Origin: Alphaproteobacteria bacterium
GTDB lineage: Bacteria; Pseudomonadota; Alphaproteobacteria; UBA9219; RFNS01
Length of the DNA: 64,000 nucleotides
Assembly (NCBI GenBank): GCA_016124955.1
Contig: WGMR01000006.1
Span: forward strand, 62,001-126,000
Direction: 5' to 3'
Under the pieces are notes generated by a model. That model did not search any database, was not told the origin of the DNA, and saw nothing but the letters and a program-made list of their open reading frames with translations. Numbering within the stretch: position 1 is the first letter of the stretch; each line of letters opens with the position of its first letter. Below, one piece after another: positions 1 to 64,000 of the stretch. Made by a program: the position numbers and the translations under genes.

Positions 1-232
1 CGCCGCTGAAGGTGCCGGTCCCTATGCTAACGACCGTCATCGCCGTCTGGATGGTGGAAAGAAACAGGCTTGGATCCTGCAGCAGCTTCAGCGCCTGCCG
101 GGCGCCGGGATAGCGGTCATCCGCCATTTGCTGCAGCAAGGCGCGGCGCGATGTAAAAACCGCCAGTTCCGCCATGGCAAAGAAGCCGTTCAACAGAATC
201 AGCAACCCGACAATGATGTATTCCCAATGCAC
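1..232 (-). CDS. CNNM/DUF21 (TlyC/CorC-type) membrane protein, partial
   Basis: This is the N-terminal 77 residues of a gene that runs off the left edge. It starts at a GTG preceded by AAGGAT at normal spacing. The first hydrophobic helix (about residues 3-20, IIVGLLILLNGFFAMAELAV) contains the N-G-F-F-A-x-x-E signature of the DUF21/CNNM transmembrane domain. It continues into an Arg-rich stretch and a region matching the second helix of the family (FLSTIQTAMTVVSIGTG). Family members are integral membrane proteins, often with CBS and CorC domains that would lie outside the window, implicated in Mg2+/Co2+ efflux or tolerance. The start is 18 bp after the stop of the upstream ExoD-like gene, so the two are probably co-transcribed. 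Family call good; substrate unknown. Confidence 0.75.
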   Translation of the reverse strand, partial: MHWEYIIVGLLILLNGFFAMAELAVFTSRRALLQQMADDRYPGARQALKLLQDPSLFLSTIQTAMTVVSIGTGTFSG

Positions 233-250
233 GCAGCGCTTATCCTTCGG

Positions 251-886
251 TCAGGGCATGAAGTACAGCAAGGCCTTCATGATAGAGCCATAGAACAACG
301 TAGCATAGACCATAGAAGCAATGCCCGCCAGCAGCCCGCCGATGATGCAGAAGCCGTCACGTTCAATGAGGCCGATCCCGATCAGGGTCAGCCCCAGCGC
401 GGGCATGAAATTGCCGAACAAAACGGGCAACATAAGCACCAGCGTGACAATGATGCACAGCGCGCCAAGGAAATGCTTGGCATAACGCCCCGTCAGCAAC
501 ATCCAGCGCGGACGGAACAACCGTTCGACCTTGTTCAGATAGGGCGCCGCCTTGCCCACCACAGTCTGGAAGCTGCTGCGCTTGAATTCAATGCGGCCAA
601 GAAACTTCGGCACCCACGGGCGATTGAAGCCGAGCATCATCTGCATCGCCAGCAAAAAAATGGGAAACCCGAGCACGGTCGAAACGCCGGGTATGCCGCC
701 GAGGATCAGGTTCGGCAGCGCAAAAATGATGATCGTGACGCCGTGCGCGCGCGGCCCGAGCGCGGAGAGAAATTCAGCCAGCGTGAAGCGTTCGTTCTTC
801 ACTTCGGCGATATAGTCTTCCAGCAACGCCGAAATAGTGCGTCGGTGCCGCGGCCTTATCTCTATAGGCAAGTTGCTCTGATTCAT
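251..886 (-). CDS. ExoD-like (exopolysaccharide synthesis) membrane protein
   Basis: A 211-residue protein of the ExoD family, named for a rhizobial protein needed for exopolysaccharide production and alkali tolerance; its biochemical activity is not established. An N-terminal soluble segment (SALLEDYIAEVKNERFTLAEF) is followed by the characteristic hydrophobic block with G-P-R-A-H-G and P-N-L-I-L-G-G-I-P-G motifs, and two or three further membrane segments at the C-terminus. I chose the ATG at 886 because the upstream extension in frame has no family resemblance; no strong ribosome binding site is visible. It is divergent from the TPR glycosyltransferase at 975 and lies just upstream of the CNNM protein. 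A paralogue is at 15589-16221. Confidence 0.8.
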   Translation of the reverse strand: MNQSNLPIEIRPRHRRTISALLEDYIAEVKNERFTLAEFLSALGPRAHGVTIIIFALPNLILGGIPGVSTVLGFPIFLLAMQMMLGFNRPWVPKFLGRIEFKRSSFQTVVGKAAPYLNKVERLFRPRWMLLTGRYAKHFLGALCIIVTLVLMLPVLFGNFMPALGLTLIGIGLIERDGFCIIGGLLAGIASMVYATLFYGSIMKALLYFMP

Positions 887-974
887 TGTATGTATAAGAT
901 CACCATGCTTTGTGACAGGGGTATGGCATGCAATGAGGTAAAAATCCAGTTGGTTAAGAGCCTGTTTGTTGGGA

Positions 975-2717
975 ATGATGGCCGAGCCAAAGCGCGAACG
1001 ATTTAACGAGATCATGCAGCATTACCGCGCCGGGGCGCTGCCCGAGGCGGCCGAGGCGGTAAGGCAGGCGCTTACGGTTTCGCCAAGCGATCTCAATTTC
1101 CTTCATCTTGACGGCATGATCGCGGCCGCGCGCGGCGACCACGGCCGGGCGGTCATGCAGTACCGGCTGGCGCTGGCGCAGCGCGGCGATTGGGCCGAGG
1201 CACGTTTCAATCTTGCGCTCAGCCTCATTGCCCAAAAACAGTATGACGAGGCCGAACGGACGCTCTCGGCCCTGACCAAGCTGCAACCGCAGATTGCGCA
1301 GTTCCACGAAACGCTGGCGCGCACGCAGCAAATGAGGGGCGACATACCCGCCGCCATCGCAGCGCTTACAGAAGCCGTAAAACTTGTGCCCGCCAACAAC
1401 GAATGGCAGGGCTGGCTCGCGCTATTGCGCCGCCAGATATGCGATTTCACTGAGCCGCCCGAAACCGTGCAGCTTCCGCCCGCCGCCGCGATCGTGCTGT
1501 GCGACGACCCGGATGCACAGCGCGCAGGCGCCGAGAATTACGCGGCACAAAAATTTTCATCCATCAAGCCGATGCCGCCACGCAGCCCCGCGGCGGGGGA
1601 ACGCATCCGCATAGGCTATATTTCTTCCGACCTGCATGCGCACGCAACTTCCTACCTTCTGGCCGGGCTGTTTGCGTTGCACGACCGCAGCAAGTTCGAG
1701 GTTTTCGTTTATAGCTACGGCATTGATGACGGTTCCGATATCCGCCAGCGCATCAAAGATACGACCGAACATTTCACCGATGTAAGCGCCCTGCGCGCCG
1801 CGCAAGTGGCGACGCAGATCAGGAAAGACGGGATCGATATTTTGATCGACCTGAAAGGCTATACGCGCGGCGGGCGGCTCGATATCCTCGCCTGCCGTCC
1901 CGCGCCGGTACAGATGCACTGGCTTGGCTTCCCCGGCACGCTGGGCGCAGGGTTTATCGATTATTTTATAGCCGACGCCGTGACGATCCCGCCCGAAAAC
2001 GCCGGCCACTTCCGCGAACAAATCATCCGCCTGCCCGGCAGCTACCAGATCAACGACGATGCCCGCCCGCGCCCCGAAGCGCAGCCGCGCACCGCGTACG
2101 GATTGCCGGAAAACGCGCTCGTGCTCGGCAGCTTCAACCAGACCTATAAAACCACGCCGGAAATTTTCGGCCTTTGGATGGAAATCCTGAACGAACTGCC
2201 GGACGCCGTGTTGTGGCTGTACGAATCCAGCCCCCACAGCACCCGGCAACTGCAGCCGATGATGCAAGCCGCCGGGATCGACCCCGACCGCATCGTGACC
2301 GCGTGCATGGCGGAGCAGGCCGAGCATCTGGCGCGCTACCACCATGTCGATATCGCGCTCGATACCTTTCCGGTCGGCGGCCACACAACCACCAGCGATG
2401 CGCTGTGGATGGGCGTCCCCACCGTTACGCTGGCGGGCCGAACCTTCGTTTCGCGCGTCGCGGCCAGCTTGCTGACCGCCGCCGGGCTGCCCGAGCTGGT
2501 ATGCGGCGATATCGCGCAGTATCACAAAACCATACTTTGGCTGGCCCGCGACGCAGCGGAGCGGCAGCGCATCTGTGCGCATCTGTCGGGCAAGCGCGAC
2601 GTATTGCCGTTGTTCGATACGCCGCGCTTTGTGCACGGGCTGGAGCGGGGGCTGGAAACCGCATGGCGGCGCGCGCTGGATGGCAAGCCGCCGGAAACAT
2701 TTGACGTGCCCGCCTGA
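975..2717 (+). CDS. TPR protein with GT41 (O-GlcNAc transferase-like) glycosyltransferase domain
   Basis: About 580 residues. Roughly residues 1-150 form helical TPR repeats; residues about 205-560 form a glycosyltransferase family 41 catalytic region. Recognisable motifs are GYISSDLHAHAT (the loop with the conserved His), WLGFPGTLGA followed by IDYFIAD, LGSFNQTYKTTPEIF with a following LWL, and DTFPVGGHTTTSDALWMG, the nucleotide-sugar binding signature. In the family these enzymes transfer GlcNAc or other sugars to Ser/Thr or Asn of proteins such as flagellin or adhesins; the target here is unknown. Start chosen at the ATG ATG pair (975/978). It is one of three TPR-glycosyltransferase proteins in the window (also 21218-22960 and 39018-40523, which carry GT9-like ends instead). 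Confidence 0.85.
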   Translation: MMAEPKRERFNEIMQHYRAGALPEAAEAVRQALTVSPSDLNFLHLDGMIAAARGDHGRAVMQYRLALAQRGDWAEARFNLALSLIAQKQYDEAERTLSALTKLQPQIAQFHETLARTQQMRGDIPAAIAALTEAVKLVPANNEWQGWLALLRRQICDFTEPPETVQLPPAAAIVLCDDPDAQRAGAENYAAQKFSSIKPMPPRSPAAGERIRIGYISSDLHAHATSYLLAGLFALHDRSKFEVFVYSYGIDDGSDIRQRIKDTTEHFTDVSALRAAQVATQIRKDGIDILIDLKGYTRGGRLDILACRPAPVQMHWLGFPGTLGAGFIDYFIADAVTIPPENAGHFREQIIRLPGSYQINDDARPRPEAQPRTAYGLPENALVLGSFNQTYKTTPEIFGLWMEILNELPDAVLWLYESSPHSTRQLQPMMQAAGIDPDRIVTACMAEQAEHLARYHHVDIALDTFPVGGHTTTSDALWMGVPTVTLAGRTFVSRVAASLLTAAGLPELVCGDIAQYHKTILWLARDAAERQRICAHLSGKRDVLPLFDTPRFVHGLERGLETAWRRALDGKPPETFDVPA

Positions 2718-2749
2718 TGTTCCGGTAGAATGGCCGGAGCGAGGCAAAT

Positions 2750-3268
2750 ATGACGAAACTTGATATCCGCATCATTCCCGACCCGGTGCTGCGCCAGACC
2801 GCAGCCCCGGTCGCCGCCGTTGACAAGCAGATCGCCAAGCAAATGGACGATATGCTTGAGACCATGTATGCGGGCAAGGGCATCGGGCTTGCGGCGACGC
2901 AGGTGGGGCTTTTGAACCGGGTGATCGTGATCGATGTCAGCACCAAGGAAAAAAAATCCGATCCGCTTTTGATCGCCAACCCGGAAATCACATGGCAATC
3001 GGACGATACCTTTACCTATAGCGAGGGCTGCCTTTCCATACCCGACCAGTACGCCGAAGTGACGCGGCCACGCAAAATACGCCTTGGTTACCTCGATAAG
3101 GACGGCAAGTCATGTGCGCTGGAGGCGGAGGATCTGCTTTCCATTTGCATCCAGCACGAAATTGACCATCTGAACGGCGTGCTGTTCATCGATTATCTTT
3201 CGACGCTGAAACGCAACATGATCATCCGCAAGGTTGAAAAAGCGAAACGGCTGGGCGGCGATGGATAG
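2750..3268 (+). CDS. def: Peptide deformylase
   Basis: A 172-residue deformylase that removes the formyl group from nascent N-terminal methionine in the cytoplasm. All three family motifs are present: [10 protein letters not shown] (residues about 44-53), EGCLSIP (about 91-97, the Cys metal ligand) and [12 protein letters not shown] (about 134-145, the two His ligands and catalytic Glu). An AGCGAGG sequence precedes the ATG. It overlaps the start of fmt by 8 bp, giving the widespread def-fmt pair, whose products remove and add the same formyl group. truA follows, so a three-gene operon is likely. Confidence 0.97.
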
Positions 3269-4193
3269 GTTGCGCCTCGTTTTCATGGGAACGCCCGCTT
3301 TTTCGGTGCCCGCGCTGGCGGCGGTACGCGCGGCGGGGCACGATGTCGTGGCCGTATATTGCCAGCCGCCCAAACCGGCCGGGCGCGGCCAGAAGGAACA
3401 AAAATCCCCGGTCCAGGAATATGCGGAACGCGACGGCATTCCCGTACGCACACCGAAAAGCTTGCGCAATGGCGAAGAACAGGCGGGGTTTGCCGCGCTG
3501 AAGGCCGATGCCGCCGTTGTTGTGGCCTATGGCCTGATTTTACCCAGAGAAATACTGATGGCGCCGCGGCTCGGTTGCCTGAATATCCACGCATCGCTGC
3601 TGCCGCGCTGGCGCGGCGCGGCGCCGATCCAGCGCGCCATGCTGGCGGGCGACCATGAAACCGGCATCACCATTATGCAGATGGATGAAGGGCTCGATAC
3701 CGGCCCGATGCTTCTGGCGGAAAAAACCCCGATCACCGAAAACACCACCGCGACGCAATTGCACGACACGCTCGCGGCCATGGGCGCGGGCATGATCACG
3801 CGCGCGCTGGTGGGCCTTGCGCAAGGCACGTTGCACACAAAGCCGCAGCCCGTCGAAGGCATGACCTATGCCGCCAAACTGGCGCGGGCCGATGGCGCGA
3901 TCGACTGGGCACAGCCCGCTGCCGCCACGGGACGGCAGGTGCGCGCGCTGAACCCATGGCCGGGCACCTTTTGCAAGCTTGACGGGGAAACCATCAAGGT
4001 TTTGGCGGCGGCGCCGGCCCCCGGCACGGGCGCGCCCGGCACGTTGCTGGACGATCAATGCACGGTCGCATGCGGCGAAGGCGCGCTGCGCCTGCTGACC
4101 GTGCAGCGCCCGGGTAAAGCGCCCGTGGGAGGCGGCGAATTCTTGCGCGGCGCACGGCTTGCGAGTGGCGCGGCTTTCGGGAACGGCGCATGA
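3261..4193 (+). CDS. fmt: Methionyl-tRNA formyltransferase
   Basis: A 310-residue enzyme that transfers a formyl group from 10-formyl-THF to initiator Met-tRNA. The N-terminal [11 protein letters not shown] and the active-site region [17 protein letters not shown] (Asn, His and the SLLP loop) are clear, followed by the EGLDTGP segment and a C-terminal OB-like tRNA-binding region ending in LASGAAFG. The start is the ATG overlapping the def stop (ATGGATAG); a longer reading frame begins at 3234 but would add residues with no homologous role. The stop overlaps the truA start by 4 bp. Confidence 0.97.
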
Positions 4194-4930
4194 TGCGGTG
4201 GAAGCTTACGATCGAATATGACGGCAGCGGGTTTTCCGGCTGGCAGCGGCAGGACCACGCCATGACGGTGCAGCAAGCGCTTGAAGATGCGATCAAGGGT
4301 TTTGCCGGCGAAAATGTGCGCGTGCAGGGTGCCGGGCGCACGGATGCGGGCGTGCACGCGCTGGCACAGGTCGCGCATTTTGATCTGACCAAAGACGCGG
4401 ACGCCGATACGGTGCGCGATGCCATCAATTTCCACGCCCGGCCGCACAAGGTCGTTGTTGTGCAGGCGGAGCAAGTGCACGATGATTTTCATGCCCGCTT
4501 CGATGCCATGGCGCGCAGCTACCGCTATCAGATATACAACCGCCGCGCCCCGAGCGTGCTGATGGCGGCGCAGGCATGGCACCTGCCCCGTCCGCTTGAT
4601 ATTGAGGCCATGCAGCAGGCCGCGCGGCAATTGATCGGCAACCACGATTTTTCAACCTTCCGGGCACAGAACTGCCAAGCGAGCACGCCTGTCAAAACGC
4701 TGGACATGCTTGAGATTGGGCGCACGGGGGATATGGTGACGATCAGTACCCGCGCGCGTTCGTTTCTCTATCATCAGGTGCGCAACATGGCGGGAACGCT
4801 TGCGCTTGTCGGCACCGGGCAATGGTCGCAAAAGGATTTTACGCAGGCATTCAAGGCGCATGACCGCACCAAGGGCGGCCCCACCGCCCCGGCGCACGGG
4901 CTTTTCTTTGCGGGCGTTAGCTACGGCTGA
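4190..4930 (+). CDS. truA: tRNA pseudouridine(38-40) synthase
   Basis: A 246-residue TruA family enzyme that isomerises uridines 38, 39 and 40 in the tRNA anticodon stem. The N-terminal [14 protein letters not shown] and the catalytic [18 protein letters not shown] (catalytic Asp in RTDAGVHA) are intact, as is the C-terminal [13 protein letters not shown]. The start is either of two consecutive ATGs (4190/4193) overlapping the fmt stop, so translation is probably coupled. Its last 10 bp overlap the end of the convergent YgjV-like gene. Confidence 0.96.
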
Positions 4931-5541
4931 TTACCGGCCCGCGCATCGACGCGCACCGGAACCGGCTGCAGAACCGGACGCGCGGGCGCAAGGGAAGCAA
5001 GAAACATGCGCAGCGACGGCATATCGTGCCGCGCGACGCTGACGGCGACCGACAGCATCATCAGCACACCGGAAACCGCAAGCGCGGCCGAGGAAATATA
5101 CAAGGCATAAGCGAGCCAGCAAAATTCGCCCGAAAAACAAAGGGCGCGAAAAGGCAGGGGCCGGTCGCGAAAGAATACGGCCGAACCGATGCCGAGCGCC
5201 GCGCCAAGCGGCAAAAGTTCGTAAGGCGCGTGCACGGACGGCAGCGTAAGCGTGCATACGGCGAAAAGGCAGGCGGCGGTCGTGCCCCGCATATACCGTT
5301 CGGGCAGGGTTGCGGCGCCGAAATTCCTGGCAAGGGCGATCAAAGAAACGAAAGCACCGCTTATCTGGCCCAGCAAGCCGAAATGCGCGATCCAGAACAG
5401 GCAGGGAAAGCACAGAACCCAAAGCGCGACCCGCGGGCGTTTGATCTGATAGCCGCACAGATTGATGACGAGGGCGATAAAGCCGAATATTTCGGCCCAA
5501 ACAAGCGTATTCACGGCGGTAGCCTTAGTTGTTGTCGTCAC
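4921..5541 (-). CDS. YgjV-like inner membrane protein
   Basis: A 206-residue polytopic membrane protein with about six hydrophobic segments, beginning with an EIFGFIALVINLCGYQIK segment and containing FPCLFWIAHFGLLGQISGA. This pattern matches the Imp-YgjV family of bacterial inner membrane proteins, which has no assigned function. A soluble, Arg/Pro-rich tail closes the protein. It is convergent with truA (10 bp overlap of the two ends) and divergent from the pilus secretin gene, so the 146 bp upstream of it must hold promoters for both directions. Confidence 0.7.
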   Translation of the reverse strand: MTTTTKATAVNTLVWAEIFGFIALVINLCGYQIKRPRVALWVLCFPCLFWIAHFGLLGQISGAFVSLIALARNFGAATLPERYMRGTTAACLFAVCTLTLPSVHAPYELLPLGAALGIGSAVFFRDRPLPFRALCFSGEFCWLAYALYISSAALAVSGVLMMLSVAVSVARHDMPSLRMFLASLAPARPVLQPVPVRVDARAGNQP

Positions 5542-5687
5542 CCGAATTTAAGGCCGCTTGCTTAATACATCCGTAATTTACCCGCCAGCATTTTTGTAAA
5601 ACCTATGAACAAGGCATGTTCGTTACGAGGCCGGTTTTGACATTAACCATAATTTTCTGCAGAGTCCCGGCCCTCACCTGCTCATGT

Positions 5688-7490
5688 ATGCTTATGCACA
5701 CCCCGCTCAACAAAATATCTATTATAATCATAGGCTTGGTTCTCGCCGGTAGCCTTGCGGGTTGCGGGGTGCTGATGGGCGAGCCGCCGGCTGACGGCAA
5801 CCTGACCCGCGAAGATTACCGCGCGCTGCGCGAACGGCATGACGATCTGCTGGCCGAAGGGACGCTGCAGGAACCGCCGATCCCGCCGCTGGTTGCCGCG
5901 CCAGCCCCGCAACCGGCCGTAGCCGCAGCCTTGCCCGCCAAGCTTGTAAGCATCACCGTGACCGACCAGGTGGCGTTGCGGGACGTTCTGGTCGATCTCG
6001 CGCGCGAAGCGGGCGCCAATCTTGAGCTTGATCCCCGCATTGAAGGCGGGATCATCTTTTCCGCCAAGGACCAGCCGTTTGACGAGGTGCTGGAGCGCAT
6101 TTGCGACCTTGCGGGGCTTCGTTACCGGGCCGAAGGCAAATATCTGCGCATAGAGCTTGATGAACCTTATATGTTCACCTACCGGCTGGATTACCCGAGC
6201 CTGAGCCGCCGTACCGAAAGCGAAGTTTCGATCGCCACCAACGTATTTGATTCCGATGTCGGCAGCGGCAACAACGGCAACAGCAACGCAAACGGCAACG
6301 GCAATACGGGGAACGACAACAACTCGCTCGCGCGCGTACGTTCGGTAGCCGATGCGGATTTCTGGGGCGAGGTCGAAAAGACGGTCGGCAACATCCTTGC
6401 TTCCACCGGGCGCAGCAAGCCCTTGCTGGCACGCGCAGAAAGCGCCGGCGCGGGCGGTGCGGCAACCAAGGCCGATTTTACGCTAAACCGGCAAGCCGGT
6501 ATCGTTTCCGTGTACGGCACGGGCCGCCAGCACAGGGCGATCAAAGATTACCTGCAGCAGCTCCAGCACGGCGCAAACGCGCAAGTGTTGATCGAGGCGC
6601 GGATCGTCGAGGTCGAGCTTTCGGAAAAATACCGCAGCGGCATCAACTGGCGCACGCTGTTCGGCGGCGCGGTTGATTTCGCCGGGCGCTTCGGCACCGT
6701 CGGCGCGGGCGCGCATTTCATCGCCCCGACCACGGCGGCGGAAAACGCCTTTACCGCATCGCTGAACAACGAGGATATTGCAGGCATTCTGAACCTCGTG
6801 CGCGAATTTGGCACCACGCGCATTCTGTCTTCGCCGCGCCTGACGGTTTTGAACAACCAGACCGCGGTTCTGAAAGTGGCGCGCAACGAGGTTTACTTCA
6901 CAACCTCGGCCCAGTTCCCGACCACGATCAGCACGGGCGGCGTGCCGGTTTCGGGCACGCCGGTTTTCACCAGTACGCCGCGCACCGTGCCTGTGGGGCT
7001 TGTGATGACCGTGCAACCTTCGGTCGATCAGCAGACGCAGCAAATCACCATGACATTGCGCCCGACCATTTCGCGCATCGTCAAGCAGGTGCCCGACCCT
7101 TCGATCGGCCTCAATGCCGCGCAGCAAGGCAACAGCACGCCGGTCGAATCCCTGATCCCCGTTCTGGCGGTGCGGGAGATGGATTCCGTTTTGCGCATGC
7201 GTTCGGGCGAAGTTGCGATTATGGGCGGCCTGATGCAGGACAGCACAGAGAATAATGAATCCGGCATACCGCCGTTCGACGAAGCGCCTGCGCTCGGGCT
7301 GCTCGGTAAATCGAACGACAACACGGGCGCGACCACCGAGCTTGTGATCCTGCTGCGCGCCAGCATCGTGAAGAGCGCGACGCCGGACATGGCCGATGCC
7401 GCGTTATATGACAAGTTCGGGCGCGACCCCCGCCCGCTGCTTCTGCCGGTCGTCGCTACGCCGCCTGCAAGCGAACCCCGCGAGCAGTAA
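5688..7490 (+). CDS. mshL: MshL/PilQ/GspD-type secretin lipoprotein
   Basis: About 600 residues; forms the outer-membrane channel for a type IV pilus or type II secretion system. The start at 5688 (or ATG 5694) gives a lipoprotein signal ending in the lipobox L-A-G-C, which decides against the longer frame. Residues about 86-156 are a secretin/TonB short N-terminal domain (VALRDVLVDLAREAGANLEL), then comes an Asn/Gly-rich linker (about 190-212). A secretin domain follows (about 295-560), with VLIEARIVEVELSE, RILSSPRLTVLNNQTAVLKV, VPVGLVMTVQPSVD and MRSGEVAIMGGLMQDS. This architecture fits MshL of the MSHA pilus best. First gene of the pilus cluster running to 14593. Confidence 0.88.
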   Translation: MLMHTPLNKISIIIIGLVLAGSLAGCGVLMGEPPADGNLTREDYRALRERHDDLLAEGTLQEPPIPPLVAAPAPQPAVAAALPAKLVSITVTDQVALRDVLVDLAREAGANLELDPRIEGGIIFSAKDQPFDEVLERICDLAGLRYRAEGKYLRIELDEPYMFTYRLDYPSLSRRTESEVSIATNVFDSDVGSGNNGNSNANGNGNTGNDNNSLARVRSVADADFWGEVEKTVGNILASTGRSKPLLARAESAGAGGAATKADFTLNRQAGIVSVYGTGRQHRAIKDYLQQLQHGANAQVLIEARIVEVELSEKYRSGINWRTLFGGAVDFAGRFGTVGAGAHFIAPTTAAENAFTASLNNEDIAGILNLVREFGTTRILSSPRLTVLNNQTAVLKVARNEVYFTTSAQFPTTISTGGVPVSGTPVFTSTPRTVPVGLVMTVQPSVDQQTQQITMTLRPTISRIVKQVPDPSIGLNAAQQGNSTPVESLIPVLAVREMDSVLRMRSGEVAIMGGLMQDSTENNESGIPPFDEAPALGLLGKSNDNTGATTELVILLRASIVKSATPDMADAALYDKFGRDPRPLLLPVVATPPASEPREQ

Positions 7491-7513
7491 CACTTTGTAG
7501 ATTCCTGCCACTT

Positions 7514-7664
7514 TTACCCACAGAGCTTCATATTTCTGTGGATAACTTATTAACCATGTAAATATCTGTAAAATAAGGAGTTGCATAAGATGGTGTTCGC
7601 TGGAATTAATGGCCAGCCTGCCTCTTTGTTTCGAAAACGTATCAACAAAACATCCTTATCCACA
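7514..7664. promoter_or_regulatory. Cluster of DnaA-box-like sites ahead of the pilin gene
   Basis: Two perfect 9-mers of the DnaA box consensus TTATCCACA lie here, one on the minus strand (7537-7545, read as TGTGGATAA) and one on the plus strand (7656-7664). A third site with one mismatch, TTACCCACA, is at 7514-7522. The first two form an inverted repeat (CCACAGA ... TCTGTGG). The stretch between boxes two and three is AT-rich (TTATTAACCATGTAAATATC). The sites occupy most of the 184 bp gap between the secretin and pilin genes. Either DnaA-dependent control of pilin expression or a DnaA-binding/origin-like site is possible; the sequence shows the boxes, the role is inferred. Confidence 0.55.
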
Positions 7665-7674
7665 GGAACTCATC

Positions 7675-8346
7675 ATGCCTCCTGCCATGCTCACTCCCGC
7701 CATTCATCATACGAAGGGCTTCACGCTGGTCGAACTGGCCATCGTGCTTGTCATCATCGGTCTCATCATCGGCGGGGTCTTGGCCTCGCAACAGGTGATG
7801 CAGAACGCCCGCATCACCAATGCCATAAGCGGGATCCAGTCTTTCCAGGCCGCCTTCCAGAGCTACAACCAGAATTTCGGCGCGCTGCCCGGCGACGATC
7901 TTTCCGCCCTCACGCGTTTCGGAAACGAGCTGGCCCTCGGTAAGGGTAATGGTGACGGCCTTATCGGCACGGCAGATTTGAACGAAACCTACAACGTGCC
8001 CGTTACGGAAAGTGCGCTTGGCAAGGTAGAAAGCGTTTATGTTTGGGCGCATTTGCGGGCCGCGAACCTGATCAAGGGCGCGCCGAACCCGGCTTCGCAG
8101 CCCGCCAACCCGTTCAACGGTATCTATGGCATCCAGAACGGGGCCTTCAGCAACGGCATTCCCGTCGGCACCAGTGTCGTTTGCCTCAACCGCGTGCCGG
8201 GCACCGCGGCGCTGGCGATCGACACCAGGCTGGATGACGGCGAACCTGATACCGGCGCCATGCGCGCGGGCACGGGGCTTACGAATGAAACGGCGGCCGA
8301 AAGCTATGTTCAGGGCAGCAACTATGTGGTGTGTACGGCGCTCTAA
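7675..8346 (+). CDS. Type IV prepilin / pseudopilin, probable major subunit
   Basis: A 223-residue prepilin. A 15-residue leader (ending HHTKG) is cut before FTLVELAIVLVIIGLIIGGV, the hydrophobic assembly helix with Phe+1 and Glu+5. After the helix come the FGALPGDDL motif and a Gly/Asn-rich globular domain. The start at 7675 is supported by CACAGGA 7 bp upstream; the frame extends to 7609 without a usable ribosome binding site. Its gene sits behind the DnaA-box cluster and overlaps the next prepilin gene by 23 bp. It is likely the main fibre subunit because it is the first and better-insulated pilin gene, but that is inference. No prepilin peptidase lies in the window. Confidence 0.85.
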   Translation: MPPAMLTPAIHHTKGFTLVELAIVLVIIGLIIGGVLASQQVMQNARITNAISGIQSFQAAFQSYNQNFGALPGDDLSALTRFGNELALGKGNGDGLIGTADLNETYNVPVTESALGKVESVYVWAHLRAANLIKGAPNPASQPANPFNGIYGIQNGAFSNGIPVGTSVVCLNRVPGTAALAIDTRLDDGEPDTGAMRAGTGLTNETAAESYVQGSNYVVCTAL

Positions 8347-9217
8347 CCGCTGGGCCGGTCACAACGGCTTTACGCTGGCTGAAATGGCGATCGTGATCGC
8401 CGTGATCGGAACTATTCTGGTCGCGGTTTTGCCTGCGCTCGGCGCGCTGCGCACCGCCGGCCAGCGCAGCGCCACGGAAGCCAACCTGCAGGCGCTGATG
8501 CGCGCCACCGCCGCCTATGTGCAGGCGACCGGCTGCCTGCCCTGCCCCATGCCTGCACAGGCCGGAAAAAAACTCGGGCGCGTGCGCGGCGATACCAGCG
8601 CAGACGTTTCGCCTTGCGGCCAATGCATTCAACCGGAAGGTATTGCGCCGTTTATATCGCTTGGCCTGACGCAAGGGCAAGCCAAGGATGGCTGGGGCCG
8701 CTGGATCACGATGCGGATAGACCCGCTGCTGGCCGAAAACAGCGCCAATATCGTGCCGCCCTTCACGCCGTGTACGGCTTGCGATATGGATGCCGACGCA
8801 TGCGCGCCGGGCGAACAGCAGGCAACGGGCTGTTCCTTAACGGGCAAAAGCGAAAAAGGCCTGTGCCGCGCCAACCTTAGGGGCGCGGCTGGCAGTATGC
8901 CAATTGTTTTGCGCCAGACGAATGACGGAGGCACCGGGCAGCAAGTCGCCGTCATATTCGTCAGCCACGGCAAGAACGGGCGCGGCGCGTATAAGGCCGA
9001 TCTGCTCGGCGGCCGCACGGCCTTTCCCAACATGCCTGACTGCAGCAGTTCCGGCGCCGGCGCCGAGAAGTGCAATGCACGCGATACAAGCGCGGAATTC
9101 TGGCAAGCCTTGCAGAACGTAAACGAGACTAACCCGTTCGACGATATACTTGCCTATGCCGGCCGCAACGCGCTTGTGAGCATGCTCGGCAACGGCAGCT
9201 GCAATACGATGTGGTGA
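8324..9217 (+). CDS. Cysteine-rich minor prepilin
   Basis: A 297-residue prepilin-like protein. The leader ends in Gly at residue 15 (RWAGHNG) followed by FTLAEMAIVIAVIGTILVAV, the N-methylated assembly helix with Phe+1 and Glu+5. The start ATG at 8324 lies inside the end of the previous gene; the frame is open upstream to 8126, but a prepilin leader fixes the start here. The globular part is unusual in having about twelve cysteines, including CLPC, CGQC and CTAC pairs, which implies several disulfides in the periplasm or on the pilus. Likely a minor pilin at the tip or an adhesin-like subunit. The ATPase gene begins 4 bp after its stop. Confidence 0.8.
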   Translation: MWCVRRSNRWAGHNGFTLAEMAIVIAVIGTILVAVLPALGALRTAGQRSATEANLQALMRATAAYVQATGCLPCPMPAQAGKKLGRVRGDTSADVSPCGQCIQPEGIAPFISLGLTQGQAKDGWGRWITMRIDPLLAENSANIVPPFTPCTACDMDADACAPGEQQATGCSLTGKSEKGLCRANLRGAAGSMPIVLRQTNDGGTGQQVAVIFVSHGKNGRGAYKADLLGGRTAFPNMPDCSSSGAGAEKCNARDTSAEFWQALQNVNETNPFDDILAYAGRNALVSMLGNGSCNTMW

Positions 9218-9221
9218 AGCG

Positions 9222-10955
9222 ATGGCCGATATCATCCGTATGCGCGACCCCATGACCCCGCAAAGCAGGCCGGACGGCGTGAACGGCGCGCGGCTTGGCG
9301 AACGGCTGGTCGCGGGCAAGCGTATAAGCACCGACCAGCTCCGGATCGCGCTGCACGAACAGCGCGTGGCGGGCGGACTTTTGGGCGAGGCGCTGATCAA
9401 GCTTGGCTTTATCAACGCTTCGTTGCTGGCGGAAACGCTGGCCGACAGCGGCGGTTACCGTCGCATCGACATACGCACGGCGCAGATCGACATGACGCTG
9501 GCGGCCATGGTGCCGAAAACGGTTGCGCGGCAATGCCGGGCAATTCCATTGGTGCGCAACGGCGACAGGATCGAGCTGGCGATGGCGGACCCGTTCGACA
9601 TCATGGCGCTCGATCAAATGCGTCACCATATGCCCGCCGGCTGCGATCTCGTGCCCTGCGTCGCCGATTTGCACGATCTGATGGCCGGGATCGAACAGCA
9701 TTACGGCGATGACGCCGTGGCGGACAGGTTGCTGCAGCAGATAGAGGGCGCGGGCGGCTTCGCCGAACATGCGCAGGCATCGATCCACCCCGTGATCGAG
9801 CTGGCCGACCATTTGATCGAGGAAGCCGTGCGGGTCGGTGCTTCCGACCTGCATTTCGAGCCGGAAGCCGGTTTCGTGCGGCTGCGCTACCGGATCGATG
9901 GCATTTTGCATCCGATGCAGCTTTTGCACCGCGATCATTGGCCCGCCATCGCGCAGCGGCTGAAAATTATGGCCGGCATGAACATCGCCAATAGCCGCTT
10001 TGCGCAAGACGGCCGCTTTTCCATGCAATGCGGCGGACGGACGGTGGATTTCCGTGTTTCGCTGCTGCCCACCATATGGGGCGAAAACATCGTCATTCGC
10101 GTGCTCGACCACCGGCAATCGCTGTTGCCGCTCGATACGCTCGGGTTCAATGCGCAGTGCCTGGGCGCGATCAGAAAAATGCTGAAACGCCCCGCGGGCA
10201 TGGTGCTGGTCACAGGGCCGACGGGTTCAGGCAAGACCACGACGCTTTACGGCATTTTGCGGGCGATCAATTCGATCGGCATCAATGTCATGACGCTGGA
10301 AGAGCCGGTGGAATACCAGCTTGGCATCGTGCGGCAAACGCAGGTGCGCGAACAGCACGGGCTTGGCTTTGCTGAAGGCGTGCGCGCCGTGATGCGGCAA
10401 GACCCGGATGTTATTTTCATAGGCGAGATCCGCGACCATGAAACCGCGCAAATGGCGCTGCGTGCCGCGATGACGGGGCACCGCGTTTTCTCAACGCTGC
10501 ACACCAACGGCGCGCTCGGCGTGCTGCCCCGGCTTTGCGATCTTGGGTTGCAGCCCGGCATGCTGGCCGGGAATTTTACCGGTGTTGTAGCGCAGCGGCT
10601 GGTGCGGATGCTGTGCCCCGATTGCAAGCGGCTGAAACCCGTTACGCCGGAAGAGCGGCGGATGCTGCGGCTTGACCGCGTTGAGACGTTGCCGCCCATG
10701 ATCGGAAGCGCCCAAGGTTGCCCCGCTTGCCGCCATACCGGTTATCGCGGCCGTACGGTGGTGGCGGAAGTGCTGCGCGTTACGCCCGCGCTCGAAGACC
10801 TGTTCGCAAAACAGGCGTCGCGGCGGGCGCTGCTTGGGCAGGCGCAACAAGACGGTTACCGCCCCATGATCGAGGACGGGACAGACAAAGTGCTGGCCGG
10901 AAGCATCAGCCTTGAGAGCCTAGGCGAGAGCGTCGATATGACGGAGCGTATGTGA
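9222..10955 (+). CDS. mshE: GspE/PilB/MshE-type pilus assembly ATPase
   Basis: A 577-residue cytoplasmic hexameric ATPase that powers pilus or pseudopilus assembly. An N-terminal MshEN-like domain (about residues 20-160) is followed by the linker ASDLHFEPE, Walker A GPTGSGKTTTLY (about 331-342), and the Asp-box/Walker B RQDPDVIFIGEIRD (about 391-404). The His box and the tetracysteine zinc motif CPDC...CPAC (about 464-503) typical of extension ATPases are also present. All catalytic elements appear intact. The stop overlaps the start of the platform protein gene (TGATG). Confidence 0.94.
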   Translation: MADIIRMRDPMTPQSRPDGVNGARLGERLVAGKRISTDQLRIALHEQRVAGGLLGEALIKLGFINASLLAETLADSGGYRRIDIRTAQIDMTLAAMVPKTVARQCRAIPLVRNGDRIELAMADPFDIMALDQMRHHMPAGCDLVPCVADLHDLMAGIEQHYGDDAVADRLLQQIEGAGGFAEHAQASIHPVIELADHLIEEAVRVGASDLHFEPEAGFVRLRYRIDGILHPMQLLHRDHWPAIAQRLKIMAGMNIANSRFAQDGRFSMQCGGRTVDFRVSLLPTIWGENIVIRVLDHRQSLLPLDTLGFNAQCLGAIRKMLKRPAGMVLVTGPTGSGKTTTLYGILRAINSIGINVMTLEEPVEYQLGIVRQTQVREQHGLGFAEGVRAVMRQDPDVIFIGEIRDHETAQMALRAAMTGHRVFSTLHTNGALGVLPRLCDLGLQPGMLAGNFTGVVAQRLVRMLCPDCKRLKPVTPEERRMLRLDRVETLPPMIGSAQGCPACRHTGYRGRTVVAEVLRVTPALEDLFAKQASRRALLGQAQQDGYRPMIEDGTDKVLAGSISLESLGESVDMTERM

Positions 10956-12160
10956 TGCCGCGTTATCATTACCGTGCCGTCAATGGACAGGGGCAAATCG
11001 TTTGCGGCTTGCTTGCTGCCGAAAGCCTCGCGCAGCTCGATCGCACGCTGACCGGCACGGGGCTGGAGCTGATCGCGTGGCGCGTGCCGGTACATTGGCG
11101 GCTTCCCGCCCTGCAGGGCCGGGTCAACGACCGCGAACTTATAAGCTTTTGCCATCATCTTGAAGTGATGGAAGATGCGGGCGTGCCGGTTCTACAAAGC
11201 CTTGAACAGGCGCGCGACCATGCCGGCAGCAAGGCTTTGCGCGATGCGCTGACGGAAATTTGCCGCGATGTGGGCGAAGGCGCGCCATTGTCGCAAGCCT
11301 TCGCGCGCCAGAAACGCCATATGCCGCGGGCCTTTGCGGCCATGCTTGGGGCGGCGGAGAAAAGCGGGAACATGGCACAAGCCTTCCACGATATGCACGC
11401 CCATGCCCGCTGGGCGGCAACGCTGCGCGCCCGCACACAACGCGCGCTGCGATACCCTGCTTTTCTGCTTTTGCTCGCGGCTGGCGTGATTACGTTCATG
11501 ATGGCGACGGTGGTGCCGCAGGTGATGAATTTTGTGGCCGACAGCGGCGGCGGCTTGCCGTGGCATGCGCGCGCGCTGCTGGCGGTCGCAGGCGCCGTCG
11601 CCAGCTACTGGTGGCTGATGGCGGGCACGGCGATTGCGGCCGCTATCGCCGTCAAGGCGCTGCATGCGGCGGGCGGGCGCATGGCGCTTCTGCTTGACCG
11701 GGCGCTTCTGGCGCTGCCGGGGCTTGGCCGCTTGCTGCGAAAATTCCAGATGGCCGGGTTTGCGCGCCATTTCGCCGTGTTGCAGGGAAGCGGGATCAAC
11801 ACCATGCAGGCGCTGCAGGATGCCGCGGGGCTGGTTGGCAACAGCGCGCTGGCGCAGGATTGCACGGCGGCAGTGACCAAAATTTTACGCGGCATGCCAA
11901 TGACGGACGCCTTCGCGGCCGGCGGCCTTTATAATTCCACGGCGCTGCAGATCATCCGCACCGGCGAACAAAGCGGCAAGCAGGCGCATTGCTGGCAGCA
12001 TATCGCCAGCCTGTACGAACAGGAGGCGCAGGACGCCACCGAACGGTTTGTCGGCATGCTGGAACCGGCGCTGACGCTGCTGATCGGGCTGATCATGGCG
12101 TGGCTTGTGCTTTCCGTACTGGGGCCGGTTTACGCCAGCCTGAATAATTTGGGAATCTAG
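10955..12160 (+). CDS. mshG: GspF/PilC/MshG-type inner membrane platform protein
   Basis: A 401-residue polytopic inner membrane protein that couples the assembly ATPase to pilin polymerisation. It has an N-terminal YHYRAVNGQGQIVCG segment and two repeated T2SSF domains, each with the E-x-G-x-P-hydrophobic core (VMEDAGVPVLQSLEQA; LQGSGINTMQALQDAAG). The membrane helices lie near residues 168-190 and 205-230 and at the C-terminus (LTLLIGLIMAWLVLSVLGPVY). Start at ATG 10955 overlapping the mshE stop; a GTG 3 bp earlier is in frame. Clear homologue of the family. Confidence 0.92.
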   Translation: MPRYHYRAVNGQGQIVCGLLAAESLAQLDRTLTGTGLELIAWRVPVHWRLPALQGRVNDRELISFCHHLEVMEDAGVPVLQSLEQARDHAGSKALRDALTEICRDVGEGAPLSQAFARQKRHMPRAFAAMLGAAEKSGNMAQAFHDMHAHARWAATLRARTQRALRYPAFLLLLAAGVITFMMATVVPQVMNFVADSGGGLPWHARALLAVAGAVASYWWLMAGTAIAAAIAVKALHAAGGRMALLLDRALLALPGLGRLLRKFQMAGFARHFAVLQGSGINTMQALQDAAGLVGNSALAQDCTAAVTKILRGMPMTDAFAAGGLYNSTALQIIRTGEQSGKQAHCWQHIASLYEQEAQDATERFVGMLEPALTLLIGLIMAWLVLSVLGPVYASLNNLGI

Positions 12161-12162
12161 GC

Positions 12163-13632
12163 ATGCGCAGAAAACCCATCCTATTGATCGGCGACCGCGG
12201 CGCGGTGCTTTACGGCAGCCGGGAAAATTTCTTCGCGCCCGCGCCGGACACCCCGGAAGCCACGCGTTTGGCCGAAGCTTTGCTGGCGGGCAAACGCGCA
12301 CAACCCTTGATCCTTGCCGATTTCGCCGCACTGGAATTCAAGCGCGAAACGCTGCCGAAGCTCGGGCCGTTCGACCGCAACAGGCTTTTGCAAAGGCGGT
12401 TGCAAATCGCTTTCAAGAAACCGCAGATTACCGGTTGGCAAAAGCTGGAAAGCGTCGGCGCGGGGCAACCTTATATGTTCGCGGCCGTGGGCGAATATTG
12501 CCCGCTGGCGCCGTGGCTTGAATGGCTCGGACAGTTCAGCGCCGGGCCCGTGCCGATTGCGCTGCTGCCGCTTGAAGGCGTGCGGCATGCCAACAGGCTT
12601 GCGGCCATCGAAGGCGGCGGCAGCCAGTGGCACATGCTGGTCAGCTGGCAGCAGGCCAGCGGCATGCGGCAAATCGTTACACATAACGGCAAGCTGGTTT
12701 TCACCCGGCTTGTCGGCGATATTCCGGATGCGGCAAGTATCGAAGGCGATGCGCTGCAACATCACATTCGCGCAAGTTTCGAATATCTCGGGCGGCTCGG
12801 CCTTGCCGATCCCGCGCAATTGCATATGAGCGTGATCGCGCAGGTCACGTGCCATGCTTCGCTTGCCGATATGCTTGGCAATGCCGGGCGCTTCACGCCG
12901 GGCGGCATCAGCTTCTACACGCCTGCCAAGGCGGCGCAGCATCTGAAATTTTCGGTGCGGGCGGGCGATCACGAGCGTTTTTCGGATGCGCTTTTTGTCG
13001 CACGATTGCAAACCGGGGCCGAACCCGCCATCACCATGCTGCACCCCGCGCAGGTAAAGGCACGCAAGGCAGCGAATGCCTTCCGCCTGGCGCAGACGGC
13101 GGCGGCGGCCGGGATATTGCTGCTTATGTCGCTTGGCGTTGTGTTCGGGCATGCCGCATGGCGGCACGAGGATGCCGTGGCGCGGAAGCTGGCCGCGATC
13201 GAAGCCTTGCGGCAACAGGACGGCGGCAAGGAAAGCGAAGCAGACCCGGCGATGCGGCGCTTGATGCAGATCAGGGATGTGAGCCGACTGCAGCAGATGC
13301 TTGCATCCGAACCGCCCGGACCGTGGACGCTTTTGAACACGATGGCCGAGGCGATGGGCGCGCGCTTCCGGTTGAACCGTCTGGAATGGAGGGCGGGCGA
13401 AACCGCCGCAGATTTGCGCGCGCTGACCCCCGGTCTTACGCCCGGTGATGCGACCCGGCAATTCCGGGATTTTGCCGGGCTGCTGCAACAGGCGCTGCCG
13501 GGGCATACGGTCAAGCTGGCGGCGTTGCCGCTGGCTGCTCTGCCGGAACAAACCTTGCAAAGCGGCCTGCGCGCGGACCCGGCCGCAAGCACGGCACGCC
13601 TTGTCATCGCAGCAAGGCAGGAAACGCCATGA
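12163..13632 (+). CDS. Pilus assembly protein, GspL/PilM-PilN-like (MshI position)
   Basis: A 489-residue protein with a cytoplasmic N-terminal part of about 300 residues, one membrane helix (about 308-328, AAAAGILLLMSLGVVFGHAA), and a periplasmic part with a coiled stretch then a small alpha/beta domain. The LPKLGPFDRNRLLQRRLQIAF segment near residue 65 resembles the actin-like half of GspL/PilM-type proteins, and the membrane helix plus periplasmic part resembles PilN/GspL. It thus looks like a PilM-PilN combination, matching the position of mshI in MSHA operons. I identify the role from layout and topology more than from strong motifs. Stop overlaps the next start by 4 bp. Confidence 0.6.
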   Translation: MRRKPILLIGDRGAVLYGSRENFFAPAPDTPEATRLAEALLAGKRAQPLILADFAALEFKRETLPKLGPFDRNRLLQRRLQIAFKKPQITGWQKLESVGAGQPYMFAAVGEYCPLAPWLEWLGQFSAGPVPIALLPLEGVRHANRLAAIEGGGSQWHMLVSWQQASGMRQIVTHNGKLVFTRLVGDIPDAASIEGDALQHHIRASFEYLGRLGLADPAQLHMSVIAQVTCHASLADMLGNAGRFTPGGISFYTPAKAAQHLKFSVRAGDHERFSDALFVARLQTGAEPAITMLHPAQVKARKAANAFRLAQTAAAAGILLLMSLGVVFGHAAWRHEDAVARKLAAIEALRQQDGGKESEADPAMRRLMQIRDVSRLQQMLASEPPGPWTLLNTMAEAMGARFRLNRLEWRAGETAADLRALTPGLTPGDATRQFRDFAGLLQQALPGHTVKLAALPLAALPEQTLQSGLRADPAASTARLVIAARQETP

Positions 13633-14204
13633 ACGCACGCCCTTATATATTCGCCGCCTGCTTCTGCGTCATCATGACGGCGCTTGGCGCGCCCGCGCTG
13701 CTTTGGACCTTGCAGGAAATGCGCAGCCGCGAAGACACGCTGCAAAAGCAGATCGGGCGCATGCAGCTTGTACGCACGCGCACCCATGACCACGACAGCG
13801 CCTGGCGGAATTTGCGTGACAGGTTCGATGCCCGCCAGCTCGCGAACGTCGCCACGCCACCCGACAGGCTGCAGGTGATGGAACTGTGCCAGACGCTGGC
13901 GCGGCAGCACGGGCTTGGCGACATCGCCTTTACCATGTCACCCGAACTAAGCATGACCGCGCCGGGCAGCGACCTTGAAATACGGCAAGCGACCATCACG
14001 TTGCAAGCCACGGCGGCGCACGACAGCGCCATCTATGACGTGGCGCGCATCTTGCAAAAGCAATTGCCGGGCAAGGCGCGCATAACGGGGTTTACGCTGG
14101 CGCGCACGGAAAGCCCGGACGGGCCCGGGCGGATCGACACGACCCTGACATTCGATACCGTTTGGCTCGGCGGCATGCAGGAAGTGGCGGGGAACGAGCC
14201 ATGA
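13629..14204 (+). CDS. PilO/GspM-like pilus assembly protein (MshJ position)
   Basis: A 191-residue bitopic protein: a short cytoplasmic N-terminus, one membrane helix (about residues 6-28, FAACFCVIMTALGAPALLWTL), a coiled-coil-like linker (MRSREDTLQKQIGRMQ), then a periplasmic alpha/beta domain. This is the topology of PilO, GspM and MshJ, which pair with the PilN/GspL-type protein encoded just upstream. Family membership is inferred from topology and gene order; no invariant catalytic residues are expected. It overlaps both neighbours by 4 bp, so tight translational coupling is likely. Confidence 0.55.
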   Translation: MNARPYIFAACFCVIMTALGAPALLWTLQEMRSREDTLQKQIGRMQLVRTRTHDHDSAWRNLRDRFDARQLANVATPPDRLQVMELCQTLARQHGLGDIAFTMSPELSMTAPGSDLEIRQATITLQATAAHDSAIYDVARILQKQLPGKARITGFTLARTESPDGPGRIDTTLTFDTVWLGGMQEVAGNEP

Positions 14205-14593
14205 AACGCATGCTGGCAATAACCCTGACGGCCTTGCTGTTCGCACAGCCCGCCGTGGCGGAAACCTTCCGGCATGCATCGCTGTTCTTCACGCCTGATG
14301 AAACCACGCTGATCAAGAACGGCGGTAAAAACGCCGCGGCGCCGCATGCCGTTACGCTGGAGGCAATCAGCTACAGTTCGGCTTCGCGCTGGACCGTATG
14401 GATGGACCGCCGACAATGGAGCCCGCAAAACAAAGACCGCGACGAAAATATCAATATCATTTACGTTAGCGCCGACGAGGTCACTTTTGAATGGCGCGCA
14501 CAACCGGATGCGCCGGCGCGTCGCGTTACCTTGCTTTCCGGGCAGGCCTATGATCCGGAAAACGACATTGTTATCGGCAAAAATGACCGCTAG
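14201..14593 (+). CDS. Small periplasmic protein of the pilus operon (MshK/PilP position)
   Basis: A 130-residue exported protein: a signal peptide MKRMLAITLTALLFAQPAVA with an A-V-A cleavage site, then a compact beta-rich domain (HAVTLEAISYSSASRWTVW; a DRDENINIIYVSADEVTF stretch). In MSHA and type IV pilus operons this last position is occupied by MshK or PilP, small proteins linking the inner membrane complex to the secretin, and the alternating beta pattern with an I-x-Y/V-S-x-D-E-V-x-F core agrees. It is assigned from gene order; sequence identity to named families is not evident. Start at 14201 overlaps the upstream gene by 4 bp. The convergent TPR gene ends 3 bp after its stop. Confidence 0.55.
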   Translation: MKRMLAITLTALLFAQPAVAETFRHASLFFTPDETTLIKNGGKNAAAPHAVTLEAISYSSASRWTVWMDRRQWSPQNKDRDENINIIYVSADEVTFEWRAQPDAPARRVTLLSGQAYDPENDIVIGKNDR

Positions 14594-14596
14594 GCG

Positions 14597-15535
14597 TTAT
14601 TGCAAACCGTGACGGCGGGCAAGGAAACGGGCGCGTTCGCGCACCGCATCCATCGTCATCGGCAAACCGGGCTGCGCCGGTGCAAGTACGCCGTTTCTTT
14701 CAAGCACTTCGCGGTAGTTTGAAAGCGCCGTCAGATCATCCCCCCGCCGGTCGGCGATGATCGCGAGGTTGAGGCGATAGCGTAAATTGCCTTCATCGAG
14801 CATGGTGGCTTCCTGCATGCGCGCGAACCCGGCATCGAGCCTGCCTTCATCGATCAGCGCCTGCGCATCGGCCGCGATCACCGGCGCGATGCGGTGCATG
14901 GAGGAAAGACGCGCAAGCCTGTCGTGCGCATCGACCGTGCCCAGCCCCGTCAGCGCGACGGCATAGCCCGTCAGCACGGCATCGTTCTGCGGCGCAACGG
15001 CATAAGCGCGTTCCCATGCGGAAACGGCTTGCTGGAAATTCCCTTGCGCCTGCCAGCGCGCGGCTTCCGCCATCAGCGCGCGTTCGGGCGGCACGTCCAC
15101 AACCTTGATAGCGGGCTTTGCTTGCACCGCAGGGCGTGGCGCGGCGGCTTGCCCGGCGCCCGCAGATTGCATCGCAGGCGTATCGCGCAATTGTTGTTCG
15201 AGCGCGGCAAGCGCGGTATCGCGCAAGGCTTCAACCGGAAGCACAATGCCGGGCTCCGGGCCGGGTGCGGGCGCCGTTTCGGCACGAGCCATTTGCAGTT
15301 CCGCCACCTGCTGCACAGAAATATTGTCGGCAACCGGCAGCGGTTCTGAAACGCTATACCACGACCATAGCGCACCGCCGCATGCGGCCAGCAGCGCAAG
15401 CGGCAGGAAAACATAAACCGGCCAGGCGGAAGCATCCACCGCAACGGGCGATGGTGCAGGCAGGGAAATAACCCGGCCGCCCGTTTTGTTATCCTGTTTG
15501 TATTGCCACTGACGGCTTCTGAGCGAAAATGCCAT
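14597..15535 (-). CDS. TPR membrane protein, MshN-like
   Basis: A 312-residue protein. A basic N-terminus is followed by one membrane helix (about residues 38-60, WPVYVFLPLALLAACGGALW), a Pro/Ala-rich periplasmic linker, and C-terminal TPR repeats (about 150-300, including GNFQQAVSAWERAYAVAPQN). This is the layout of MshN of the MSHA pilus. It faces the pilus operon tail to tail. Its promoter is probably the perfect TATAAT at 15544-15549 (minus strand), so close to the ATG that the message may be leaderless. The assignment to pilus biogenesis rests on location and topology. Confidence 0.6.
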   Translation of the reverse strand: MAFSLRSRQWQYKQDNKTGGRVISLPAPSPVAVDASAWPVYVFLPLALLAACGGALWSWYSVSEPLPVADNISVQQVAELQMARAETAPAPGPEPGIVLPVEALRDTALAALEQQLRDTPAMQSAGAGQAAAPRPAVQAKPAIKVVDVPPERALMAEAARWQAQGNFQQAVSAWERAYAVAPQNDAVLTGYAVALTGLGTVDAHDRLARLSSMHRIAPVIAADAQALIDEGRLDAGFARMQEATMLDEGNLRYRLNLAIIADRRGDDLTALSNYREVLERNGVLAPAQPGLPMTMDAVRERARFLARRHGLQ

Positions 15536-15543
15536 AGGGGCAT

Positions 15544-15549
15544 ATTATA
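15544..15549 (-). promoter_or_regulatory. -10 element of the MshN-like gene, probably leaderless
   Basis: Read on the minus strand, TATAAT is followed by 8 bases and then the ATG of the TPR gene at 15535. A start of transcription 7-8 bases after the -10 would fall on the A of the ATG. No Shine-Dalgarno sequence precedes this ATG, consistent with a leaderless message. The -10 lies in the loop of an inverted repeat (GGGCATA ... TATGCCC, 15538-15557), a possible operator. No good -35 hexamer is visible. Confidence 0.4.
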
Positions 15550-15588
15550 GTATGCCCATGCGAGACGGTGTAGCTTTTAAGTGTTAAG

Positions 15589-16221
15589 CTATGCGTCCCG
15601 CACCAGATCGCCCACTATAGCTAGTATGGTGCCGAGCATCAGATACATAAAAACGCAGCTAACCCCGATAACATAGCCGATCAGCAAGCAAACCCCGTCA
15701 CGCGCCAGAAGCCCAAGCGCAACGCCGACCGTAGCCACCGAAGGCGGTACGTTGAAAAGCGGAATGGGAATGGCAACCATGCAGCTGAGCGCGAGCAAAA
15801 CAATGCCGTTGATACGATCCATCTGCGGGCCGGCGATGATCGACAGGCGCGGCTTCAGATATTTTTCCAGGCCTTCCACGAACAGCACGGCGTCATCCAG
15901 CCCGGATGTAAGCCGCGCGCGCGGCACTGCGGTGCGGGTGATAAAACCGGGCAAAAGCGGGCGTTTGTAACCAAGCGCCATCTGCGCCGCCAGTATGATC
16001 ATGGGAATACCGAGAATAAACGAGGCGCCCGGCAGGAAGATAATCACGATATTCAGCAAAGCGAGCACGAGCAGCAACAGCGTAAAGCCGCGCACGCCGA
16101 ACAGCGTGAGGATTTCACCGAACGTCACGGTATCGCTGGGCCCAATCGAAGCGCCGATGGCCCGCAACACATCCGAAACCCGCTCCTGCGGCGCGGGCGG
16201 GTGAAGTTCCTGTTCGTTCAT
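15589..16221 (-). CDS. ExoD-like membrane protein (second copy)
   Basis: A 210-residue ExoD family protein, paralogous in layout to the gene at 251-886: a short soluble N-terminus (RVSDVLRAIGASI), then the hydrophobic block with LLLLVLALLNIVIIFLPGAS, an ILGIPMIILAAQMALGYKRP motif closely matching the VLGFPIFLLAMQMMLGFNRP of the first copy, and a multi-helix C-terminus. It begins 11 bp after the end of atpF and may be transcribed from the ATP synthase operon. Function uncertain; the family is linked to exopolysaccharide production. Confidence 0.8.
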   Translation of the reverse strand: MNEQELHPPAPQERVSDVLRAIGASIGPSDTVTFGEILTLFGVRGFTLLLLVLALLNIVIIFLPGASFILGIPMIILAAQMALGYKRPLLPGFITRTAVPRARLTSGLDDAVLFVEGLEKYLKPRLSIIAGPQMDRINGIVLLALSCMVAIPIPLFNVPPSVATVGVALGLLARDGVCLLIGYVIGVSCVFMYLMLGTILAIVGDLVRDA

Positions 16222-16232
16222 GGAATGGCCGT

Positions 16233-16745
16233 TCAGGCTGCGTCAGAGATTTTCTTGCCGAGTTTATTCGGCAGCTCGGCGATGGCTTCGTCAATCAGCT
16301 TGCCGGCGCGGGCAGAATCCAGCTTCTGCGCCAGAACCTGCGCGGTGGCCTGTACCGCCATATCGATCGCCGCCGCGCGCACATCGCGCAACGCTTCGGA
16401 CTCCGCCAGCGCGATGCGCTCCATTGCCTGCTGTTCGCGGCGTGCAAGCTGGTCCTTCAATTCCCCTTCGGCGCGGATGCGCAGGCTTTCGGCTGCACGG
16501 CGGGCCTGCGCCACAATCTGTTCCGCTTCGGCCTGCGCCTCGGCCTGCTTCTTGCGATAGGCATCGAGCGTGCCTTCGGCTTCGGCGCGCAGGTTTTTGG
16601 CCTGTTCCAGCTCTTCCCGGATCTTGGCAATCTCGCCGTCCAGCCAGCCGAACAGCGGCTTGCGGCCATAGCGCAGCGCCAGCAACAGAAAAACGGCGAA
16701 GGCCAGCGCGCTCCAGAAATACGGGTTGTCGATAAGCTCTTCCAT
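16233..16745 (-). CDS. atpF: ATP synthase Fo subunit b
   Basis: A 170-residue b subunit: N-terminal membrane helix (FWSALAFAVFLLLALRYG, about residues 9-26) followed by a long Glu/Ala/Arg-rich coiled coil forming the peripheral stalk, which holds the F1 alpha3beta3 head still against rotation. Last structural gene of the Fo operon here (atpI-B-E-b'-b), 9 bp after the b' gene. Having two different b-type subunits is usual in alphaproteobacteria and cyanobacteria. The F1 genes are not in the window, so Fo and F1 are encoded at separate loci, as is common in this class. Confidence 0.94.
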   Translation of the reverse strand: MEELIDNPYFWSALAFAVFLLLALRYGRKPLFGWLDGEIAKIREELEQAKNLRAEAEGTLDAYRKKQAEAQAEAEQIVAQARRAAESLRIRAEGELKDQLARREQQAMERIALAESEALRDVRAAAIDMAVQATAQVLAQKLDSARAGKLIDEAIAELPNKLGKKISDAA

Positions 16746-16754
16746 CCCTGCCCC

Positions 16755-17366
16755 TTATGCGGCTTCGCGGTCGGCGCGATCAAGCGCGGCCTTGATATCG
16801 GCCGGGCTCACATCGATACCCGCCAGCTTGCGCAGGCTTTCGCGCGCTACATCCGCCGCAACATCCTGCACATGGCTCATGGCCTGCGTGCGGGCGGCGG
16901 CGATGCGCTTTTCGGCATCCGCAAGACGGGCATTCAGCTCGCCCTGCTGCGCCGCCTGCTGCGCGGCGGCTTCGGCTTGCGCCTTTTGCTGCAAATCGGT
17001 CACCGAAGCGTGCGCCTTGGCGCGCGCATCGGCCAGAGATTTTTCGCTGGCGGCTCCGAGTTCCTTCGCCCGTTCGCTCGCTTGCCCGGCTTCGGCCAGA
17101 TCGGCCGCGAGCCGCTTCTGGCGTTCGCCGATCACCTTTTGCACGCGCGGCAGCGCGACATGGCCCATCAGCAGGTAAACGATGCCGAAACAGACCAGAA
17201 GCCAGAAAAGCTGGCTCGGGTAGAAGCCGATGTCGAACTGCGGCAACTGGTCGCCGCCGCCGGCATGTGCGGTTTCCGCCGCTTCGCCCGCGGCTTCCTC
17301 CGCCCACGCCGGCAAAGCCAGCATCGGCAGAAAAAGAAGCGCCAGATTATGCAGCCAAATGCGCAT
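16755..17366 (-). CDS. atpF': ATP synthase Fo subunit b'
   Basis: A 203-residue b' subunit. It begins with a signal-like hydrophobic stretch ending LALPAWA and a Glu/Ala/Gly-rich segment, then the membrane helix (SQLFWLLVCFGIVYLLMGHV, about residues 50-70) and a long Ala/Glu/Lys/Arg coiled coil. The motif FDIGFYPSQLFWLLVCFGI is typical of b' over b. It pairs with AtpF as a heterodimeric stalk. It lies between atpE (5 bp upstream) and atpF. Confidence 0.92.
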   Translation of the reverse strand: MRIWLHNLALLFLPMLALPAWAEEAAGEAAETAHAGGGDQLPQFDIGFYPSQLFWLLVCFGIVYLLMGHVALPRVQKVIGERQKRLAADLAEAGQASERAKELGAASEKSLADARAKAHASVTDLQQKAQAEAAAQQAAQQGELNARLADAEKRIAAARTQAMSHVQDVAADVARESLRKLAGIDVSPADIKAALDRADREAA

Positions 17367-17371
17367 AGACG

Positions 17372-17602
17372 TTAGCCCGCCTTGCCCATCAGCATGAAGG
17401 CGATAACGAAGCAGAGCAGCAGCACAAGCTCGGTCACGGCGAAGCCGATGAAGCCGATACCGTTGAACTTCGATGCCGCGCCGGGGTTACGCGCGATTGC
17501 GGAAATCCAGCCCGAAAAGAGCAGGCCAAGGCCGATACCGGCACCGAGCGAACCCACCATCGCCACACCGGCGCCCAGAAGTGCAATTGCGTTACTTTCC
17601 AT
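17372..17602 (-). CDS. atpE: ATP synthase Fo subunit c
   Basis: A 76-residue hairpin of two membrane helices forming the rotor ring. The Gly-rich first helix (GAGVAMVGSLGAGIGLGLLF), the polar loop ARNPGA and the second helix with the ion-binding carboxylate (FAVTELVLLLCFVIAF, Glu near residue 58) are all present. The ring-lining carboxylate with no adjacent Na+-site pattern (Gln and Ser/Thr) suggests proton use; that is inference. Good ribosome binding site (AGGGGAG) upstream. Confidence 0.96.
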   Translation of the reverse strand: MESNAIALLGAGVAMVGSLGAGIGLGLLFSGWISAIARNPGAASKFNGIGFIGFAVTELVLLLCFVIAFMLMGKAG

Positions 17603-17675
17603 TTTATTTACTCCCCTTGGTTGAACTTACCTGTTTGGTTTTACGTGTCTTGAACGAATGTTTCCCGCCCGCAAC

Positions 17676-18437
17676 CTAGTGCATTTCAATCGCGTCATGC
17701 AGATAGACGGCTGTGAGGATCGAGAAAATGTAAGCCTGCAGCCCGGCCACGAACAGCTTGAAGCCCGTGAGGCCGACCGTAAGGATAAAAGGCAGCGGGC
17801 TAAGCACCAAGCCGACGACGCCGCCGGCAAGGATCATCGTGCCGACGAGGCCGGCAAAAATCTTGAGCAAAATGCCGCCCGCCAGCATGTTGGCGAACAG
17901 TCGCACCGAAAGGCTGAAGGGGCGCACGCAGTAGGAAATGATTTCCACCACGAACAAAACCGGCACCATCACCACCGGCGCATCCTTGGGCAGGAACAAT
18001 GCGAAGAAGTGGAAGCCGTGCTTGACGAAACCGACAACCGTGCACAGAAAGAAAATGAACAGCGCGAGCGCAAAGTTGATGACGATGTGGCTCGTGACCG
18101 TGAAGCCGCCGGGCACAAGCCCGAGCATGTTGCAGAACATGATGAACATGAACAGCGCGAAGATAAAAGGGAAAAAAGCCTTCGAGCGCGGACCCGCGCT
18201 TTGTTCGACCATATTGGCGATGCTGTTGTGCAGATATTCGACCAGCATCTGGAAGCGGCCCGGCACCATCGCGGCGGGGCGCATACCGGCAATAACGATC
18301 CCGGCGCTCAGCGTGACGGCGATCAACATGAACAGCGTGGAATTGGTGAAGGAAAAATCGTAGCCCGCGAATGAAAACTCGGCGAGAGTTTTCAGTTCGA
18401 ATTGCGTCATGGGGTTATGCGCGTGCCCTGCTGCCAT
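17676..18437 (-). CDS. atpB: ATP synthase Fo subunit a
   Basis: A 253-residue polytopic stator subunit that forms the proton half-channels against the c-ring. The helix with the essential arginine is clear (SLSVRLFANMLAGGILLKIF, Arg near residue 176), and the last helix carries the polar pattern GLQAYIFSILTAVYL. Upstream features include the N-terminal FTNSTLFML helix and the EYLHNSIANMVEQ segment. It sits between atpI and atpE in the same orientation. Confidence 0.96.
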   Translation of the reverse strand: MAAGHAHNPMTQFELKTLAEFSFAGYDFSFTNSTLFMLIAVTLSAGIVIAGMRPAAMVPGRFQMLVEYLHNSIANMVEQSAGPRSKAFFPFIFALFMFIMFCNMLGLVPGGFTVTSHIVINFALALFIFFLCTVVGFVKHGFHFFALFLPKDAPVVMVPVLFVVEIISYCVRPFSLSVRLFANMLAGGILLKIFAGLVGTMILAGGVVGLVLSPLPFILTVGLTGFKLFVAGLQAYIFSILTAVYLHDAIEMH

Positions 18438-18461
18438 GATGTCCCTTGCCTGCTACCCTCT

Positions 18462-18824
18462 TTACGTTCCGTCTTCGGGGTTGTCCCCCGCTTCATCTTC
18501 TCGTTTGCGCCAACCGACCGCGCGGCTAATGCCCGCAAGCGACCGGTAAGCGTTCGCGACCCCTGCGCCGAAACCGAGAAACAACCCGATCAAGGCACCC
18601 AAGGGCGCGGAACCGAACTGCTTATCCGCCAGCCACCCGAGGAACAGGCAGATCAGGATTGCGCCGACCAGTTCGAACGCGATCCTGCTGGCCTTGGAGG
18701 TCTGCCGGTCGGCGACGAACGGGTTAAAGCCACCCGTATCCGCCGTTTTCGGCTGCCTTGCCGCCCTGATCCTCGCTTCCAGCGCTGCGAGGTTATGGTC
18801 ATCCGGCGATTGCCGATCCGCCAT
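18462..18824 (-). CDS. atpI: AtpI/AtpZ-type ATP synthase accessory protein
   Basis: A 120-residue protein with a polar N-terminus and two membrane helices (FELVGAILICLFLGWLADK; LGALIGLFLGFGAGVANAYR), the pattern of AtpI/F0F1-ATPase subunit I, which helps assemble the c-ring or handles Mg2+. First gene of the Fo operon. The start at MADRQSPDD is preferred; an in-frame ATG 10 codons upstream adds a non-conserved extension. Confidence 0.85.
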   Translation of the reverse strand: MADRQSPDDHNLAALEARIRAARQPKTADTGGFNPFVADRQTSKASRIAFELVGAILICLFLGWLADKQFGSAPLGALIGLFLGFGAGVANAYRSLAGISRAVGWRKREDEAGDNPEDGT

Positions 18825-18951
18825 GAAAACCCCCGCTGCCAAAGGCAAAAACATGCGGCCGAAGCCGCGCGCAACCTAGGGGGTGGATGGGGGTGTGTCA
18901 AGCGCCCAAATCCCCATATAACCTATTGAGAATATTGGATTTTTATGCGCT

Positions 18952-19677
18952 TTACGGTGCGGACGGCGAATCTGTGCCGCCGGGCTGCAACCGCTGCTTC
19001 AGAACGGCCGCAATCTGGTCCGGCACGCCATCCCCGAAGGCGGTAATAAACTTGCCGTCAGGCCCCATCAGATAAATCTGCGTGGTGTGATCCATCATGT
19101 AATCGTCGTCATCTTCGCTGCTTTGCTGATGGGCGGCGTGCGGATCGGCTTCGTCTTCTTCATCCTCGCCTATGCTGCTCTTGGCGTAATAGACCTTGTA
19201 GGCCTTTGCAACGGCATCGATCTGTTCCGCCGAACCGGTCATGCCGATCAACCCTTCACCGAACAAGCCGACATAGCTTGCCATTTGCTTCACGTCATCG
19301 CGCGCGGGATCGATGGTGATAAAAACGGGTTGTACCTTCGCCTTGCCTTCGGGGCCGAGCGTATCGATCGCCAGCACCATATCCTGGATGCGCGAAGGGC
19401 ATACATCGGGACAATAGGTGAAGCCGAAGCTGATAAGCGAATATTTGCCTTGCAGAATTTGTTCGGTGACCGTTTTTCCGTTCTGGTCGATCAGCGTAAA
19501 AGGCCCGCCGATTTCAATGCCCGGCGCATTAAGCGCGAAATCACGCATATCTTCCATGCGGGCGCGATCGCGCCCGCCATCATGCCACACGACATAGCCG
19601 GCAACGGCAAGGCCGATCACGCAGCCAATGGCGATGCGGATGATGCGTCTTTTGATACGTGGTTCAAGCCCCGGCAT
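18952..19677 (-). CDS. SCO1/SenC/PrrC-type copper chaperone with acidic insert
   Basis: A 241-residue membrane-anchored thioredoxin-fold protein that delivers copper to cytochrome oxidase CuA. N-terminal anchor (about residues 12-28), then the thioredoxin-like domain with the copper ligands CPDVCP (about 89-94) and the distal His in DHTTQIYLM (about 198). Between the conserved core and that His is an unusual insertion very rich in Asp, Glu and His (about 170-195, with EDEEDEADPHAAHQ), which could bind metal. No oxidase genes are adjacent. Divergence or operon context gives no further hint. Confidence 0.88.
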   Translation of the reverse strand: MPGLEPRIKRRIIRIAIGCVIGLAVAGYVVWHDGGRDRARMEDMRDFALNAPGIEIGGPFTLIDQNGKTVTEQILQGKYSLISFGFTYCPDVCPSRIQDMVLAIDTLGPEGKAKVQPVFITIDPARDDVKQMASYVGLFGEGLIGMTGSAEQIDAVAKAYKVYYAKSSIGEDEEDEADPHAAHQQSSEDDDDYMMDHTTQIYLMGPDGKFITAFGDGVPDQIAAVLKQRLQPGGTDSPSAP

Positions 19678-19729
19678 GCCGCGATATTAGCGCGGCGGCC
19701 CGGGAAAAACAAACCCCGGCAGAGCGGGC

Positions 19730-20491
19730 TTAAAGAACGCCCAGCATGCTGGCAACCAGCGGGTGGCGAACCACATCGCGGTCCGTCATGCGGACCACGG
19801 CGACACCCGTGACCTGATCGAGCTTGTCGGCGATCTTGCTTAAACCCGACATCCCTTCAAGCAGATCGCTCTGGTCCGGATCGCCCGTCAGCACCATGGT
19901 GGAGTGCCAGCCGAGCCGGGTGAGCAGCATCTTGATCTGGGTGTAGGTGCAGTTCTGCGCCTCGTCGATCACCACGAAGGCGTTATTAAGCGTACGGCCG
20001 CGCATGAAGCCGATGGGCGCGATCTCGATCGCTCCGTCAGCCAGATATTGCTTCAAGCGCTTGCCACCGAGCCTGTCGTTGAGCGCGTCATATAAAGGCC
20101 GCAGGTAGGGCGCCAGTTTTTCCTGCAGGTCACCCGGCAGGAAGCCGATGGTTTCGCCCGCTTCGATCGCGGGGCGGGAAAGGATGATACGATCAACCCG
20201 CCCTTCTTCAAGCGCTTCCACGGCGGCGGTGATGGCAAGGTATGTCTTGCCGGTGCCGGCGGGACCGGCGGCAACCACCATGCTGTGCTTGGCCATCGCG
20301 TCCATCAGCGCGGCCTGATTGGCGTTTTGCGGTTTGACCTTGCGAACATAGCTTTGATCGCGTCGGTCGAAGGCGGGGTTGCTTAGAGGATCCCAAGGAG
20401 AGCGCTTGGAGTGCAGCGGCTGGACGTTGTAGGCACTATCGTGTTTTACAGCATTGACTTCGATCTTAGAGCGCTGTGAACGTTTGCCCAT
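19730..20491 (-). CDS. phoH: PhoH family P-loop ATPase
   Basis: A 253-residue PhoH-type ATPase. Walker A GPAGTGKTYLA (about residues 77-87), the LSRPAIEAGETIGFLPGDL segment and Walker B VVIDEAQN (about 170-177) are all intact, followed by the TGDPDQSDL sensor. PhoH proteins are linked to RNA processing and phosphate stress, with uncertain biochemistry. Unusually for an alphaproteobacterium it is not in a miaB-phoH-ybeY-corC cluster. The ATG at 20491 has an AAGGGAGG ribosome binding site. A structured leader lies upstream. Confidence 0.88.
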   Translation of the reverse strand: MGKRSQRSKIEVNAVKHDSAYNVQPLHSKRSPWDPLSNPAFDRRDQSYVRKVKPQNANQAALMDAMAKHSMVVAAGPAGTGKTYLAITAAVEALEEGRVDRIILSRPAIEAGETIGFLPGDLQEKLAPYLRPLYDALNDRLGGKRLKQYLADGAIEIAPIGFMRGRTLNNAFVVIDEAQNCTYTQIKMLLTRLGWHSTMVLTGDPDQSDLLEGMSGLSKIADKLDQVTGVAVVRMTDRDVVRHPLVASMLGVL

Positions 20492-20840
20492 CAGGTACCT
20501 CCCTTACAGGTATGGTCCGATCTATGCGTCAGGTTCTCCCTCCGCCATCAGACCACGCGGTTCGTGGCGTGCACCGGACCGCGCATGGTCAAGGCTGGTG
20601 CCGCACGCCAGACTCTGGTTTTGGCTGCACGCAAGCAAATGCTGCGTCGCGCGCAATCCAAGAAACTTGATTTTCGGGGGTCGTAAATGGTTCAAACCGG
20701 GGAGACGCTCAAACTGGCGCTTGGTGGGGGTGAAATCTGCTGCCCGGTTCTCGGTAATAGCGTCACCTCAATACATCCGGCCCGGGGGCTATTTGCCCAA
20801 AGGCTTTGTATCTAAGCGGTTGAAGGTTTATGTCCTTTAA
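20492..20840 (-). promoter_or_regulatory. phoH upstream region with nested stem-loops, unexplained
   Basis: About 350 bp without a convincing gene. Adjacent to phoH, an outer pairing GGTCCG/CGGACC (20514-20519 with 20575-20580) encloses a hairpin CCACG/CGTGG (20553-20557 with 20563-20567). On the minus strand this would be the 5' leader of phoH ending in its ribosome binding site. On the plus strand a 33-codon Lys/Arg-rich frame (20585-20686) is open but lacks a ribosome binding site. I tested for tmRNA, 6S, RNase P and SRP signatures by eye and found none. Confidence 0.3.
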
Positions 20841-21010
20841 CCACGACTCAACTTTATCATAGAAGGTTAACAAGTCACTTAACGAATTGGGCGCCGGGAA
20901 CGGTTTGTGTCCATTGATGCAGGAAAGACACAACATATTGATTGGCCATGAGTTTTTGCCATTTCCGCATCGTAATGATGCAGGGAAAAACACCTTCGCA
21001 GCCGCGAAAC
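20841..21010. other. Non-coding gap between phoH leader and rpmJ promoter
   Basis: AT-richer sequence with no supported gene. A minus-strand frame (20763-20993, about 76 codons) shows no family resemblance and no ribosome binding site. Nothing else is recognisable beyond the rpmJ promoter that follows. Confidence 0.3.
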
Positions 21011-21039
21011 TTGACGTAGGCGGTTCGGTTCACTAGTTT
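21011..21039 (+). promoter_or_regulatory. Candidate sigma70-type promoter of rpmJ
   Basis: TTGACG (21011-21016), a 17 bp spacer and TAGTTT (21034-21039). The -35 matches 5 of 6 consensus bases, the -10 is weaker. It lies 45 bp upstream of the rpmJ start codon and points toward it. Confidence 0.45.
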
Positions 21040-21083
21040 GCGGCCCTTCCGGGTGACAAAACAAGTTTTGCAGGAACAAGGTT

Positions 21084-21209
21084 ATGAAGATCGTCAATTC
21101 ACTGAAGGCGCTGAAAAAGCGCGACGCGAACAACCGGCTCGTGCGCCGCAAAGGCCGCGTTTACATCATCAACAAGAAGAACAAGCGCTACAAGGCGCGC
21201 CAGGGCTAA
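21084..21209 (+). CDS. rpmJ: Ribosomal protein bL36
   Basis: A 41-residue, highly basic protein ([14 protein letters not shown] at the N-terminus, RYKARQG at the C-terminus), the alphaproteobacterial form of L36, found in the large ribosomal subunit near the 23S peptidyl transferase region. The zinc-ligand cysteines of the other L36 type are absent; this is the Cys-free version. AGGAACAAGG precedes the ATG. Stand-alone gene, convergent with the TPR glycosyltransferase that ends 8 bp beyond its stop. Confidence 0.97.
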
Positions 21210-21217
21210 GCCCCCGG

Positions 21218-22960
21218 CTAGGCGGCACGCTGCGCAAGCGCGGCGGCAACGTTTGCAATTACATCGGCCCATTCACGCGCCTTCGTCTGGCGGTATAGCC
21301 GCGCCGACGGATACCACGGGCTGTCTTCGCGCCCGGTAAGCCAGCGCCAATCAGGCCCAAGCGGCAGCATCACCCAGACCGGCCGCCCAAGCGCCCCGGC
21401 AAGATGCACGGCCGCAGTATCGACCGAAATCACAAGATCAAGTTGCTGCATGATGCGCGCGGTATCGGCAAAATCGCCGATCATGCTGCCGCAATCGATA
21501 ACCGGCAGCGTCTTCAGCAGCGCCGCTTCGTCGTCGCGTATATCGGTCGGGCGCACGAGGCTGTAGAAGGTTGCGCCGCCGATATCAAACAAAGCCTTGA
21601 ACTGTTCCAGCGGCACCGAGCGGCGCAAATCGTGCTTATGGAACTTGCTGCCCATCCATACCACGCCGACCCTCAGCCCCTGCCCCGCAGGCAGCGCGGG
21701 CGCGGCGCCCGGCGGCGGCGCGAGATAGGACGCGGCGGCGGGCACCGTATCCAGCACCGTGCCGAAATGCGCAGGCAGATCCATGATCGCGGCATGGCAA
21801 TCGCACGGCGTTTCGGGCGCGGCGGCACGGTCGATCAATTCATCGACGCCATCGAAGCCGTGCAACAAAGCGTGCAGCGGTTTGCGCGCGGCATACACAA
21901 CGCGCGCGCCGCGCTGCTTCAGAAGCGGCAGATAACGGCAGAACATGATGCAATCGCCGAAACCCTGTTCATCGACCACAAGAATGGTTTTGCCTTGCAA
22001 ATCGCCGCCATCCCATAGCGGCGCGGCATGTTGCAAGCGCCGCAACGCAGGCACCGCCTGCCAGCGCCAGCGATAGTTGGCGAAACCTTCAGCGAGGTTG
22101 CCGCGCAGCAAGCTGATCAGCGCATTATGGTAATTGATGGCCGGGTCATGCGGGCGCAGCGCCAGCCCCTTGCGGTAGGCCGCCTCGGCTTCATCATAGC
22201 GCCCGGCGCCCTGCAATGATTGGGCATAATTATCCCAGCCTTCGGGGTTGCCGGGCTCCAGCTTCAGCGCACGTTCATAAACGCCGATCGCTTCTTCATC
22301 CCGGAACAGGCGGTTGAGCGCCAGCCCGTACATGAAATGTGCGTGCGCATGGTTCGGCGCCATCTGCAGCGCCTTCTGCGCTTCGGCCAGCAAAGCATCG
22401 TAATCGCCTTTCTGATCGAGCACGTTGGCAAGGTTAAGTTGCACTTCAAGGTTACCGGGCGCGGCCAGCTGCGTCGCACGCAGTTCGCCGAGCGCTTCGT
22501 CGTATTTCTGTTGCGCGGCCAGCGCGAGGCCGAGATTCATGCGCGCCTGCAGCATATGCGGCGCAAGCTTCAGCGCAGCGCGATAGCTTTCCACCGCAGC
22601 CGCGCCATTGCCCGCGAGGCGCAGCGCGTTGCCGAGATTGTAGTGCGCTTCAGCCATGCCGGGCGCCATGCCGGCCGCAAGCTGCAGCTCCCTGACCGCT
22701 TCCGGGTATTGCGCGGCAGAGATCAGCGCAGTGCCGAGATGCAGCCGGAACAGCGCCGCCTTGGGGTCGATCGCGACAGCGCGGCGTATGGTCGCGACCG
22801 CCTCGTCGGGCTTGCCGAGCCCGTCCAGCACCACGCCGAGCAGCGACAGGGCATCGGCATTGCGCGGTTGCTGCCGCAGCGCCAGACGGTAGCCGCTTTC
22901 CGCCTCCTTAAGGCGGCCGGCGCGGTGATGATCGATGGCGGCTTGGAGCTGGCGGGACAT
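21218..22960 (-). CDS. TPR protein with GT9-like C-terminal domain
   Basis: A 580-residue protein. About residues 1-310 are eight or nine canonical TPR repeats (for example AHYNLGNALRLAGNGAAAVE and ALKLEPGNPEGWDNYAQSLQ). The C-terminal 250 residues look like a heptosyltransferase/ADP-heptose-type (GT9-like) fold: LVVDEQGFGDCIMFCRYLPL, RVGVVWMGSKFHKHD, and DLVISVDTAAVHLAGALGRP with PWYPSARLYRQ near the end. The acceptor and donor are unknown. It starts 6 bp after the stop of pyk, so it is probably the distal gene of a lipoprotein-pyk-TPR run. Confidence 0.8.
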   Translation of the reverse strand: MSRQLQAAIDHHRAGRLKEAESGYRLALRQQPRNADALSLLGVVLDGLGKPDEAVATIRRAVAIDPKAALFRLHLGTALISAAQYPEAVRELQLAAGMAPGMAEAHYNLGNALRLAGNGAAAVESYRAALKLAPHMLQARMNLGLALAAQQKYDEALGELRATQLAAPGNLEVQLNLANVLDQKGDYDALLAEAQKALQMAPNHAHAHFMYGLALNRLFRDEEAIGVYERALKLEPGNPEGWDNYAQSLQGAGRYDEAEAAYRKGLALRPHDPAINYHNALISLLRGNLAEGFANYRWRWQAVPALRRLQHAAPLWDGGDLQGKTILVVDEQGFGDCIMFCRYLPLLKQRGARVVYAARKPLHALLHGFDGVDELIDRAAAPETPCDCHAAIMDLPAHFGTVLDTVPAAASYLAPPPGAAPALPAGQGLRVGVVWMGSKFHKHDLRRSVPLEQFKALFDIGGATFYSLVRPTDIRDDEAALLKTLPVIDCGSMIGDFADTARIMQQLDLVISVDTAAVHLAGALGRPVWVMLPLGPDWRWLTGREDSPWYPSARLYRQTKAREWADVIANVAAALAQRAA

Positions 22961-22966
22961 ACCGCT

Positions 22967-24421
22967 TTATAGCAACTGGTTTTCGACCCACGCAATACGC
23001 AGGATATTGGTGTTGCCGGGCGTGCCGAAGGGAACGCCTGCCGTAACCACCAGCCGCTGGCCGACCTCGGCGATGCCATCATGCTGCGCGACATGCGAAG
23101 CCTTTTGCACCATTTCGGCAAAATCATGCACGTCTTCGGTATGAACGGCGTGCACGCCGAACGAAAGCGCAAGACGGCGCGCGGTTTCGAGTTTTGACGT
23201 CAGGCACAAAATCGGCACATGCGGACGTTCGCGCGCGGCGCGCAGCGTGGTCGCGCCGTGGGTCGTGTAGGTGACGATCGCGGCCGCATCGATGGTTTCG
23301 ACCACCTGCCGTGCGGCAGCGGTAATCGCATCGGCCGCCGTATGCTGCAGATCCGGATGCTGGCTGTCCATCATATCGCGGTAGATCGGGTCGGTGTGAA
23401 TACGGCGCGCGATGCGGTCCATAATCGCCACCGCTTCGACCGGGTATTTTCCCATTGCGGTTTCACCCGAAAGCATGATGGCGTCGGCGCCATCGTAAAT
23501 TGCGGTCGCGACGTCCGAAGCTTCGGCCCGCGTCGGCGCCGGGCTCGCGATCATCGATTCCAGCATCTGCGTCGCCACGATCACGGGCTTGCCGAGCTTG
23601 CGCGCTTCGCGCACGATCTGTTTCTGGATGCTTGGCACATCTTCGGGCGGCAATTCGACCCCAAGATCGCCGCGCGCAACCATCACGCCGTCGGCCAGTT
23701 CAAGAATACGCTCCAGCGTCTTGACGGCAGAAGGCTTTTCCAGCTTCGCCAGCACCGCGGCGCGCCCCGCCACCAGCTTCTTGATGCCCGCCACGTCTTC
23801 CGGGCGCTGCACGAAGGAAAGCGCAACCCAATCGGCCCCCATCGCGAGCGCGGCATCAAGATCGCGCTTATCTTTATCTGTCATCGCCGAAAGCGGCAGC
23901 ACCACGCCCGGAACATTCACGCCCTTATGATCGGAAAGACGGGTGCCGGATATAACCTCGGTCACCATATGGTCGCGCCCGACGCTGGTGACGCGCAAAC
24001 GCACGCGTCCGTCATCGCACAGAATATCGCTGCCCGCGCCGACGGCCGCGAAGATTTCCGGGTGGGGCAGGCAGACGCGGTTTTCATCGCCGGGCTTATG
24101 TTCAAGATCGAAGCGGAAAGATTGCCCCGGCTTGAGATCGATCGCGCCCTTGGCGAATGCGCCGACGCGCAGCTTCGGGCCTTGTAGATCGGCGAGCGCG
24201 CAGATCGGGCGGTTCAGTTCGCTTTCCAGCCCGCGCACAATTTCCATACGGCGACGGTGATCATCATGCGTGCCGTGGCTGAAATTGAAGCGGAAAACAT
24301 CGGCGCCAGCCATGAACAGATCGCGGATCGCGTCTTTCGTGTTGCTGGCCGGGCCCAGCGTCGCCACGATCTTGGTGGCGCGTTCGCGGTGAACCGGTCT
24401 GGCTGGACCTGCATGGGACAT
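22967..24421 (-). CDS. pyk: Pyruvate kinase
   Basis: A 484-residue enzyme converting phosphoenolpyruvate and ADP to pyruvate and ATP, last step of glycolysis. Landmarks: ATKIVATLGPAS (residues about 14-25), FRFNFSHGTHDDH, ALADLQGPKLR, the active-site stretch LEKPSAVKTL leading to MVARGDLGVELP, and LSGETAMGKYPVEAV. The start at 24421 is chosen because the longer frame (to 24496) would overlap the upstream lipoprotein gene by 70 bp, while this ATG comes 4 bp after that gene's stop. Its neighbours are the Cys-rich lipoprotein upstream and the TPR glycosyltransferase downstream. Confidence 0.96.
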   Translation of the reverse strand: MSHAGPARPVHRERATKIVATLGPASNTKDAIRDLFMAGADVFRFNFSHGTHDDHRRRMEIVRGLESELNRPICALADLQGPKLRVGAFAKGAIDLKPGQSFRFDLEHKPGDENRVCLPHPEIFAAVGAGSDILCDDGRVRLRVTSVGRDHMVTEVISGTRLSDHKGVNVPGVVLPLSAMTDKDKRDLDAALAMGADWVALSFVQRPEDVAGIKKLVAGRAAVLAKLEKPSAVKTLERILELADGVMVARGDLGVELPPEDVPSIQKQIVREARKLGKPVIVATQMLESMIASPAPTRAEASDVATAIYDGADAIMLSGETAMGKYPVEAVAIMDRIARRIHTDPIYRDMMDSQHPDLQHTAADAITAAARQVVETIDAAAIVTYTTHGATTLRAARERPHVPILCLTSKLETARRLALSFGVHAVHTEDVHDFAEMVQKASHVAQHDGIAEVGQRLVVTAGVPFGTPGNTNILRIAWVENQLL

Positions 24422-24425
24422 ATGC

Positions 24426-24812
24426 TTATTTAGCAGGGACGACCTTGCCTCCGCAACCGGTATAACAGCCCCGGTATATGTCACTGCATTCATCAATACA
24501 GGCGGTATCGGCTTCGCACCGTTCGGGATGTTCGAAATCTTCCAGATTGCGGTTGACCATCAACCCATCGCGCAATTGCTGCTTTGCGTATGCTTCGTAG
24601 GCCGTCAGCGCACGCCGGGTCATGTTGTGCAAGCACTGGTTGCGGCCGAAATCGCATTGTTTCTCGCAAAACTCACGCGCCTGCTGGCACTGTATCACGC
24701 ATAAGCGCCCGCCCGCCGTAAGCGGCAGGGCATATTCATACCCCTCGCGCCCACCCGATGACGAGCAGGCGGAAAGAACGAGAACAAGGGATATGACGGA
24801 AAGTCGCTGCAT
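24426..24812 (-). CDS. Small lipoprotein with duplicated CX3C-X6-CX3C motif
   Basis: A 128-residue predicted lipoprotein: signal peptide with lipobox L-S-A-C (Cys at about residue 16). The mature part contains two copies of the same cysteine spacing, CVIQC-(6)-CEKQC (about 38-53) and CIDEC-(6)-CYTGC (about 104-119). The order suggests two disulfide-stapled helical hairpins. I do not recognise the family. The stop lies 4 bp before pyk, so it would be co-transcribed with it, downstream of tRNA-Thr. Role unknown; the compartment, if exported, is the periplasm. Confidence 0.75.
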   Translation of the reverse strand: MQRLSVISLVLVLSACSSSGGREGYEYALPLTAGGRLCVIQCQQAREFCEKQCDFGRNQCLHNMTRRALTAYEAYAKQQLRDGLMVNRNLEDFEHPERCEADTACIDECSDIYRGCYTGCGGKVVPAK

Positions 24813-24829
24813 GACAAAACCCGGGAAAC

Positions 24830-24904
24830 TGGTGCCGGTTATCCGATTTGAACGGATGACCTACCGCTTACAAGGCGGTTGCTCTACCCCTGAGCTAAAC
24901 CGGC
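24830..24904 (-). tRNA. tRNA-Thr(TGT)
   Basis: A full cloverleaf on the minus strand: 7 bp acceptor stem GCCGGTT/AACCGGC, D-arm TAGCTCAGGGGTAGAGCA, anticodon loop CTTGTAA with anticodon TGT (decodes ACA), T-arm with TTCAAAT, and an encoded CCA (24830-24832). The loop, arms and stems pair correctly. Confidence 0.96.
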
Positions 24905-24972
24905 AATCTTGCTTCGTGAATGCCTTCAAACTTACCAGAACTGTTACCCTGATAAAAGCGGCGCTTCTGCCG

Positions 24973-26001
24973 CTATGCGCTACAGCGATGGCCCTTTGTT
25001 TCGTAATATCGTTTAAATGCTAACACAACCTTTCCAAGGTCCGTCTCGTTAATATCCAAATGTGTCACCAGCCGTATCTTCTTGCCTGAAAACATTCTTA
25101 TCCCCTGCTCTGCCATAAAACCGGCCATATCTGCGGCACCGTTTTCAGGAATATCGATAAACACCATGTTGGTCTGCACCTCATCCATATCCACCTTCAA
25201 TTCATCAATACCAGACAGGCCCTTAGCAAGGGTCCGCGCATTGTCATGATCGATTTCCAGACGTTTAACGTTATTTTGCAGAGCATATATGCCTGCTGCT
25301 GCAACAATACCCGCCTGACGCATACCACCGCCAAGCATCTTGCGCCAATGCACGGCACGCTTAAGGAGTTCCCGGTTGCCAAGCAGCAGCGAGCCGACAG
25401 GGCAGCCCAACCCTTTCGAAAGGCAAACGGACACCGTATCAAACGGCCGCGTGATTTTTTTGACGTCTATATTCAATGCCACAGCAGCATTAAAAACCCT
25501 CGCCCCATCTAGATGAAGAGACAACCCGTGATTGTCACAAAAGGCCCTTGCTTCGTACAGATAGTCAACCGGAAGGATTTTCCCGGACAAAGTATTTTCA
25601 AGGCACAGCAATTTGCTTTTCGCAAAATGAGGATCATACGGCTTCACAAACCGTGCAGCCTTGTTGAGATCGAGTCGCCCGTCTTTTTCAAATTCTATCG
25701 GCTGCGGCTGAATACTTCCCAAAACGGCGGCACCGCCGCCTTCATACTTATAAGTATGGGATTGCTGTCCGACGATGTATTCGTCACCTCTTTCACAGTG
25801 ACACAAAAGGGCAAGCAAATTGGCCTGCGTTCCGCTTGGCACAAACAGGGCGGCTTCTTTCCCGAGCATGTCCGCCGCCATGTTTTGTAATCTGACGACC
25901 GTTGGATCTCCGTCATAAACGTCGTCGCCCACCTCGGCCTGGGCCATAGCCTGCCGCATATTCTGGCAAGGCTTGGTGACAGTATCGCTTCTAAGGTCTA
26001 T
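24973..26001 (-). CDS. ltaE: Low-specificity L-threonine aldolase
   Basis: A 342-residue PLP enzyme of the aminotransferase fold cleaving threonine or allo-threonine to glycine and acetaldehyde. Motifs: MIDLRSDTVTKP at the start, GDDVYDGDPTV, FVPSGTQANLLAL, the SLHLDGARVFNA pocket, and CLSKGLGCPVGSLL with the catalytic Lys. The start at 26001 places DLRSDTVT at the N-terminus as in the family; the frame continues to 26037. The gene is visibly AT-richer than its neighbours, with codons such as TTA and ATA used more often, suggesting recent transfer. It lies 68 bp before tRNA-Thr. Confidence 0.92.
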   Translation of the reverse strand: MDLRSDTVTKPCQNMRQAMAQAEVGDDVYDGDPTVVRLQNMAADMLGKEAALFVPSGTQANLLALLCHCERGDEYIVGQQSHTYKYEGGGAAVLGSIQPQPIEFEKDGRLDLNKAARFVKPYDPHFAKSKLLCLENTLSGKILPVDYLYEARAFCDNHGLSLHLDGARVFNAAVALNIDVKKITRPFDTVSVCLSKGLGCPVGSLLLGNRELLKRAVHWRKMLGGGMRQAGIVAAAGIYALQNNVKRLEIDHDNARTLAKGLSGIDELKVDMDEVQTNMVFIDIPENGAADMAGFMAEQGIRMFSGKKIRLVTHLDINETDLGKVVLAFKRYYETKGHRCSA

Positions 26002-26084
26002 CATGCGGACCATACTCGACGATACCTCCCACCACATCGATAATATTTACATAGCGCGTTATCAGCCTATCAAACCTGATTTGT

Positions 26085-26121
26085 AAAAACAAACGGGCCC
26101 CGCCGCTGCCGGCCGGGCCCG
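26085..26121 (-). terminator. Rho-independent terminator
   Basis: On the minus strand, the stem CGGGCCC/GGGCCCG (26094-26100 with 26115-26121) is followed by GTTTGTTTTT (26093 downwards). The T-rich tail of the plus strand (GTCTTTTCTT) could also allow plus-strand termination. It follows the gene ending at 26150. Confidence 0.75.
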
Positions 26122-26149
26122 TCTTTTCTTCGCACTTTTGAGCAGCGCG

Positions 26150-26464
26150 CTATCGTGGTTTCAGGTTCATAAGGTTGGAGGCGGCGGTACGCGCGAGATT
26201 GGCGGTGACGCCCACCGTGCCGGTTTTGGCATACTGCATCGCCTGATGGATCACGGTAAAGCCCTTGTCGGCGCCATAACGGACGCTGACCACAACGCTG
26301 CGAACCGTGTTCTTGAAAAAATCCTTCGCCACCTCGACCACATTGGTGATGCGGTTGACCGTCATTTTAGCCGGGCATCCATCGCTGCTGCCGCGCTTGC
26401 GTGCGCGTTCGCTGACGGTTTCTTCACTTTCTTCGGTAATGACTGCGACTTCCGACGCACCCAT
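26150..26464 (-). CDS. Small protein of unknown function under an FNR-type box
   Basis: A 104-residue, mostly polar protein with no membrane segment, rich in Val and Ala in the C-terminal half (VEVAKDFFKNTVRSVVVSVRYGA). I do not recognise the family. It is supported as a real gene by the strong ribosome binding site AGGGGGA before the ATG, a terminator just after the stop, and a perfect FNR-type box upstream. It stands alone, between ltaE and the orphan gene at 26509-26961. Confidence 0.6.
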   Translation of the reverse strand: MGASEVAVITEESEETVSERARKRGSSDGCPAKMTVNRITNVVEVAKDFFKNTVRSVVVSVRYGADKGFTVIHQAMQYAKTGTVGVTANLARTAASNLMNLKPR

Positions 26465-26491
26465 GTTCGTCCCCCTGCAAAAAACCAGTTG

Positions 26492-26505
26492 TTGATCACG
26501 ATCAA
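26492..26505. promoter_or_regulatory. Perfect FNR/FixK-type binding site
   Basis: TTGATCACGATCAA equals the consensus TTGAT-N4-ATCAA exactly. It is centred 35 bp upstream of the ATG of the gene ending at 26150. Because a start of transcription must precede the ribosome binding site at about 26476, the box would overlap the promoter core, which is more often a repressing than an activating position for FNR-type regulators; that is inference. Confidence 0.55.
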
Positions 26506-26508
26506 ACG

Positions 26509-26865
26509 TCAGCCTTCGACATGCTTTCCGTTCTGATACCGTAAGAAACTAGTATCGAAGCCTTCTACGGGCTTCTTGTTTTCCATGCGTATGATAAGGA
26601 CCTTGTTTATTTTCAGCAAGTAGTTGTTTATTTCTTCATCCGCGACCCAATCGACCGCATATTCGTCCCCGGTATCGAAAATGATCTTTATCTTTTTAGT
26701 ATCAATATCATAGGCAACCCAAAGGGGCGCCGATTCGAACGGTTCATCATGGACAAGACACACCTTGCCACGCGCGTTAACCACCAGACCGATATTCACG
26801 GCCGCCTCATGGGGTAAGGAAATTGAAGACTTAACATCTAGGGGTATCCCAGCATTGGCTTTCAT
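26509..26865 (-). CDS. Orphan protein, possibly a frameshifted exported protein
   Basis: The clearly coding part starts at ATG 26865 (about 118 residues; the frame extends to a TTG at 26961, just after recR). It contains alternating polar and hydrophobic strands (EAAVNIGLVVNARGKVCLVH, LWVAYDIDTKKIKIIF) and AT-richer composition than the recR side. No family is recognised. Immediately upstream, in another frame (ATG 26939), a signal-peptide-like sequence MCLLFMVISVPAGKA is encoded and ends at 26880, so a single indel could separate a signal peptide from the mature protein. Confidence 0.5.
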   Translation of the reverse strand: MKANAGIPLDVKSSISLPHEAAVNIGLVVNARGKVCLVHDEPFESAPLWVAYDIDTKKIKIIFDTGDEYAVDWVADEEINNYLLKINKVLIIRMENKKPVEGFDTSFLRYQNGKHVEG

Positions 26866-26973
26866 ACAAGGATTCGCGCTTAGCACCTTCGTGCGGCTTT
26901 CCCGGCTGGCACCGAAATAACCATAAACAGCAGACACATACAATACGCGGCGTCGCGCCAAGGGCCAATGCGG

Positions 26974-27570
26974 TCACGATGCCTGACGCCGGGCTTGCAG
27001 GGCGGCGGTAAGCGTCCCGTCATCGAGGTAATCCAGCTCGCCGCCCACAGGCAGGCCGTGCGCAAGGCGCGTGACGGCGGCGCCCGTGCCTTCGAGCCGC
27101 TCAATCACGTAATGCGCGGTGGCCTGGCCTTCCACGGTGGCATTGAGCGCGAGGATTACTTCGCGCACGCCATTCTGCTGCACGCGTTGCACAAGACCAT
27201 CGAGGCGCAAATCTTCGGGCCGCACGCCATCGAGCGCGGAAAGCGTGCCGCCGAGAACATGATAGAGCCCGCGATAGGCATGGCTGCGTTCCAGCGCCCA
27301 CAAATCTGCCACATCCTCGACCACGCATATAAGCCCGCGGTCGCGGCGCGCATCGCAGCACAGGCCGCACGGATCGTTGGCGTCGAGATTGCCGCAAGCC
27401 GTGCAAACCCGGACCGAGGCCGCGGTTTCACGCAAGGCATCCGCCAGCGGCTCCATCAGCAGTTCGCGGCGCTTGAGCAGAAAAAGCACGATGCGCCGGG
27501 CCGAGCGCGGCCCAAGCCCCGGTAGCTTGGCCAGCAATTGCGTCAGGCGGTCGATGGGCGATATCTGCAC
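26974..27570 (-). CDS. recR: Recombination mediator protein RecR
   Basis: A 198-residue RecR, which with RecF/RecO loads RecA on gapped DNA. The helix-hairpin-helix [11 protein letters not shown] (about residues 16-26), the four-cysteine zinc motif [16 protein letters not shown] (about 57-72) and the Toprim part ([30 protein letters not shown]) are all in place. In the common dnaX-ybaB-recR order, 10 bp after ybaB. Confidence 0.95.
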
Positions 27571-27580
27571 GGCGGCGGGA

Positions 27581-27907
27581 TCAGAACGGAAGCTTCATGC
27601 CGGGCGGAAGGTTCATGCCGCCCATCATCTTTTCGGTTTCCGATGCGATGAAGGCTTCGGCCTTGGTGCGCGCATCGTTGATCGCGCTGACCAAAAGATC
27701 TTCCAGCATTTCTTTGTCGTTGGGGTTGATAAGCTGCGGATCGATCTTGATGCGGCGCGCATCGCCTTTCACGGTCATGGTAATTTCCACCATGCCGCCG
27801 CCGGCCTTGCCGGTGATGTCGGTTGCCGCCATGCGCTGCTGCATTTCTTGCAGCTTCTGCTGCATTTCCTGCGCCTGCTTCATCATCTGGCCGAGATTGT
27901 TATTCAT
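27581..27907 (-). CDS. ybaB: YbaB/EbfC nucleoid-associated protein
   Basis: A 108-residue member of the YbaB/EbfC family, small dimeric DNA-binding proteins: N-terminal helix ([19 protein letters not shown]), a central [20 protein letters not shown] strand block, and a C-terminal helix with the [17 protein letters not shown] motif. The length fits the family. Sits between dnaX and recR. Confidence 0.94.
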
Positions 27908-27942
27908 ACCCCTTCTCCTCCTGCGGTTAAATTCCTGTGCGT

Positions 27943-29832
27943 TTACGCGTCGCCTTGTTCCTCGCCGTCCGTCACGGGCGCATCATCCCCGGGCACGCCA
28001 TCAATGGCAACATCATTCTTGTTTGCCTTGCCAAATCTTACATTCGCGAGCTTGGCGCCGGGAAACACCGCAAGCGCCTTTTGCACCAGCGGATGGCTGC
28101 GCACCCCTTCGAGCCGGGCTTCGGCCGCCTGCCTATCCTGTTCAGCCAGGCTTGGCGCGCCGCCTTCGCGCGCAACGCTGACAAGCCAGCGCTGACCCGT
28201 CCAATCCTGCAGGCACTGACCCACCTGGCTGGCGAAGTTGGCCGCCACGCCGGGGCCTGCGCAAATATCGAGCTTGCCGGGCGCAAAGCGCACCAACTGC
28301 ACGCTGGCGTAAAGCTGGGAATAGAGACGCGCTTCGCGCTTTTCTTCAAACAGCGCCACGAGTGCGCGGAATGTTTCAGGCATCGAAGCCAAAGCGGGCC
28401 CGGCCGCGGCTTCGGCCTGCGCCGCTGCGACAGGTTCAGGGTTGCTGTACGCGACCGCAACCGCCGCGCTGCCGCGGCGCATGGGGGCGGCATAACGTGC
28501 CGTAGCGCCGCCGGGCGGACCGCCGCCGGGCGCGCCCGGGCCGGCGCCCGCATCGTCCCCGGGCTGGCTGCGCATCTGGCGCATCAGATCCGCCGGGGTG
28601 GGCAGCGAGGCGGCGTAGGCCAGCCGGACAAGCAGCATGGCCGCTGCCTTGGCCGGGTTATCGGCCATTTGCACTTCGCCAATGCCCTTCAACAAAATCT
28701 GCCAGGCGCGCGTCAGCGCCGGGATTTCGAGCGCCGAAAGTTCCTGCACCAGCTTGCGTTCATGTTCCGGCAGTTCGGGGCCCTGCAGCATATCGGGCGA
28801 AAGCTTGGCGCGCGTCAGCGTGTGCACGAGATCGCATAAATCATGCAGCAGGCTAAGCGCGTCCGCGCCGGCGCGGATCATGTCGTCGAAGATAGTGAGC
28901 GCGCCCTGCATTTCACCGAGCAGGACCTTGCGGCACAGATCCATCACCTGCGCCCGGTCGGCGAAACCGAGCATATCGCGCACGTCGCGCGCCGTGATCT
29001 GCTTGCCGTCGCGCGCGATCGCCTGATCGAGCAGGCTGAGCCCGTCACGCACCGAACCATCGGCCGCGCGCGCAATCAGCAAAATCGCTTCTTCTTCCGC
29101 CTGCACGCCTTCGCGCGCGGAGACATCGGCAAAATGCCGCGCAAGTTCGTGGCTTTCCACCCGGCGCAAATCGAAGCGCTGGCAGCGCGAAAGCACCGTC
29201 ACCGGCACCTTGCGGATTTCGGTCGTGGCAAAAATGAACTTCACATGCGGCGGCGGCTCTTCCAACGTCTTTAACAAAGCGTTGAAGGCGTTCTTGGAAA
29301 GCATATGCACTTCGTCGATGATGTATATTTTGTAGCGCGCCGCGGTGGGGCTGTAGCGCACGCCATCGATAATGTCGCGGATATCGTCAACCCCGGTGCG
29401 CGAAGCGGCGTCCATTTCCAGCACATCCGGGTGCCGGTCGGCGGCAATCGATTTGCAGTTTTCGCACACGCCGCAAGGCTCGGCCGTCGGGCCCGCATCC
29501 GCCCCGGCGCCGGTGCAGTTGAGCGCGCGGGCGATGATGCGCGCGGTTGTGGTTTTGCCGATGCCGCGCACGCCGGTTAGCATCCATGCCTGCGCAAGAC
29601 GCCCGGCCTTGATGGCGTTGGTCAGCGTTTGCACCACGGTTTCCTGCCCGATCAGCTCGGCGAAGCTGCTGGGCCGGTATTTGCGCGCCAGAACCCGGTA
29701 ATGCGGGGCGGCTTCGGCCGCGATCAATGTCGCGGCGGTGCCCGTGGCGGGAAACAAGGCTTCCTCGCCGCTGCCGTCACCCGCTTCCGTCGCTTCCACC
29801 GCTGGCTTGGTATTACCGAATAAATCGCTCAA
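27943..29832 (-). CDS. dnaX: DNA polymerase III subunit gamma/tau
   Basis: A 629-residue clamp-loader ATPase. Walker A VRGIGKTTTAR (about residues 85-95), zinc-finger cysteines CGVCENCKS (about 119-127), Walker B IYIIDEVHMLS (about 149-160) and the sensor 1 segment KFIFATTEIRK are intact. Domain III helical region follows, then a Pro/Gly/Ala-rich linker (about 420-465, with several Gly-Gly-Pro clusters) and a C-terminal domain. A second start near residue 1 extends the protein with a short Glu/Ala-rich N-terminus. SRP RNA is encoded 35 bp upstream on the same strand. Confidence 0.94.
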   Translation of the reverse strand: MSDLFGNTKPAVEATEAGDGSGEEALFPATGTAATLIAAEAAPHYRVLARKYRPSSFAELIGQETVVQTLTNAIKAGRLAQAWMLTGVRGIGKTTTARIIARALNCTGAGADAGPTAEPCGVCENCKSIAADRHPDVLEMDAASRTGVDDIRDIIDGVRYSPTAARYKIYIIDEVHMLSKNAFNALLKTLEEPPPHVKFIFATTEIRKVPVTVLSRCQRFDLRRVESHELARHFADVSAREGVQAEEEAILLIARAADGSVRDGLSLLDQAIARDGKQITARDVRDMLGFADRAQVMDLCRKVLLGEMQGALTIFDDMIRAGADALSLLHDLCDLVHTLTRAKLSPDMLQGPELPEHERKLVQELSALEIPALTRAWQILLKGIGEVQMADNPAKAAAMLLVRLAYAASLPTPADLMRQMRSQPGDDAGAGPGAPGGGPPGGATARYAAPMRRGSAAVAVAYSNPEPVAAAQAEAAAGPALASMPETFRALVALFEEKREARLYSQLYASVQLVRFAPGKLDICAGPGVAANFASQVGQCLQDWTGQRWLVSVAREGGAPSLAEQDRQAAEARLEGVRSHPLVQKALAVFPGAKLANVRFGKANKNDVAIDGVPGDDAPVTDGEEQGDA

Positions 29833-29867
29833 ATCACACTCGACCGGTTCAATGCGTTGCAGGAAGT

Positions 29868-29963
29868 GGGAGACTGGACAGCGACCCGTGCTGAAACTCG
29901 TTACGGCTGCTTCCTTCCGGACCTGACCGGATTGGCGAGAGCAACGCCCACCGCCAATCTCCC
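29868..29963 (-). ncRNA. ffs: Bacterial signal recognition particle RNA (4.5S)
   Basis: About 96 nt. Closing helix GGGAGA/TCTCCC at the ends (29963-29958 with 29873-29868). The universally conserved domain IV core GGTCAGGTCCGGAAGGAAGC is intact, followed by AGCCGTAAC. This is the small-type SRP RNA that binds Ffh and targets nascent membrane proteins. Its usual position upstream of dnaX supports the call. Confidence 0.93.
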
Positions 29964-29970
29964 GTTTTCG

Positions 29971-30001
29971 GTTATAGCAGGATTCGCCAGCGCGGGGGCA
30001 A
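29971..30001 (-). promoter_or_regulatory. Promoter of SRP RNA
   Basis: On the minus strand TATAAC (29976-29971) lies 7 bp before the 5' G of the SRP RNA. A TTGCCC (30001-29996) 19 bp upstream could be the -35. The agreement of the -10 with the predicted RNA end supports both. Confidence 0.55.
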
Positions 30002-30169
30002 GTGCATGGAATGCAATAAAAATGCCTGAAAACAAAGGTGCTTTAATAATATCCACAGCGGGATCAATGGCGTGCCGTATGAGATGAACCTAAGTACTGG
30101 GGAATGGCAGTGCCTTTCGGGGCTTTAAATGAAACCACCCGCCACGCACAGCATGACGAGTGGAAACCG

Positions 30170-30259
30170 TTATAGAAACAGGTTGAGAATAACCCGCATG
30201 AGTTCGAGCACAGCCATTAGCAGTGTTACCCATCCACGCGGGCCGTCTGGGAATCCCAT
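30170..30259 (-). CDS. 29-residue hydrophobic peptide behind a strong ribosome binding site
   Basis: A 29-codon frame starting ATG at 30259, with GGAGG five bases upstream. The peptide has a polar N-terminus (MGFPDGPRG) followed by a hydrophobic helix (WVTLLMAVLELMRVILNLFL) long enough to span a membrane. A single Glu and a single Arg lie within the helix. Its 5' side (30285-30400) holds a tandem array of four stem-loops, so the message would carry a structured leader. Small membrane toxin, regulatory peptide or leader peptide are all possible; I recognise no family. Too short for homology to settle it here. Confidence 0.45.
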   Translation of the reverse strand: MGFPDGPRGWVTLLMAVLELMRVILNLFL

Positions 30260-30284
30260 GACGACCTCCAAATTTTATGGTGAT

Positions 30285-30400
30285 GGTGGGGCGAGCACCG
30301 TTACGGCCTATGCCGGTGGAAGCGTACCACCCTTGCGCTCATGCCAGTGGGGACGAACCACTCTTGCGTCTTTTTCCAATAGTGGCGAGCTACCATTACG
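30285..30400. repeat. Tandem array of four related stem-loops
   Basis: Four copies at spacings 30, 31 and 35 bp of a unit reading (plus strand) [A/G]GTGG-loop-CCAC followed by TT-purine-CG. The stems are GGTG/CACC (30285/30296), GGTGG/CCACC (30315/30327), GTGG/CCAC (30347/30358) and GTGG/CCAT (30382/30393). Loops share a CG core. Stem changes in copies 1, 2 and 4 keep or largely keep pairing, which argues for an RNA (or DNA) structural role. The array lies immediately upstream of the hydrophobic peptide gene on the minus strand. Confidence 0.55.
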
Positions 30401-30548
30401 ACCGAATTCAATGTATCCAATTTGATTTCATGACGCAACAGTTTGATTCACAAGATATAAATCAGCGGCTGAATGCTTGTCATCTGCGAGCACAAATTGT
30501 TACCATGAGTAGCATTTTTGAAGAACGCTTGTGTTGCCGAGGAAACCT

Positions 30549-30797
30549 ATGAAGAAAGTTTGGTATGCAATGTTGTTCGTTATCGCTTTCGGCATCGGTG
30601 ATGTTCAGGCAAAATCCACAAGCGTACATGGCCACATGAACCGCAACGGCACTTACGTCATGCCCCATCAACGCACCACGCCGGATTCAAACCGCTTCAA
30701 TAACTGGTCGAGTAAGGGCAACACGAACCCGTACACTGGCAAGTCGGGAACACAGGAACCGTTTGCCATTAAACCTTATAAGCGTTCCCGCAGGTAG
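30549..30797 (+). CDS. Small secreted protein with NPYTGKSG motif
   Basis: An 82-residue exported protein. Signal peptide MKKVWYAMLFVIAFGIGDVQA, then a short mature part, rich in Asn, Ser, Thr and His, with NGTYVMPHQRTTPDSNRFNN and NWSSKGNTNPYTGKSG. The Y-V-x-P-H-x-R-T-x-P and S-x-x-G-N-x-N-P-Y-T-G-K pattern recurs in small secreted proteins of diverse bacteria and prophages; function is not known to me. Start at 30549 has GAGGAAACCT upstream. AT-richer than the surrounding core genes. Followed by two membrane protein genes. Confidence 0.7.
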   Translation: MKKVWYAMLFVIAFGIGDVQAKSTSVHGHMNRNGTYVMPHQRTTPDSNRFNNWSSKGNTNPYTGKSGTQEPFAIKPYKRSRR

Positions 30798-30805
30798 GCA
30801 TACCA

Positions 30806-31279
30806 ATGACAGCTAAAAACATATGGGAAGAGTTACAGCGCATGGATCAAGTTCTTGTGAACCATCCCGGTTTCCTTCTCCGGGAAGCCAATCTGATTTG
30901 GTGGAAAACATGGGTCGTGATGATCGGTGTGGTCGGACTGATAGCAGACGAACCCCACATTGTATGGGCGGTGGCCCCTATATTGGTGTTTTTGAATTTC
31001 AGAATTTCTAGCACCTTCCGCCGGGGATTTAAGGATATCCTGTTCTGGCTTGGCACGGAATTACTCACCATATTTCTTTGGCTTATTCTATACGCAGGAC
31101 TTAACGAAATTGCGCATATGATTGGCAAAAGTCTTCCCGGCTCTGAGCAGGCACATGTATTTGCATGTGTAATAATTTTCAGGGAAATGATGGGAGACTT
31201 ATTTACCTACGGTGGATTTGCCCTGCAAATTGCGGAGTTTAGAGTGAAAGAAATCCAACGTTCAGGATTCGAACCATGA
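30806..31279 (+). CDS. Small integral membrane protein, unknown function
   Basis: A 157-residue protein with a soluble N-terminus (about 33 residues) and four or so hydrophobic segments: TWVVMIGVVGLIADEPHIVW leading to AVAPILVFLNF, then a helix DILFWLGTELLTIFLWLILY, and VFACVIIFREMMGDLFT. No family recognised. It overlaps the following gene by 4 bp (ATGA), indicating a two-gene operon. Confidence 0.6.
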   Translation: MTAKNIWEELQRMDQVLVNHPGFLLREANLIWWKTWVVMIGVVGLIADEPHIVWAVAPILVFLNFRISSTFRRGFKDILFWLGTELLTIFLWLILYAGLNEIAHMIGKSLPGSEQAHVFACVIIFREMMGDLFTYGGFALQIAEFRVKEIQRSGFEP

Positions 31280-31497
31280 CCGCACAGAGCAAGCTAGTGT
31301 CTATGAAAAAACAGTTGTTGCTCGGCGCGCTGCTCGGAATGCTTTGGGGTTTATACAAAGCCCTGTCTTCCAGTATCCCATGGGAGGGCGATGGGTTGCT
31401 TTACAATTTAGGCCGCACCGGGGGTGGTGCGATAATGGGCATGTTCGTGGGCCCAATTGTTTTTTGGATTAGAGACAAACTCCAAAAAAGGAATTAA
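31276..31497 (+). CDS. Small membrane protein, unknown function
   Basis: A 73-residue protein with two membrane helices (LLLGALLGMLWGLYKAL and GAIMGMFVGPIVFWI) separated by a short Gly-rich loop. A basic N-terminus and C-terminus (KLQKRN). It overlaps the preceding gene by 4 bp. Not recognised. Its stop is 13 bp before the hairpin array at 31511. Confidence 0.55.
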   Translation: MTAQSKLVSMKKQLLLGALLGMLWGLYKALSSSIPWEGDGLLYNLGRTGGGAIMGMFVGPIVFWIRDKLQKRN

Positions 31498-31510
31498 AGG
31501 CGCACTTAAG

Positions 31511-31590
31511 CATTCGCTTTGCGAATGAACTACCGACGATGCTTACACATCGTCCTGTGCCTCCGGCACAGTTTCTTGGCAAGGAAGAAA
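31511..31590. repeat. Array of four perfect hairpins
   Basis: Consecutive perfect hairpins: CATTCGC/GCGAATG (31511-31527), GACGATG/CATCGTC (31535-31554), CTGTGCC/GGCACAG (31555-31571) and TTTCTT/AAGAAA (31572-31590). They fill the gap between the membrane protein operon and the tRNA-Arg terminator. Could form a 3' RNA structure or be a member of a repetitive extragenic family. Confidence 0.5.
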
Positions 31591-31592
31591 GC

Positions 31593-31625
31593 AAAAAAAA
31601 CAGGTACTCAGGTTCATACCTGAGT
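31593..31625 (-). terminator. Terminator of tRNA-Arg(CCT)
   Basis: On the minus strand, right after the tRNA CCA, the perfect 8 bp stem ACTCAGGT/ACCTGAGT (31625-31618 with 31613-31606) with a 4-base loop is followed a few bases later by eight T residues (31600-31593). Confidence 0.85.
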
Positions 31626-31701
31626 GGCGTGCCCGAGAGGATTTGAACCTCCGACCCCCGGTTTAGGAAACCGATGCTCTATCCAGCTGAGCTACGGGCA
31701 C
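31625..31701 (-). tRNA. tRNA-Arg(CCT)
   Basis: Minus-strand cloverleaf with 7 bp acceptor GTGCCCG/CGGGCAC, D-arm TAGCTCAGCTGGATAGAGCA, anticodon loop TTCCTAA with anticodon CCT (decodes AGG), T-arm TTCAAAT and encoded CCA. Its 3' end faces the cassette at 30068-31625. Confidence 0.95.
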
Positions 31702-31809
31702 ATCACGATTTCTTTAGCACAAACAGATAATTACAAACACTGCTTGGCACCAGAGAATTTTCATGGCTAGGTTGAGGACTTGTTTCAAATAGTTAGTCAG
31801 GTTTCACGT

Positions 31810-32343
31810 ATGGTTATTTTGGGTTTGGGCGCCAATCTGGGGGATCGCCATGCGATGTTTCTTGAGGCGCTGCGGCGGCTCGGCAGCCAGATCAGCATCA
31901 TCAAGACCTCTCCCATCTATGAAACAGGGGCGCGCGAAGTGCTCGATCAGCCCGATTTCCTGAACGCGGCAGTGCTGGGCCGCACGACATTGCAGCCGCA
32001 CGAGCTTTTGCAGTTCTGCAGAACCATGGAAAAACAGCTCGGCCGCCTGACCTCGGAACATTTCGGCCCCCGCCAGATCGATATCGATATCCTATATTAT
32101 AACCGCGAGATTATCGACGATGGCGGTCTGATCCTGCCGCACCCGCGCCGGACGGGGCGGCGCTTCGTGCTCAAGCCGCTCAGCGATATCGCGCCGGACT
32201 TCGTTGACCCCGTGACTCATCAGACCGTTGCGGAAATGCTGAACGACCTTGATGATATCGATGACGTACGCCTTTTCGCCAAACAGTGGCCCGTCAAGGT
32301 AACCGGCAAGACCGAGGGCGATGAAGACAACAACCACGATTAG
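31810..32343 (+). CDS. folK: 2-amino-4-hydroxy-6-hydroxymethyldihydropteridine pyrophosphokinase
   Basis: A 177-residue HPPK, which transfers pyrophosphate from ATP to the pterin in folate synthesis. The start at ATG 31810 gives MVILGLGANLGDR at the N-terminus; signature GPRQIDIDILYY (about residues 86-97) and LPHPR followed by RFVLKPLSDIAPD are present. A short acidic tail (GDEDNNHD) ends the protein. folP follows 21 bp downstream. Confidence 0.94.
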   Translation: MVILGLGANLGDRHAMFLEALRRLGSQISIIKTSPIYETGAREVLDQPDFLNAAVLGRTTLQPHELLQFCRTMEKQLGRLTSEHFGPRQIDIDILYYNREIIDDGGLILPHPRRTGRRFVLKPLSDIAPDFVDPVTHQTVAEMLNDLDDIDDVRLFAKQWPVKVTGKTEGDEDNNHD

Positions 32344-32364
32344 CCCGGCCCGGTAACAAACGCC

Positions 32365-33222
32365 ATGCAGCTGCGCGAACTTCTGGCCCGGAAAGACGGC
32401 CCGCTTGTCATGGGCATTATCAACGTGACGCCGGACAGCTTTTCCGGCGACGGCGTCAAGACAGACACAGCCGCTTTGCTGGCACAGGCGCGCGCGATGG
32501 TCGCGGACGGCGCCGACATCCTTGATATCGGCGGCGAAAGCAGCCGCCCCGGCGCCACGCCGGTGCCTTCGGAACAGGAAATTGCGCGCACCGCGCCCGC
32601 CATCGCCGCCATTCGCCGCGCCACCGATATTCCCATTTCCATCGACACCGCAAAGGCAGCCGTGGCCGAAGCGGCAATGCAGGCCGGCGCCAACATTATC
32701 AACGACATTACCGCGCTGCAGGGCGACAAAGCGATGGGCGATGTCGCCGTGCGGCACAACGCGCCCGTGGTTTTAATGCACAACCGCGCCCGGCTTTTTG
32801 CGGGCAAACTGGCGGGCGACGACAAGCGCGGCGCGGCGCATACCGCGCCGGATTACGAGGACTTTCTCGATGACATGCTGCGCGACCTGAAAAAGCTGGT
32901 GCAGGGCGCGAAGGGCACGGGCGTGCCCGAAAACCAGATCGCGATAGACCCCGGAATTGGCTTCGGCAAAACCGTCGAACAGAACCTGATGCTGATCAAC
33001 CACTGCGACAGGATCGCGGCGCTCGGCTACCCCGTGCTTATCGGCGCTTCGCGCAAATCCTTCATCGGCCACACGCTGGATGCCGAACAGGGCGACCGGC
33101 TTGAAGGCGATGCCGCCGTTTGCGCCATTGCCGTTGCGCGCGGCGCAAGCATTTTACGCGTGCACGATGTTAAGCAAATGGCGCGCGTCGTGAAAATGGC
33201 GGCGGCAATAACCGCCGCATAG
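32365..33222 (+). CDS. folP: Dihydropteroate synthase
   Basis: A 285-residue TIM-barrel enzyme joining the pterin pyrophosphate to p-aminobenzoate. Motifs: MGIINVTPDSFSGDG (about residues 16-30), DIGGESSRPGA (about 54-64), ISIDTAKAAVA, AGANIINDI, and IDPGIGFGKT followed by GASRKSFIG. It is the sulfonamide target in other bacteria. Pairs with folK. Confidence 0.95.
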   Translation: MQLRELLARKDGPLVMGIINVTPDSFSGDGVKTDTAALLAQARAMVADGADILDIGGESSRPGATPVPSEQEIARTAPAIAAIRRATDIPISIDTAKAAVAEAAMQAGANIINDITALQGDKAMGDVAVRHNAPVVLMHNRARLFAGKLAGDDKRGAAHTAPDYEDFLDDMLRDLKKLVQGAKGTGVPENQIAIDPGIGFGKTVEQNLMLINHCDRIAALGYPVLIGASRKSFIGHTLDAEQGDRLEGDAAVCAIAVARGASILRVHDVKQMARVVKMAAAITAA

Positions 33223-33231
33223 AACCGGGCG

Positions 33232-36096
33232 TTAGTGCGCTTCGGCCCAATTGCGGGCGCTGCCCGCCTCGGCGACGATGGGCACGCGCAGCGTCACGGC
33301 GGGGCGGGGCGCTTCTTCCATCACCTTGCGCACAAGCGCCGTGGTTTCCTCAAGCTCGCCCGCGGGCACTTCGAACAACAATTCGTCATGCACCTGCAAA
33401 AGCATGCGGGCCCCCAGCTTCGCGGCCATGAGCGCGGGCGGAATGCGGATCATGGCGCGCTTGATGATATCGGCCGCCGAGCCTTGCAGCGGCGCATTGA
33501 TCGCCTGCCGTTCGCCGAACGCGCGGCGCATCCCGTTTTTATCGTTGATGCCCGGCACATGCACGCGGCGACCGAAAAGCGTTTCGACATAGCCGTGCTT
33601 GCGCGCGAAATCCTTGGTCATTTCCAGCCAATCGCGCAATTCGTGGAAGCGATTGAGATACTGTTTGATGAATTCGTTCGCTTCGCCGGGCGTGGTGCCG
33701 ACCTGTTTCGCCAGCCCAAAACCGCTGATACCGTAGATGATGCCGAAATTGATCGCCTTGGCGGCGCGGCGACGGTCCGGCGTCATTTTCGCAAGCGGAA
33801 TACCGAATACCTGGCTGGCGGTAAGCGCATGAATATCGGTGCCTTCATGGAAGGCTTCGATCAAGGCTTTGACGTTCGCGGCTTCGGCCGCGAGGCGCAA
33901 TTCTATCTGCGAATAATCGACCGAAAGCAGCATATGCCCGTCCGCCGCCACGAAAGCGCGGCGAATGGCACGCCCGTCATCGGTGCGGATGGGAATGTTC
34001 TGCAAATTCGGATCGGTCGATGACAAACGGCCGGTAGCCGCGCCGACCAGCGAGAACGATGTGTGTACGCGCCCGGTTTTCGCATCGATCTGCGCGGGCA
34101 GCGAATCCGTATAGGTGGATTTGAGCTTGGCGAGGCCGCGCCAATCCAGCACGCGGGCCACGATTTCATGCTGATCCGCCAGCGGTTCGAGCACATCGAC
34201 GCTGGTGGACCACGCACCGTTCTTGCCCTTGCCGCTCCCGGGCAGGCCCATTTCGTCGAACAGTACGTCGCCCAGTTGTTTGGGCGAACCGACATTAAAC
34301 TCATGCCCCGCCAGCTTGTGGATCGCGCGCTCCAGCACTGCAAGCCGTTTCGCGAAATCCTCGCTGAGCCCGGAAAGCACGGCGCGATCGAGCAAAATGC
34401 CTGCGCTTTCCATATCCGCGACCACGGCGGCCAGCGGCCGTTCGATGCGTTCATAGACCCGCGCCATATGCTGTTGCGCAATTTGCGGCTTCAGGAAATG
34501 CCACAGACGCAGCGTGTAATCGGCATCCTCCGCCGCGTAATCGGCAGCTTGCTCGAGCGGAACGCGATCGAACGTCACCTGTTTTTTGCCGCTGCCCGCG
34601 ACATCGGTGAAAGAAACCATCTTATGGCCGAAATGCAGCTGGACCAGTTCATCCATGCCGTGGCCGTGCGCGCCCGCCGCCAGAACATAGGAAAGCAGCA
34701 TGGTATCGTCGATCGCGTTAAATGCGATCCCGTGCTGGCCCAGAACCTGCATATCGTATTTCAGATTGTGGCCGATCTTCAGCACCGCGTCATCGGCGCA
34801 TAGCGGCTTCAGCGCCGCCGCCAGATCGGCAAGCGGAATTTGTCCCGGCAACATCGTGCCCGCGGCGGACGCGAAATCGAACCCGCCGCTGACATCTTCG
34901 GGCGCCGAGGGATCGACATGCGCCACCGGCACATAGCAGGCCCGCCCCGGCGCAAGCGCCAGCGAAACGCCAACCAGCTTCGCCGTGCAGGCGGTGAGCG
35001 AATTGGTTTCGGTATCGATCGCCACAAAACCTTGCGCCCGCGCCTGCGCCACCCAGCGTTCGAGCGCGGCGCGGTCGCGCACCAATTCATAATTGCGTTT
35101 CACCGCCGCAAGCTTCGCGGCATCCGGCGCGCCCGCTTCGGCCAGGGGCGTATCCCCGCCTCCCGCTTCCATCAAATGCACATGCGAAGGTGCGGTTTCG
35201 CCCGAAACGCCCATGCGCGCGAGGATCGAGCGAAATTCCTGCGCCTGCAGGAAAGCCACGAGCCTGTCGCGATGGTCTTTTTCCACCTGCAAAGCTTCGA
35301 TGGGCAGCGGCAGCGGCGAGCGGTCATCGAGCGTCACGAGCTTTTTCGAAAGCCGCGCCTGCTCTGCATATTCGATCAGCGCTTCGCGCCGTTTGGGCTG
35401 CTTGATCTCCGCCGCTTTCTTCAACAGATTTTCCAGCGTGCCGTACTGGTTGATCAGCTCGGCCGCCGTTTTAACGCCGATGCCGGGCACGCCCGGAATA
35501 TTATCGGTGCTGTCGCCCGCCAACGATTGCACGTCGATCACCTTATCCGGCGTGACACCGAATTTTTCCATCACTTCCGCTTCTCCCACCGGTACCGCCT
35601 TCATGGGATCGAACATTTCCACGCCTTCGCGGATCAGCTGCATCAGATCCTTGTCGGAAGAAACGATGCGCACCTTGATCCCCTTTGCGGCGGCGGCGCG
35701 GGCATAAGACGCGATCAGATCGTCGGCTTCATAATTCTGCGCTTCGACCGCCGGCACGCCATAGGCGCGCGTGGCTTCACGCACCAGCGCGAATTGCGGG
35801 ATCAGATCTTCGGGCGGATCCGGCCTGTTGGCCTTGTATTCCTTGTATATATCGTTGCGGAAGGTTTTGCGCCCGGCATCGAACACCACGGCGATGCGTT
35901 CCGCGTTCAAATCCGCCTTCAGTTTGATAAGCATATTGCAGAAACCGAACACGGCATTGGTTGGCGTGCCATCCGACCGGTTCATGACGCGGATAGCGTG
36001 ATAGGCGCGGAAAATGAACCCGGAGCCATCGACCAGATAAAGCGTATCGTCCGCCGGGGCCGCTTGCTGCTTTTGTTCCGCCGCCTTAGCCGCCAC
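33232..36096 (-). CDS. polA: DNA polymerase I
   Basis: A 954-residue enzyme for repair and Okazaki fragment processing. 5'-nuclease domain at about 15-300 (DGSGFIFRAYHAIR; DDLIASYARAA; GDSTDNIPGVPGIGVKTA), a 3'-5' exonuclease domain with FVAIDTETNSL intact (about 355), and the polymerase with LSVDYSQIELRLAAE (about 721), the RRAAKAINFGIIYG finger motif and VHDELLFEV (about 902). The first 14 residues are Ala/Gln-rich. It overlaps the upstream SDR gene by 11 bp. Confidence 0.96.
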   Translation of the reverse strand: MAAKAAEQKQQAAPADDTLYLVDGSGFIFRAYHAIRVMNRSDGTPTNAVFGFCNMLIKLKADLNAERIAVVFDAGRKTFRNDIYKEYKANRPDPPEDLIPQFALVREATRAYGVPAVEAQNYEADDLIASYARAAAAKGIKVRIVSSDKDLMQLIREGVEMFDPMKAVPVGEAEVMEKFGVTPDKVIDVQSLAGDSTDNIPGVPGIGVKTAAELINQYGTLENLLKKAAEIKQPKRREALIEYAEQARLSKKLVTLDDRSPLPLPIEALQVEKDHRDRLVAFLQAQEFRSILARMGVSGETAPSHVHLMEAGGGDTPLAEAGAPDAAKLAAVKRNYELVRDRAALERWVAQARAQGFVAIDTETNSLTACTAKLVGVSLALAPGRACYVPVAHVDPSAPEDVSGGFDFASAAGTMLPGQIPLADLAAALKPLCADDAVLKIGHNLKYDMQVLGQHGIAFNAIDDTMLLSYVLAAGAHGHGMDELVQLHFGHKMVSFTDVAGSGKKQVTFDRVPLEQAADYAAEDADYTLRLWHFLKPQIAQQHMARVYERIERPLAAVVADMESAGILLDRAVLSGLSEDFAKRLAVLERAIHKLAGHEFNVGSPKQLGDVLFDEMGLPGSGKGKNGAWSTSVDVLEPLADQHEIVARVLDWRGLAKLKSTYTDSLPAQIDAKTGRVHTSFSLVGAATGRLSSTDPNLQNIPIRTDDGRAIRRAFVAADGHMLLSVDYSQIELRLAAEAANVKALIEAFHEGTDIHALTASQVFGIPLAKMTPDRRRAAKAINFGIIYGISGFGLAKQVGTTPGEANEFIKQYLNRFHELRDWLEMTKDFARKHGYVETLFGRRVHVPGINDKNGMRRAFGERQAINAPLQGSAADIIKRAMIRIPPALMAAKLGARMLLQVHDELLFEVPAGELEETTALVRKVMEEAPRPAVTLRVPIVAEAGSARNWAEAH

Positions 36097-36850
36097 GATG
36101 CACCGCCAGCGCGCCGGGGCCTTGCGTTGTCGGCATAAGTTCGATGCGGTTGATGTTCACATGCTGCGGCAGCGTCGCGGCCCAGAACACGCTTTCGGCC
36201 ACGTCCTGCGCCGTCAGCGGGTTGGCGCCCGCATAGACGGCATCCGCCTTCGCAGCATCGCCCTTGAAACGGTTGAGCGAAAAATCGGTCTGCGCCATAC
36301 CGGGCTCTATGTTAGTGACGCGCACGCCGGTGCCGATCAGATCGGCGCGCAGCGCAAGGCTGAACTGCTTAACAAAGGCCTTCACACCGCAATAGGCGTG
36401 GCCCCCGGGATAGGGATAGGACCCGGCCATGGAACCGATATTGATGATATGGCCCGCTTTCCGCGCCGTCATCCCCGTCAGCGCCAAGCGTGTAAAAAGC
36501 GCAAGCGACTTGGCATTCACGTCGATCATGGTTTCCCAATCGTCGAAATTCGCTGCATAGGCCGGTTCCTGCCCGTGTGCACCGCCAGCATTGTTAATGA
36601 GCAGGTCGATATCCTTGAAATCTGCCGGCAGCGCGGCAAAGGCTTGTTCGACCGCCTTGCGGTCGCGCACATCGAGGATCATTTGGTGCACGGGCACCTT
36701 GATTTCCTGCACGAGCGTATCGAGCGCGCCCGGTTTGCGGCTGGTGAGCACGAGGCGGCAACCCGCGGCGGCGAAGCGGCGCGCGAAAGCTTGCCCGAAG
36801 CCGCCGGTGGCGCCGGTGATCAAAACGATTTTGGGAAGGTAGGCGGCCAT
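36086..36850 (-). CDS. Short-chain dehydrogenase/reductase (YdfG-like)
   Basis: A 254-residue classical SDR: cofactor motif TGATGGFGQAFA (about residues 12-23) with Arg at SRKPG (NADP preference), NNAGGAHG, catalytic Ser in NIGSMAGSYPYPGG, and YCGVKAFVKQ (Y-x-x-x-K). The resemblance is closest to YdfG-type serine/3-hydroxy acid dehydrogenases (PGM...T-x-F after the active site; INRIELMPTTQ near the end). Start fixed at ATG 36850; the frame is open far upstream. It lies between the zinc-finger gene (5 bp upstream) and polA (11 bp overlap). Confidence 0.88.
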   Translation of the reverse strand: MAAYLPKIVLITGATGGFGQAFARRFAAAGCRLVLTSRKPGALDTLVQEIKVPVHQMILDVRDRKAVEQAFAALPADFKDIDLLINNAGGAHGQEPAYAANFDDWETMIDVNAKSLALFTRLALTGMTARKAGHIINIGSMAGSYPYPGGHAYCGVKAFVKQFSLALRADLIGTGVRVTNIEPGMAQTDFSLNRFKGDAAKADAVYAGANPLTAQDVAESVFWAATLPQHVNINRIELMPTTQGPGALAVHRGG

Positions 36851-36855
36851 TGCCG

Positions 36856-37077
36856 TTAGTGCGCGCCCGCGGCGCGCGCCCCGGCGGCCAGCACATAACG
36901 CCGCCCGCAATAGGGACAATCGACCGCGCCGCCGTGCCCGAGATTGAGATAGACCAGCGGATGGCCAAGCTGCGGCGTGATATGGGCGCCGCTGCCAGCG
37001 CCATCGCAACCGACCGAACCGGTTTCGACCGTGATGGTTTCCAGCGGCTGCGCCTTGGTTTTTGCCGTTTCCTGCAT
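36856..37077 (-). CDS. zf-CHCC zinc-finger protein
   Basis: A 73-residue protein of the zinc-finger CHCC family, related to the NDUFS6/13 kDa subunit of respiratory complex I. The conserved ligands are seen as VGCDG, GHPLVYLNLG and DCPYCGRRYVL. Start ATG 37077 follows GGGGGAATCG; the frame is open upstream to 37170 but with no family match there. It may be a peripheral complex I or housekeeping zinc protein; function in bacteria is unclear. First gene of a run with the SDR and polA, divergent from the ABC ATPase. Confidence 0.8.
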   Translation of the reverse strand: MQETAKTKAQPLETITVETGSVGCDGAGSGAHITPQLGHPLVYLNLGHGGAVDCPYCGRRYVLAAGARAAGAH

Positions 37078-37181
37078 CGATTCCCCCGTTGCTGGCGGCA
37101 TTGTAGCGCCCGCCGCCCTGCTGTCCAGCACAGGCACCGCCGCACTGGACTTCGCCCCGCCAATCCCCATATATAGTGGCC

Positions 37182-38147
37182 ATGCCCGCCAACACCATCC
37201 CCAGCCAGCCGCCCGAACACGCGATCGACATTCGCGGGCTTACCAAGACCTATAAGGGCAGCGCCCGCATGCCGCCCAAGACGGCGCTTGACGCGGTCGA
37301 TCTGGTTGTGCCGCGCGGCAGCATCTTCGGCCTGCTCGGCCCCAATGGCGCAGGCAAATCCACGCTCATCAACATTCTGGCCGGGCTGGTGTTCAAGACC
37401 GGCGGCAGCGCCAGCGTGTGGGGCCACGATATCGACACCCATACGCGCCGGGCCAAGGCCGCTATCGGCGTCGTGCCGCAGGAGCTGAACCTCGATGCTT
37501 TCTTCACGCCGTTCGAGCTGATGGAGCTGCAGGCGGGCATGTATGGCGTGCCGAAGAAGGAACGCAAGACGATGGAGCTTCTGAGCGCGCTCGGGCTCGC
37601 GGACAAGGCGCAATCCTACGCGCGCACGCTTTCGGGCGGCATGCGGCGGCGGCTGATGGTCGCGAAGGCCATGGTACACAGCCCGCAGGTGCTGGTGCTG
37701 GATGAACCCACAGCCGGGGTCGATGTTGAGCTGCGTCAATCGCTCTGGAGCTATGTGCGCGCGCTGAATAATGTCGGCACCACGGTTTTGCTGACCACGC
37801 ATTACCTTGAAGAAGCCGAAGAAATGTGCGACCGCATCGCCATCATCAACAACGGCAAGGTTGTTGCCAACGACAAAACCCCGAACCTGCTGCGCCAGCT
37901 GGACAGCAAGGAAATCACCATCACGGTCGATCAGGAAATTTCCGCGCTGCCCGAGCCGCTGCACGTTCAGGGCTTTGAAGCCGTGCCGCCCAACCAGCTG
38001 CGGCTGCGCTACCAGCCGAGCGCCACCAAGGTCGGGCATGTATTGCTGGCGGTGCAGGCGGCGGGCATGACGATCGTGGATGTCACCACGCACGAAACCG
38101 ATCTCGAAGATATTTTCCTGCAACTGACGCGCAGCAAAGCGGCCTGA
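37182..38147 (+). CDS. ABC-2 type transporter ATPase
   Basis: A 321-residue ABC ATPase: Walker A GPNGAGKST (about residues 52-60), Q-loop VVPQELNLD, signature LSGGMRRRL, Walker B VLVLDEPTAGVDVELR, and the H-loop TTHYLEEAEEMCDR; a C-terminal domain of about 90 residues follows, as in DrrA/NodI-type exporters. A permease partner is expected, but the next gene is a differently built membrane protein. An in-frame GTG lies at 37176. No strong ribosome binding site. Confidence 0.92.
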   Translation: MPANTIPSQPPEHAIDIRGLTKTYKGSARMPPKTALDAVDLVVPRGSIFGLLGPNGAGKSTLINILAGLVFKTGGSASVWGHDIDTHTRRAKAAIGVVPQELNLDAFFTPFELMELQAGMYGVPKKERKTMELLSALGLADKAQSYARTLSGGMRRRLMVAKAMVHSPQVLVLDEPTAGVDVELRQSLWSYVRALNNVGTTVLLTTHYLEEAEEMCDRIAIINNGKVVANDKTPNLLRQLDSKEITITVDQEISALPEPLHVQGFEAVPPNQLRLRYQPSATKVGHVLLAVQAAGMTIVDVTTHETDLEDIFLQLTRSKAA

Positions 38148-38154
38148 CAAACCC

Positions 38155-39021
38155 ATGTGGGCGCTCGCATCCCTCGGTTACAGCCTGCTGCTCGGCTGGT
38201 TCGTGCATGCAAACCGCACATGGCAGATCCCCGGCCGGACGCTGATCATTATACGCGGCGGCGGGCCCGTGCTGCTTCTGGCGCCCGTGCTGCTGTTCTT
38301 CACGCCGCCGGATGACCCGGTTTTCTACCTCGCCTGCCTTGGAACCGGCCTGATTGGCTATTTCCACGATGTACGCCTGATGGATGCCGGGGCGCGCTAT
38401 GGCGGCGCGGTAACATTGCGGGTGCTGCCGCTGGCGTTGCCGCTTATCTTTTTGCTTTGGTTCCTGTTCGACCGCACGCAGGCGGATTATCTGCTGGCGC
38501 GCCCGGGCGATCTTGCGATGATCGCGGCGGCGATGGGCGGGATCATGGTTTCCCTGTTTTTCCTGCGCCGCTGCAACGTGACGATGGACGCGCTGAGGTT
38601 CGTCGCGCCCATCCTGCCGCTCGCGGTCATCATCGACATCAACAACAAACTGGCACAAAGCCATGCACCGTGGCCCAACAACACAATCTATTACGCCGTG
38701 ATCGTTAGCCTTGTCCTTTTCATTCTTGGTGCGATCGAGGCGATGATGCGGCGCGAACATGCCACCGCCGTGCTGCATGCACGGTTAAAACAGGGCATGG
38801 CGATCGGGATGATTATCACGGCGCTGATGCTGTTCAAGGGCACGGCCATGTATCTTGCGCCCAATCCCGCCTATGTTACGGCCGTGAGCCTTACATCGAC
38901 CTTCTGGGTCAGCCTGTGGAACCGCGCGCATGGCCGCAAGGATGACGGCAACATCATCGCCGGCGGCGCGCTCGTGATTTTCGTGATGCTGCTGGCGCTT
39001 GCGGTCGCGCAAACGCACTAG
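38155..39021 (+). CDS. Polytopic membrane protein, unknown function
   Basis: A 288-residue protein of about nine or ten hydrophobic segments (for example WALASLGYSLLLGWFV at the start, VLPLALPLIFLLWFLF and IIAGGALVIFVMLLALAVA at the end), with charged linkers. It follows the ABC ATPase by 7 bp, but does not resemble ABC-2 permeases in the sense of a single long extracellular loop. A DMT-type topology is possible. No family call made. Its last 4 bp overlap the end of the convergent TPR gene. Confidence 0.5.
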   Translation: MWALASLGYSLLLGWFVHANRTWQIPGRTLIIIRGGGPVLLLAPVLLFFTPPDDPVFYLACLGTGLIGYFHDVRLMDAGARYGGAVTLRVLPLALPLIFLLWFLFDRTQADYLLARPGDLAMIAAAMGGIMVSLFFLRRCNVTMDALRFVAPILPLAVIIDINNKLAQSHAPWPNNTIYYAVIVSLVLFILGAIEAMMRREHATAVLHARLKQGMAIGMIITALMLFKGTAMYLAPNPAYVTAVSLTSTFWVSLWNRAHGRKDDGNIIAGGALVIFVMLLALAVAQTH

Positions 39022-40523
39022 CGCCGCGCAGGCAACGTACGCGCTATGCCATCGAGCAAATCACCCCACCTGCCGGGGCTGTTCTGCCACCGCAGCTTCA
39101 GCGATGGATACCACGGGCTGTTTTCGCGCCGCTCGAACCAGTGATGCGGCGCATCCTTGCCCGCCGACACCAGCACATCGGCGGTCACATTGAGCGCACC
39201 CGCCACGTGCGCGGTTGTGTTGCTGACGGTGATCACGTGGTCGCAGGCCGCAACTTGCGCCGCAAACACATCAAGGTTTTGCAGCGGATCGACCGATGGA
39301 TCGTGGTGCAACCGCCAGCCCTGCTGCTGGCAGAAAGCGATATCTTCGGCGCAATCGCCGTACTGTAAATTGACAAACACGGCATCCTGGTGCGCGAACA
39401 CGGGGCCCCACAGCCCAAGCGGGATGCTTTTCGGATCTTCATACGTGCGTGGCTTGCTGCGCCATGAAACGCCGATAACGGGCCCTTTGCCCAGCGCGCG
39501 ATAAATTTCCCGCATCGCCGCGGCCTTCGCGGCATCGGCGCGCAGAAAACCTTTGTGCGCCGGAAAATCAGCATAACCGGCGCGGAAATGCTGCCCCAGC
39601 GAGGCGGCGGGAATTTGCAAGGCGGCGGTTTCCGCCAATGGATCGGGCGGCTGCGAACGCGCAACGAATGCAATGCCGGGAAGCGAACGCGCAAACAGCG
39701 GCACGAGCCGCTTATCGCATTCCACCACAATATCGGCGCAGCGCGCCATGGCATCGGGCAACAGGGAAGCATATAAAATTTCTTCCCCCACGCCCTGCTC
39801 CATCCAGACAAGCAGCTTGCCTTGCGCCGCACCGTCCCAGCGCGGCTGACGGCAGATGCGCGGCACGCTGCGCGGCTTGCCGCCCGGCGCGCTTTGAAAC
39901 CGCGTTTCATACATCGGCCACGCTTCGGCCAGCCGCCCAAGCCGGAACAGGCTTTGCGACATGTTGAACAGCAGCCGCGGATGATCGCCGAGCCGCGCGC
40001 GGGCGCGCTGCTGCCATTCCAGCGAAGCCGGAATATCGCCGCGATCGGCCAATATCTCGGCCATATTCAGCATCGCGCCGCCATGGGCGGGATCAAGCTC
40101 AAGCACACGCCGCAAGCCCGCCGCGGCGCCATCAAGATCGCCGGCGGCGCAAGCGATGTTCGCCGCCGTCAGATACAGTTCGGGGTTGCCGGGTTCGTGC
40201 GCGCAAGCCGCGGCGGCCTTGGCCTGCGCGCCCGTAAAATCCTTCAGCGCGCACAGCGTGTTGGCCATGTTGTTGAGCAAAGCCGCATTGCCCGGCAGCG
40301 CGGCTTCGACCATGCGGTAGATTTCGAGCGCGCCCTGATGCTGCCCGAGATCGCGCAATATGTTGGCGATGGCGAAAAGCAGCGCGGGATCATCCCCCCG
40401 GCGCGCGCGGGCCTGGTTCAACGTTTGCAGCGCGCCCTTGCTGTCGCCGCCCGCATGCTGCCTGTGCGCGGCTTCAAGGACGGGATCGACCGTGCCGCCG
40501 GCCGGCGCATTCTTCTTTGACAT
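39018..40523 (-). CDS. TPR protein with GT9-like C-terminal domain (second)
   Basis: A 501-residue protein. About residues 20-210 are TPR repeats (ALLFAIANILRDLGQHQGAL; GAMLNMAEILADRGDIPASL), then a C-terminal GT9-like domain: LLVWMEQGVGEEILYASLLP, GPVIGVSWRSKPRTYE, and DHVITVSNTTAHVAGALNVT with PWYPSLKLRWQ. Its end matches that of 21218-22960 in pattern (DTAAVHLAGALGRP; PWYPSARLYRQ), so the two share an architecture but are diverged. Substrate unknown. Confidence 0.78.
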   Translation of the reverse strand: MSKKNAPAGGTVDPVLEAAHRQHAGGDSKGALQTLNQARARRGDDPALLFAIANILRDLGQHQGALEIYRMVEAALPGNAALLNNMANTLCALKDFTGAQAKAAAACAHEPGNPELYLTAANIACAAGDLDGAAAGLRRVLELDPAHGGAMLNMAEILADRGDIPASLEWQQRARARLGDHPRLLFNMSQSLFRLGRLAEAWPMYETRFQSAPGGKPRSVPRICRQPRWDGAAQGKLLVWMEQGVGEEILYASLLPDAMARCADIVVECDKRLVPLFARSLPGIAFVARSQPPDPLAETAALQIPAASLGQHFRAGYADFPAHKGFLRADAAKAAAMREIYRALGKGPVIGVSWRSKPRTYEDPKSIPLGLWGPVFAHQDAVFVNLQYGDCAEDIAFCQQQGWRLHHDPSVDPLQNLDVFAAQVAACDHVITVSNTTAHVAGALNVTADVLVSAGKDAPHHWFERRENSPWYPSLKLRWQNSPGRWGDLLDGIARTLPARR

Positions 40524-40639
40524 GGGCCGATCATATAAGCATGGCGGCTATCTACAAGCCCCCGGCACGGGCCGCTAGCTTTTGGCGGCAAACTGGGCTA
40601 GTTTGCCCCCGTTTCGCCGGACAATTCACGGCGGCACAG

Positions 40640-40716
<77 letters not shown>

Positions 40717-40717
40717 G

Positions 40718-41188
40718 TTATCCCCTGCCCCTGTACGAAGCGACGCCCTGATCCGGGATCCAGACAGATTTCGGCGGCGCGCCGGTTTGCCAGAACACAT
40801 CAATCGGCATGCCGCCGCGCGGGTACCAATAACCCCCGATGCGCAGCCAGGACGGTTTAAGAAAATCGACCAGCCGCCGCCCGATTGAAACCGTGCAATC
40901 TTCATGGAAGGCGCCGTGGTTCCGGAACGCGCCCAGATAGAGTTTCAGCGACTTGCTTTCCACCAGCCATTTTCCCGGCACGTAATCGATCATCAGATGC
41001 GCGAAATCCGGCTGGCCGGTTATGGGGCAAAGCGAAGTAAATTCCGGCGCCGTGAAACGCACGCAATAAGCAACGCCCGCTTGCGGGTTCGCCACGCGTT
41101 CAAGCACCGCCTGTTCCGGGTTTTGCGGCAATTGCGTTTTCCGGCCCAGCTGTTTGAGGTTTTTGTAGGTCTTGGATTTGTCGGACAT
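40718..41188 (-). CDS. queF: NADPH-dependent 7-cyano-7-deazaguanine (preQ0) reductase
   Basis: A 156-residue type I QueF, which reduces preQ0 to preQ1 for queuosine. The catalytic Cys is in [14 protein letters not shown] and the QueF motif [23 protein letters not shown] is intact. The start ATG at 41188 is preferred; a longer frame runs to 41242 and overlaps queE, with a basic extension. Last gene of the queC-D-E-F operon. Confidence 0.95.
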
Positions 41189-41217
41189 TTCAACCTTTCG
41201 CGGCGTTATACGCCTCT

Positions 41218-41955
41218 TTATACGCCTCTTTTGTTGCCCCAAAGCATAACATGAAGTTGCGGCAATACATGCGCGCCAAACCAGCGGTCCGCCGCCACGG
41301 TTTCAACCAGCCAAAGCATGCGGCGGTTCAGCCCTTCGGTATCCACACAAACCGCCGTTCCATCCACGCCCGGCGGGGTATGGTTACCCGGCTGAAGAAA
41401 AACCGGCAAGCCCGGAAACCGCGCGGCGGCGGCGCGCGCATAATCATAATCCGCCTGATCGAAGACAACAAATTTCAACACGGTACGAGGCCCCGGCCCC
41501 GCGGCCCCGATACAGGTTTGCAGCGCGTCCCAATCGGTTTTCATCGCGCTCGAAGGCGGCTTGGGGCTCAGCACCAGCACATCAAGATCAGAAAACCAAT
41601 CGCGGCTGACCGAGCCTTGCGTTTCCATCGCGAATTGATAGCCCTGCGCGCGGCCGAGCCGGATGAGTTCGCCCAGCGGCTGGATCGCGGGGTTGCCGCC
41701 GGAAAGAGACACCATGATAGGCACATCGCCCGAAAGCGCCCGCACGCCGGCAAGAATTTCGGGCGCCGTCATCGGCAACCATTCCGCACGGAAGCGGCTA
41801 TCCACCGCATGCAGGCTGTCGCACCACGAACAGCGATAATCGCAGCCGCCGGTGCGGACGAAAACCGTCGGTTGCCCGATCAGCGCGCCTTCGCCCTGTA
41901 TGGTCGGGCCAAAAATTTCACTGACACGGATTTCATCCGACGTAGCCGGTGTCAT
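41218..41955 (-). CDS. queE: 7-carboxy-7-deazaguanine synthase
   Basis: A 245-residue radical SAM enzyme converting CPH4 to CDG. The N-terminal [20 protein letters not shown] and the 4Fe-4S cysteines [11 protein letters not shown] (C-x3-C-x2-C, about residues 38-48) are present, followed by [12 protein letters not shown]. The start at ATG 41955 overlaps the queD stop by 4 bp; the frame is open upstream inside queD. It requires SAM and Mg2+ in the family. Confidence 0.95.
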
Positions 41956-42308
41956 GGCCGGTATTCCGCCCATGTTTTCGGCGTTTCGCTGACGCGCACG
42001 GCGACCGTTTTTGGCAAACGTTCCTTGCACCAGTCATAGAAATGCCGGGCAAGATATTCCGCAGTCGTCGTCTCGCTGCCCAGCACATCGTTCAAGTGGC
42101 GGTGATTGAAACGTTCGTCGATATAGCGGCCGAGCACATCAAGCTCCTGATAATCGCGCACGAAGCCAAATTCATCCAGCTCGTCCGCCGCAAGTTCAAC
42201 GAGGACGATATAGTTATGGCCATGCAGCCGCTTGCACTGGTGATCGTCCGGAAGCTTGCCAAGCTGATGCGAGGCGGAGAAATGGAATTCCTTGCTGATC
42301 TTGTACAT
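41952..42308 (-). CDS. queD: 6-carboxytetrahydropterin synthase
   Basis: A 118-residue QueD/PTPS-family enzyme turning dihydroneopterin triphosphate into CPH4. Zinc-binding His residues appear in FHFSASHQL and [12 protein letters not shown], with [16 protein letters not shown] and [14 protein letters not shown] at the C-terminus (catalytic Glu and His region). ATG at 42308 overlaps the queC stop; an in-frame GTG lies one codon upstream. Confidence 0.95.
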
Positions 42309-43006
42309 CACGCTCTCTTTTTCCGGATTGCTTCGTGCCAGTAGGCGGCATCGGCATATGTGGTCGGGTCCTGGACGCCGGCCAGGTCAAACGCTTCACG
42401 CCGCTCGACGCATGTACCGCAGCGCCCGCAATGCACGACACCGCCCTTGTAACAAGACCAGGTTTCAGCAAAGGGAACGCCATGCGCCGCGCCATCCTTC
42501 ACGATATCCGCCTTGGGGCCGTGCAGATAGGGCGCAAGCAGCTTGATATCCGCATAGCCTTCAAGCGCATGGTTTTGCATGATCTGAAAAGCATCGATGA
42601 AACCGGCGCGGCAATCGGGGTAGATAAAATGATCGCCGCCATGCACGGCCGTCGCTACCGCCTCGGCGCCGCGCGCCATCGCAACGCCAAAAGCGATCGC
42701 GAGCATGATCGCGTTCCGGTTCGGCACCAGCGTGATGCGCATGCTTTCTTCGGCATAGTGCCCATCGGGCACATCCGCGCCGCTGGTCAGGGCCGAACCC
42801 GTGAGGCTGCCGCCGACTTCGCGTATATCCATGACCTGGTGCGGCACATTCAGGCGCGCGGCGCAAAGCGCGGCGCAATCCAGTTCTTTTCTGTGCCGCT
42901 GCCCGTAATCGTACGACAGCAGCCCCGCAAGTTCGTTCTGCGCCGCTATTCTATGCGCCAGCGATACGGAATCGAGCCCGCCCGAGCAGATAACGATTGT
43001 CTTCAT
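42308..43006 (-). CDS. queC: 7-cyano-7-deazaguanine synthase
   Basis: A 232-residue ATP-dependent enzyme forming preQ0 from CDG and ammonia. PP-loop ICSGGLDSVS (about residues 5-14), LVPNRNAIMLAIAFGVA, and the C-terminal zinc cysteines SCYKGG...HCGRCGTCVERREAF. The start at 43006 has AGGGAACGGGA upstream; the frame extends to 43039. First gene of the operon; no folE is in the window. Confidence 0.95.
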   Translation of the reverse strand: MKTIVICSGGLDSVSLAHRIAAQNELAGLLSYDYGQRHRKELDCAALCAARLNVPHQVMDIREVGGSLTGSALTSGADVPDGHYAEESMRITLVPNRNAIMLAIAFGVAMARGAEAVATAVHGGDHFIYPDCRAGFIDAFQIMQNHALEGYADIKLLAPYLHGPKADIVKDGAAHGVPFAETWSCYKGGVVHCGRCGTCVERREAFDLAGVQDPTTYADAAYWHEAIRKKRA

Positions 43007-43084
43007 TCCCGTTCCCTTGTTTATCAGGGTTGGGTGCAAGCTATAGGGTAAGGCCCGGGTTGAAAAGGGGGCGGAATTGCCCGT

Positions 43085-44029
43085 TTATACCGGCAGCAAA
43101 TGCCCCAGCGCCGTCATAATACGATGACGATAGGTATGTTCGGCCACCGCACGCTTGTGCGCCCGCTGGGCCATTTGCTGCGCAAAGCCCGGGTTACCGA
43201 GCAGGTAGCTGGTTTTTTCCGCCATGTCTTCGGGCGAACGGTAAAAGAGAATTTCCTTTTCCGGCTCGAAATATTTTTCGATGCCTTCCAGATATTCGAC
43301 CACCTGCGGAATGCCGTAACCCGCGGCTTCGAACGTGCGCATGTTGGTTCCGGCGCGCACGACGCCGGCATGGATGTTGAACGATACGCTGTGCCTTGCA
43401 TAAATGCCTTCCATCGCATCGTTGGCAACGCCGGGGCGGAATGCAAACGGATGACGCCAGAACACGGGCGCTTTCATAAAATAGTTGCCTACAATTTGCA
43501 CGGGAATATCGTTCTTCAGCAACTGTTCGATCCAGTAATCGCGCTTGGCATCGCGGTTGCCGATAAAGCACACGCCGTGCCGGCGAACGGCCCGTTGTGC
43601 GGGCCGGTGTACCGGCGGATAATGCGCGAAAGGCAGAATGCCGCCGAAGCGATCATGCGGCAACAGCGCAAGCAGGTCTTTTTCATAGCCGGGGTCTGAC
43701 AGGAACACGCGGCCGAAGGCGCCAAGGTCGCCGGGCTGCATGCGCACATCGTCAACGATATAAAGCACGTTGCGCATATCGGGCCGGATTGCACGGAATT
43801 CCTTGCGATAACCGACGAAAAAAACAGCCGCGCAATCCGCCGTATCAATTCTTTGCCGCAAGCTCTGCCACCAGCCTTCCGGATCGCGCTGAAAACGCAA
43901 ATAGTCCGCAAGGCCTTGCGGGCGGGTCGAGACCCATTCCACCTTCCCCGGAAACATATCTTTGAGGGCATGGCAGAAGTAGCGGCCGAGGCCGCCTTTC
44001 CATGGTTTGCTGACGACAAGGATTTTCAT
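43085..44029 (-). CDS. Glycosyltransferase, CgeB/GT1-like
   Basis: A 314-residue protein resembling CgeB-type spore maturation/glycosyltransferase family 1 proteins: N-terminal MKILVVSKPWKGGLGRYFCH, a middle part with CFIGNRDAKRDYWIEQLLKN, and C-terminal FNIHAGVVRAGTNMRTFEAAGYGIPQVVEY, an E-x7-G-x-P donor-binding pattern. No signal peptide or membrane helix. Divergent from the next glycosyltransferase. The sugar transferred is unknown. Confidence 0.75.
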   Translation of the reverse strand: MKILVVSKPWKGGLGRYFCHALKDMFPGKVEWVSTRPQGLADYLRFQRDPEGWWQSLRQRIDTADCAAVFFVGYRKEFRAIRPDMRNVLYIVDDVRMQPGDLGAFGRVFLSDPGYEKDLLALLPHDRFGGILPFAHYPPVHRPAQRAVRRHGVCFIGNRDAKRDYWIEQLLKNDIPVQIVGNYFMKAPVFWRHPFAFRPGVANDAMEGIYARHSVSFNIHAGVVRAGTNMRTFEAAGYGIPQVVEYLEGIEKYFEPEKEILFYRSPEDMAEKTSYLLGNPGFAQQMAQRAHKRAVAEHTYRHRIMTALGHLLPV

Positions 44030-44172
44030 ATGGCATGCCGTGGATCGGGGTGGGCCGGGCTGGCCAGATTTTTTATACCAAAGCCGGGCATTTTAACAGC
44101 CGCTTGCCCGCCCGGGCCGTATCGCCCCATCCCCATGGCCCTTTACCGCATGTTGGGTTAGTGTCGGTTTCC

Positions 44173-45297
44173 ATGAGCGCATCCGATTCCACATCAACCC
44201 GCATCGCCATATTTATCGAAGACCTGAGCGGTGGCGGCGCCGAAAAGGTGACCGTGCTGCTGGCGGGCGACCTTGCCGCGCGCGGCTATGCCACAGACCT
44301 GATCGTGCAGCGCGCGACCGGCCCCTTCGTTGACCAGGTTTCGCCGCGGGTAAATTTTATCGAGATCGGCGGCAAGAACCCGCTCCAGAGCGTTTTATGG
44401 CTTATGCACTATCTGCGCCGCGCCCGCCCCGCCGCCATGATCACGGAAATGGAAAAAGCATCCCTGCTCGGTATCGTGGCCGGGCGCATGGTCGGCTACC
44501 ACAACATTTTTCCCTGCGTGCATATCGATCTCGCGAGCTACGACAAGATCGATCACCAGATGCGCCGCCGGTTCCTCAAGGTGCTCGTGAGCGTCTTTTA
44601 CCGGGCCAGCAAGGGCATTATTGCCTGCGCCGAACGGCCCGCAGCATCGATGCGCGCGCTGCTCGGGCGTGCCGCACCGCCGGTGTCGATGATTCAGAAC
44701 GGCTTCGATCTTGCCGCTTTCCGCGCCGAAGGCGCCGAACCGACCGATCATCGCTGGCTGACGGCCAAAGACAGGCCCGTTTTCGTTGCCTGCGGCAGGC
44801 TGACGCAGCAAAAGGGCTATGATGTGATGCTGCGCGCCTTCGCAAGACTGCGCCGCGAACAGCCCGCGCGCCTTATCATCCTCGGGCAAGGACCGCTGCG
44901 CGAAGAACTTGGACGGCAGGCAAGCAAGCTTGGTATCGGTGACGATGTCGATTTCGCGGGTTTCCTTAAGAACCCGCTCGCGCTTTTCACAAAAGCGGAC
45001 GGTTATCTTATGTCGTCGCGCTCGGAAGGGTTGCCCAGCGTATTGATCATGGCGCTGGCGGCCGGGTGCAAATCAATCAGCACCGATTGCCCTGCCGGCC
45101 CTTCGGAAATCCTTGATGGCGGAAAATTCGGGCGGCTGGTGCCGGTCGATGACGATGTGGCGCTGGCAGCCGCAATGGCCGATCTGCTTGCCGGGCGCAA
45201 CGAGCCCGCGGGCAGCGCACAGGAGCGGGAAGCCCATATGCAGCAATATTCCATTGAAAATATGGTGCGCGATTACATCAAGGTAATCGGCGTCTAG
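44173..45297 (+). CDS. Glycosyltransferase family 4
   Basis: A 374-residue GT-B enzyme: the N-terminal half includes IFIEDLSGGGAEKVTVLLA, and the C-terminal donor domain has FVACGRLTQQKGYDVMLRAF, ARLIILGQGPLREELG and SSRSEGLPSVLIMALAAG (E-x7-E-type motif). A related motif set occurs in WcaL/RfaG-type enzymes adding sugars to surface polysaccharides. Start at ATG 44173; a GTG at 44161 and the open frame to 44035 are less likely. It stands upstream of hemA, with 114 bp between. Confidence 0.88.
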   Translation: MSASDSTSTRIAIFIEDLSGGGAEKVTVLLAGDLAARGYATDLIVQRATGPFVDQVSPRVNFIEIGGKNPLQSVLWLMHYLRRARPAAMITEMEKASLLGIVAGRMVGYHNIFPCVHIDLASYDKIDHQMRRRFLKVLVSVFYRASKGIIACAERPAASMRALLGRAAPPVSMIQNGFDLAAFRAEGAEPTDHRWLTAKDRPVFVACGRLTQQKGYDVMLRAFARLRREQPARLIILGQGPLREELGRQASKLGIGDDVDFAGFLKNPLALFTKADGYLMSSRSEGLPSVLIMALAAGCKSISTDCPAGPSEILDGGKFGRLVPVDDDVALAAAMADLLAGRNEPAGSAQEREAHMQQYSIENMVRDYIKVIGV

Positions 45298-45411
45298 CGC
45301 CCGCAGACACCGGCATGCCGCCGGGCAGCCGCCGGTATGTTCGTGAATATCCGGGGCTTTTCGCCCTTCATGGCTTATTGCCATATGCGTCAAAATAACT
45401 AAACTCGCGCC

Positions 45412-46644
45412 ATGAGCTGGAATTCCGCCCGTTACCGCGATCACTTTGCATCCGTCATCACCGGCCTCAAGCGTGAAGGCAAGTATCGCTACTTCGCCGA
45501 GCTTGAACGCAAGTGCGGCGATTTTCCGGCTGCATTGATGCACACGCCGCTGGGCGTGCGGGCAGTCACCGTATGGTGTTCGAACGATTATCTCGGTCTC
45601 GGGCAACACCCGGATGTGCGCCGCGCCATGCGGGAAGCGATCGACCGTTGGGGCGCAGGCGCTGGCGGCACGCGCAACATCAGCGGCACGGCGCATGCGC
45701 ACGTCAATCTGGAACGCGCGATGGCCGCGTGGCACGGCAAGGAAAGCGCGCTGATTTTCGGTTCGGGCTACATTTCAAACGAAGCCGGCCTTTCGACGCT
45801 GATCAAATTGCTGCCGGGCTGTATCGTTTTTTCCGATGCCGATAACCACGCATCTATGATTGCGGGCATCACCCGCGCCAAAGCCGAAAAGCATATTTTT
45901 CCCCATAACGACCTCGCTGCGCTCGAAGCGGCCCTGCGCGCCGCGCCGCCGGACGCGCCCAAACTGATCGCATGCGAAAGCGTTTATTCGATGGACGGCA
46001 GCATCGCGCCGCTGCGCGAGATTGCCGCGATGGCAAAGCGCTATGGCGCGCTTACATACCTCGATGAGGTGCATGCGGTCGGCATGTACGGGCCTGAAGG
46101 CGCCGGCATTGCCGCGCGCGAAAAAATCGCGGATCAATTCGATATCATTGAAGGCACGTTCGGAAAGGCTTTCGGCCTTATGGGCGGCTATATCGCGGGC
46201 GCACCGGACCTTGTGGACGCAATCCGCAGCCACGCGCCCGGTTTTATCTTCACGACCGCGATGCCGCCCGCTATCGCCGCCGGGGCGCTCGCGAGCCTTG
46301 AGATTATCAAGCAAGGTGACGATCTGCGCGCGCTCCAGCAACGGCAAGCGAACCGGCTGCGTTCGCTGCTGCGCCGCGCCGGGCTGCCCGTGCTTTTGTC
46401 AAACAGCCACATCGTGCCGGTCATGATCGGCGGCGCGGAATGCTGCAAGGGCGTGGCGGATTGGCTGCTGGAACAGGCCGATATCTATGTGCAGCCCATC
46501 AATTACCCGACCGTTCCGGTGGGCAAGGAACGGCTGCGGCTGACGCCTTCGCCCTACCATACCGATGCGATGATCGACGATCTTGTCGGCGCGCTCGATT
46601 ACCTATGGGCACAACAACATCTGCCGCGCGCGGCGGCCGCCTAA
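45412..46644 (+). CDS. hemA: 5-aminolevulinate synthase
   Basis: A 410-residue PLP enzyme condensing glycine and succinyl-CoA to 5-aminolevulinate, the Shemin route to haem, which marks alphaproteobacteria. Motifs: [46 protein letters not shown], the PLP-lysine [14 protein letters not shown] (Lys about residue 251) and [15 protein letters not shown]. It follows the GT4 gene by 114 bp with no clear promoter. Confidence 0.97.
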
Positions 46645-46648
46645 AAGG

Positions 46649-46762
46649 CTAGATTCCGTTAAACGGCGCCAAAAAAGGCATGAAAAGCCGGACAACCGCC
46701 AATCCCGCAGCAGCAATGATCAGGAACATGATGATGTCGCGATTGTCGTTTTGCCCCGGCAT
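46649..46762 (-). CDS. 37-residue membrane peptide divergent from Xre regulator
   Basis: A short frame from ATG 46762: a polar N-terminus (MPGQNDNRD), one hydrophobic helix (IIMFLIIAAAGLAVVRLFMP) and a short tail. A weak ribosome binding site (GGATTCGGG) precedes it. The 85 bp to the divergent Xre-type gene contain three GATCAT half-sites. I do not recognise a family. Real-gene status is moderately supported by these features only. Confidence 0.4.
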   Translation of the reverse strand: MPGQNDNRDIIMFLIIAAAGLAVVRLFMPFLAPFNGI

Positions 46763-46780
46763 AACCCGAATCCGTATGTA

Positions 46781-46812
46781 ATGATCTGCAATAAATAGAT
46801 CATATTGATCAT
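46781..46812. promoter_or_regulatory. Triple GATCAT operator-like element
   Basis: An ATGATC (46781-46786) and two GATCAT (46798-46803 and 46807-46812) in the gap between the divergent peptide and Xre genes; ATGATC is the reverse complement of GATCAT, so half-sites occur in both orientations. A candidate binding site for the adjacent regulator, by position and repetition only. Confidence 0.35.
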
Positions 46813-46847
46813 AGACGCAACGGCGTGGCTGCGGAACATTCCGTTCC

Positions 46848-47213
46848 ATGTCCAGTTTTCCCAAAAACCTGAAAAAACTTCTGCAAAGCAAAGGCCTTAG
46901 CGCTTCTGCCTGCGCCCGTCTTTGCGGGCTCGGGGAACGAAGATTCGCCTTTTACGTACAAGGCACGCGCGAACCCAACCTTGATACCCTGACCCGTATC
47001 GCCCGTGTCCTGGAGTGCACGACTGACGAATTGCTCGGAAACACGCAGGCCAAGTCAACCCTGAAAGCATCCTGGGAAACCCGTACACTCCAGAAAATGA
47101 AGAATTTCGATGCGCGGGAGAAACAACTGGCCAATAGTTTTATTGAACAAATATTGCGGAGCCGCAGGCCCGAAAAAATATATAGGAAAAAACCTAAATC
47201 AGGACGCAGCTAG
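46848..47213 (+). CDS. Xre-family helix-turn-helix regulator
   Basis: A 121-residue protein. About residues 5-63 fit the phage-repressor-type helix-turn-helix: LKKLLQSKGLSASACARLCG then REPNLDTLTRIARVLECTTD and ELLG. The C-terminus (about 70-121) is basic and Gln/Glu-rich, without a recognised domain. Divergent from the 37-residue peptide gene; the GATCAT repeats in between are a likely target. An imperfect inverted repeat CGGAA-CA-TTCCG precedes the ATG. Confidence 0.8.
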   Translation: MSSFPKNLKKLLQSKGLSASACARLCGLGERRFAFYVQGTREPNLDTLTRIARVLECTTDELLGNTQAKSTLKASWETRTLQKMKNFDAREKQLANSFIEQILRSRRPEKIYRKKPKSGRS

Positions 47214-47551
47214 TTAAACACCTCGTTCAGCCATCCGGCGACGGGCAAAACGCCCGGCTGCGGGCCACGGTTGCCGCCCGCACGGTTCATATCGTTGAGC
47301 GAATTGGTAATATCCGCACAATCAGCTGCGGGATGCTGCTGACGCAAGGCGCGGGCCATCTTGTCGCGATAAACCTTGCCCATCGGGTGCGCGGCAGGCA
47401 AAGGCGGGTCGAAGCTTTGGCAAAATTCAAGGCTTCCCCGCCCCATCGGCGGCGTCAGCGGGCCGGCATGGCCCTTGGCAAGGGCACTTGCGGGCGGGGC
47501 AGCCGCGAACAGCAAGGCCATAACGGCTATATGAAAAACCTTATTTCGCAT
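47210..47551 (-). CDS. Small exported protein, unknown function
   Basis: A 113-residue protein. Signal peptide [25 protein letters not shown], then a Pro/Gly-rich mature part with two cysteines ([22 protein letters not shown]). Not recognised. Its start overlaps the end of gap by 11 bp and its stop overlaps the end of the convergent Xre gene by 4 bp, so it is probably co-transcribed with tkt-gap. Confidence 0.55.
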
Positions 47552-48551
47552 TCATCATCGCCACGGCGGTATCGCCCATGCGGTTTGAGAAACCCCATTC
47601 GTTATCGTACCAGCTCATGACGCGCACGAAGTTGCCTTCCATCACCTTGGTTTCCTTGAGCGCGAAGATGGATGAGCGCGTATCGTGGTTGAAATCGGAC
47701 GAAACCAGCGGCTCGTCGTAATAACCAAGGATGCCCTTCAGTTCACCCGCATCCGCCGCGGCCCTGATGGCGGCATTGACCTCGTCCACCGAAGTATCGC
47801 GCGCCATCACGATCTTGAAATCGATCACCGAAACGTTCGGGGTTGGCACGCGCATCGAAACGCCGTCCAGCTTGCCTTTCAGTTCCGGCAGCACGCGGCC
47901 CACCGCCTTGGCGGCCCCGGTCGATGTGGGGATCATGTTGATCGCGGCGGCGCGGGCACGATGCAGATCGCTGTGCATGGTATCGACCATGCGCTGATCG
48001 CCGGTGTAGGAATGGATCGTGGTCATGAAACCGTGCTTGATCCCGATTGCCTTGTGCAAAACCGAAGCCACGGGCGCAAGGCAGTTGGTGGTGCACGAAG
48101 CATTCGACACGACGGTGTGCGAAGCCTTCAGCGCGCCATGGTTCACACCGTAAACGACCGTGATGTCTTCATCGGTCGCGGGAGCGGAGATCAACACCTT
48201 CTTGGCGCCGGCGGCCAGATGCTTGCCGGCATCGTCGCGCTTGGTGAAGCGGCCGGAACATTCGAGCGCGACATCGATGTTCATATCCTTCCACGGCAGC
48301 TTGGCCGGGTCAGCGACCTGCACGGCCGCAACCTTGTGGCCGTTGACGACAATCGCGTCCGCCTGTGCTTCCGCCGTGCCGGGGAAGCGGCCATGCACGC
48401 TGTCATACTTCAGAAGGTGGACGTTGGTTGCGGTATCGGCCAGATCGTTGATGGCGACGACTTCGATATCCTTGCGGCCCGATTCATACAAGGCACGCAG
48501 AACCATGCGGCCGATGCGGCCAAAACCGTTGATTGCGACACGAACGGGCAT
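47541..48551 (-). CDS. gap: Glyceraldehyde-3-phosphate dehydrogenase
   Basis: A 336-residue enzyme of glycolysis. N-terminal NAD fold [17 protein letters not shown] and catalytic Cys in [12 protein letters not shown] (about residue 154), with His in the following [10 protein letters not shown] and the [13 protein letters not shown] close. The start is ATG 48551: GAGGAGT lies 7 bases upstream, while it is too close to the earlier ATGs at 48557 or 48587. Downstream of tkt, sharing the Calvin/pentose-phosphate to glycolysis link. Confidence 0.96.
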
Positions 48552-48647
48552 TTTCATACTCCTCTTGTCCGTCACCGAAGCAGGCACAAGGCACAGAGCG
48601 CCGTTCCGGCCTGCGCCGGGGTGACGAATGGGTTAAACCAATCGATA

Positions 48648-50678
48648 TTAGCTTTTTAGCAAGTCTTGCGCCGCCGCGGCAACCGCTTCCCCGGTAATGC
48701 CGAAATGCTTGAACAAATCGTCCGCCGGAGCTGATTCGCCGAAGCCCTTCATGCCGACAAAGCGGCCATCCGGGCCCAGATAGCGGTCCCAGCACTGGCG
48801 GATGCCGGCTTCGACCGCAACGCGCGGCACATCGCCCAGCACGGCGGCGCGGTAGGCTTCATCCTGCCGTTCGAACAGTTCCTGGCACGGCATGGAAACC
48901 ACCGCGGCATCAATGCCGACCGCCTTGAGCTGTTCGCGTGCCGCCATAGCGACCGAAACTTCCGAACCGGTTGCCAGCAACGTAACCTGCCGCGCGCCTT
49001 CAGCATCGGCCAGCACATAGGCACCATGGGCGCACATGTTGTCGGTGGTGGCCGCGCGCAATGTGGGGATGCCCTGCCGGGTAAGCGCCAGCAGGCTGGG
49101 CGCGTCGCGCGTTTCCAGCGCAAGTTGCCAGCATTCGGCGGTTTCGATGCCGTCGCACGGACGCATGACCAAAAGGCCCGGAATAGCCCGCAGCGCCGCC
49201 AAATGTTCGACCGGCTGATGCGTCGGCCCGTCTTCACCCAAGCCAATGCTGTCGTGCGTCATCACGAACACGACGCGCTGCTTCATCAGCGACGCGAGCC
49301 TGATGGCCGGGCGGCAATAATCCGCGAATTGCAGGAACGTGCCGCTGTAGGGAATAATGCCGCCATGCAGCGCCATGCCGTTCATGGCCGCCGCCATGCC
49401 ATGTTCGCGCACGCCGTAATGAATGTAGCGCCCGGCATAGTTGCCCGCCTTGATCGCACCGAGGTTCTTCACCTGCGTGTTGTTCGAAGGCGTCAAATCG
49501 GCCGAGCCGCCCGTCAGTTCCGGCACCACGGGCAGCAACGCTTCAAGCACCTTGCCCGAAGAAACGCGTGTCGCATCCTTGGGTTTTTCTGCCGCGATTT
49601 TCTGGCGCAGCGCATCCAGAACCTCGCCCGCCTGTTTGGGCAAAGCGCCGGACATGGTGCGATCGAATTCCGTACGCAGTGCGGCGTTCGCCTTGCCGTG
49701 GCGCACAGCCCACGCTGCGCGCGCAACCGCGCCGCGGTTGCCGGCTTCGCGCCACGTGCGCAAAATATTTTCCGGCACTTCGAACGGCGCGTGCGGCCAG
49801 CCCAGCTTTTCGCGCGCCGCCTTGATCTCTTCGGCGCCGAGCGGAGAGCCGTGGCAACCGGCGGTGCCGCCCTTGGTGGGGGCGCCGAAACCGATTGTGG
49901 TTTTGCAGGCGATCAGCACGGGCCTGTCGGCGCGCAGCGCCTGCTCAGTGGCTTGCGTGATCGCGGCCGGATCGTGGCCGTTAATGTTCGATACCGCCCA
50001 GCCGTACGATTCAAAACGCTTCAGCGTATCGTCACTGAAGCTCAGGTCGGTCGGTCCGTCGATCGAAATTGCGTTGTCGTCGTAGTAAACGACAAGGCGG
50101 TTGAGCCTGAGATGCCCTGCCAGCGAGCAGGCTTCGTGGCTAATGCCTTCCATCAGATCGCCGTCCGAGGCGATGACGAAAGTACGATGATCGACCAGGT
50201 CGTCGCCGAAACGGGCGTTCAGCACGCGCTCGGCCAGCGCAAAACCGACCGCATTGCTGATCCCCTGCCCCAGCGGGCCGGTGGTGGTTTCGATACCCAG
50301 CGGCACATCCCGCTCCGGATGGCCGGGCGTTTTGCTGCCAAGCTGGCGAAAGCGCTTCAGCTCGTCCAGCGTCATGCCCTTGTACCCCGTGAGGTAATTC
50401 AGTGCATAAAGCAGCATCGAACCGTGACCGGCGGAAAGAATAAACCGGTCGCGATCAGGCCAGGCCGGATCGGCGGCATCAAACTTCAGGAATTTTGTGT
50501 AAAGAACGGCGGCGACGTCGGCCATACCCATGGGCATGCCCGGATGGCCGGATTTGGCCTGTTCCACGCCATCCATGGCCAGCGCGCGGATCGCGTTGGC
50601 AAGCTCGGTATGGCTGGCGGCGGTCAAAGACGTATTGGGGGAATCTGGCATTGCTATGGTCCGGGCGGCTTGGGTCAT
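48648..50678 (-). CDS. tkt: Transketolase
   Basis: A 676-residue thiamine diphosphate enzyme for two-carbon transfer in the pentose phosphate pathway. ThDP motif with ASDGDLMEGISHEA (about residues 166-179), SKTPGHPERDVPLGIETTTG (substrate loop), GVREHGMAAAMNGMALHGG and HDSIGLGEDGPTHQPVEHL in the pyrimidine domain. Full length. Upstream of gap in the same direction, 97 bp apart. Confidence 0.96.
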   Translation of the reverse strand: MTQAARTIAMPDSPNTSLTAASHTELANAIRALAMDGVEQAKSGHPGMPMGMADVAAVLYTKFLKFDAADPAWPDRDRFILSAGHGSMLLYALNYLTGYKGMTLDELKRFRQLGSKTPGHPERDVPLGIETTTGPLGQGISNAVGFALAERVLNARFGDDLVDHRTFVIASDGDLMEGISHEACSLAGHLRLNRLVVYYDDNAISIDGPTDLSFSDDTLKRFESYGWAVSNINGHDPAAITQATEQALRADRPVLIACKTTIGFGAPTKGGTAGCHGSPLGAEEIKAAREKLGWPHAPFEVPENILRTWREAGNRGAVARAAWAVRHGKANAALRTEFDRTMSGALPKQAGEVLDALRQKIAAEKPKDATRVSSGKVLEALLPVVPELTGGSADLTPSNNTQVKNLGAIKAGNYAGRYIHYGVREHGMAAAMNGMALHGGIIPYSGTFLQFADYCRPAIRLASLMKQRVVFVMTHDSIGLGEDGPTHQPVEHLAALRAIPGLLVMRPCDGIETAECWQLALETRDAPSLLALTRQGIPTLRAATTDNMCAHGAYVLADAEGARQVTLLATGSEVSVAMAAREQLKAVGIDAAVVSMPCQELFERQDEAYRAAVLGDVPRVAVEAGIRQCWDRYLGPDGRFVGMKGFGESAPADDLFKHFGITGEAVAAAAQDLLKS

Positions 50679-50842
50679 GGCGGAATGCTTCCATGGCGGC
50701 GATTATCGGCTTCGATATGCCTTGCGGAGCCGCATACGTCAATGCAAAGGATGCATGTCCGGTAAGGCTGTGTATTTCTTACTAATTGACGCCGAGTCCC
50801 CTTAGCCGTTACTGTATCTTAACACCGAGTCGGAGGAAATCC

Positions 50843-51076
50843 ATGCAGCGCCTCAGGGCATCGCTCGAAGAGCTTTATGGCGAAATTGAACGCGCCGGCC
50901 AGAATTTGACCGAGCAGCAGGAAAAACAGAAGCTGGAACTTGCCAAGCAGGCGGAAGCCCTGAAGGTGAGCCGGGGCCGCGAAGCCAATGCGCTGGCGCT
51001 GACGCAGAAGGTGGCGACCAAGCTCGATCACGCCATCGAACGCGCCGACCGTTTGCTGCAAGAACAATCAGCCTGA
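50843..51076 (+). CDS. Small coiled-coil protein upstream of zapA
   Basis: A 77-residue Gln/Glu/Lys/Leu-rich protein, predicted as one long coiled coil (LEELYGEIERAGQNLTEQQE and an AKQAEALKVSRGREANALAL stretch). The position and make-up match the DUF4164-type genes often found before zapA in alphaproteobacteria; a cell division role is likely by association. ATG at 50843 follows CGGAGGAAATC. Divergent from tkt. Confidence 0.7.
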   Translation: MQRLRASLEELYGEIERAGQNLTEQQEKQKLELAKQAEALKVSRGREANALALTQKVATKLDHAIERADRLLQEQSA

Positions 51077-51095
51077 ACGAAGGGGAAAGGCGCCA

Positions 51096-51401
51096 ATGCC
51101 CAAGATCATCGTCACGCTTTACGGCCGCGAATATCATGTGAACTGCGAAGAGGGTCAGGAAAAGCGCCTGCTCGATATCGCCCAGATGGTCGATAAGAAA
51201 ATGCGCTCCGTGGCCGTGCAGGCCGGCAACACCACCGAGCCGCGCCTTTTCATGCTTACCTGCCTTTTGATGGCGGACGAGCTTCTGGACAAGGAAGAAA
51301 TTTCCGCCAAGACGCACAAGGAGGAGGATATCCTCGTTGCCGCGGTCGAACAAATACGGGGCCGCATGGCCAATTTGTTCAGCGAAGGCGGGCGGGCGTA
51401 A
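51096..51401 (+). CDS. zapA: Cell division protein ZapA
   Basis: A 101-residue protein that bundles FtsZ filaments at mid-cell. N-terminal strand-loop (IIVTLYGREYHVNCEEGQEKRL) and the C-terminal helix with LFMLTCLLMADELLDKEE typical of ZapA. Followed by the 6S RNA and 5-formyl-THF cyclo-ligase gene, the standard neighbourhood in proteobacteria. Confidence 0.92.
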   Translation: MPKIIVTLYGREYHVNCEEGQEKRLLDIAQMVDKKMRSVAVQAGNTTEPRLFMLTCLLMADELLDKEEISAKTHKEEDILVAAVEQIRGRMANLFSEGGRA

Positions 51402-51464
51402 GCATTACGCCTTTGTCGTTGATATATAACGACTTATCGCCCTTGTAACCTGCCTGCGCAATCC

Positions 51465-51610
51465 CTACATTCCCCCTTGGAAGGCTGCTGCGCTGCACGA
51501 CAGGCTGCAATCCCCAGGGCCGATACCTACCATACGGGAGCTGTCCCTGGCCGGAATCTTGGTTCCGGCCATATGGCGCCCACCTGCACAGTGCAGGCCA
51601 TGGAGGAACG
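51465..51610 (+). ncRNA. ssrS: Probable 6S RNA
   Basis: The zapA-cyclo-ligase gap is the usual 6S RNA site. A long imperfect rod can be drawn: closing stem TCCCCCTTGG/CCATGGAGGA (51471/51598), inner CTGCAC/GTGCAG (51493/51591), a large internal bubble, and a terminal stem CCAGGG/CCCTGG (51514/51545). A strong hairpin GGCCGGAA/TTCCGGCC (51549/51563) sits on the 3' side of the bubble, where 6S RNAs usually have a small hairpin. Ends are approximate. The RNA mimics an open promoter and binds RNA polymerase. Confidence 0.65.
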
Positions 51611-51665
51611 CAACGCCACCGGCAGACGTGGCGCCTTCCGCTCACCGCCCGCACAGACGGTTTCT

Positions 51666-52250
51666 ATGAACAACGCACCCGACATCAGATTGATCAAGCG
51701 CGCCGCGCGCGAAGCGGCTGAAGCCGTGCGCACGGCCGCCAAGCAAGCTGCGCCGGATGCCGGCGCGCGTATGCGCGACCATTTCATCCAGGCCGTTCCC
51801 CTGCCGCCTGCCACAACCGTCAGCAGCTATGCGCCGCGCGGCAGCGAGCTGGACCCGCAGCCGCTAGAACATGCGCTTACGGCACGAGGCCATGCGCTTT
51901 GCCTGCCCGTTGTAATCGGGCGCGGGCACCCGCTGGCCTTCCGCGCCTACCGGCATGGCGACAGGCTTGTGCCCGGCCATTACGACATTCCCGAACCACT
52001 GCCGGAAACGGATGTGGTGACACCGCGCGCGATCCTTGTGCCTTTGCTGGCTTTCGACCGCGGCGGCAACCGGCTTGGTTATGGCGGCGGTTATTACGAC
52101 CGCTCCGTCACGCTTTTGCGGCGCGAAAGCGGCATGCTTGCGATCGGGGTTGCCTATGCCGCGCAGGAAGTGGATGCCGTGCCGGTGGGCCGCACGGATG
52201 CGAAGCTGGACTGGATTGTAACGGAAAAAGAGGCGATCAGCTGTTACTGA
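51666..52250 (+). CDS. fau: 5-formyltetrahydrofolate cyclo-ligase
   Basis: A 194-residue enzyme turning 5-formyl-THF to 5,10-methenyl-THF with ATP. The C-terminal motif LVPLLAFDRGGNRLGYGGGYYD is diagnostic (about residues 122-144). Start at ATG 51666, since the longer open frame covers the 6S RNA. 6S RNA and this gene together are a classical pair. Confidence 0.92.
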   Translation: MNNAPDIRLIKRAAREAAEAVRTAAKQAAPDAGARMRDHFIQAVPLPPATTVSSYAPRGSELDPQPLEHALTARGHALCLPVVIGRGHPLAFRAYRHGDRLVPGHYDIPEPLPETDVVTPRAILVPLLAFDRGGNRLGYGGGYYDRSVTLLRRESGMLAIGVAYAAQEVDAVPVGRTDAKLDWIVTEKEAISCY

Positions 52251-52645
52251 TCGATGCGCTTTAAAAGCGTTTTGATCTTGCGTGCAAGATCGGCGGTGTG
52301 GGCCAGATGTTCCTGCGCCGAAGCCATATGATCGTCCGCGCACAGATAGCGGATATGATCGAGATGCATGCGCATTTCAACCACCGCCCAGCGGTGCGCG
52401 ACGTTGTTTTGCAAAATAGCGTACAGATCGGCCGTTACGACCTCAAGCTCGCCCATCAGATCGTCGGAAAGATCGCCGACAAGATGCAGCGCATCCTGCG
52501 CGTGCTGTTCTTCGTTCATGTCCTGCGGCATCAGCGGCATGCAGGCTTCCTGCATGCGATCGAGCGTATCGAAGGCCTGCGCGGCGGACGCGCGGTAGGT
52601 GGTCCAATCGCTGCCCTGAAAAAGATCTAATGCCTTGGCGCCCAT
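52244..52645 (-). CDS. Helical protein of unknown function
   Basis: A 133-residue soluble protein, all alpha in appearance (LHLVGDLSDDLMGELEVVTA, RRKIKTLLKR-like C-terminus), with Met-rich helices. ATG 52645 follows AAGGAG. Not recognised. It overlaps the end of the cyclo-ligase gene by 7 bp on the opposite strand. Upstream is lysS in the same direction, with about 100 bp between. Confidence 0.55.
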   Translation of the reverse strand: MGAKALDLFQGSDWTTYRASAAQAFDTLDRMQEACMPLMPQDMNEEQHAQDALHLVGDLSDDLMGELEVVTADLYAILQNNVAHRWAVVEMRMHLDHIRYLCADDHMASAQEHLAHTADLARKIKTLLKRIDQ

Positions 52646-52749
52646 GGGGGTCTGCTCCTTCGCTGGCGCTTCTATACCCCAAAGCGAGCCCGGATGCAGC
52701 AGCTTTAATAGTTGCGCAGCCCAAAGGGGGTGCATACAGGGCGTTTTGG

Positions 52750-54249
52750 TTAATCAATGGGGCGCATGGTCGGGAAAGCTATGACTTCCCTTATGCTTTG
52801 GCTGTCGGTCAGCAGCATCGCAAGCCGGTCGATACCGATGCCGAGCCCGCCCATGGGCGGCATGCCGAGCGACAGAGCTTTGATGAAATCATCGTCGATG
52901 GGATGCGGCGGATCGTCGGGCTTGCGTTTTTGCTCCGCCTGCTCAAGAAAACGGGCGCGCTGCTCACGCGGGTCGTTCAACTCGGAAAAGGCGTTGGCAA
53001 TTTCCCACGTGTTCACATACGTCTCGAACCGTTGCGCAAGCCACGGCCTTTCCGGATGTGCCTTGGCGAGCGGGGAAATATCCTTCGGCAAATCGATCAC
53101 ATGGATCGGCTGGAACAGCGTTTCTTCCACCTTTTCCCCGAACACCGCCTCGACGATCTGACCCCAGCTCAGCCCCGGTTCGAGCTTGATGCCGGCTTTG
53201 GCAGCCGCCGCATGGGCGGCGCCTGCATCGCGCACCGCAAGCAGATCGAGCCCGGTTTTTTCCATAATCAATTCGGCCATGCCCTTGCGCGGCCAGGGCG
53301 GCGTAAAATCGATTTCCTTTTCCGCGAAGGTTACCTTGGTGGTGCCGTGCAGAAGCGTGCAGAGATGCGCGACAATCGCTTCCGTGATCTCGATCATCGT
53401 CTCGTAATCGACATAGGCCTGATAGAGCTCGAGCGTCGTGAATTCCGGGTTGTGTTTGGGGCTAAGCCCTTCGTTGCGGAAACAGCGGCCGATTTCATAG
53501 ACCTTGTCCGAAATCCCGCCGATCACGAGCCGCTTGAGATGCAGTTCGGTCGCGATACGCAGATACAGGGGAATATCGAGCGCATTGTGGTGCGTGACGA
53601 AGGGCCGCGCCAGCGCGCCGCCCGCAATCACCTGCAGCACAGGGGTTTCAACCTCAAGGAAGCCTTTCTGGTTGAGAAATTCGCGCATGGCGGAAACGAT
53701 GCGATAGCGGGCGCGCAGCGTAGTGCGGGTTTTTTCATTCGCCACCAGATCCTGTTCGCGGTGGCGGAAACGCGCTTCGACATCCTTCAACCCGTGATAT
53801 TTTTCAGGCGGCTGTTCCAGCGCCTTGGCAAGCAAGGTCAGCGCGCCGGCATCGACCGTTAGTTCGCCGCGCGGCGTGCGGCGCACGGTTCCGTGCACGC
53901 CGACGATATCGCCGAGATCGAGCAACTTGAGCTGCGCCTTGCGTTCCTCGCTGATTGTCTTCAGGTCGTGGAACACCTGCATGCGCGCGGTTTCATCGAG
54001 CAGATCGATAAACATGCCGTTGTTGCGGATCGCCATGATGCGCCCGGCGATGCTGACTTCCTTATCCGTCTTGTCGCCCGGCGCCAGCGCCTCGAACGCC
54101 TGCCGGATCCGGGCGGCATCGGTTGTGCGGTCAAAACGGGTAATATGGAACGGGTCGCCATGGGTTTCCGTCAGCTTCTGCAATTTCAGCAGGCGCTGTT
54201 CGTTATCCGTGACCTCATCCGCCACGGCGGCGGCGTTTTTATTCGTCAT
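52750..54249 (-). CDS. lysS: Lysyl-tRNA synthetase, class II
   Basis: A 499-residue class II enzyme: OB-fold anticodon domain (about 60-170, VSIAGRIMAIRNNGMFIDLL) and catalytic domain with motif 2 VYEIGRCFRNEGLSPKHNPEFT and motif 3 GLGIGIDRLAMLLTD. The C-terminal RPID ending is typical. Divergent from the solute-binding protein gene. Confidence 0.96.
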   Translation of the reverse strand: MTNKNAAAVADEVTDNEQRLLKLQKLTETHGDPFHITRFDRTTDAARIRQAFEALAPGDKTDKEVSIAGRIMAIRNNGMFIDLLDETARMQVFHDLKTISEERKAQLKLLDLGDIVGVHGTVRRTPRGELTVDAGALTLLAKALEQPPEKYHGLKDVEARFRHREQDLVANEKTRTTLRARYRIVSAMREFLNQKGFLEVETPVLQVIAGGALARPFVTHHNALDIPLYLRIATELHLKRLVIGGISDKVYEIGRCFRNEGLSPKHNPEFTTLELYQAYVDYETMIEITEAIVAHLCTLLHGTTKVTFAEKEIDFTPPWPRKGMAELIMEKTGLDLLAVRDAGAAHAAAAKAGIKLEPGLSWGQIVEAVFGEKVEETLFQPIHVIDLPKDISPLAKAHPERPWLAQRFETYVNTWEIANAFSELNDPREQRARFLEQAEQKRKPDDPPHPIDDDFIKALSLGMPPMGGLGIGIDRLAMLLTDSQSIREVIAFPTMRPID

Positions 54250-54335
54250 AATCTACCTTGAAGAACCAGAAATTGAGCCGGGGGCCGGTTTCAGCTAACC
54301 TGCCGATACTAGCCACAAGACCGGGAATAGACAAA

Positions 54336-55205
54336 ATGAAATTCGCCAGCCAGCTTTTAGCGCCCGCGCTTGTCGCGGCAGCCGTCAGCTTCGGTATTTC
54401 TCATTTCGGCAGCGATGCAGGCCCACAAACCGCGGGCAGCGCGAAAGAAAGCGTTTATGAACGCGTGATGCGCACAGGCACGTTGCGGTGCGGCTATGTC
54501 ACCTTCGTTCCGAACGTCATGAAGGACCCGGCAACCGGCGCGCTTTCGGGGCTCGATGTCGATGTCGCGGCCGGGCTGGAACGGCTGCTGGGCATCAAGG
54601 TGGAATGGACGGCCGAGGTTGGCTGGGCCACGACCGTCACAAGCATCGAAAGCGGCAAGGTCGATGCCATTTGCAACGGTTACTGGATCAACCCCGCCAC
54701 CGGCAAACAGGCGCTGTTCTCCACGCCCTATTATTATCAGCCGCTTTTTGTCGTGGCGCGAACGGACGATACGCGCTTTGACAGCGACCTGGGCGCGATC
54801 AACCGGCCCGATATCACCATCGCCGCGCTCGATCACGATAACGGCAAATTTATCGCCGAGGCCGATTTTCCGGCGGCGAAGCTGTATCTTTTGCCGGACA
54901 TGAGCGGCATGGGCGCGCTTTATGAAAGCATCGCGCTGCACAAGGGCGACGTGACATTCGCGGATGCTTATTCGGTCGGCGATTATAACGCCAACAACAC
55001 CGAACGGCAGGTCAGGGCCACGCTGCTTGGCAACCCGGTGCGGATTTATCCCGTCGGCTACATACTGCCCAAAGGGGATGCGCAGATGAAATCCATGATC
55101 GATACCGCGCTGCACGAAATGATTTACAGCGGGGAAATGGGACGGATCATGGACAAATATGAAAAATACCCGAACAGCTTTATCCGCGTGCCGAGGCCGC
55201 AATAA
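54336..55205 (+). CDS. Periplasmic solute-binding protein, family 3
   Basis: A 289-residue exported protein: an N-terminal hydrophobic segment (FASQLLAPALVAAAVSFGIS) and an SBP_bac_3 domain, starting RTGTLRCGYVTFVPNVMKDP, with ALSGLDVDVAAGLERLLGIK and PVRIYPVGYILPKGD. It probably binds an amino acid or small polar solute for an ABC transporter, whose other genes are not in the window. Start chosen at ATG 54336 over the frame from 54258. Confidence 0.8.
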   Translation: MKFASQLLAPALVAAAVSFGISHFGSDAGPQTAGSAKESVYERVMRTGTLRCGYVTFVPNVMKDPATGALSGLDVDVAAGLERLLGIKVEWTAEVGWATTVTSIESGKVDAICNGYWINPATGKQALFSTPYYYQPLFVVARTDDTRFDSDLGAINRPDITIAALDHDNGKFIAEADFPAAKLYLLPDMSGMGALYESIALHKGDVTFADAYSVGDYNANNTERQVRATLLGNPVRIYPVGYILPKGDAQMKSMIDTALHEMIYSGEMGRIMDKYEKYPNSFIRVPRPQ

Positions 55206-55207
55206 CC

Positions 55208-55981
55208 TTATGCGCCCTGCTGCATCGCCGCCCGCACCTTGGTAGCGGAAATGGCTTCGAGCGCCGCGCCAAGCTCGATCTTCTCGATCTTGTAGCCGAC
55301 ATCGCGCCCGTAGAGGATGTTGGTGATGTTGGGCAAGCGAATAACGGCAAACTTGCCTTCATGCTCCGTCATCGCGTCACGGATACGCTTTTCAACTTCG
55401 GCAAAACCGAAAGGATTCTTTTCATCGGTTCCCTGCGTATCGCGCACGGCGATGCAAGCCTGCCCGACCCGGGCGATGCCTTCCAGCACCAGCGCCTTGT
55501 GCCCGTCATGGAAAGGCTGGTAGCGGCCGACGAACAGCGCGGTCGGTTTCTGCCAATCGAAGCCCATGCCGGTGAAAAGTTGCGCCGCGATCAGGCGCGC
55601 ATGATGTTCGGCATCCTGCGTCGATACATGGTAATCCACCTTACCCGGTGGCTCGAACAGCTTGGCGGTATCGGCAAAGGGGGTTGGTTGCTTGGTATCG
55701 ACCCAGATGGTGAAGGCATCGCCGAAGGCAGTGCGCGTTTCCGCGGTGGGGCAAACAAAATCGGCCATGCCGTAATGCCCGGCTTCGACCGCGCGATCAC
55801 ACATCCACCCCATGCGCCGCGCCTGTTCGATACGGTCGCCGACCGAAAAACCGAGATCCTTATTGATGTTCTCGCGCACCGCGTCGGCGTTAAAATGCAC
55901 AGCCCGAAGCAGCGGTTTCAGGGCGGCCGCCAGAGTGGTTTTGCCCGCTTTCGGCAGGCCCATAATCAGGATCTTTTTCAT
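55208..55981 (-). CDS. Kinase - nucleotidyltransferase fusion protein
   Basis: A 257-residue protein of two domains. About residues 4-140: a P-loop kinase resembling APS kinase (GLPKAGKTTLAAALKPLL at 8-25; FNADAVRENINKDLGFS; RRMGWMCDRAVEAG), though with Pro-Lys in place of the usual Ser-Gly of the P-loop. About residues 147-257: a nucleotidyltransferase with GRYQPFHDGHKALV (HxGH core, about 152-165) and ISATKVR near 246. Neither the usual adenylyltransferase partner of sulfate activation nor NadR order (kinase after transferase) is matched. Both active sites look intact; the substrate is unknown. Start at ATG 55981. The C-terminal part ends 2 bp after the convergent gene. Confidence 0.8.
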   Translation of the reverse strand: MKKILIMGLPKAGKTTLAAALKPLLRAVHFNADAVRENINKDLGFSVGDRIEQARRMGWMCDRAVEAGHYGMADFVCPTAETRTAFGDAFTIWVDTKQPTPFADTAKLFEPPGKVDYHVSTQDAEHHARLIAAQLFTGMGFDWQKPTALFVGRYQPFHDGHKALVLEGIARVGQACIAVRDTQGTDEKNPFGFAEVEKRIRDAMTEHEGKFAVIRLPNITNILYGRDVGYKIEKIELGAALEAISATKVRAAMQQGA

Positions 55982-56022
55982 TTCTATTCCCAAATATTGT
56001 TAAAACGTCACCGCCATAATAC

Positions 56023-56061
56023 AAAAACCGGCCCGGCCGTTCCCGGCCAAGGCCCGTTTTT
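56023..56061. terminator. GC-rich hairpin with T-tracts on both strands
   Basis: An imperfect stem (GGCC/GGCC blocks between 56028 and 56055) flanked by AAAAA (56023-56027) and TTTTT (56057-56061), so it reads as a terminator in both directions. On the minus strand it falls in the leader of the kinase-nucleotidyltransferase gene, 42 bp before its start, and no minus-strand gene precedes it; it could be an attenuator. Confidence 0.4.
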
Positions 56062-56344
56062 CCCGCGCTGCAGCATGCTTTTCTTCAGATCGGGTGATTC
56101 TTTATAGCCAAATATTTGCAGCACAAAACATGCTGCACCGCAAGCATAAGCGGTATTCTTGTGCGATGCGTCATGGAAGCATGGCAACCATATCCGTGGC
56201 TTGCCGCATTGTTGCACTTGCGTAATACAGATTGCATCAAGTTTTAGGCGCTTTTGGCGCGATGTAAACGCCCCTTAAACAATGCTTGGTAAAATACCTC
56301 ATGCGTCCGGAAATTTGCCGGACGTAATTAAGGGGGAGGTTACG
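56062..56344 (+). promoter_or_regulatory. Leader of DUF1761-like gene with hairpin
   Basis: About 280 bp without a supported gene. It holds a hairpin CGTCCGG/CCGGACG (56304-56310 with 56318-56324), then AAGGGGGAGG as ribosome binding site for the gene at 56345. A minus-strand frame (56008-56217) is open but shows no coding features I trust. Confidence 0.3.
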
Positions 56345-56728
56345 ATGTCAAAGCTAAACCATCTTGGTGTGATTGTCAGCGTGATCCTAGTCCAGATACT
56401 TGGGTTCTTCTGGTACGGGCCGCATCTTTTCGGCGACACAAGCGTCGATATCGGCTCGATGGGCACGATGACAATGGTGCTGACGCTGTTGAACGGCCTT
56501 GTGTTGTTCTACTTCCTTGACTGGCTGCTTAAGCTGACCGGCACCAAGGATATTACGGGCGTGCTGAAAATCGCCGTGATTTTCGGCCTGCTTGTCCTTG
56601 GCTTGACGCTTGGCATGCACAATATCGCGCTTGGCAAGGGCGTTCATAGCCTGCTGATCGATGGCGGCTATCAGCTGATGTCGATGCTTCTGGCTGGCAG
56701 CATCTTGCTGAAACTGAAGAAAATCTAG
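56345..56728 (+). CDS. DUF1761-like membrane protein
   Basis: A 127-residue polytopic protein of four helices: LGVIVSVILVQILGFFWYGP at the N-terminus, then MVLTLLNGLVLFYFLDWLL, IAVIFGLLVLGLTLGMHNI, and a last helix YQLMSMLLAGSILLKL. The FWYGPHLFG after helix 1 is a DUF1761 feature. Function unknown. ATG 56345 follows a very strong GGGGGAGG, so high translation is expected. Confidence 0.72.
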   Translation: MSKLNHLGVIVSVILVQILGFFWYGPHLFGDTSVDIGSMGTMTMVLTLLNGLVLFYFLDWLLKLTGTKDITGVLKIAVIFGLLVLGLTLGMHNIALGKGVHSLLIDGGYQLMSMLLAGSILLKLKKI

Positions 56729-56744
56729 CTTAACGGCTAGCAAA

Positions 56745-56777
56745 AAACTGCGGGGCCGGGAGAATATCTCCCGGCCC
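56745..56777 (-). terminator. Strong hairpin terminator
   Basis: Perfect 11 bp stem GGGCCGGGAGA/TCTCCCGGCCC (56753-56763 with 56767-56777). On the minus strand the stem is followed by CGCAG and six T residues. It sits 24 bp after the DUF1761-like gene and may also terminate that one without a T-tract. Confidence 0.55.
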
Positions 56778-56862
56778 TTCCGCATGTTCGCGCACAGCTT
56801 GACGGCACCGGCATCAATGGGGATAGTGGCTTCGCTGCTCTTCTAACGCAGGGAGAAACCCT

Positions 56863-57465
56863 ATGCGCCGCTTCATTCCATTCGCCTTTGCCGTTCTGTT
56901 CGTTTTTGCCGCCATGCCGTTGCATGCCGCCGGGATCGGCGAGCCGGCGCCCGATTTTACCGCGCCCGATACCAACGGAAAAACCGTCACCCTGTCGGCG
57001 CTTAAGGGCAAGATCGTGGTTCTGGAGTGGACCAACCATGATTGCCCGTTCGTGAAAAAGCATTACGGCAGCGGCAATATGCAAGCCCTGCAGAAAAAGG
57101 CCGCCGCCGACCATGTTGTCTGGATTTCCGTGATTTCGTCAGCCCCGGGCCACCAGGGTCATGTCAGTGACGAGCAGGCAAACGAAATTGCCGCCGAGCG
57201 CGGCGCTTCGCCCGCGCATATCATCCGCGACGAAAGCGGCGAGATTGGCCGCATGTATTATGCGCGCACCACACCGCATATGTTTGTGATCGACAAAGGC
57301 GGAATGCTTGTTTACGCGGGCGCAATCGACAGCATTCGCAGCACCGACCAAGACGATATCGCGAAGGCAGAAAATTATGTCACCGCCGCGCTTGACGCGC
57401 TGAAAGCGGACAAGCAGGTCGCGACCGCTTCGACGCAATCCTACGGCTGTTCGGTCAAATACTGA
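56863..57465 (+). CDS. Exported redoxin/thioredoxin-like protein
   Basis: A 200-residue protein: signal peptide MRRFIPFAFAVLFVFAAMPLHA, then an AhpC/TSA-Redoxin fold starting IGEPAPDFTAPDTNGKTVTL. The NHDCPFVKKHY segment has a single Cys at the usual resolving/peroxidatic helix, TTPHMFVID carries the cis-Pro, and the C-terminus ends STQSYGCSVKY with the second conserved Cys. Family members are periplasmic thiol-redox proteins; role unknown. Full length. Confidence 0.82.
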   Translation: MRRFIPFAFAVLFVFAAMPLHAAGIGEPAPDFTAPDTNGKTVTLSALKGKIVVLEWTNHDCPFVKKHYGSGNMQALQKKAAADHVVWISVISSAPGHQGHVSDEQANEIAAERGASPAHIIRDESGEIGRMYYARTTPHMFVIDKGGMLVYAGAIDSIRSTDQDDIAKAENYVTAALDALKADKQVATASTQSYGCSVKY

Positions 57466-57759
57466 TCAGTGCGCCTGGCCGCCCTTGAGCAGGTAATCGA
57501 ACAAGGCGAACGGGTCTTCGAGTGTGCCGCCCCATTCTCCGGACGCCGAAGAACACATGGCGCGGTAGATTTTATAGGCGGTTTGCGGCGATACGCCGCC
57601 CACACGCGCGCCTTCGCGCTGCATAGCTTGCGAAGGCTCGAGCGGCAGGAGCGAGAAGCCGGCATCCCCCAACGCACCGACAATATCAAGCGCCACGCCG
57701 TAATACCGGCTGCCTTCGGTTTCTTCCAATACCGGCTTTACTTTTTTCTCCCCGCTCAT
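57466..57759 (-). CDS. Small protein of unknown function
   Basis: A 97-residue protein, mixed alpha/beta, without membrane segments. The PQTAYKIYRAMCSSASGEW stretch and an acidic C-terminus are the only features. Not recognised. It starts 195 bp downstream of the stop of the helical protein at 57955, and its end abuts the redoxin gene. Confidence 0.45.
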   Translation of the reverse strand: MSGEKKVKPVLEETEGSRYYGVALDIVGALGDAGFSLLPLEPSQAMQREGARVGGVSPQTAYKIYRAMCSSASGEWGGTLEDPFALFDYLLKGGQAH

Positions 57760-57933
57760 TCATGCCTCCGTTGCAAATACCGGAAGCGCGATTGCGCCTC
57801 CAAGCACTTGATCCGCAAGGACTGTGCCAGACAGAAACGCGCATATGCACGCATGAAGAGCGTGCAATATCAATGCGTCAAAATTGGATCAATTGTGAGA
57901 TTCTTTGCGTATTGCAGCGCGTAGCGCCGCCGA

Positions 57934-57950
57934 TGTTGCAATTTGCAACA
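57934..57950. promoter_or_regulatory. 17 bp near-perfect palindrome
   Basis: TGTTGCAA-T-TTGCAACA: two 8-base arms around a single base. It lies 5 bp after the stop of the helical protein and 175 bp before the gene ending at 57466. It could be an operator or a small termination hairpin; there is no T-tract. Confidence 0.3.
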
Positions 57951-57954
57951 CAGC

Positions 57955-59085
57955 CTAGCCCGGCTGAAATTTCTTATTAAGAAAAACCGTAAAGGCACTG
58001 CCGCCGGGGGTCTGGGCCTTCGCGGAGCGGATCACTGCGCTATCACGCGCGCCGGCGGCAAGATTCGGGTTTTCCGCAAGCAGCTGATCGTAGCGATCGG
58101 CCCACTGCCTCATTGCCGCCTTGCTGCCGGTCCTTATGGCTACCATTTGCAAAAGGCGCAACGCTTCTTGTGGCGTCAGCGCGGCAGAACGGGCGACAAT
58201 AACGCCGCCCGCCGCCTGCATCATTTGCGAAGTGGCGGTATCGGATTGAAGCACAGCCTTGGCCGGCTCTATGGCTTGCATGGGGCGCTTGCCCTTGGTA
58301 TCGACGCGCGCGACCCATAGCGCCGCTTCGCGTTTCGGCCATCCTGCCGGATCGGCCACGCGCAGGGCATCCGCCGCGACATCGATGATAGCGGGATCAT
58401 TGATGCCCTTCAGGCTTGTTTCAATGCTGGCAGCGACACGGCGGGCCACGACGCCGCCTGCGGGCAGCATGTGCGCCGCTTGCGCATAGGTCAAAACGGC
58501 AAACAACTGTTTGTTCTCCGCAACCATCTTATCGGCTACAACTTGCAGAGATGTGGCCAAGGCGGCCGGGTTGGGGCAATCGGCGGCGCGCGAAGCAAGC
58601 GCCGTGAGCGCGGCCCTGACATCATCCAGCCGTGCCCGCCCCAATTCGCCAACAAGCTGCACAAGCTGCATGGACGCGGTTTGCAGATCGTTGCTGCCCG
58701 CGGCGGCATGCACAACGGCAAGCTGGGCCAGATGGAGCGCCGGGGCTTTGCGGTCGATTGCGGTGAAATGACTGGCAATGCCAATAAGGCCGGCAACCAG
58801 CTTGCCCGGTTCCGGGCAATCGCCCGCGCGCGCCAGCACGGCTTTCGTTGCATTGTCGAGCACGCGCCAATCGCCTTCCGCTACGGCGCCAATATTCGCG
58901 GCAATTACCGTCAGACGATCTTGCAGCGCGGCGCCTTGTGCCACCATAACGCCGTCAAGCGCCTTCAGCACAGTTTGTGCCGGATTGACGGGTGGCGCGG
59001 CGGCGGCGAGACGGGCTTTCGCCTGCTCCGCGGCATCGCCGGTCAGGCTAAGTTTTCCCCGTATGCGTTTTGGCGGTTCCGCCAT
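57955..59085 (-). CDS. Helical repeat protein, unknown function
   Basis: A 376-residue protein, almost entirely alpha-helical, Ala-rich, with Asn/Pro at turns (APPVNPAQTVLKALDGVMVA; DDVRAALTALASRAADCPNP). It resembles a TPR-like solenoid but no consensus repeat is clear to me. No signal peptide or membrane helix. It is preceded by clpB (about 135 bp upstream) in the same direction. Function unknown. Confidence 0.55.
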   Translation of the reverse strand: MAEPPKRIRGKLSLTGDAAEQAKARLAAAAPPVNPAQTVLKALDGVMVAQGAALQDRLTVIAANIGAVAEGDWRVLDNATKAVLARAGDCPEPGKLVAGLIGIASHFTAIDRKAPALHLAQLAVVHAAAGSNDLQTASMQLVQLVGELGRARLDDVRAALTALASRAADCPNPAALATSLQVVADKMVAENKQLFAVLTYAQAAHMLPAGGVVARRVAASIETSLKGINDPAIIDVAADALRVADPAGWPKREAALWVARVDTKGKRPMQAIEPAKAVLQSDTATSQMMQAAGGVIVARSAALTPQEALRLLQMVAIRTGSKAAMRQWADRYDQLLAENPNLAAGARDSAVIRSAKAQTPGGSAFTVFLNKKFQPG

Positions 59086-59221
59086 GTCATGCCTTCAAAA
59101 ACATCCGTTAAATATCCGCCGCAACTTAGTGGGCATGGCAGGTAGCGTGCAATCAAAAAGCAACGGCATTAACCAAGCCTGCGGAAAGATTCGCGGCCAT
59201 GTTGGTTAAAATCGGGAGAGT

Positions 59222-61810
59222 TCAGGCTGCCTTGGCCTTTTTGGGCGTGAGCGTCAGCCCGTCTTTGCCGGTAGCGACCGCAACCGTCTGGCCATCGCTG
59301 ATCCTGCCCGCGAGCAATTCTTCCGCCAACGGGTTTTGCAGCACGCGCTGAATCACGCGCTTGAGCGGCCGCGCGCCGTAAACCGGGTCGTAGCCCGCTT
59401 CGGCCAGCCAGTTGAGCGCATCCTTGCCGATTTCAAGCTTCAAATTGCGTTCGGCCAAAAGCTTTTGCAGCCGCGCCAGCTGCACTTCGACGATCCCGGC
59501 CATGTTGCCGCGGCTTAAACGACGGAACAGCAAAACTTCATCGAGCCGGTTGAGGAATTCGGGCCGGAAGTGGCGGCGCACAACCTCCATCACGCCATCG
59601 CGTGTTTGCGGGGTCAGATCATCGCCTTCCTGCCCCGCGATCAGATCGGAACCGAGGTTGGATGTAAGAACGATGATGGTGTTGCGAAAATCGACCACGC
59701 GACCCTGCCCGTCCGTCAGGCGCCCGTCATCAAGCACCTGCAGCAACACGTTGAACACATCCGGGTGCGCTTTTTCAACTTCGTCGAACAAAATCACCTG
59801 ATAGGGCCGGCGGCGGACCGCTTCGGTCAGCGCGCCGCCTTCCTCATACCCCACATAGCCGGGCGGCGCGCCGATCAGCCGCGAAACTGCGTGCTTTTCC
59901 ATATACTCGGACATATCGACGCGCTGCATCGCCGTTTCATCGTCGAACAGAAAAGCGGCCAGCGTCTTGCAAAGTTCGGTCTTGCCCACGCCGGTGGGGC
60001 CGAGAAAAAGAAAAGAACCGATCGGCCGGTTCGGATCCTGCAGCCCGGCACGGGCGCGGCGCACGGCGGCGGCAACGGCCGTCACCGCCTCATCCTGCCC
60101 GATCACGCGGCGCTTCAATTGCTCTTCCATCTGCAGCAATTTTTCGCGCTCGCCCTCCATCATCCTGTCAACCGGAATGCCGGTCCAGCGGCTGACGACG
60201 GCGGCGATATCGCTATCCTTCACGGCTTCATCGAGCAACGCATTCTCGCCCTGCTGTTCTGCCGCTTCCAGCTTCTTTTCAAGGCCGGGGATGATGCTGT
60301 AGGTCAGCTCGCCCGCACGGGTGAAATCGCCCTTGCGCTGCGCCGACTCAAGATCTGCGCGCGCCTTGTCGATTTCCTCTTTCAGCTTCTGCGCGCTGTG
60401 CAATTGCTGCTTTTCCTGCTGCCAGCGCGCCGTCAGGCCTGCCGATTGCGATTCCAGCGTCGCCAGCTCGCCTTCAAGCTTGCCAAGCCGCGCGACCGAG
60501 GCTTTGTCGGTTTCCTTCTTCAAGGCTTCGCGCTCGATCTTCAATTGCACGATTTTGCGGTCAAGCTCGTCGATCTCTTCGGGCTTGCTGTCGGCTTCCA
60601 TGCGCAGCCGCGCGGCCGCTTCATCAACCAGGTCGATCGCCTTGTCGGGCAAGAAGCGATCGGTGATATAGCGGTTGGAAAGTGTGGCGGCGGCCACGAT
60701 CGCACCGTCGGTGATGCGCACGCCATGATGCAGCTCGTATTTTTCCTTCAGCCCGCGCAAAATGGAAATCGTATCTTCCACGCTGGGCTGGGAGACGAAA
60801 ACAGGCTGGAAGCGCCGCGCCAGCGCGGCATCTTTTTCGATATACTGGCGGTATTCATCAAGCGTGGTCGCGCCGACGCAATGCAGATCACCGCGCGCCA
60901 GCGCCGGTTTCAGCATATTGGAAGCATCCATCGCGCCTTCGGTCTTGCCGGCGCCGACCAGCGTGTGCAATTCATCGACGAACACGATAATTTCGCCCGC
61001 CGCCGCCGCGATTTCCTGCAAAACCGCCTTTAACCGTTCCTCGAACTCGCCGCGATACTTTGCGCCCGCAATCAACGAACCGAGATCGAGCGAAAGCAGT
61101 TTTCTGTCCTTCAGGCTTTCCGGCACATCGCCCTTGATGATGCGTTGCGCCAGACCTTCCACGATCGCGGTCTTGCCCACGCCGGGTTCGCCGATCAGCA
61201 CGGGGTTGTTCTTGGTGCGGCGTGCCAGCACCTGGATGGTGCGGCGGATTTCCTCGTCGCGCCCGATCACGGGATCGAGCTTGTTGTCGCGCGCGGCCTT
61301 GGTCAGATCGCGGGTGTATTTCTTCAGCGCTTCATAGCCCTGCTCGGCCCCGGCGCTATCGGCGGTGCGACCGCCGCGCATATCGTTGATCGCTTTATTC
61401 AGCGCGTCCGGCTTCACGCTGCCCTTGGTCAGCGCCATATGCGCGCCGCTGGGCACGGTTAGAAGCGCAAGCAAAAGATATTCGGCGGTGGTGAAGCTGT
61501 CGCCCGCCTTCTTCGCCATTTCTTCGGCTTGCGCGAACACGCGCGCGAGTTCGCCGGTCAGATACAATTGCTCCGCGCCGCCGCCCTGCACCCTGGGTTG
61601 CTTGCCCAGATCGGCATCCACCGCCGCCAGTACGGTTTGCGCATCGCCGCCTGCGGCGGCGATCAGGTTCTTGGCCATGCCGGCGCTGTCATCCAGCAAC
61701 ACCTTAAGCAGATGTTCGGGCATCAGCCGCTGATGCTGTTCGCGCAACGCCAGAAACTGCGCGGATTGCACAAAACCCTTGGCGCTATCGGTATATTTGT
61801 TGAGATCCAT
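59222..61810 (-). CDS. clpB: ATP-dependent disaggregase ClpB
   Basis: A 862-residue AAA+ disaggregase working with DnaK. N-terminal repeat domain ([11 protein letters not shown]), Walker A1 GEPGVGKTA (about 206), a coiled-coil M-domain (about 400-530, Lys/Glu-rich), Walker A2 [10 protein letters not shown] (about 603) and Walker B2 [12 protein letters not shown]. No ClpP-binding tripeptide is seen, in keeping with ClpB rather than ClpA. The upstream gap has an inverted ATAGT/ACTAT repeat at 61832-61845. Confidence 0.96.
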
Positions 61811-61881
61811 GCTTCTGCACCTTATTCCATAGTCGTTACTATAGATTTAAGCAGCATTTGCCAGTTTACAAGGTGCCGGAA

Positions 61882-62298
61882 TTAGCGAAAAACCAGCTTT
61901 TTTGAGGCCGTAAAATTGAACACCAGCCCGGCGGCCGAACCGGGCACGACCGCAAAAACCGGCTGCGCGGCAAAGAACGGGATGAAGGTGACGCATAGCG
62001 CATAGATCGCATAATTGATGCAGGCGCCGACGGCGTTTGCCGCCACGAACTTCGCCCACTGCCGCAATGCGGGATCGGTCGAAGGAATATCGCGGAAGGT
62101 CAGCGCGCGGTTGAGCGCCCAGGTTACGAAGGAAGCCGAGAAGAAGGAAAGTACGCGCCCGAAATAAGGCCCGGCACCCAGCAGTTCGGTCACCACCCAA
62201 AGCGCGGCCATATCGGCGAACATGCCGATCGCACCGCAACCGGTAAATGTAGCGAACTGCCGCAAGGTTTGGTGGCGCAGCAGCTTACCGATCATCAC
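61882..62298 (-). CDS. GtrA-like flippase-family protein
   Basis: A 138-residue protein with four helices: FATFTGCGAIGMFADMAALW, VLSFFSASFVTWALNRALTF, FVAANAVGACINYAIYALCV and AVVPGSAAGLVFNFTASKKLVF. This pattern fits GtrA/DPMS-associated family proteins, which move or assist polyprenol-linked sugars. Its start overlaps the end of the GT2 gene by 14 bp; together they look like a surface-glycan module. Confidence 0.85.
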   Translation of the reverse strand: MMIGKLLRHQTLRQFATFTGCGAIGMFADMAALWVVTELLGAGPYFGRVLSFFSASFVTWALNRALTFRDIPSTDPALRQWAKFVAANAVGACINYAIYALCVTFIPFFAAQPVFAVVPGSAAGLVFNFTASKKLVFR

Positions 62299-63247
62299 GT
62301 GCGCCGGGTGCGGGAACGTTCAGATAACGCATGCGCTTCATTTCCATTCTGCCGCGCGTGACGGTATCGAGGATCATGCCGCAAGCAAGGCTAAGGAAGG
62401 CCATGATCATCAGCCCGGTCGATAAAATCGCCGTCGGCATGCGGGGCACGAGGCCGGTTTCAAGGAATTCAACCACAATCGGCGCCGCAAGCACGACCGA
62501 GATAAAGGCAAATAGCGCCGCCAGCAGGCCGAAGAATATCAGAGGCTTTTCTTCCTTCACCAGCACAATGATGGTCCAGAGGATACGGAACCCGTCGCGG
62601 AAGGTGCTGAGCTTGCTGGCCGAACCGACGGGCCGTTCCTTGTACGGCGTCGGTATTTCTGCGATCGGCATGCGCAATTCAAGCGCATGGACGGTAAATT
62701 CGGTTTCCGTTTCAAAACCGGCCGCGAGCGCGGGAAAGGATTTAACAAAACGGCGCGAAAATATGCGATAGCCCGAAAGCATATCCTTGAAGCGGTTACC
62801 GAAAATCCAGGCGACCATGCCCGTCAGCATCACATTGCCGAAACGGTGGCCGGGGCGATAAGCTTTTTGTCCGCCCGCGGCGCGCGCACCGTTGACCATA
62901 TCGAGCTGCCCTTCGACCAGCGTCTCGACCATGCGCGGCGCCGAGGCCGGGTCATATGTATCGTCGCCATCCACCAGAACATAAATATCGGCTTCGACAT
63001 CGGCGAACATGCGACGCACCACATTGCCCTTGCCGCGCAGGCTTTCCGCCCGCACAACCGCGCCGGCGGCGCGGGCCAGTTCGGCCGTGCGATCGGTCGA
63101 GTTATTGTCATAGACATAAACGGTGGCCGAAGGCAGCGCGCGGCGGAAATCATCCACCACCTTGCCGATGGCGGCTTCTTCGTTATGGCACGGCACCAGA
63201 ACGGCGATGCGGAGGTGGGAAGGAAGGCGGACGGCGGGGTCTGTCAT
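62285..63247 (-). CDS. GT2 polyprenol-phosphate glycosyltransferase
   Basis: A 320-residue GT2 enzyme of the dolichol-phosphate mannosyltransferase type. RIAVLVPCHNEEAAIGKVV (about residues 9-27), DGDDTYDP (about 94-101) and LSGYRIFSRRFVKSFP; two C-terminal membrane helices (about 235-260 and 270-295). It likely transfers a sugar to undecaprenyl phosphate. Situated between GtrA and a membrane protein, 12 bp after the latter. Confidence 0.9.
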   Translation of the reverse strand: MTDPAVRLPSHLRIAVLVPCHNEEAAIGKVVDDFRRALPSATVYVYDNNSTDRTAELARAAGAVVRAESLRGKGNVVRRMFADVEADIYVLVDGDDTYDPASAPRMVETLVEGQLDMVNGARAAGGQKAYRPGHRFGNVMLTGMVAWIFGNRFKDMLSGYRIFSRRFVKSFPALAAGFETETEFTVHALELRMPIAEIPTPYKERPVGSASKLSTFRDGFRILWTIIVLVKEEKPLIFFGLLAALFAFISVVLAAPIVVEFLETGLVPRMPTAILSTGLMIMAFLSLACGMILDTVTRGRMEMKRMRYLNVPAPGARDDR

Positions 63248-63259
63248 GCCGGTAGCCTA

Positions 63260-64000
63260 TCAGAGCTTTTGCACATCGCACAATATGGGGGCTTCGTAGA
63301 GGTTGTCTTCCATATCGCGGCAACTGGCGGGGTCGGCGCGAAGGCCGAAATGCGCCAGCGCGCCGTTCCCGAGATCGACCTGCCAGCGCGGAATAAGCAG
63401 CAGGAACGCGCCGCCCGCCGCCTTGTGCGCTTCAAGCCGCTGGCGGATCACCTTATTGATCCCCTTATCCTCGCCCGGCAGCGCAAAGTTGCTTTCCACG
63501 CGCACAACGGGCATAGCGGGCGGGAAGAAGGTCGCGACATAGCTGTAGGGTTCCTTCCCCGCCATCAAAAGCATGGTGTTTTCCGGGTTTTCCACGGTCG
63601 GTACGGTCACGCGCGCGAAATCGCGGTTCCAGCCTTCAAGCCGGCCCCAATCTCCCGGCTGTACGCTGCAGGCGGCCACAAGCAACAGGCCCATAGCGAG
63701 CAGAGATTTGGTTTTCGGCGCAAGCGGCAACAGCCCGATCGCAAACACGATGCCAAGCGGCGCCAACATTTCAAGCGGCACGAGATAACGATAGATGCCA
63801 AACATCAAAACCCAGAACGCGTAAGCTATCGCAGCAAACCAAAGCACGAAGTGCGCGGGTTGCGGCGGCATGATGATCTGTGCGCTATCACGCCCGCGGC
63901 CTGCGACCAGCGCGATCAGGGCGCAGACAGGCAAAAGCGCGTACAGCATGGGAATGCGCCAATCGCGCCACGGAATTTCGCCAACCAGTTCCGGTGCGGC
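63260..64000 (-). CDS. Polytopic membrane protein, partial
   Basis: The C-terminal 246 codons of a protein whose N-terminal part lies beyond the right edge; the frame is open to 64000. At least four membrane helices are visible (LYALLPVCALIALVAG; HFVLWFAAIAYAFWVLMFGIY; MLAPLGIVFAIGLLPL; LLAMGLLLVAACSV), followed by a soluble C-terminal domain of about 120 residues. A PMT/GT-C-like glycosyltransferase of the DPM-GtrA neighbourhood is likely; the diagnostic N-terminal loop is not in view. Confidence 0.55.
   Translation of the reverse strand, partial: AAPELVGEIPWRDWRIPMLYALLPVCALIALVAGRGRDSAQIIMPPQPAHFVLWFAAIAYAFWVLMFGIYRYLVPLEMLAPLGIVFAIGLLPLAPKTKSLLAMGLLLVAACSVQPGDWGRLEGWNRDFARVTVPTVENPENTMLLMAGKEPYSYVATFFPPAMPVVRVESNFALPGEDKGINKVIRQRLEAHKAAGGAFLLLIPRWQVDLGNGALAHFGLRADPASCRDMEDNLYEAPILCDVQKL

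Follow-up and report, generated by a model that had tools for sequence, protein, structure and literature searches.

A probable compact PAPS synthetase pairs an APS-kinase-type domain with a short NMNAT-like nucleotidyltransferase

We conclude that a two-domain protein encoded in a 64,000-nucleotide stretch of alphaproteobacterial DNA (the window) is a compact bifunctional PAPS synthetase, a reading to which we give a probability of roughly 0.7. In this protein, which we call T, an APS-kinase-type domain is fused to a short nucleotidyltransferase (NTase). The C-terminal NTase would transfer AMP from ATP onto sulfate, yielding APS and pyrophosphate. The N-terminal domain would then use a second ATP to phosphorylate the 3'-OH of APS, and the resulting PAPS, the activated sulfate on which cellular sulfation draws, would serve sulfotransferases. 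In many phages and most SAR11 bacteria, the two halves are encoded by touching genes. The basis for this reading consists of the domains, their conserved motifs, folds and operon partnerships, and the lack of Sat and CysDN in nearly all carriers; the partner genes of the NTase are the main evidence. From these observations we infer both reactions and their direction, sulfate as the acceptor and the use of PAPS. It also seems fairly likely that sulfate adenylyltransferases evolved independently a third time, next to Sat and CysDN, and that the short NTase represents this kind. It would have an NMNAT-like origin, is widespread among phages and nearly universal in SAR11, and would allow these bacteria to make PAPS from sulfate. 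The proposed reaction and one half of T are of kinds already known, and the half that activates sulfate would add a family not previously linked to its reaction. In open-licence papers, we found nothing on the T protein or on an NMNAT-like ATP sulfurylase.

The gene and the parts of its product map to the window as follows.

55208..55981, minus strand: T gene, a single open frame with an ATG start, encoding the two-domain APS-kinase-like/NTase protein of 257 residues plus a stop codon
55562..55981, minus strand: APS-kinase-like P-loop domain, residues 1-140, from PF01583 and solved-fold matches
55937..55960, minus strand: P-loop GLPKAGKT, residues 8-15, read from the sequence, with G8, L9, P10, G13 and K14 invariant
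55814..55891, minus strand: presumed APS-site stretch NADAVRENINKDLGFSVGDRIEQARR, residues 31-56, from the CysC/CysNC alignment, with D33, R36, F45 and R56 invariant
55211..55546, minus strand: short HxGH NTase domain, residues 146-257, from profile matches, alignment and a fold model of the NTase alone
55499..55528, minus strand: nucleotide-binding motif GRYQPFHDGH, residues 152-161, with G, R, Q, P, H, G and H invariant
55292..55312, minus strand: family-specific YGRDVGY following PNITNI, residues 224-230, a putative sulfate/acceptor site
55232..55252, minus strand: ISATKVR, residues 244-250, with I, S, A and R invariant

Translation, Pfam and PHROG 10255 bear out the first-pass annotation of this gene as an APS-kinase-like domain joined to an HxGH NTase. 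The whole protein matches PHROG 10255, labeled "kinase", at 3.7e-50, with residues 1-254 aligned to positions 1-229 of 230. The annotation had also called both motifs complete; the motifs are indeed present, but the NTase is without its acceptor half and the kinase without the canonical lid. Because the catalytic motifs are invariant across 31-33 diverse relatives, with no loss in any of them, we conclude that the T gene is real and that selection acts on it. An AlphaFold2 model of full-length T, built with 31 relatives, has a mean pLDDT of 90.1, and prediction of both halves gave an APS-kinase fold and a PPAT/NMNAT-like fold. In the window the gene stands alone, with a solute-binding protein gene convergent to it and a DUF1761 gene divergent from it. 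Several glycosyltransferases lie in the window, as the annotation had remarked (for example at 43088-44029, 44035-45294 and 62288-63247), but none adjoins T. A GC-rich hairpin with a thymine run (56051-56032, minus strand) sits on the T strand about 50 nt 5' of the start codon and may either terminate a transcript that comes from upstream or be part of a leader.

The N-terminal half scores 49.8 bits against the Pfam APS_kinase family PF01583 over residues 4-85, above the gathering cut-off of 21.1. Against the apsK equivalog TIGR00455 it reaches 48.8 bits, well below the curated cut-off of 138.7. Among solved folds, APS kinases are the closest to the T model (Z 19.4, rmsd 1.7, 139 aligned residues), and gluconate kinase is the next family at Z 16.0. 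In the alignment, D33, R36, F45, R50, R56, P78 and R83 match CysC/CysNC positions with equal spacing, and we take these to be the positions that line the APS site in APS kinase structures. T thus carries D.VR, the F of LGFS, DR and SP..R, and residues 31-56 keep the spacing of the canonical DGDNVR...LGFS..DR.EN.RR, with Gln53 in place of the Asn that follows DR. The FTGIDxPYExP lid is absent from the same alignment, and a shortened F.DT...F.PP stands instead. Since the domain lacks this lid and falls far under the equivalog cut-off, we regard it as a divergent member of the APS kinases. The kinases found beside related NTases run from canonical CysC (L175, L177) through an intermediate form (L182) to the T type.

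To see which genes accompany the NTase, we used 80 viral loci retrieved by an alignment-based NTase search; a search with the single NTase of contig L109, whose patterns are not the conserved ones, gave no relatives. As a control, 80 loci were retrieved with a phage NMNAT-Nudix protein. An APS-kinase-type ORF is present in 78 of the 80 NTase loci, fused in 10, on the same strand within 60 nt in 54 and slightly farther away in 14. The remaining two loci include L176, which is cut by a contig end. In the control set, only four of 80 loci have such an ORF, and all four belong to the short NTase family. Canonical CysC proteins also occur as partners: in L175 (PF01583, 226.7 bits) the kinase lies upstream of the NTase, behind a 68-residue gene resembling DUF2061 proteins, and in L177 (147.6 bits) it lies downstream. 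L109, a contig binned with a genome of the window's own family (G001), carries a bona fide CysC (135.1 bits), the NTase and a sulfotransferase within 2.7 kb.

Sulfotransferases are the other recurrent partner. Of the 80 viral T loci, 46 have one encoded on the same strand, compared with 1/80 control loci. Sulfotransferase genes touch or overlap T in six loci (L050, L060, L067, L068, L073 and L099), and L234 has a sulfotransferase-kinase-NTase operon. Ten viral loci and L108 have a gene for a DUF2061 protein next to T, and PF09834 was confirmed for L030. In Stenotrophomonas and Xanthomonas phages (L101 and L104), MazG-like and cysteine dioxygenase genes lie upstream of T, and in L101 a small gene annotated as NADAR precedes it. 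The T family is common in phages.

Its distribution in cellular genomes was examined against the known routes to APS. The window genome, which is 99% complete, has no Sat and no PF01507 protein, and therefore neither CysD nor CysH; its best CysN match reaches 91 bits against a cut-off of 336. Two other genomes, G005 and G027, likewise have T and lack Sat, PF01507 and CysN, and the window T groups with their T proteins in the tree (support 98/94). PF01507 is missing from G000, G001, G005 and G027, and present in G007 and G024 of the same order, which have CysD and CysN and no T. Across all carriers, Sat was found in 3 of 27 genomes and CysN exceeded its cut-off in one. Within the window's order, PF13469 sulfotransferases occur in only four genomes (G001, G005, G024 and G027), and all four are among the six with T, an NTase plus CysC, or CysDNC (Fisher 3.7e-4). 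When 398 genomes of the phylum were searched, G000 and G005 alone had the full NTase domain; the other matches were partial, covering the first part of the domain inside larger frames. The family is therefore rare in cellular Pseudomonadota outside SAR11.

We did not find a PAPS consumer in the window genome, which has no PF13469, PF00685 or PF01507 protein, and a scan of the 64-kb window found no sulfotransferase. The surface modification suggested by the first-pass annotation could well be sulfation in phages and SAR11; for the window organism it is conjectural. In G027, a 488-residue protein (L107, 8672-10138) starting HLFVGTHKTGTTS is encoded divergently from T and looks sulfotransferase-like by eye. 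It matches no Pfam family and is possibly an unrecognised PAPS user.

The family is most widespread in SAR11 (Pelagibacterales), where T is present in 152 of 197 genomes (E <= 1e-24), for the most part split into two adjacent genes. CysD occurs in 10 of the 197, and none of these is among the 152. This exclusivity has a hypergeometric probability of 1.7e-7, a value that ignores phylogeny and treats as independent genomes that are not. Sat is found in 10 SAR11 genomes and coexists with T in several. PF13469 proteins are not clearly tied to T in this group, as they also occur in genomes without it, and we do not count them as support. According to published work, SAR11 lacks a complete cysDNCHIJ pathway, and its strains have cysC and cysQ with no sat and mostly no cysDN (PMC5069961, Table 3), a pattern that fits a compact PAPS synthetase. 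Taken together, the APS-kinase partner, the sulfotransferase neighbors, the general lack of Sat and CysDN and the absence of overlap with CysD in SAR11 make a missing sulfate adenylyltransferase the best explanation of the NTase. The first-pass annotation had proposed an unknown small substrate for T. The kinase partner, the sulfotransferases and the exclusivity with CysDNC in SAR11 point to sulfate as the most likely one.

The SAR11 loci also bring out the strongest alternative, in which only the kinase acts in sulfur metabolism. APS would then come from AprBA or a host ATP sulfurylase, and the NTase would run in reverse like Sat or regulate APS. AprBA turns sulfite and AMP into APS (PMC5069961), and several SAR11 pairs share a gene run with a membrane protein and with what look by eye like aprB and aprA genes. 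In some genomes the genes beside the pair read, again by eye, as aprM, aprB and aprA, which would make sulfite a further possible source of APS there. We nevertheless consider this explanation unlikely, because the NTase is invariantly kept, is coupled to the kinase in phage loci that have no apr genes and is present in the window genome as well.

Two kinds of gene neighborhood recur around the SAR11 pair. In L114, L115, L116, L125, L127 and L128, TENA/PQQC-like and membrane protein genes follow the kinase and NTase, in most cases with the aprB- and aprA-like genes after them, and an MFS transporter and a Cys/Met-metabolism PLP enzyme lie upstream; such loci may form a sulfite-to-APS-to-PAPS island. 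In L120-L124 and L126, the pair is flanked by a Rieske oxygenase-like gene, with an enoyl-CoA-hydratase-like gene where the contig continues, and GcvT-like genes and an MTHFR-like gene are seen nearby by eye.

The NTase itself raises the question of an NAD-type enzyme, in which it would adenylylate NMN or another nucleotide, with the kinase phosphorylating either a riboside, as in NadR, or the ribose of the product. Its Pfam score against CTP_transf_like is 21 bits, exactly the cut-off. Its best sequence and profile matches are to NMNATs: nicotinamide-nucleotide adenylyltransferase models match better (6.8e-9), though under their curated cut-offs (35.4 versus 397 bits and 30.5 versus 127 bits), the profile resemblance reaches 1.7e-9, and hhalign aligns the domain to the phage NMNAT-Nudix protein with 98.6% probability over 72 columns. 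A NADAR gene adjoining T in a Casjensviridae phage also suits the NAD-type explanation. However, the match covers the ATP-binding half only and stops after those 72 columns, where the acceptor-binding part would start. The domain is about 110 residues long, with the HxGH ATP-binding half of an NMNAT and no NMN-binding half. The partner is an APS kinase rather than a riboside kinase, sulfotransferases are its neighbors, and none of the 75 control loci without the short-NTase motif, which are true NMNAT-Nudix loci, has an APS-kinase-type ORF. For these reasons we find an NAD-type enzyme highly improbable.

In place of the acceptor part, the short NTase has P-N/D-I..(I/V).YGRxVGY followed by ISAT..R. 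The YGRDVGY motif sits just beyond the end of the NMNAT profile match, its Y, G, R, V and G are invariant in 37 NTases, and on this pattern of conservation we propose it, with R226, as the putative sulfate/acceptor site. Because the matches in a fold search with the full model were dominated by the kinase half, we predicted and searched the NTase separately. The resulting model (mean pLDDT 90.5) resembles PPAT (Z 11.7) and NMNAT (Z 10.4-10.5), a predicted fold that suggests ATP as the donor. ATP sulfurylase is absent among the matches listed in this search, an absence that carries no weight. Direct homology to ATP sulfurylase was considered and rejected: the domain has no Pfam match to PF01747, and hhalign to Sat gives 9%. 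One T relative reaches 17.3 bits to PF01747, under the cut-off. We propose that the NTase arose within the NMNAT branch of HxGH adenylyltransferases, or is a near relative of that branch, and would have lost the large acceptor-binding part. In L181, a member of the family (4980-5741) has an added C-terminal domain of about 120 residues, and no APS kinase is found in that 10-kb locus.

APS is not the only nucleotide-activated compound that CysC-like kinases can use. By this analogy, and with glycosyltransferases near T in some phages, T might activate another small acid or amide (a phosphoramidate, phosphonate or phospho-compound) as an NDP or NMP derivative for surface modification, but we see little chance of this given the recurrent sulfotransferases and APS kinases, the retained APS-site residues and the exclusivity with CysDNC in SAR11. 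Likewise, the CDP- or phosphoramidate-type chemistry raised by the first-pass annotation finds no support in the genomic context seen here, and no capsule phosphoramidate locus like that of the CDP-phosphoramidate kinase Cj1415 was recognised among the T neighbors inspected. Its broader proposal, a two-step activation enzyme whose kinase acts on a nucleotide-activated compound, agrees well with the evidence and would place the NTase step first and the kinase step second.

If T is a compact PAPS synthetase, SAR11, the most abundant ocean bacteria and described as being without sulfate activation, could make PAPS from sulfate. Their APS kinase has so far had no known APS source except AprBA, and a short NTase beside it would fill this gap. 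Viral genes labeled "cysC" or "kinase" may likewise be full sulfate-to-PAPS units feeding the adjoining sulfotransferase. To our knowledge, a sulfate adenylyltransferase of about 110 residues would rank among the smallest nucleotidyltransferases, and it would be a useful tool for PAPS production. As the SAR11 pair consists of two small soluble proteins, the question of sulfate activation is directly testable.

Of the known systems, the animal PAPS synthetases (PAPSS1/2) share with T the proposed pair of reactions and an order with the APS kinase first, and the T kinase half aligns to their APS kinase domain. In T the second domain, for which sulfate adenylylation is proposed, is of another family; it is an NMNAT-like domain of about 110 residues, in contrast to their far larger ATP sulfurylase domain, and the T halves are often separate genes. 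Sat (PF01747) would share the reaction and belongs to the same HxGH superfamily, and its GRDHAG and the GRDVGY of T, compared by eye, both contain GRD; however, there is no significant homology, and the T NTase is about one third of its size. The sulfate-activating half also comes from another family than CysDN. CysC and CysNC (PF01583, TIGR00455) have the P-loop, DxVR, LGFS, DR and P..R positions and the fold in common with the T kinase, which differs in its missing lid and its 48.8 bits against the 138.7 of the apsK equivalog. With NadM and NMNAT-Nudix proteins, the NTase shares GRxQPxHxGH, NPF and the C-terminal ISAT..R (S/GTxIR) positions, but it is without their acceptor-binding half, has the family-specific YGRDVGY and is partnered by an APS kinase rather than by Nudix or NAMPT. 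NadR has its NMNAT domain first and its riboside kinase second, whereas T has the reverse order and a kinase of the APS-kinase type, and it is not a NadR. PHROG 10255, which matches over the full length, is the same family as T, and it gives no function besides kinase.
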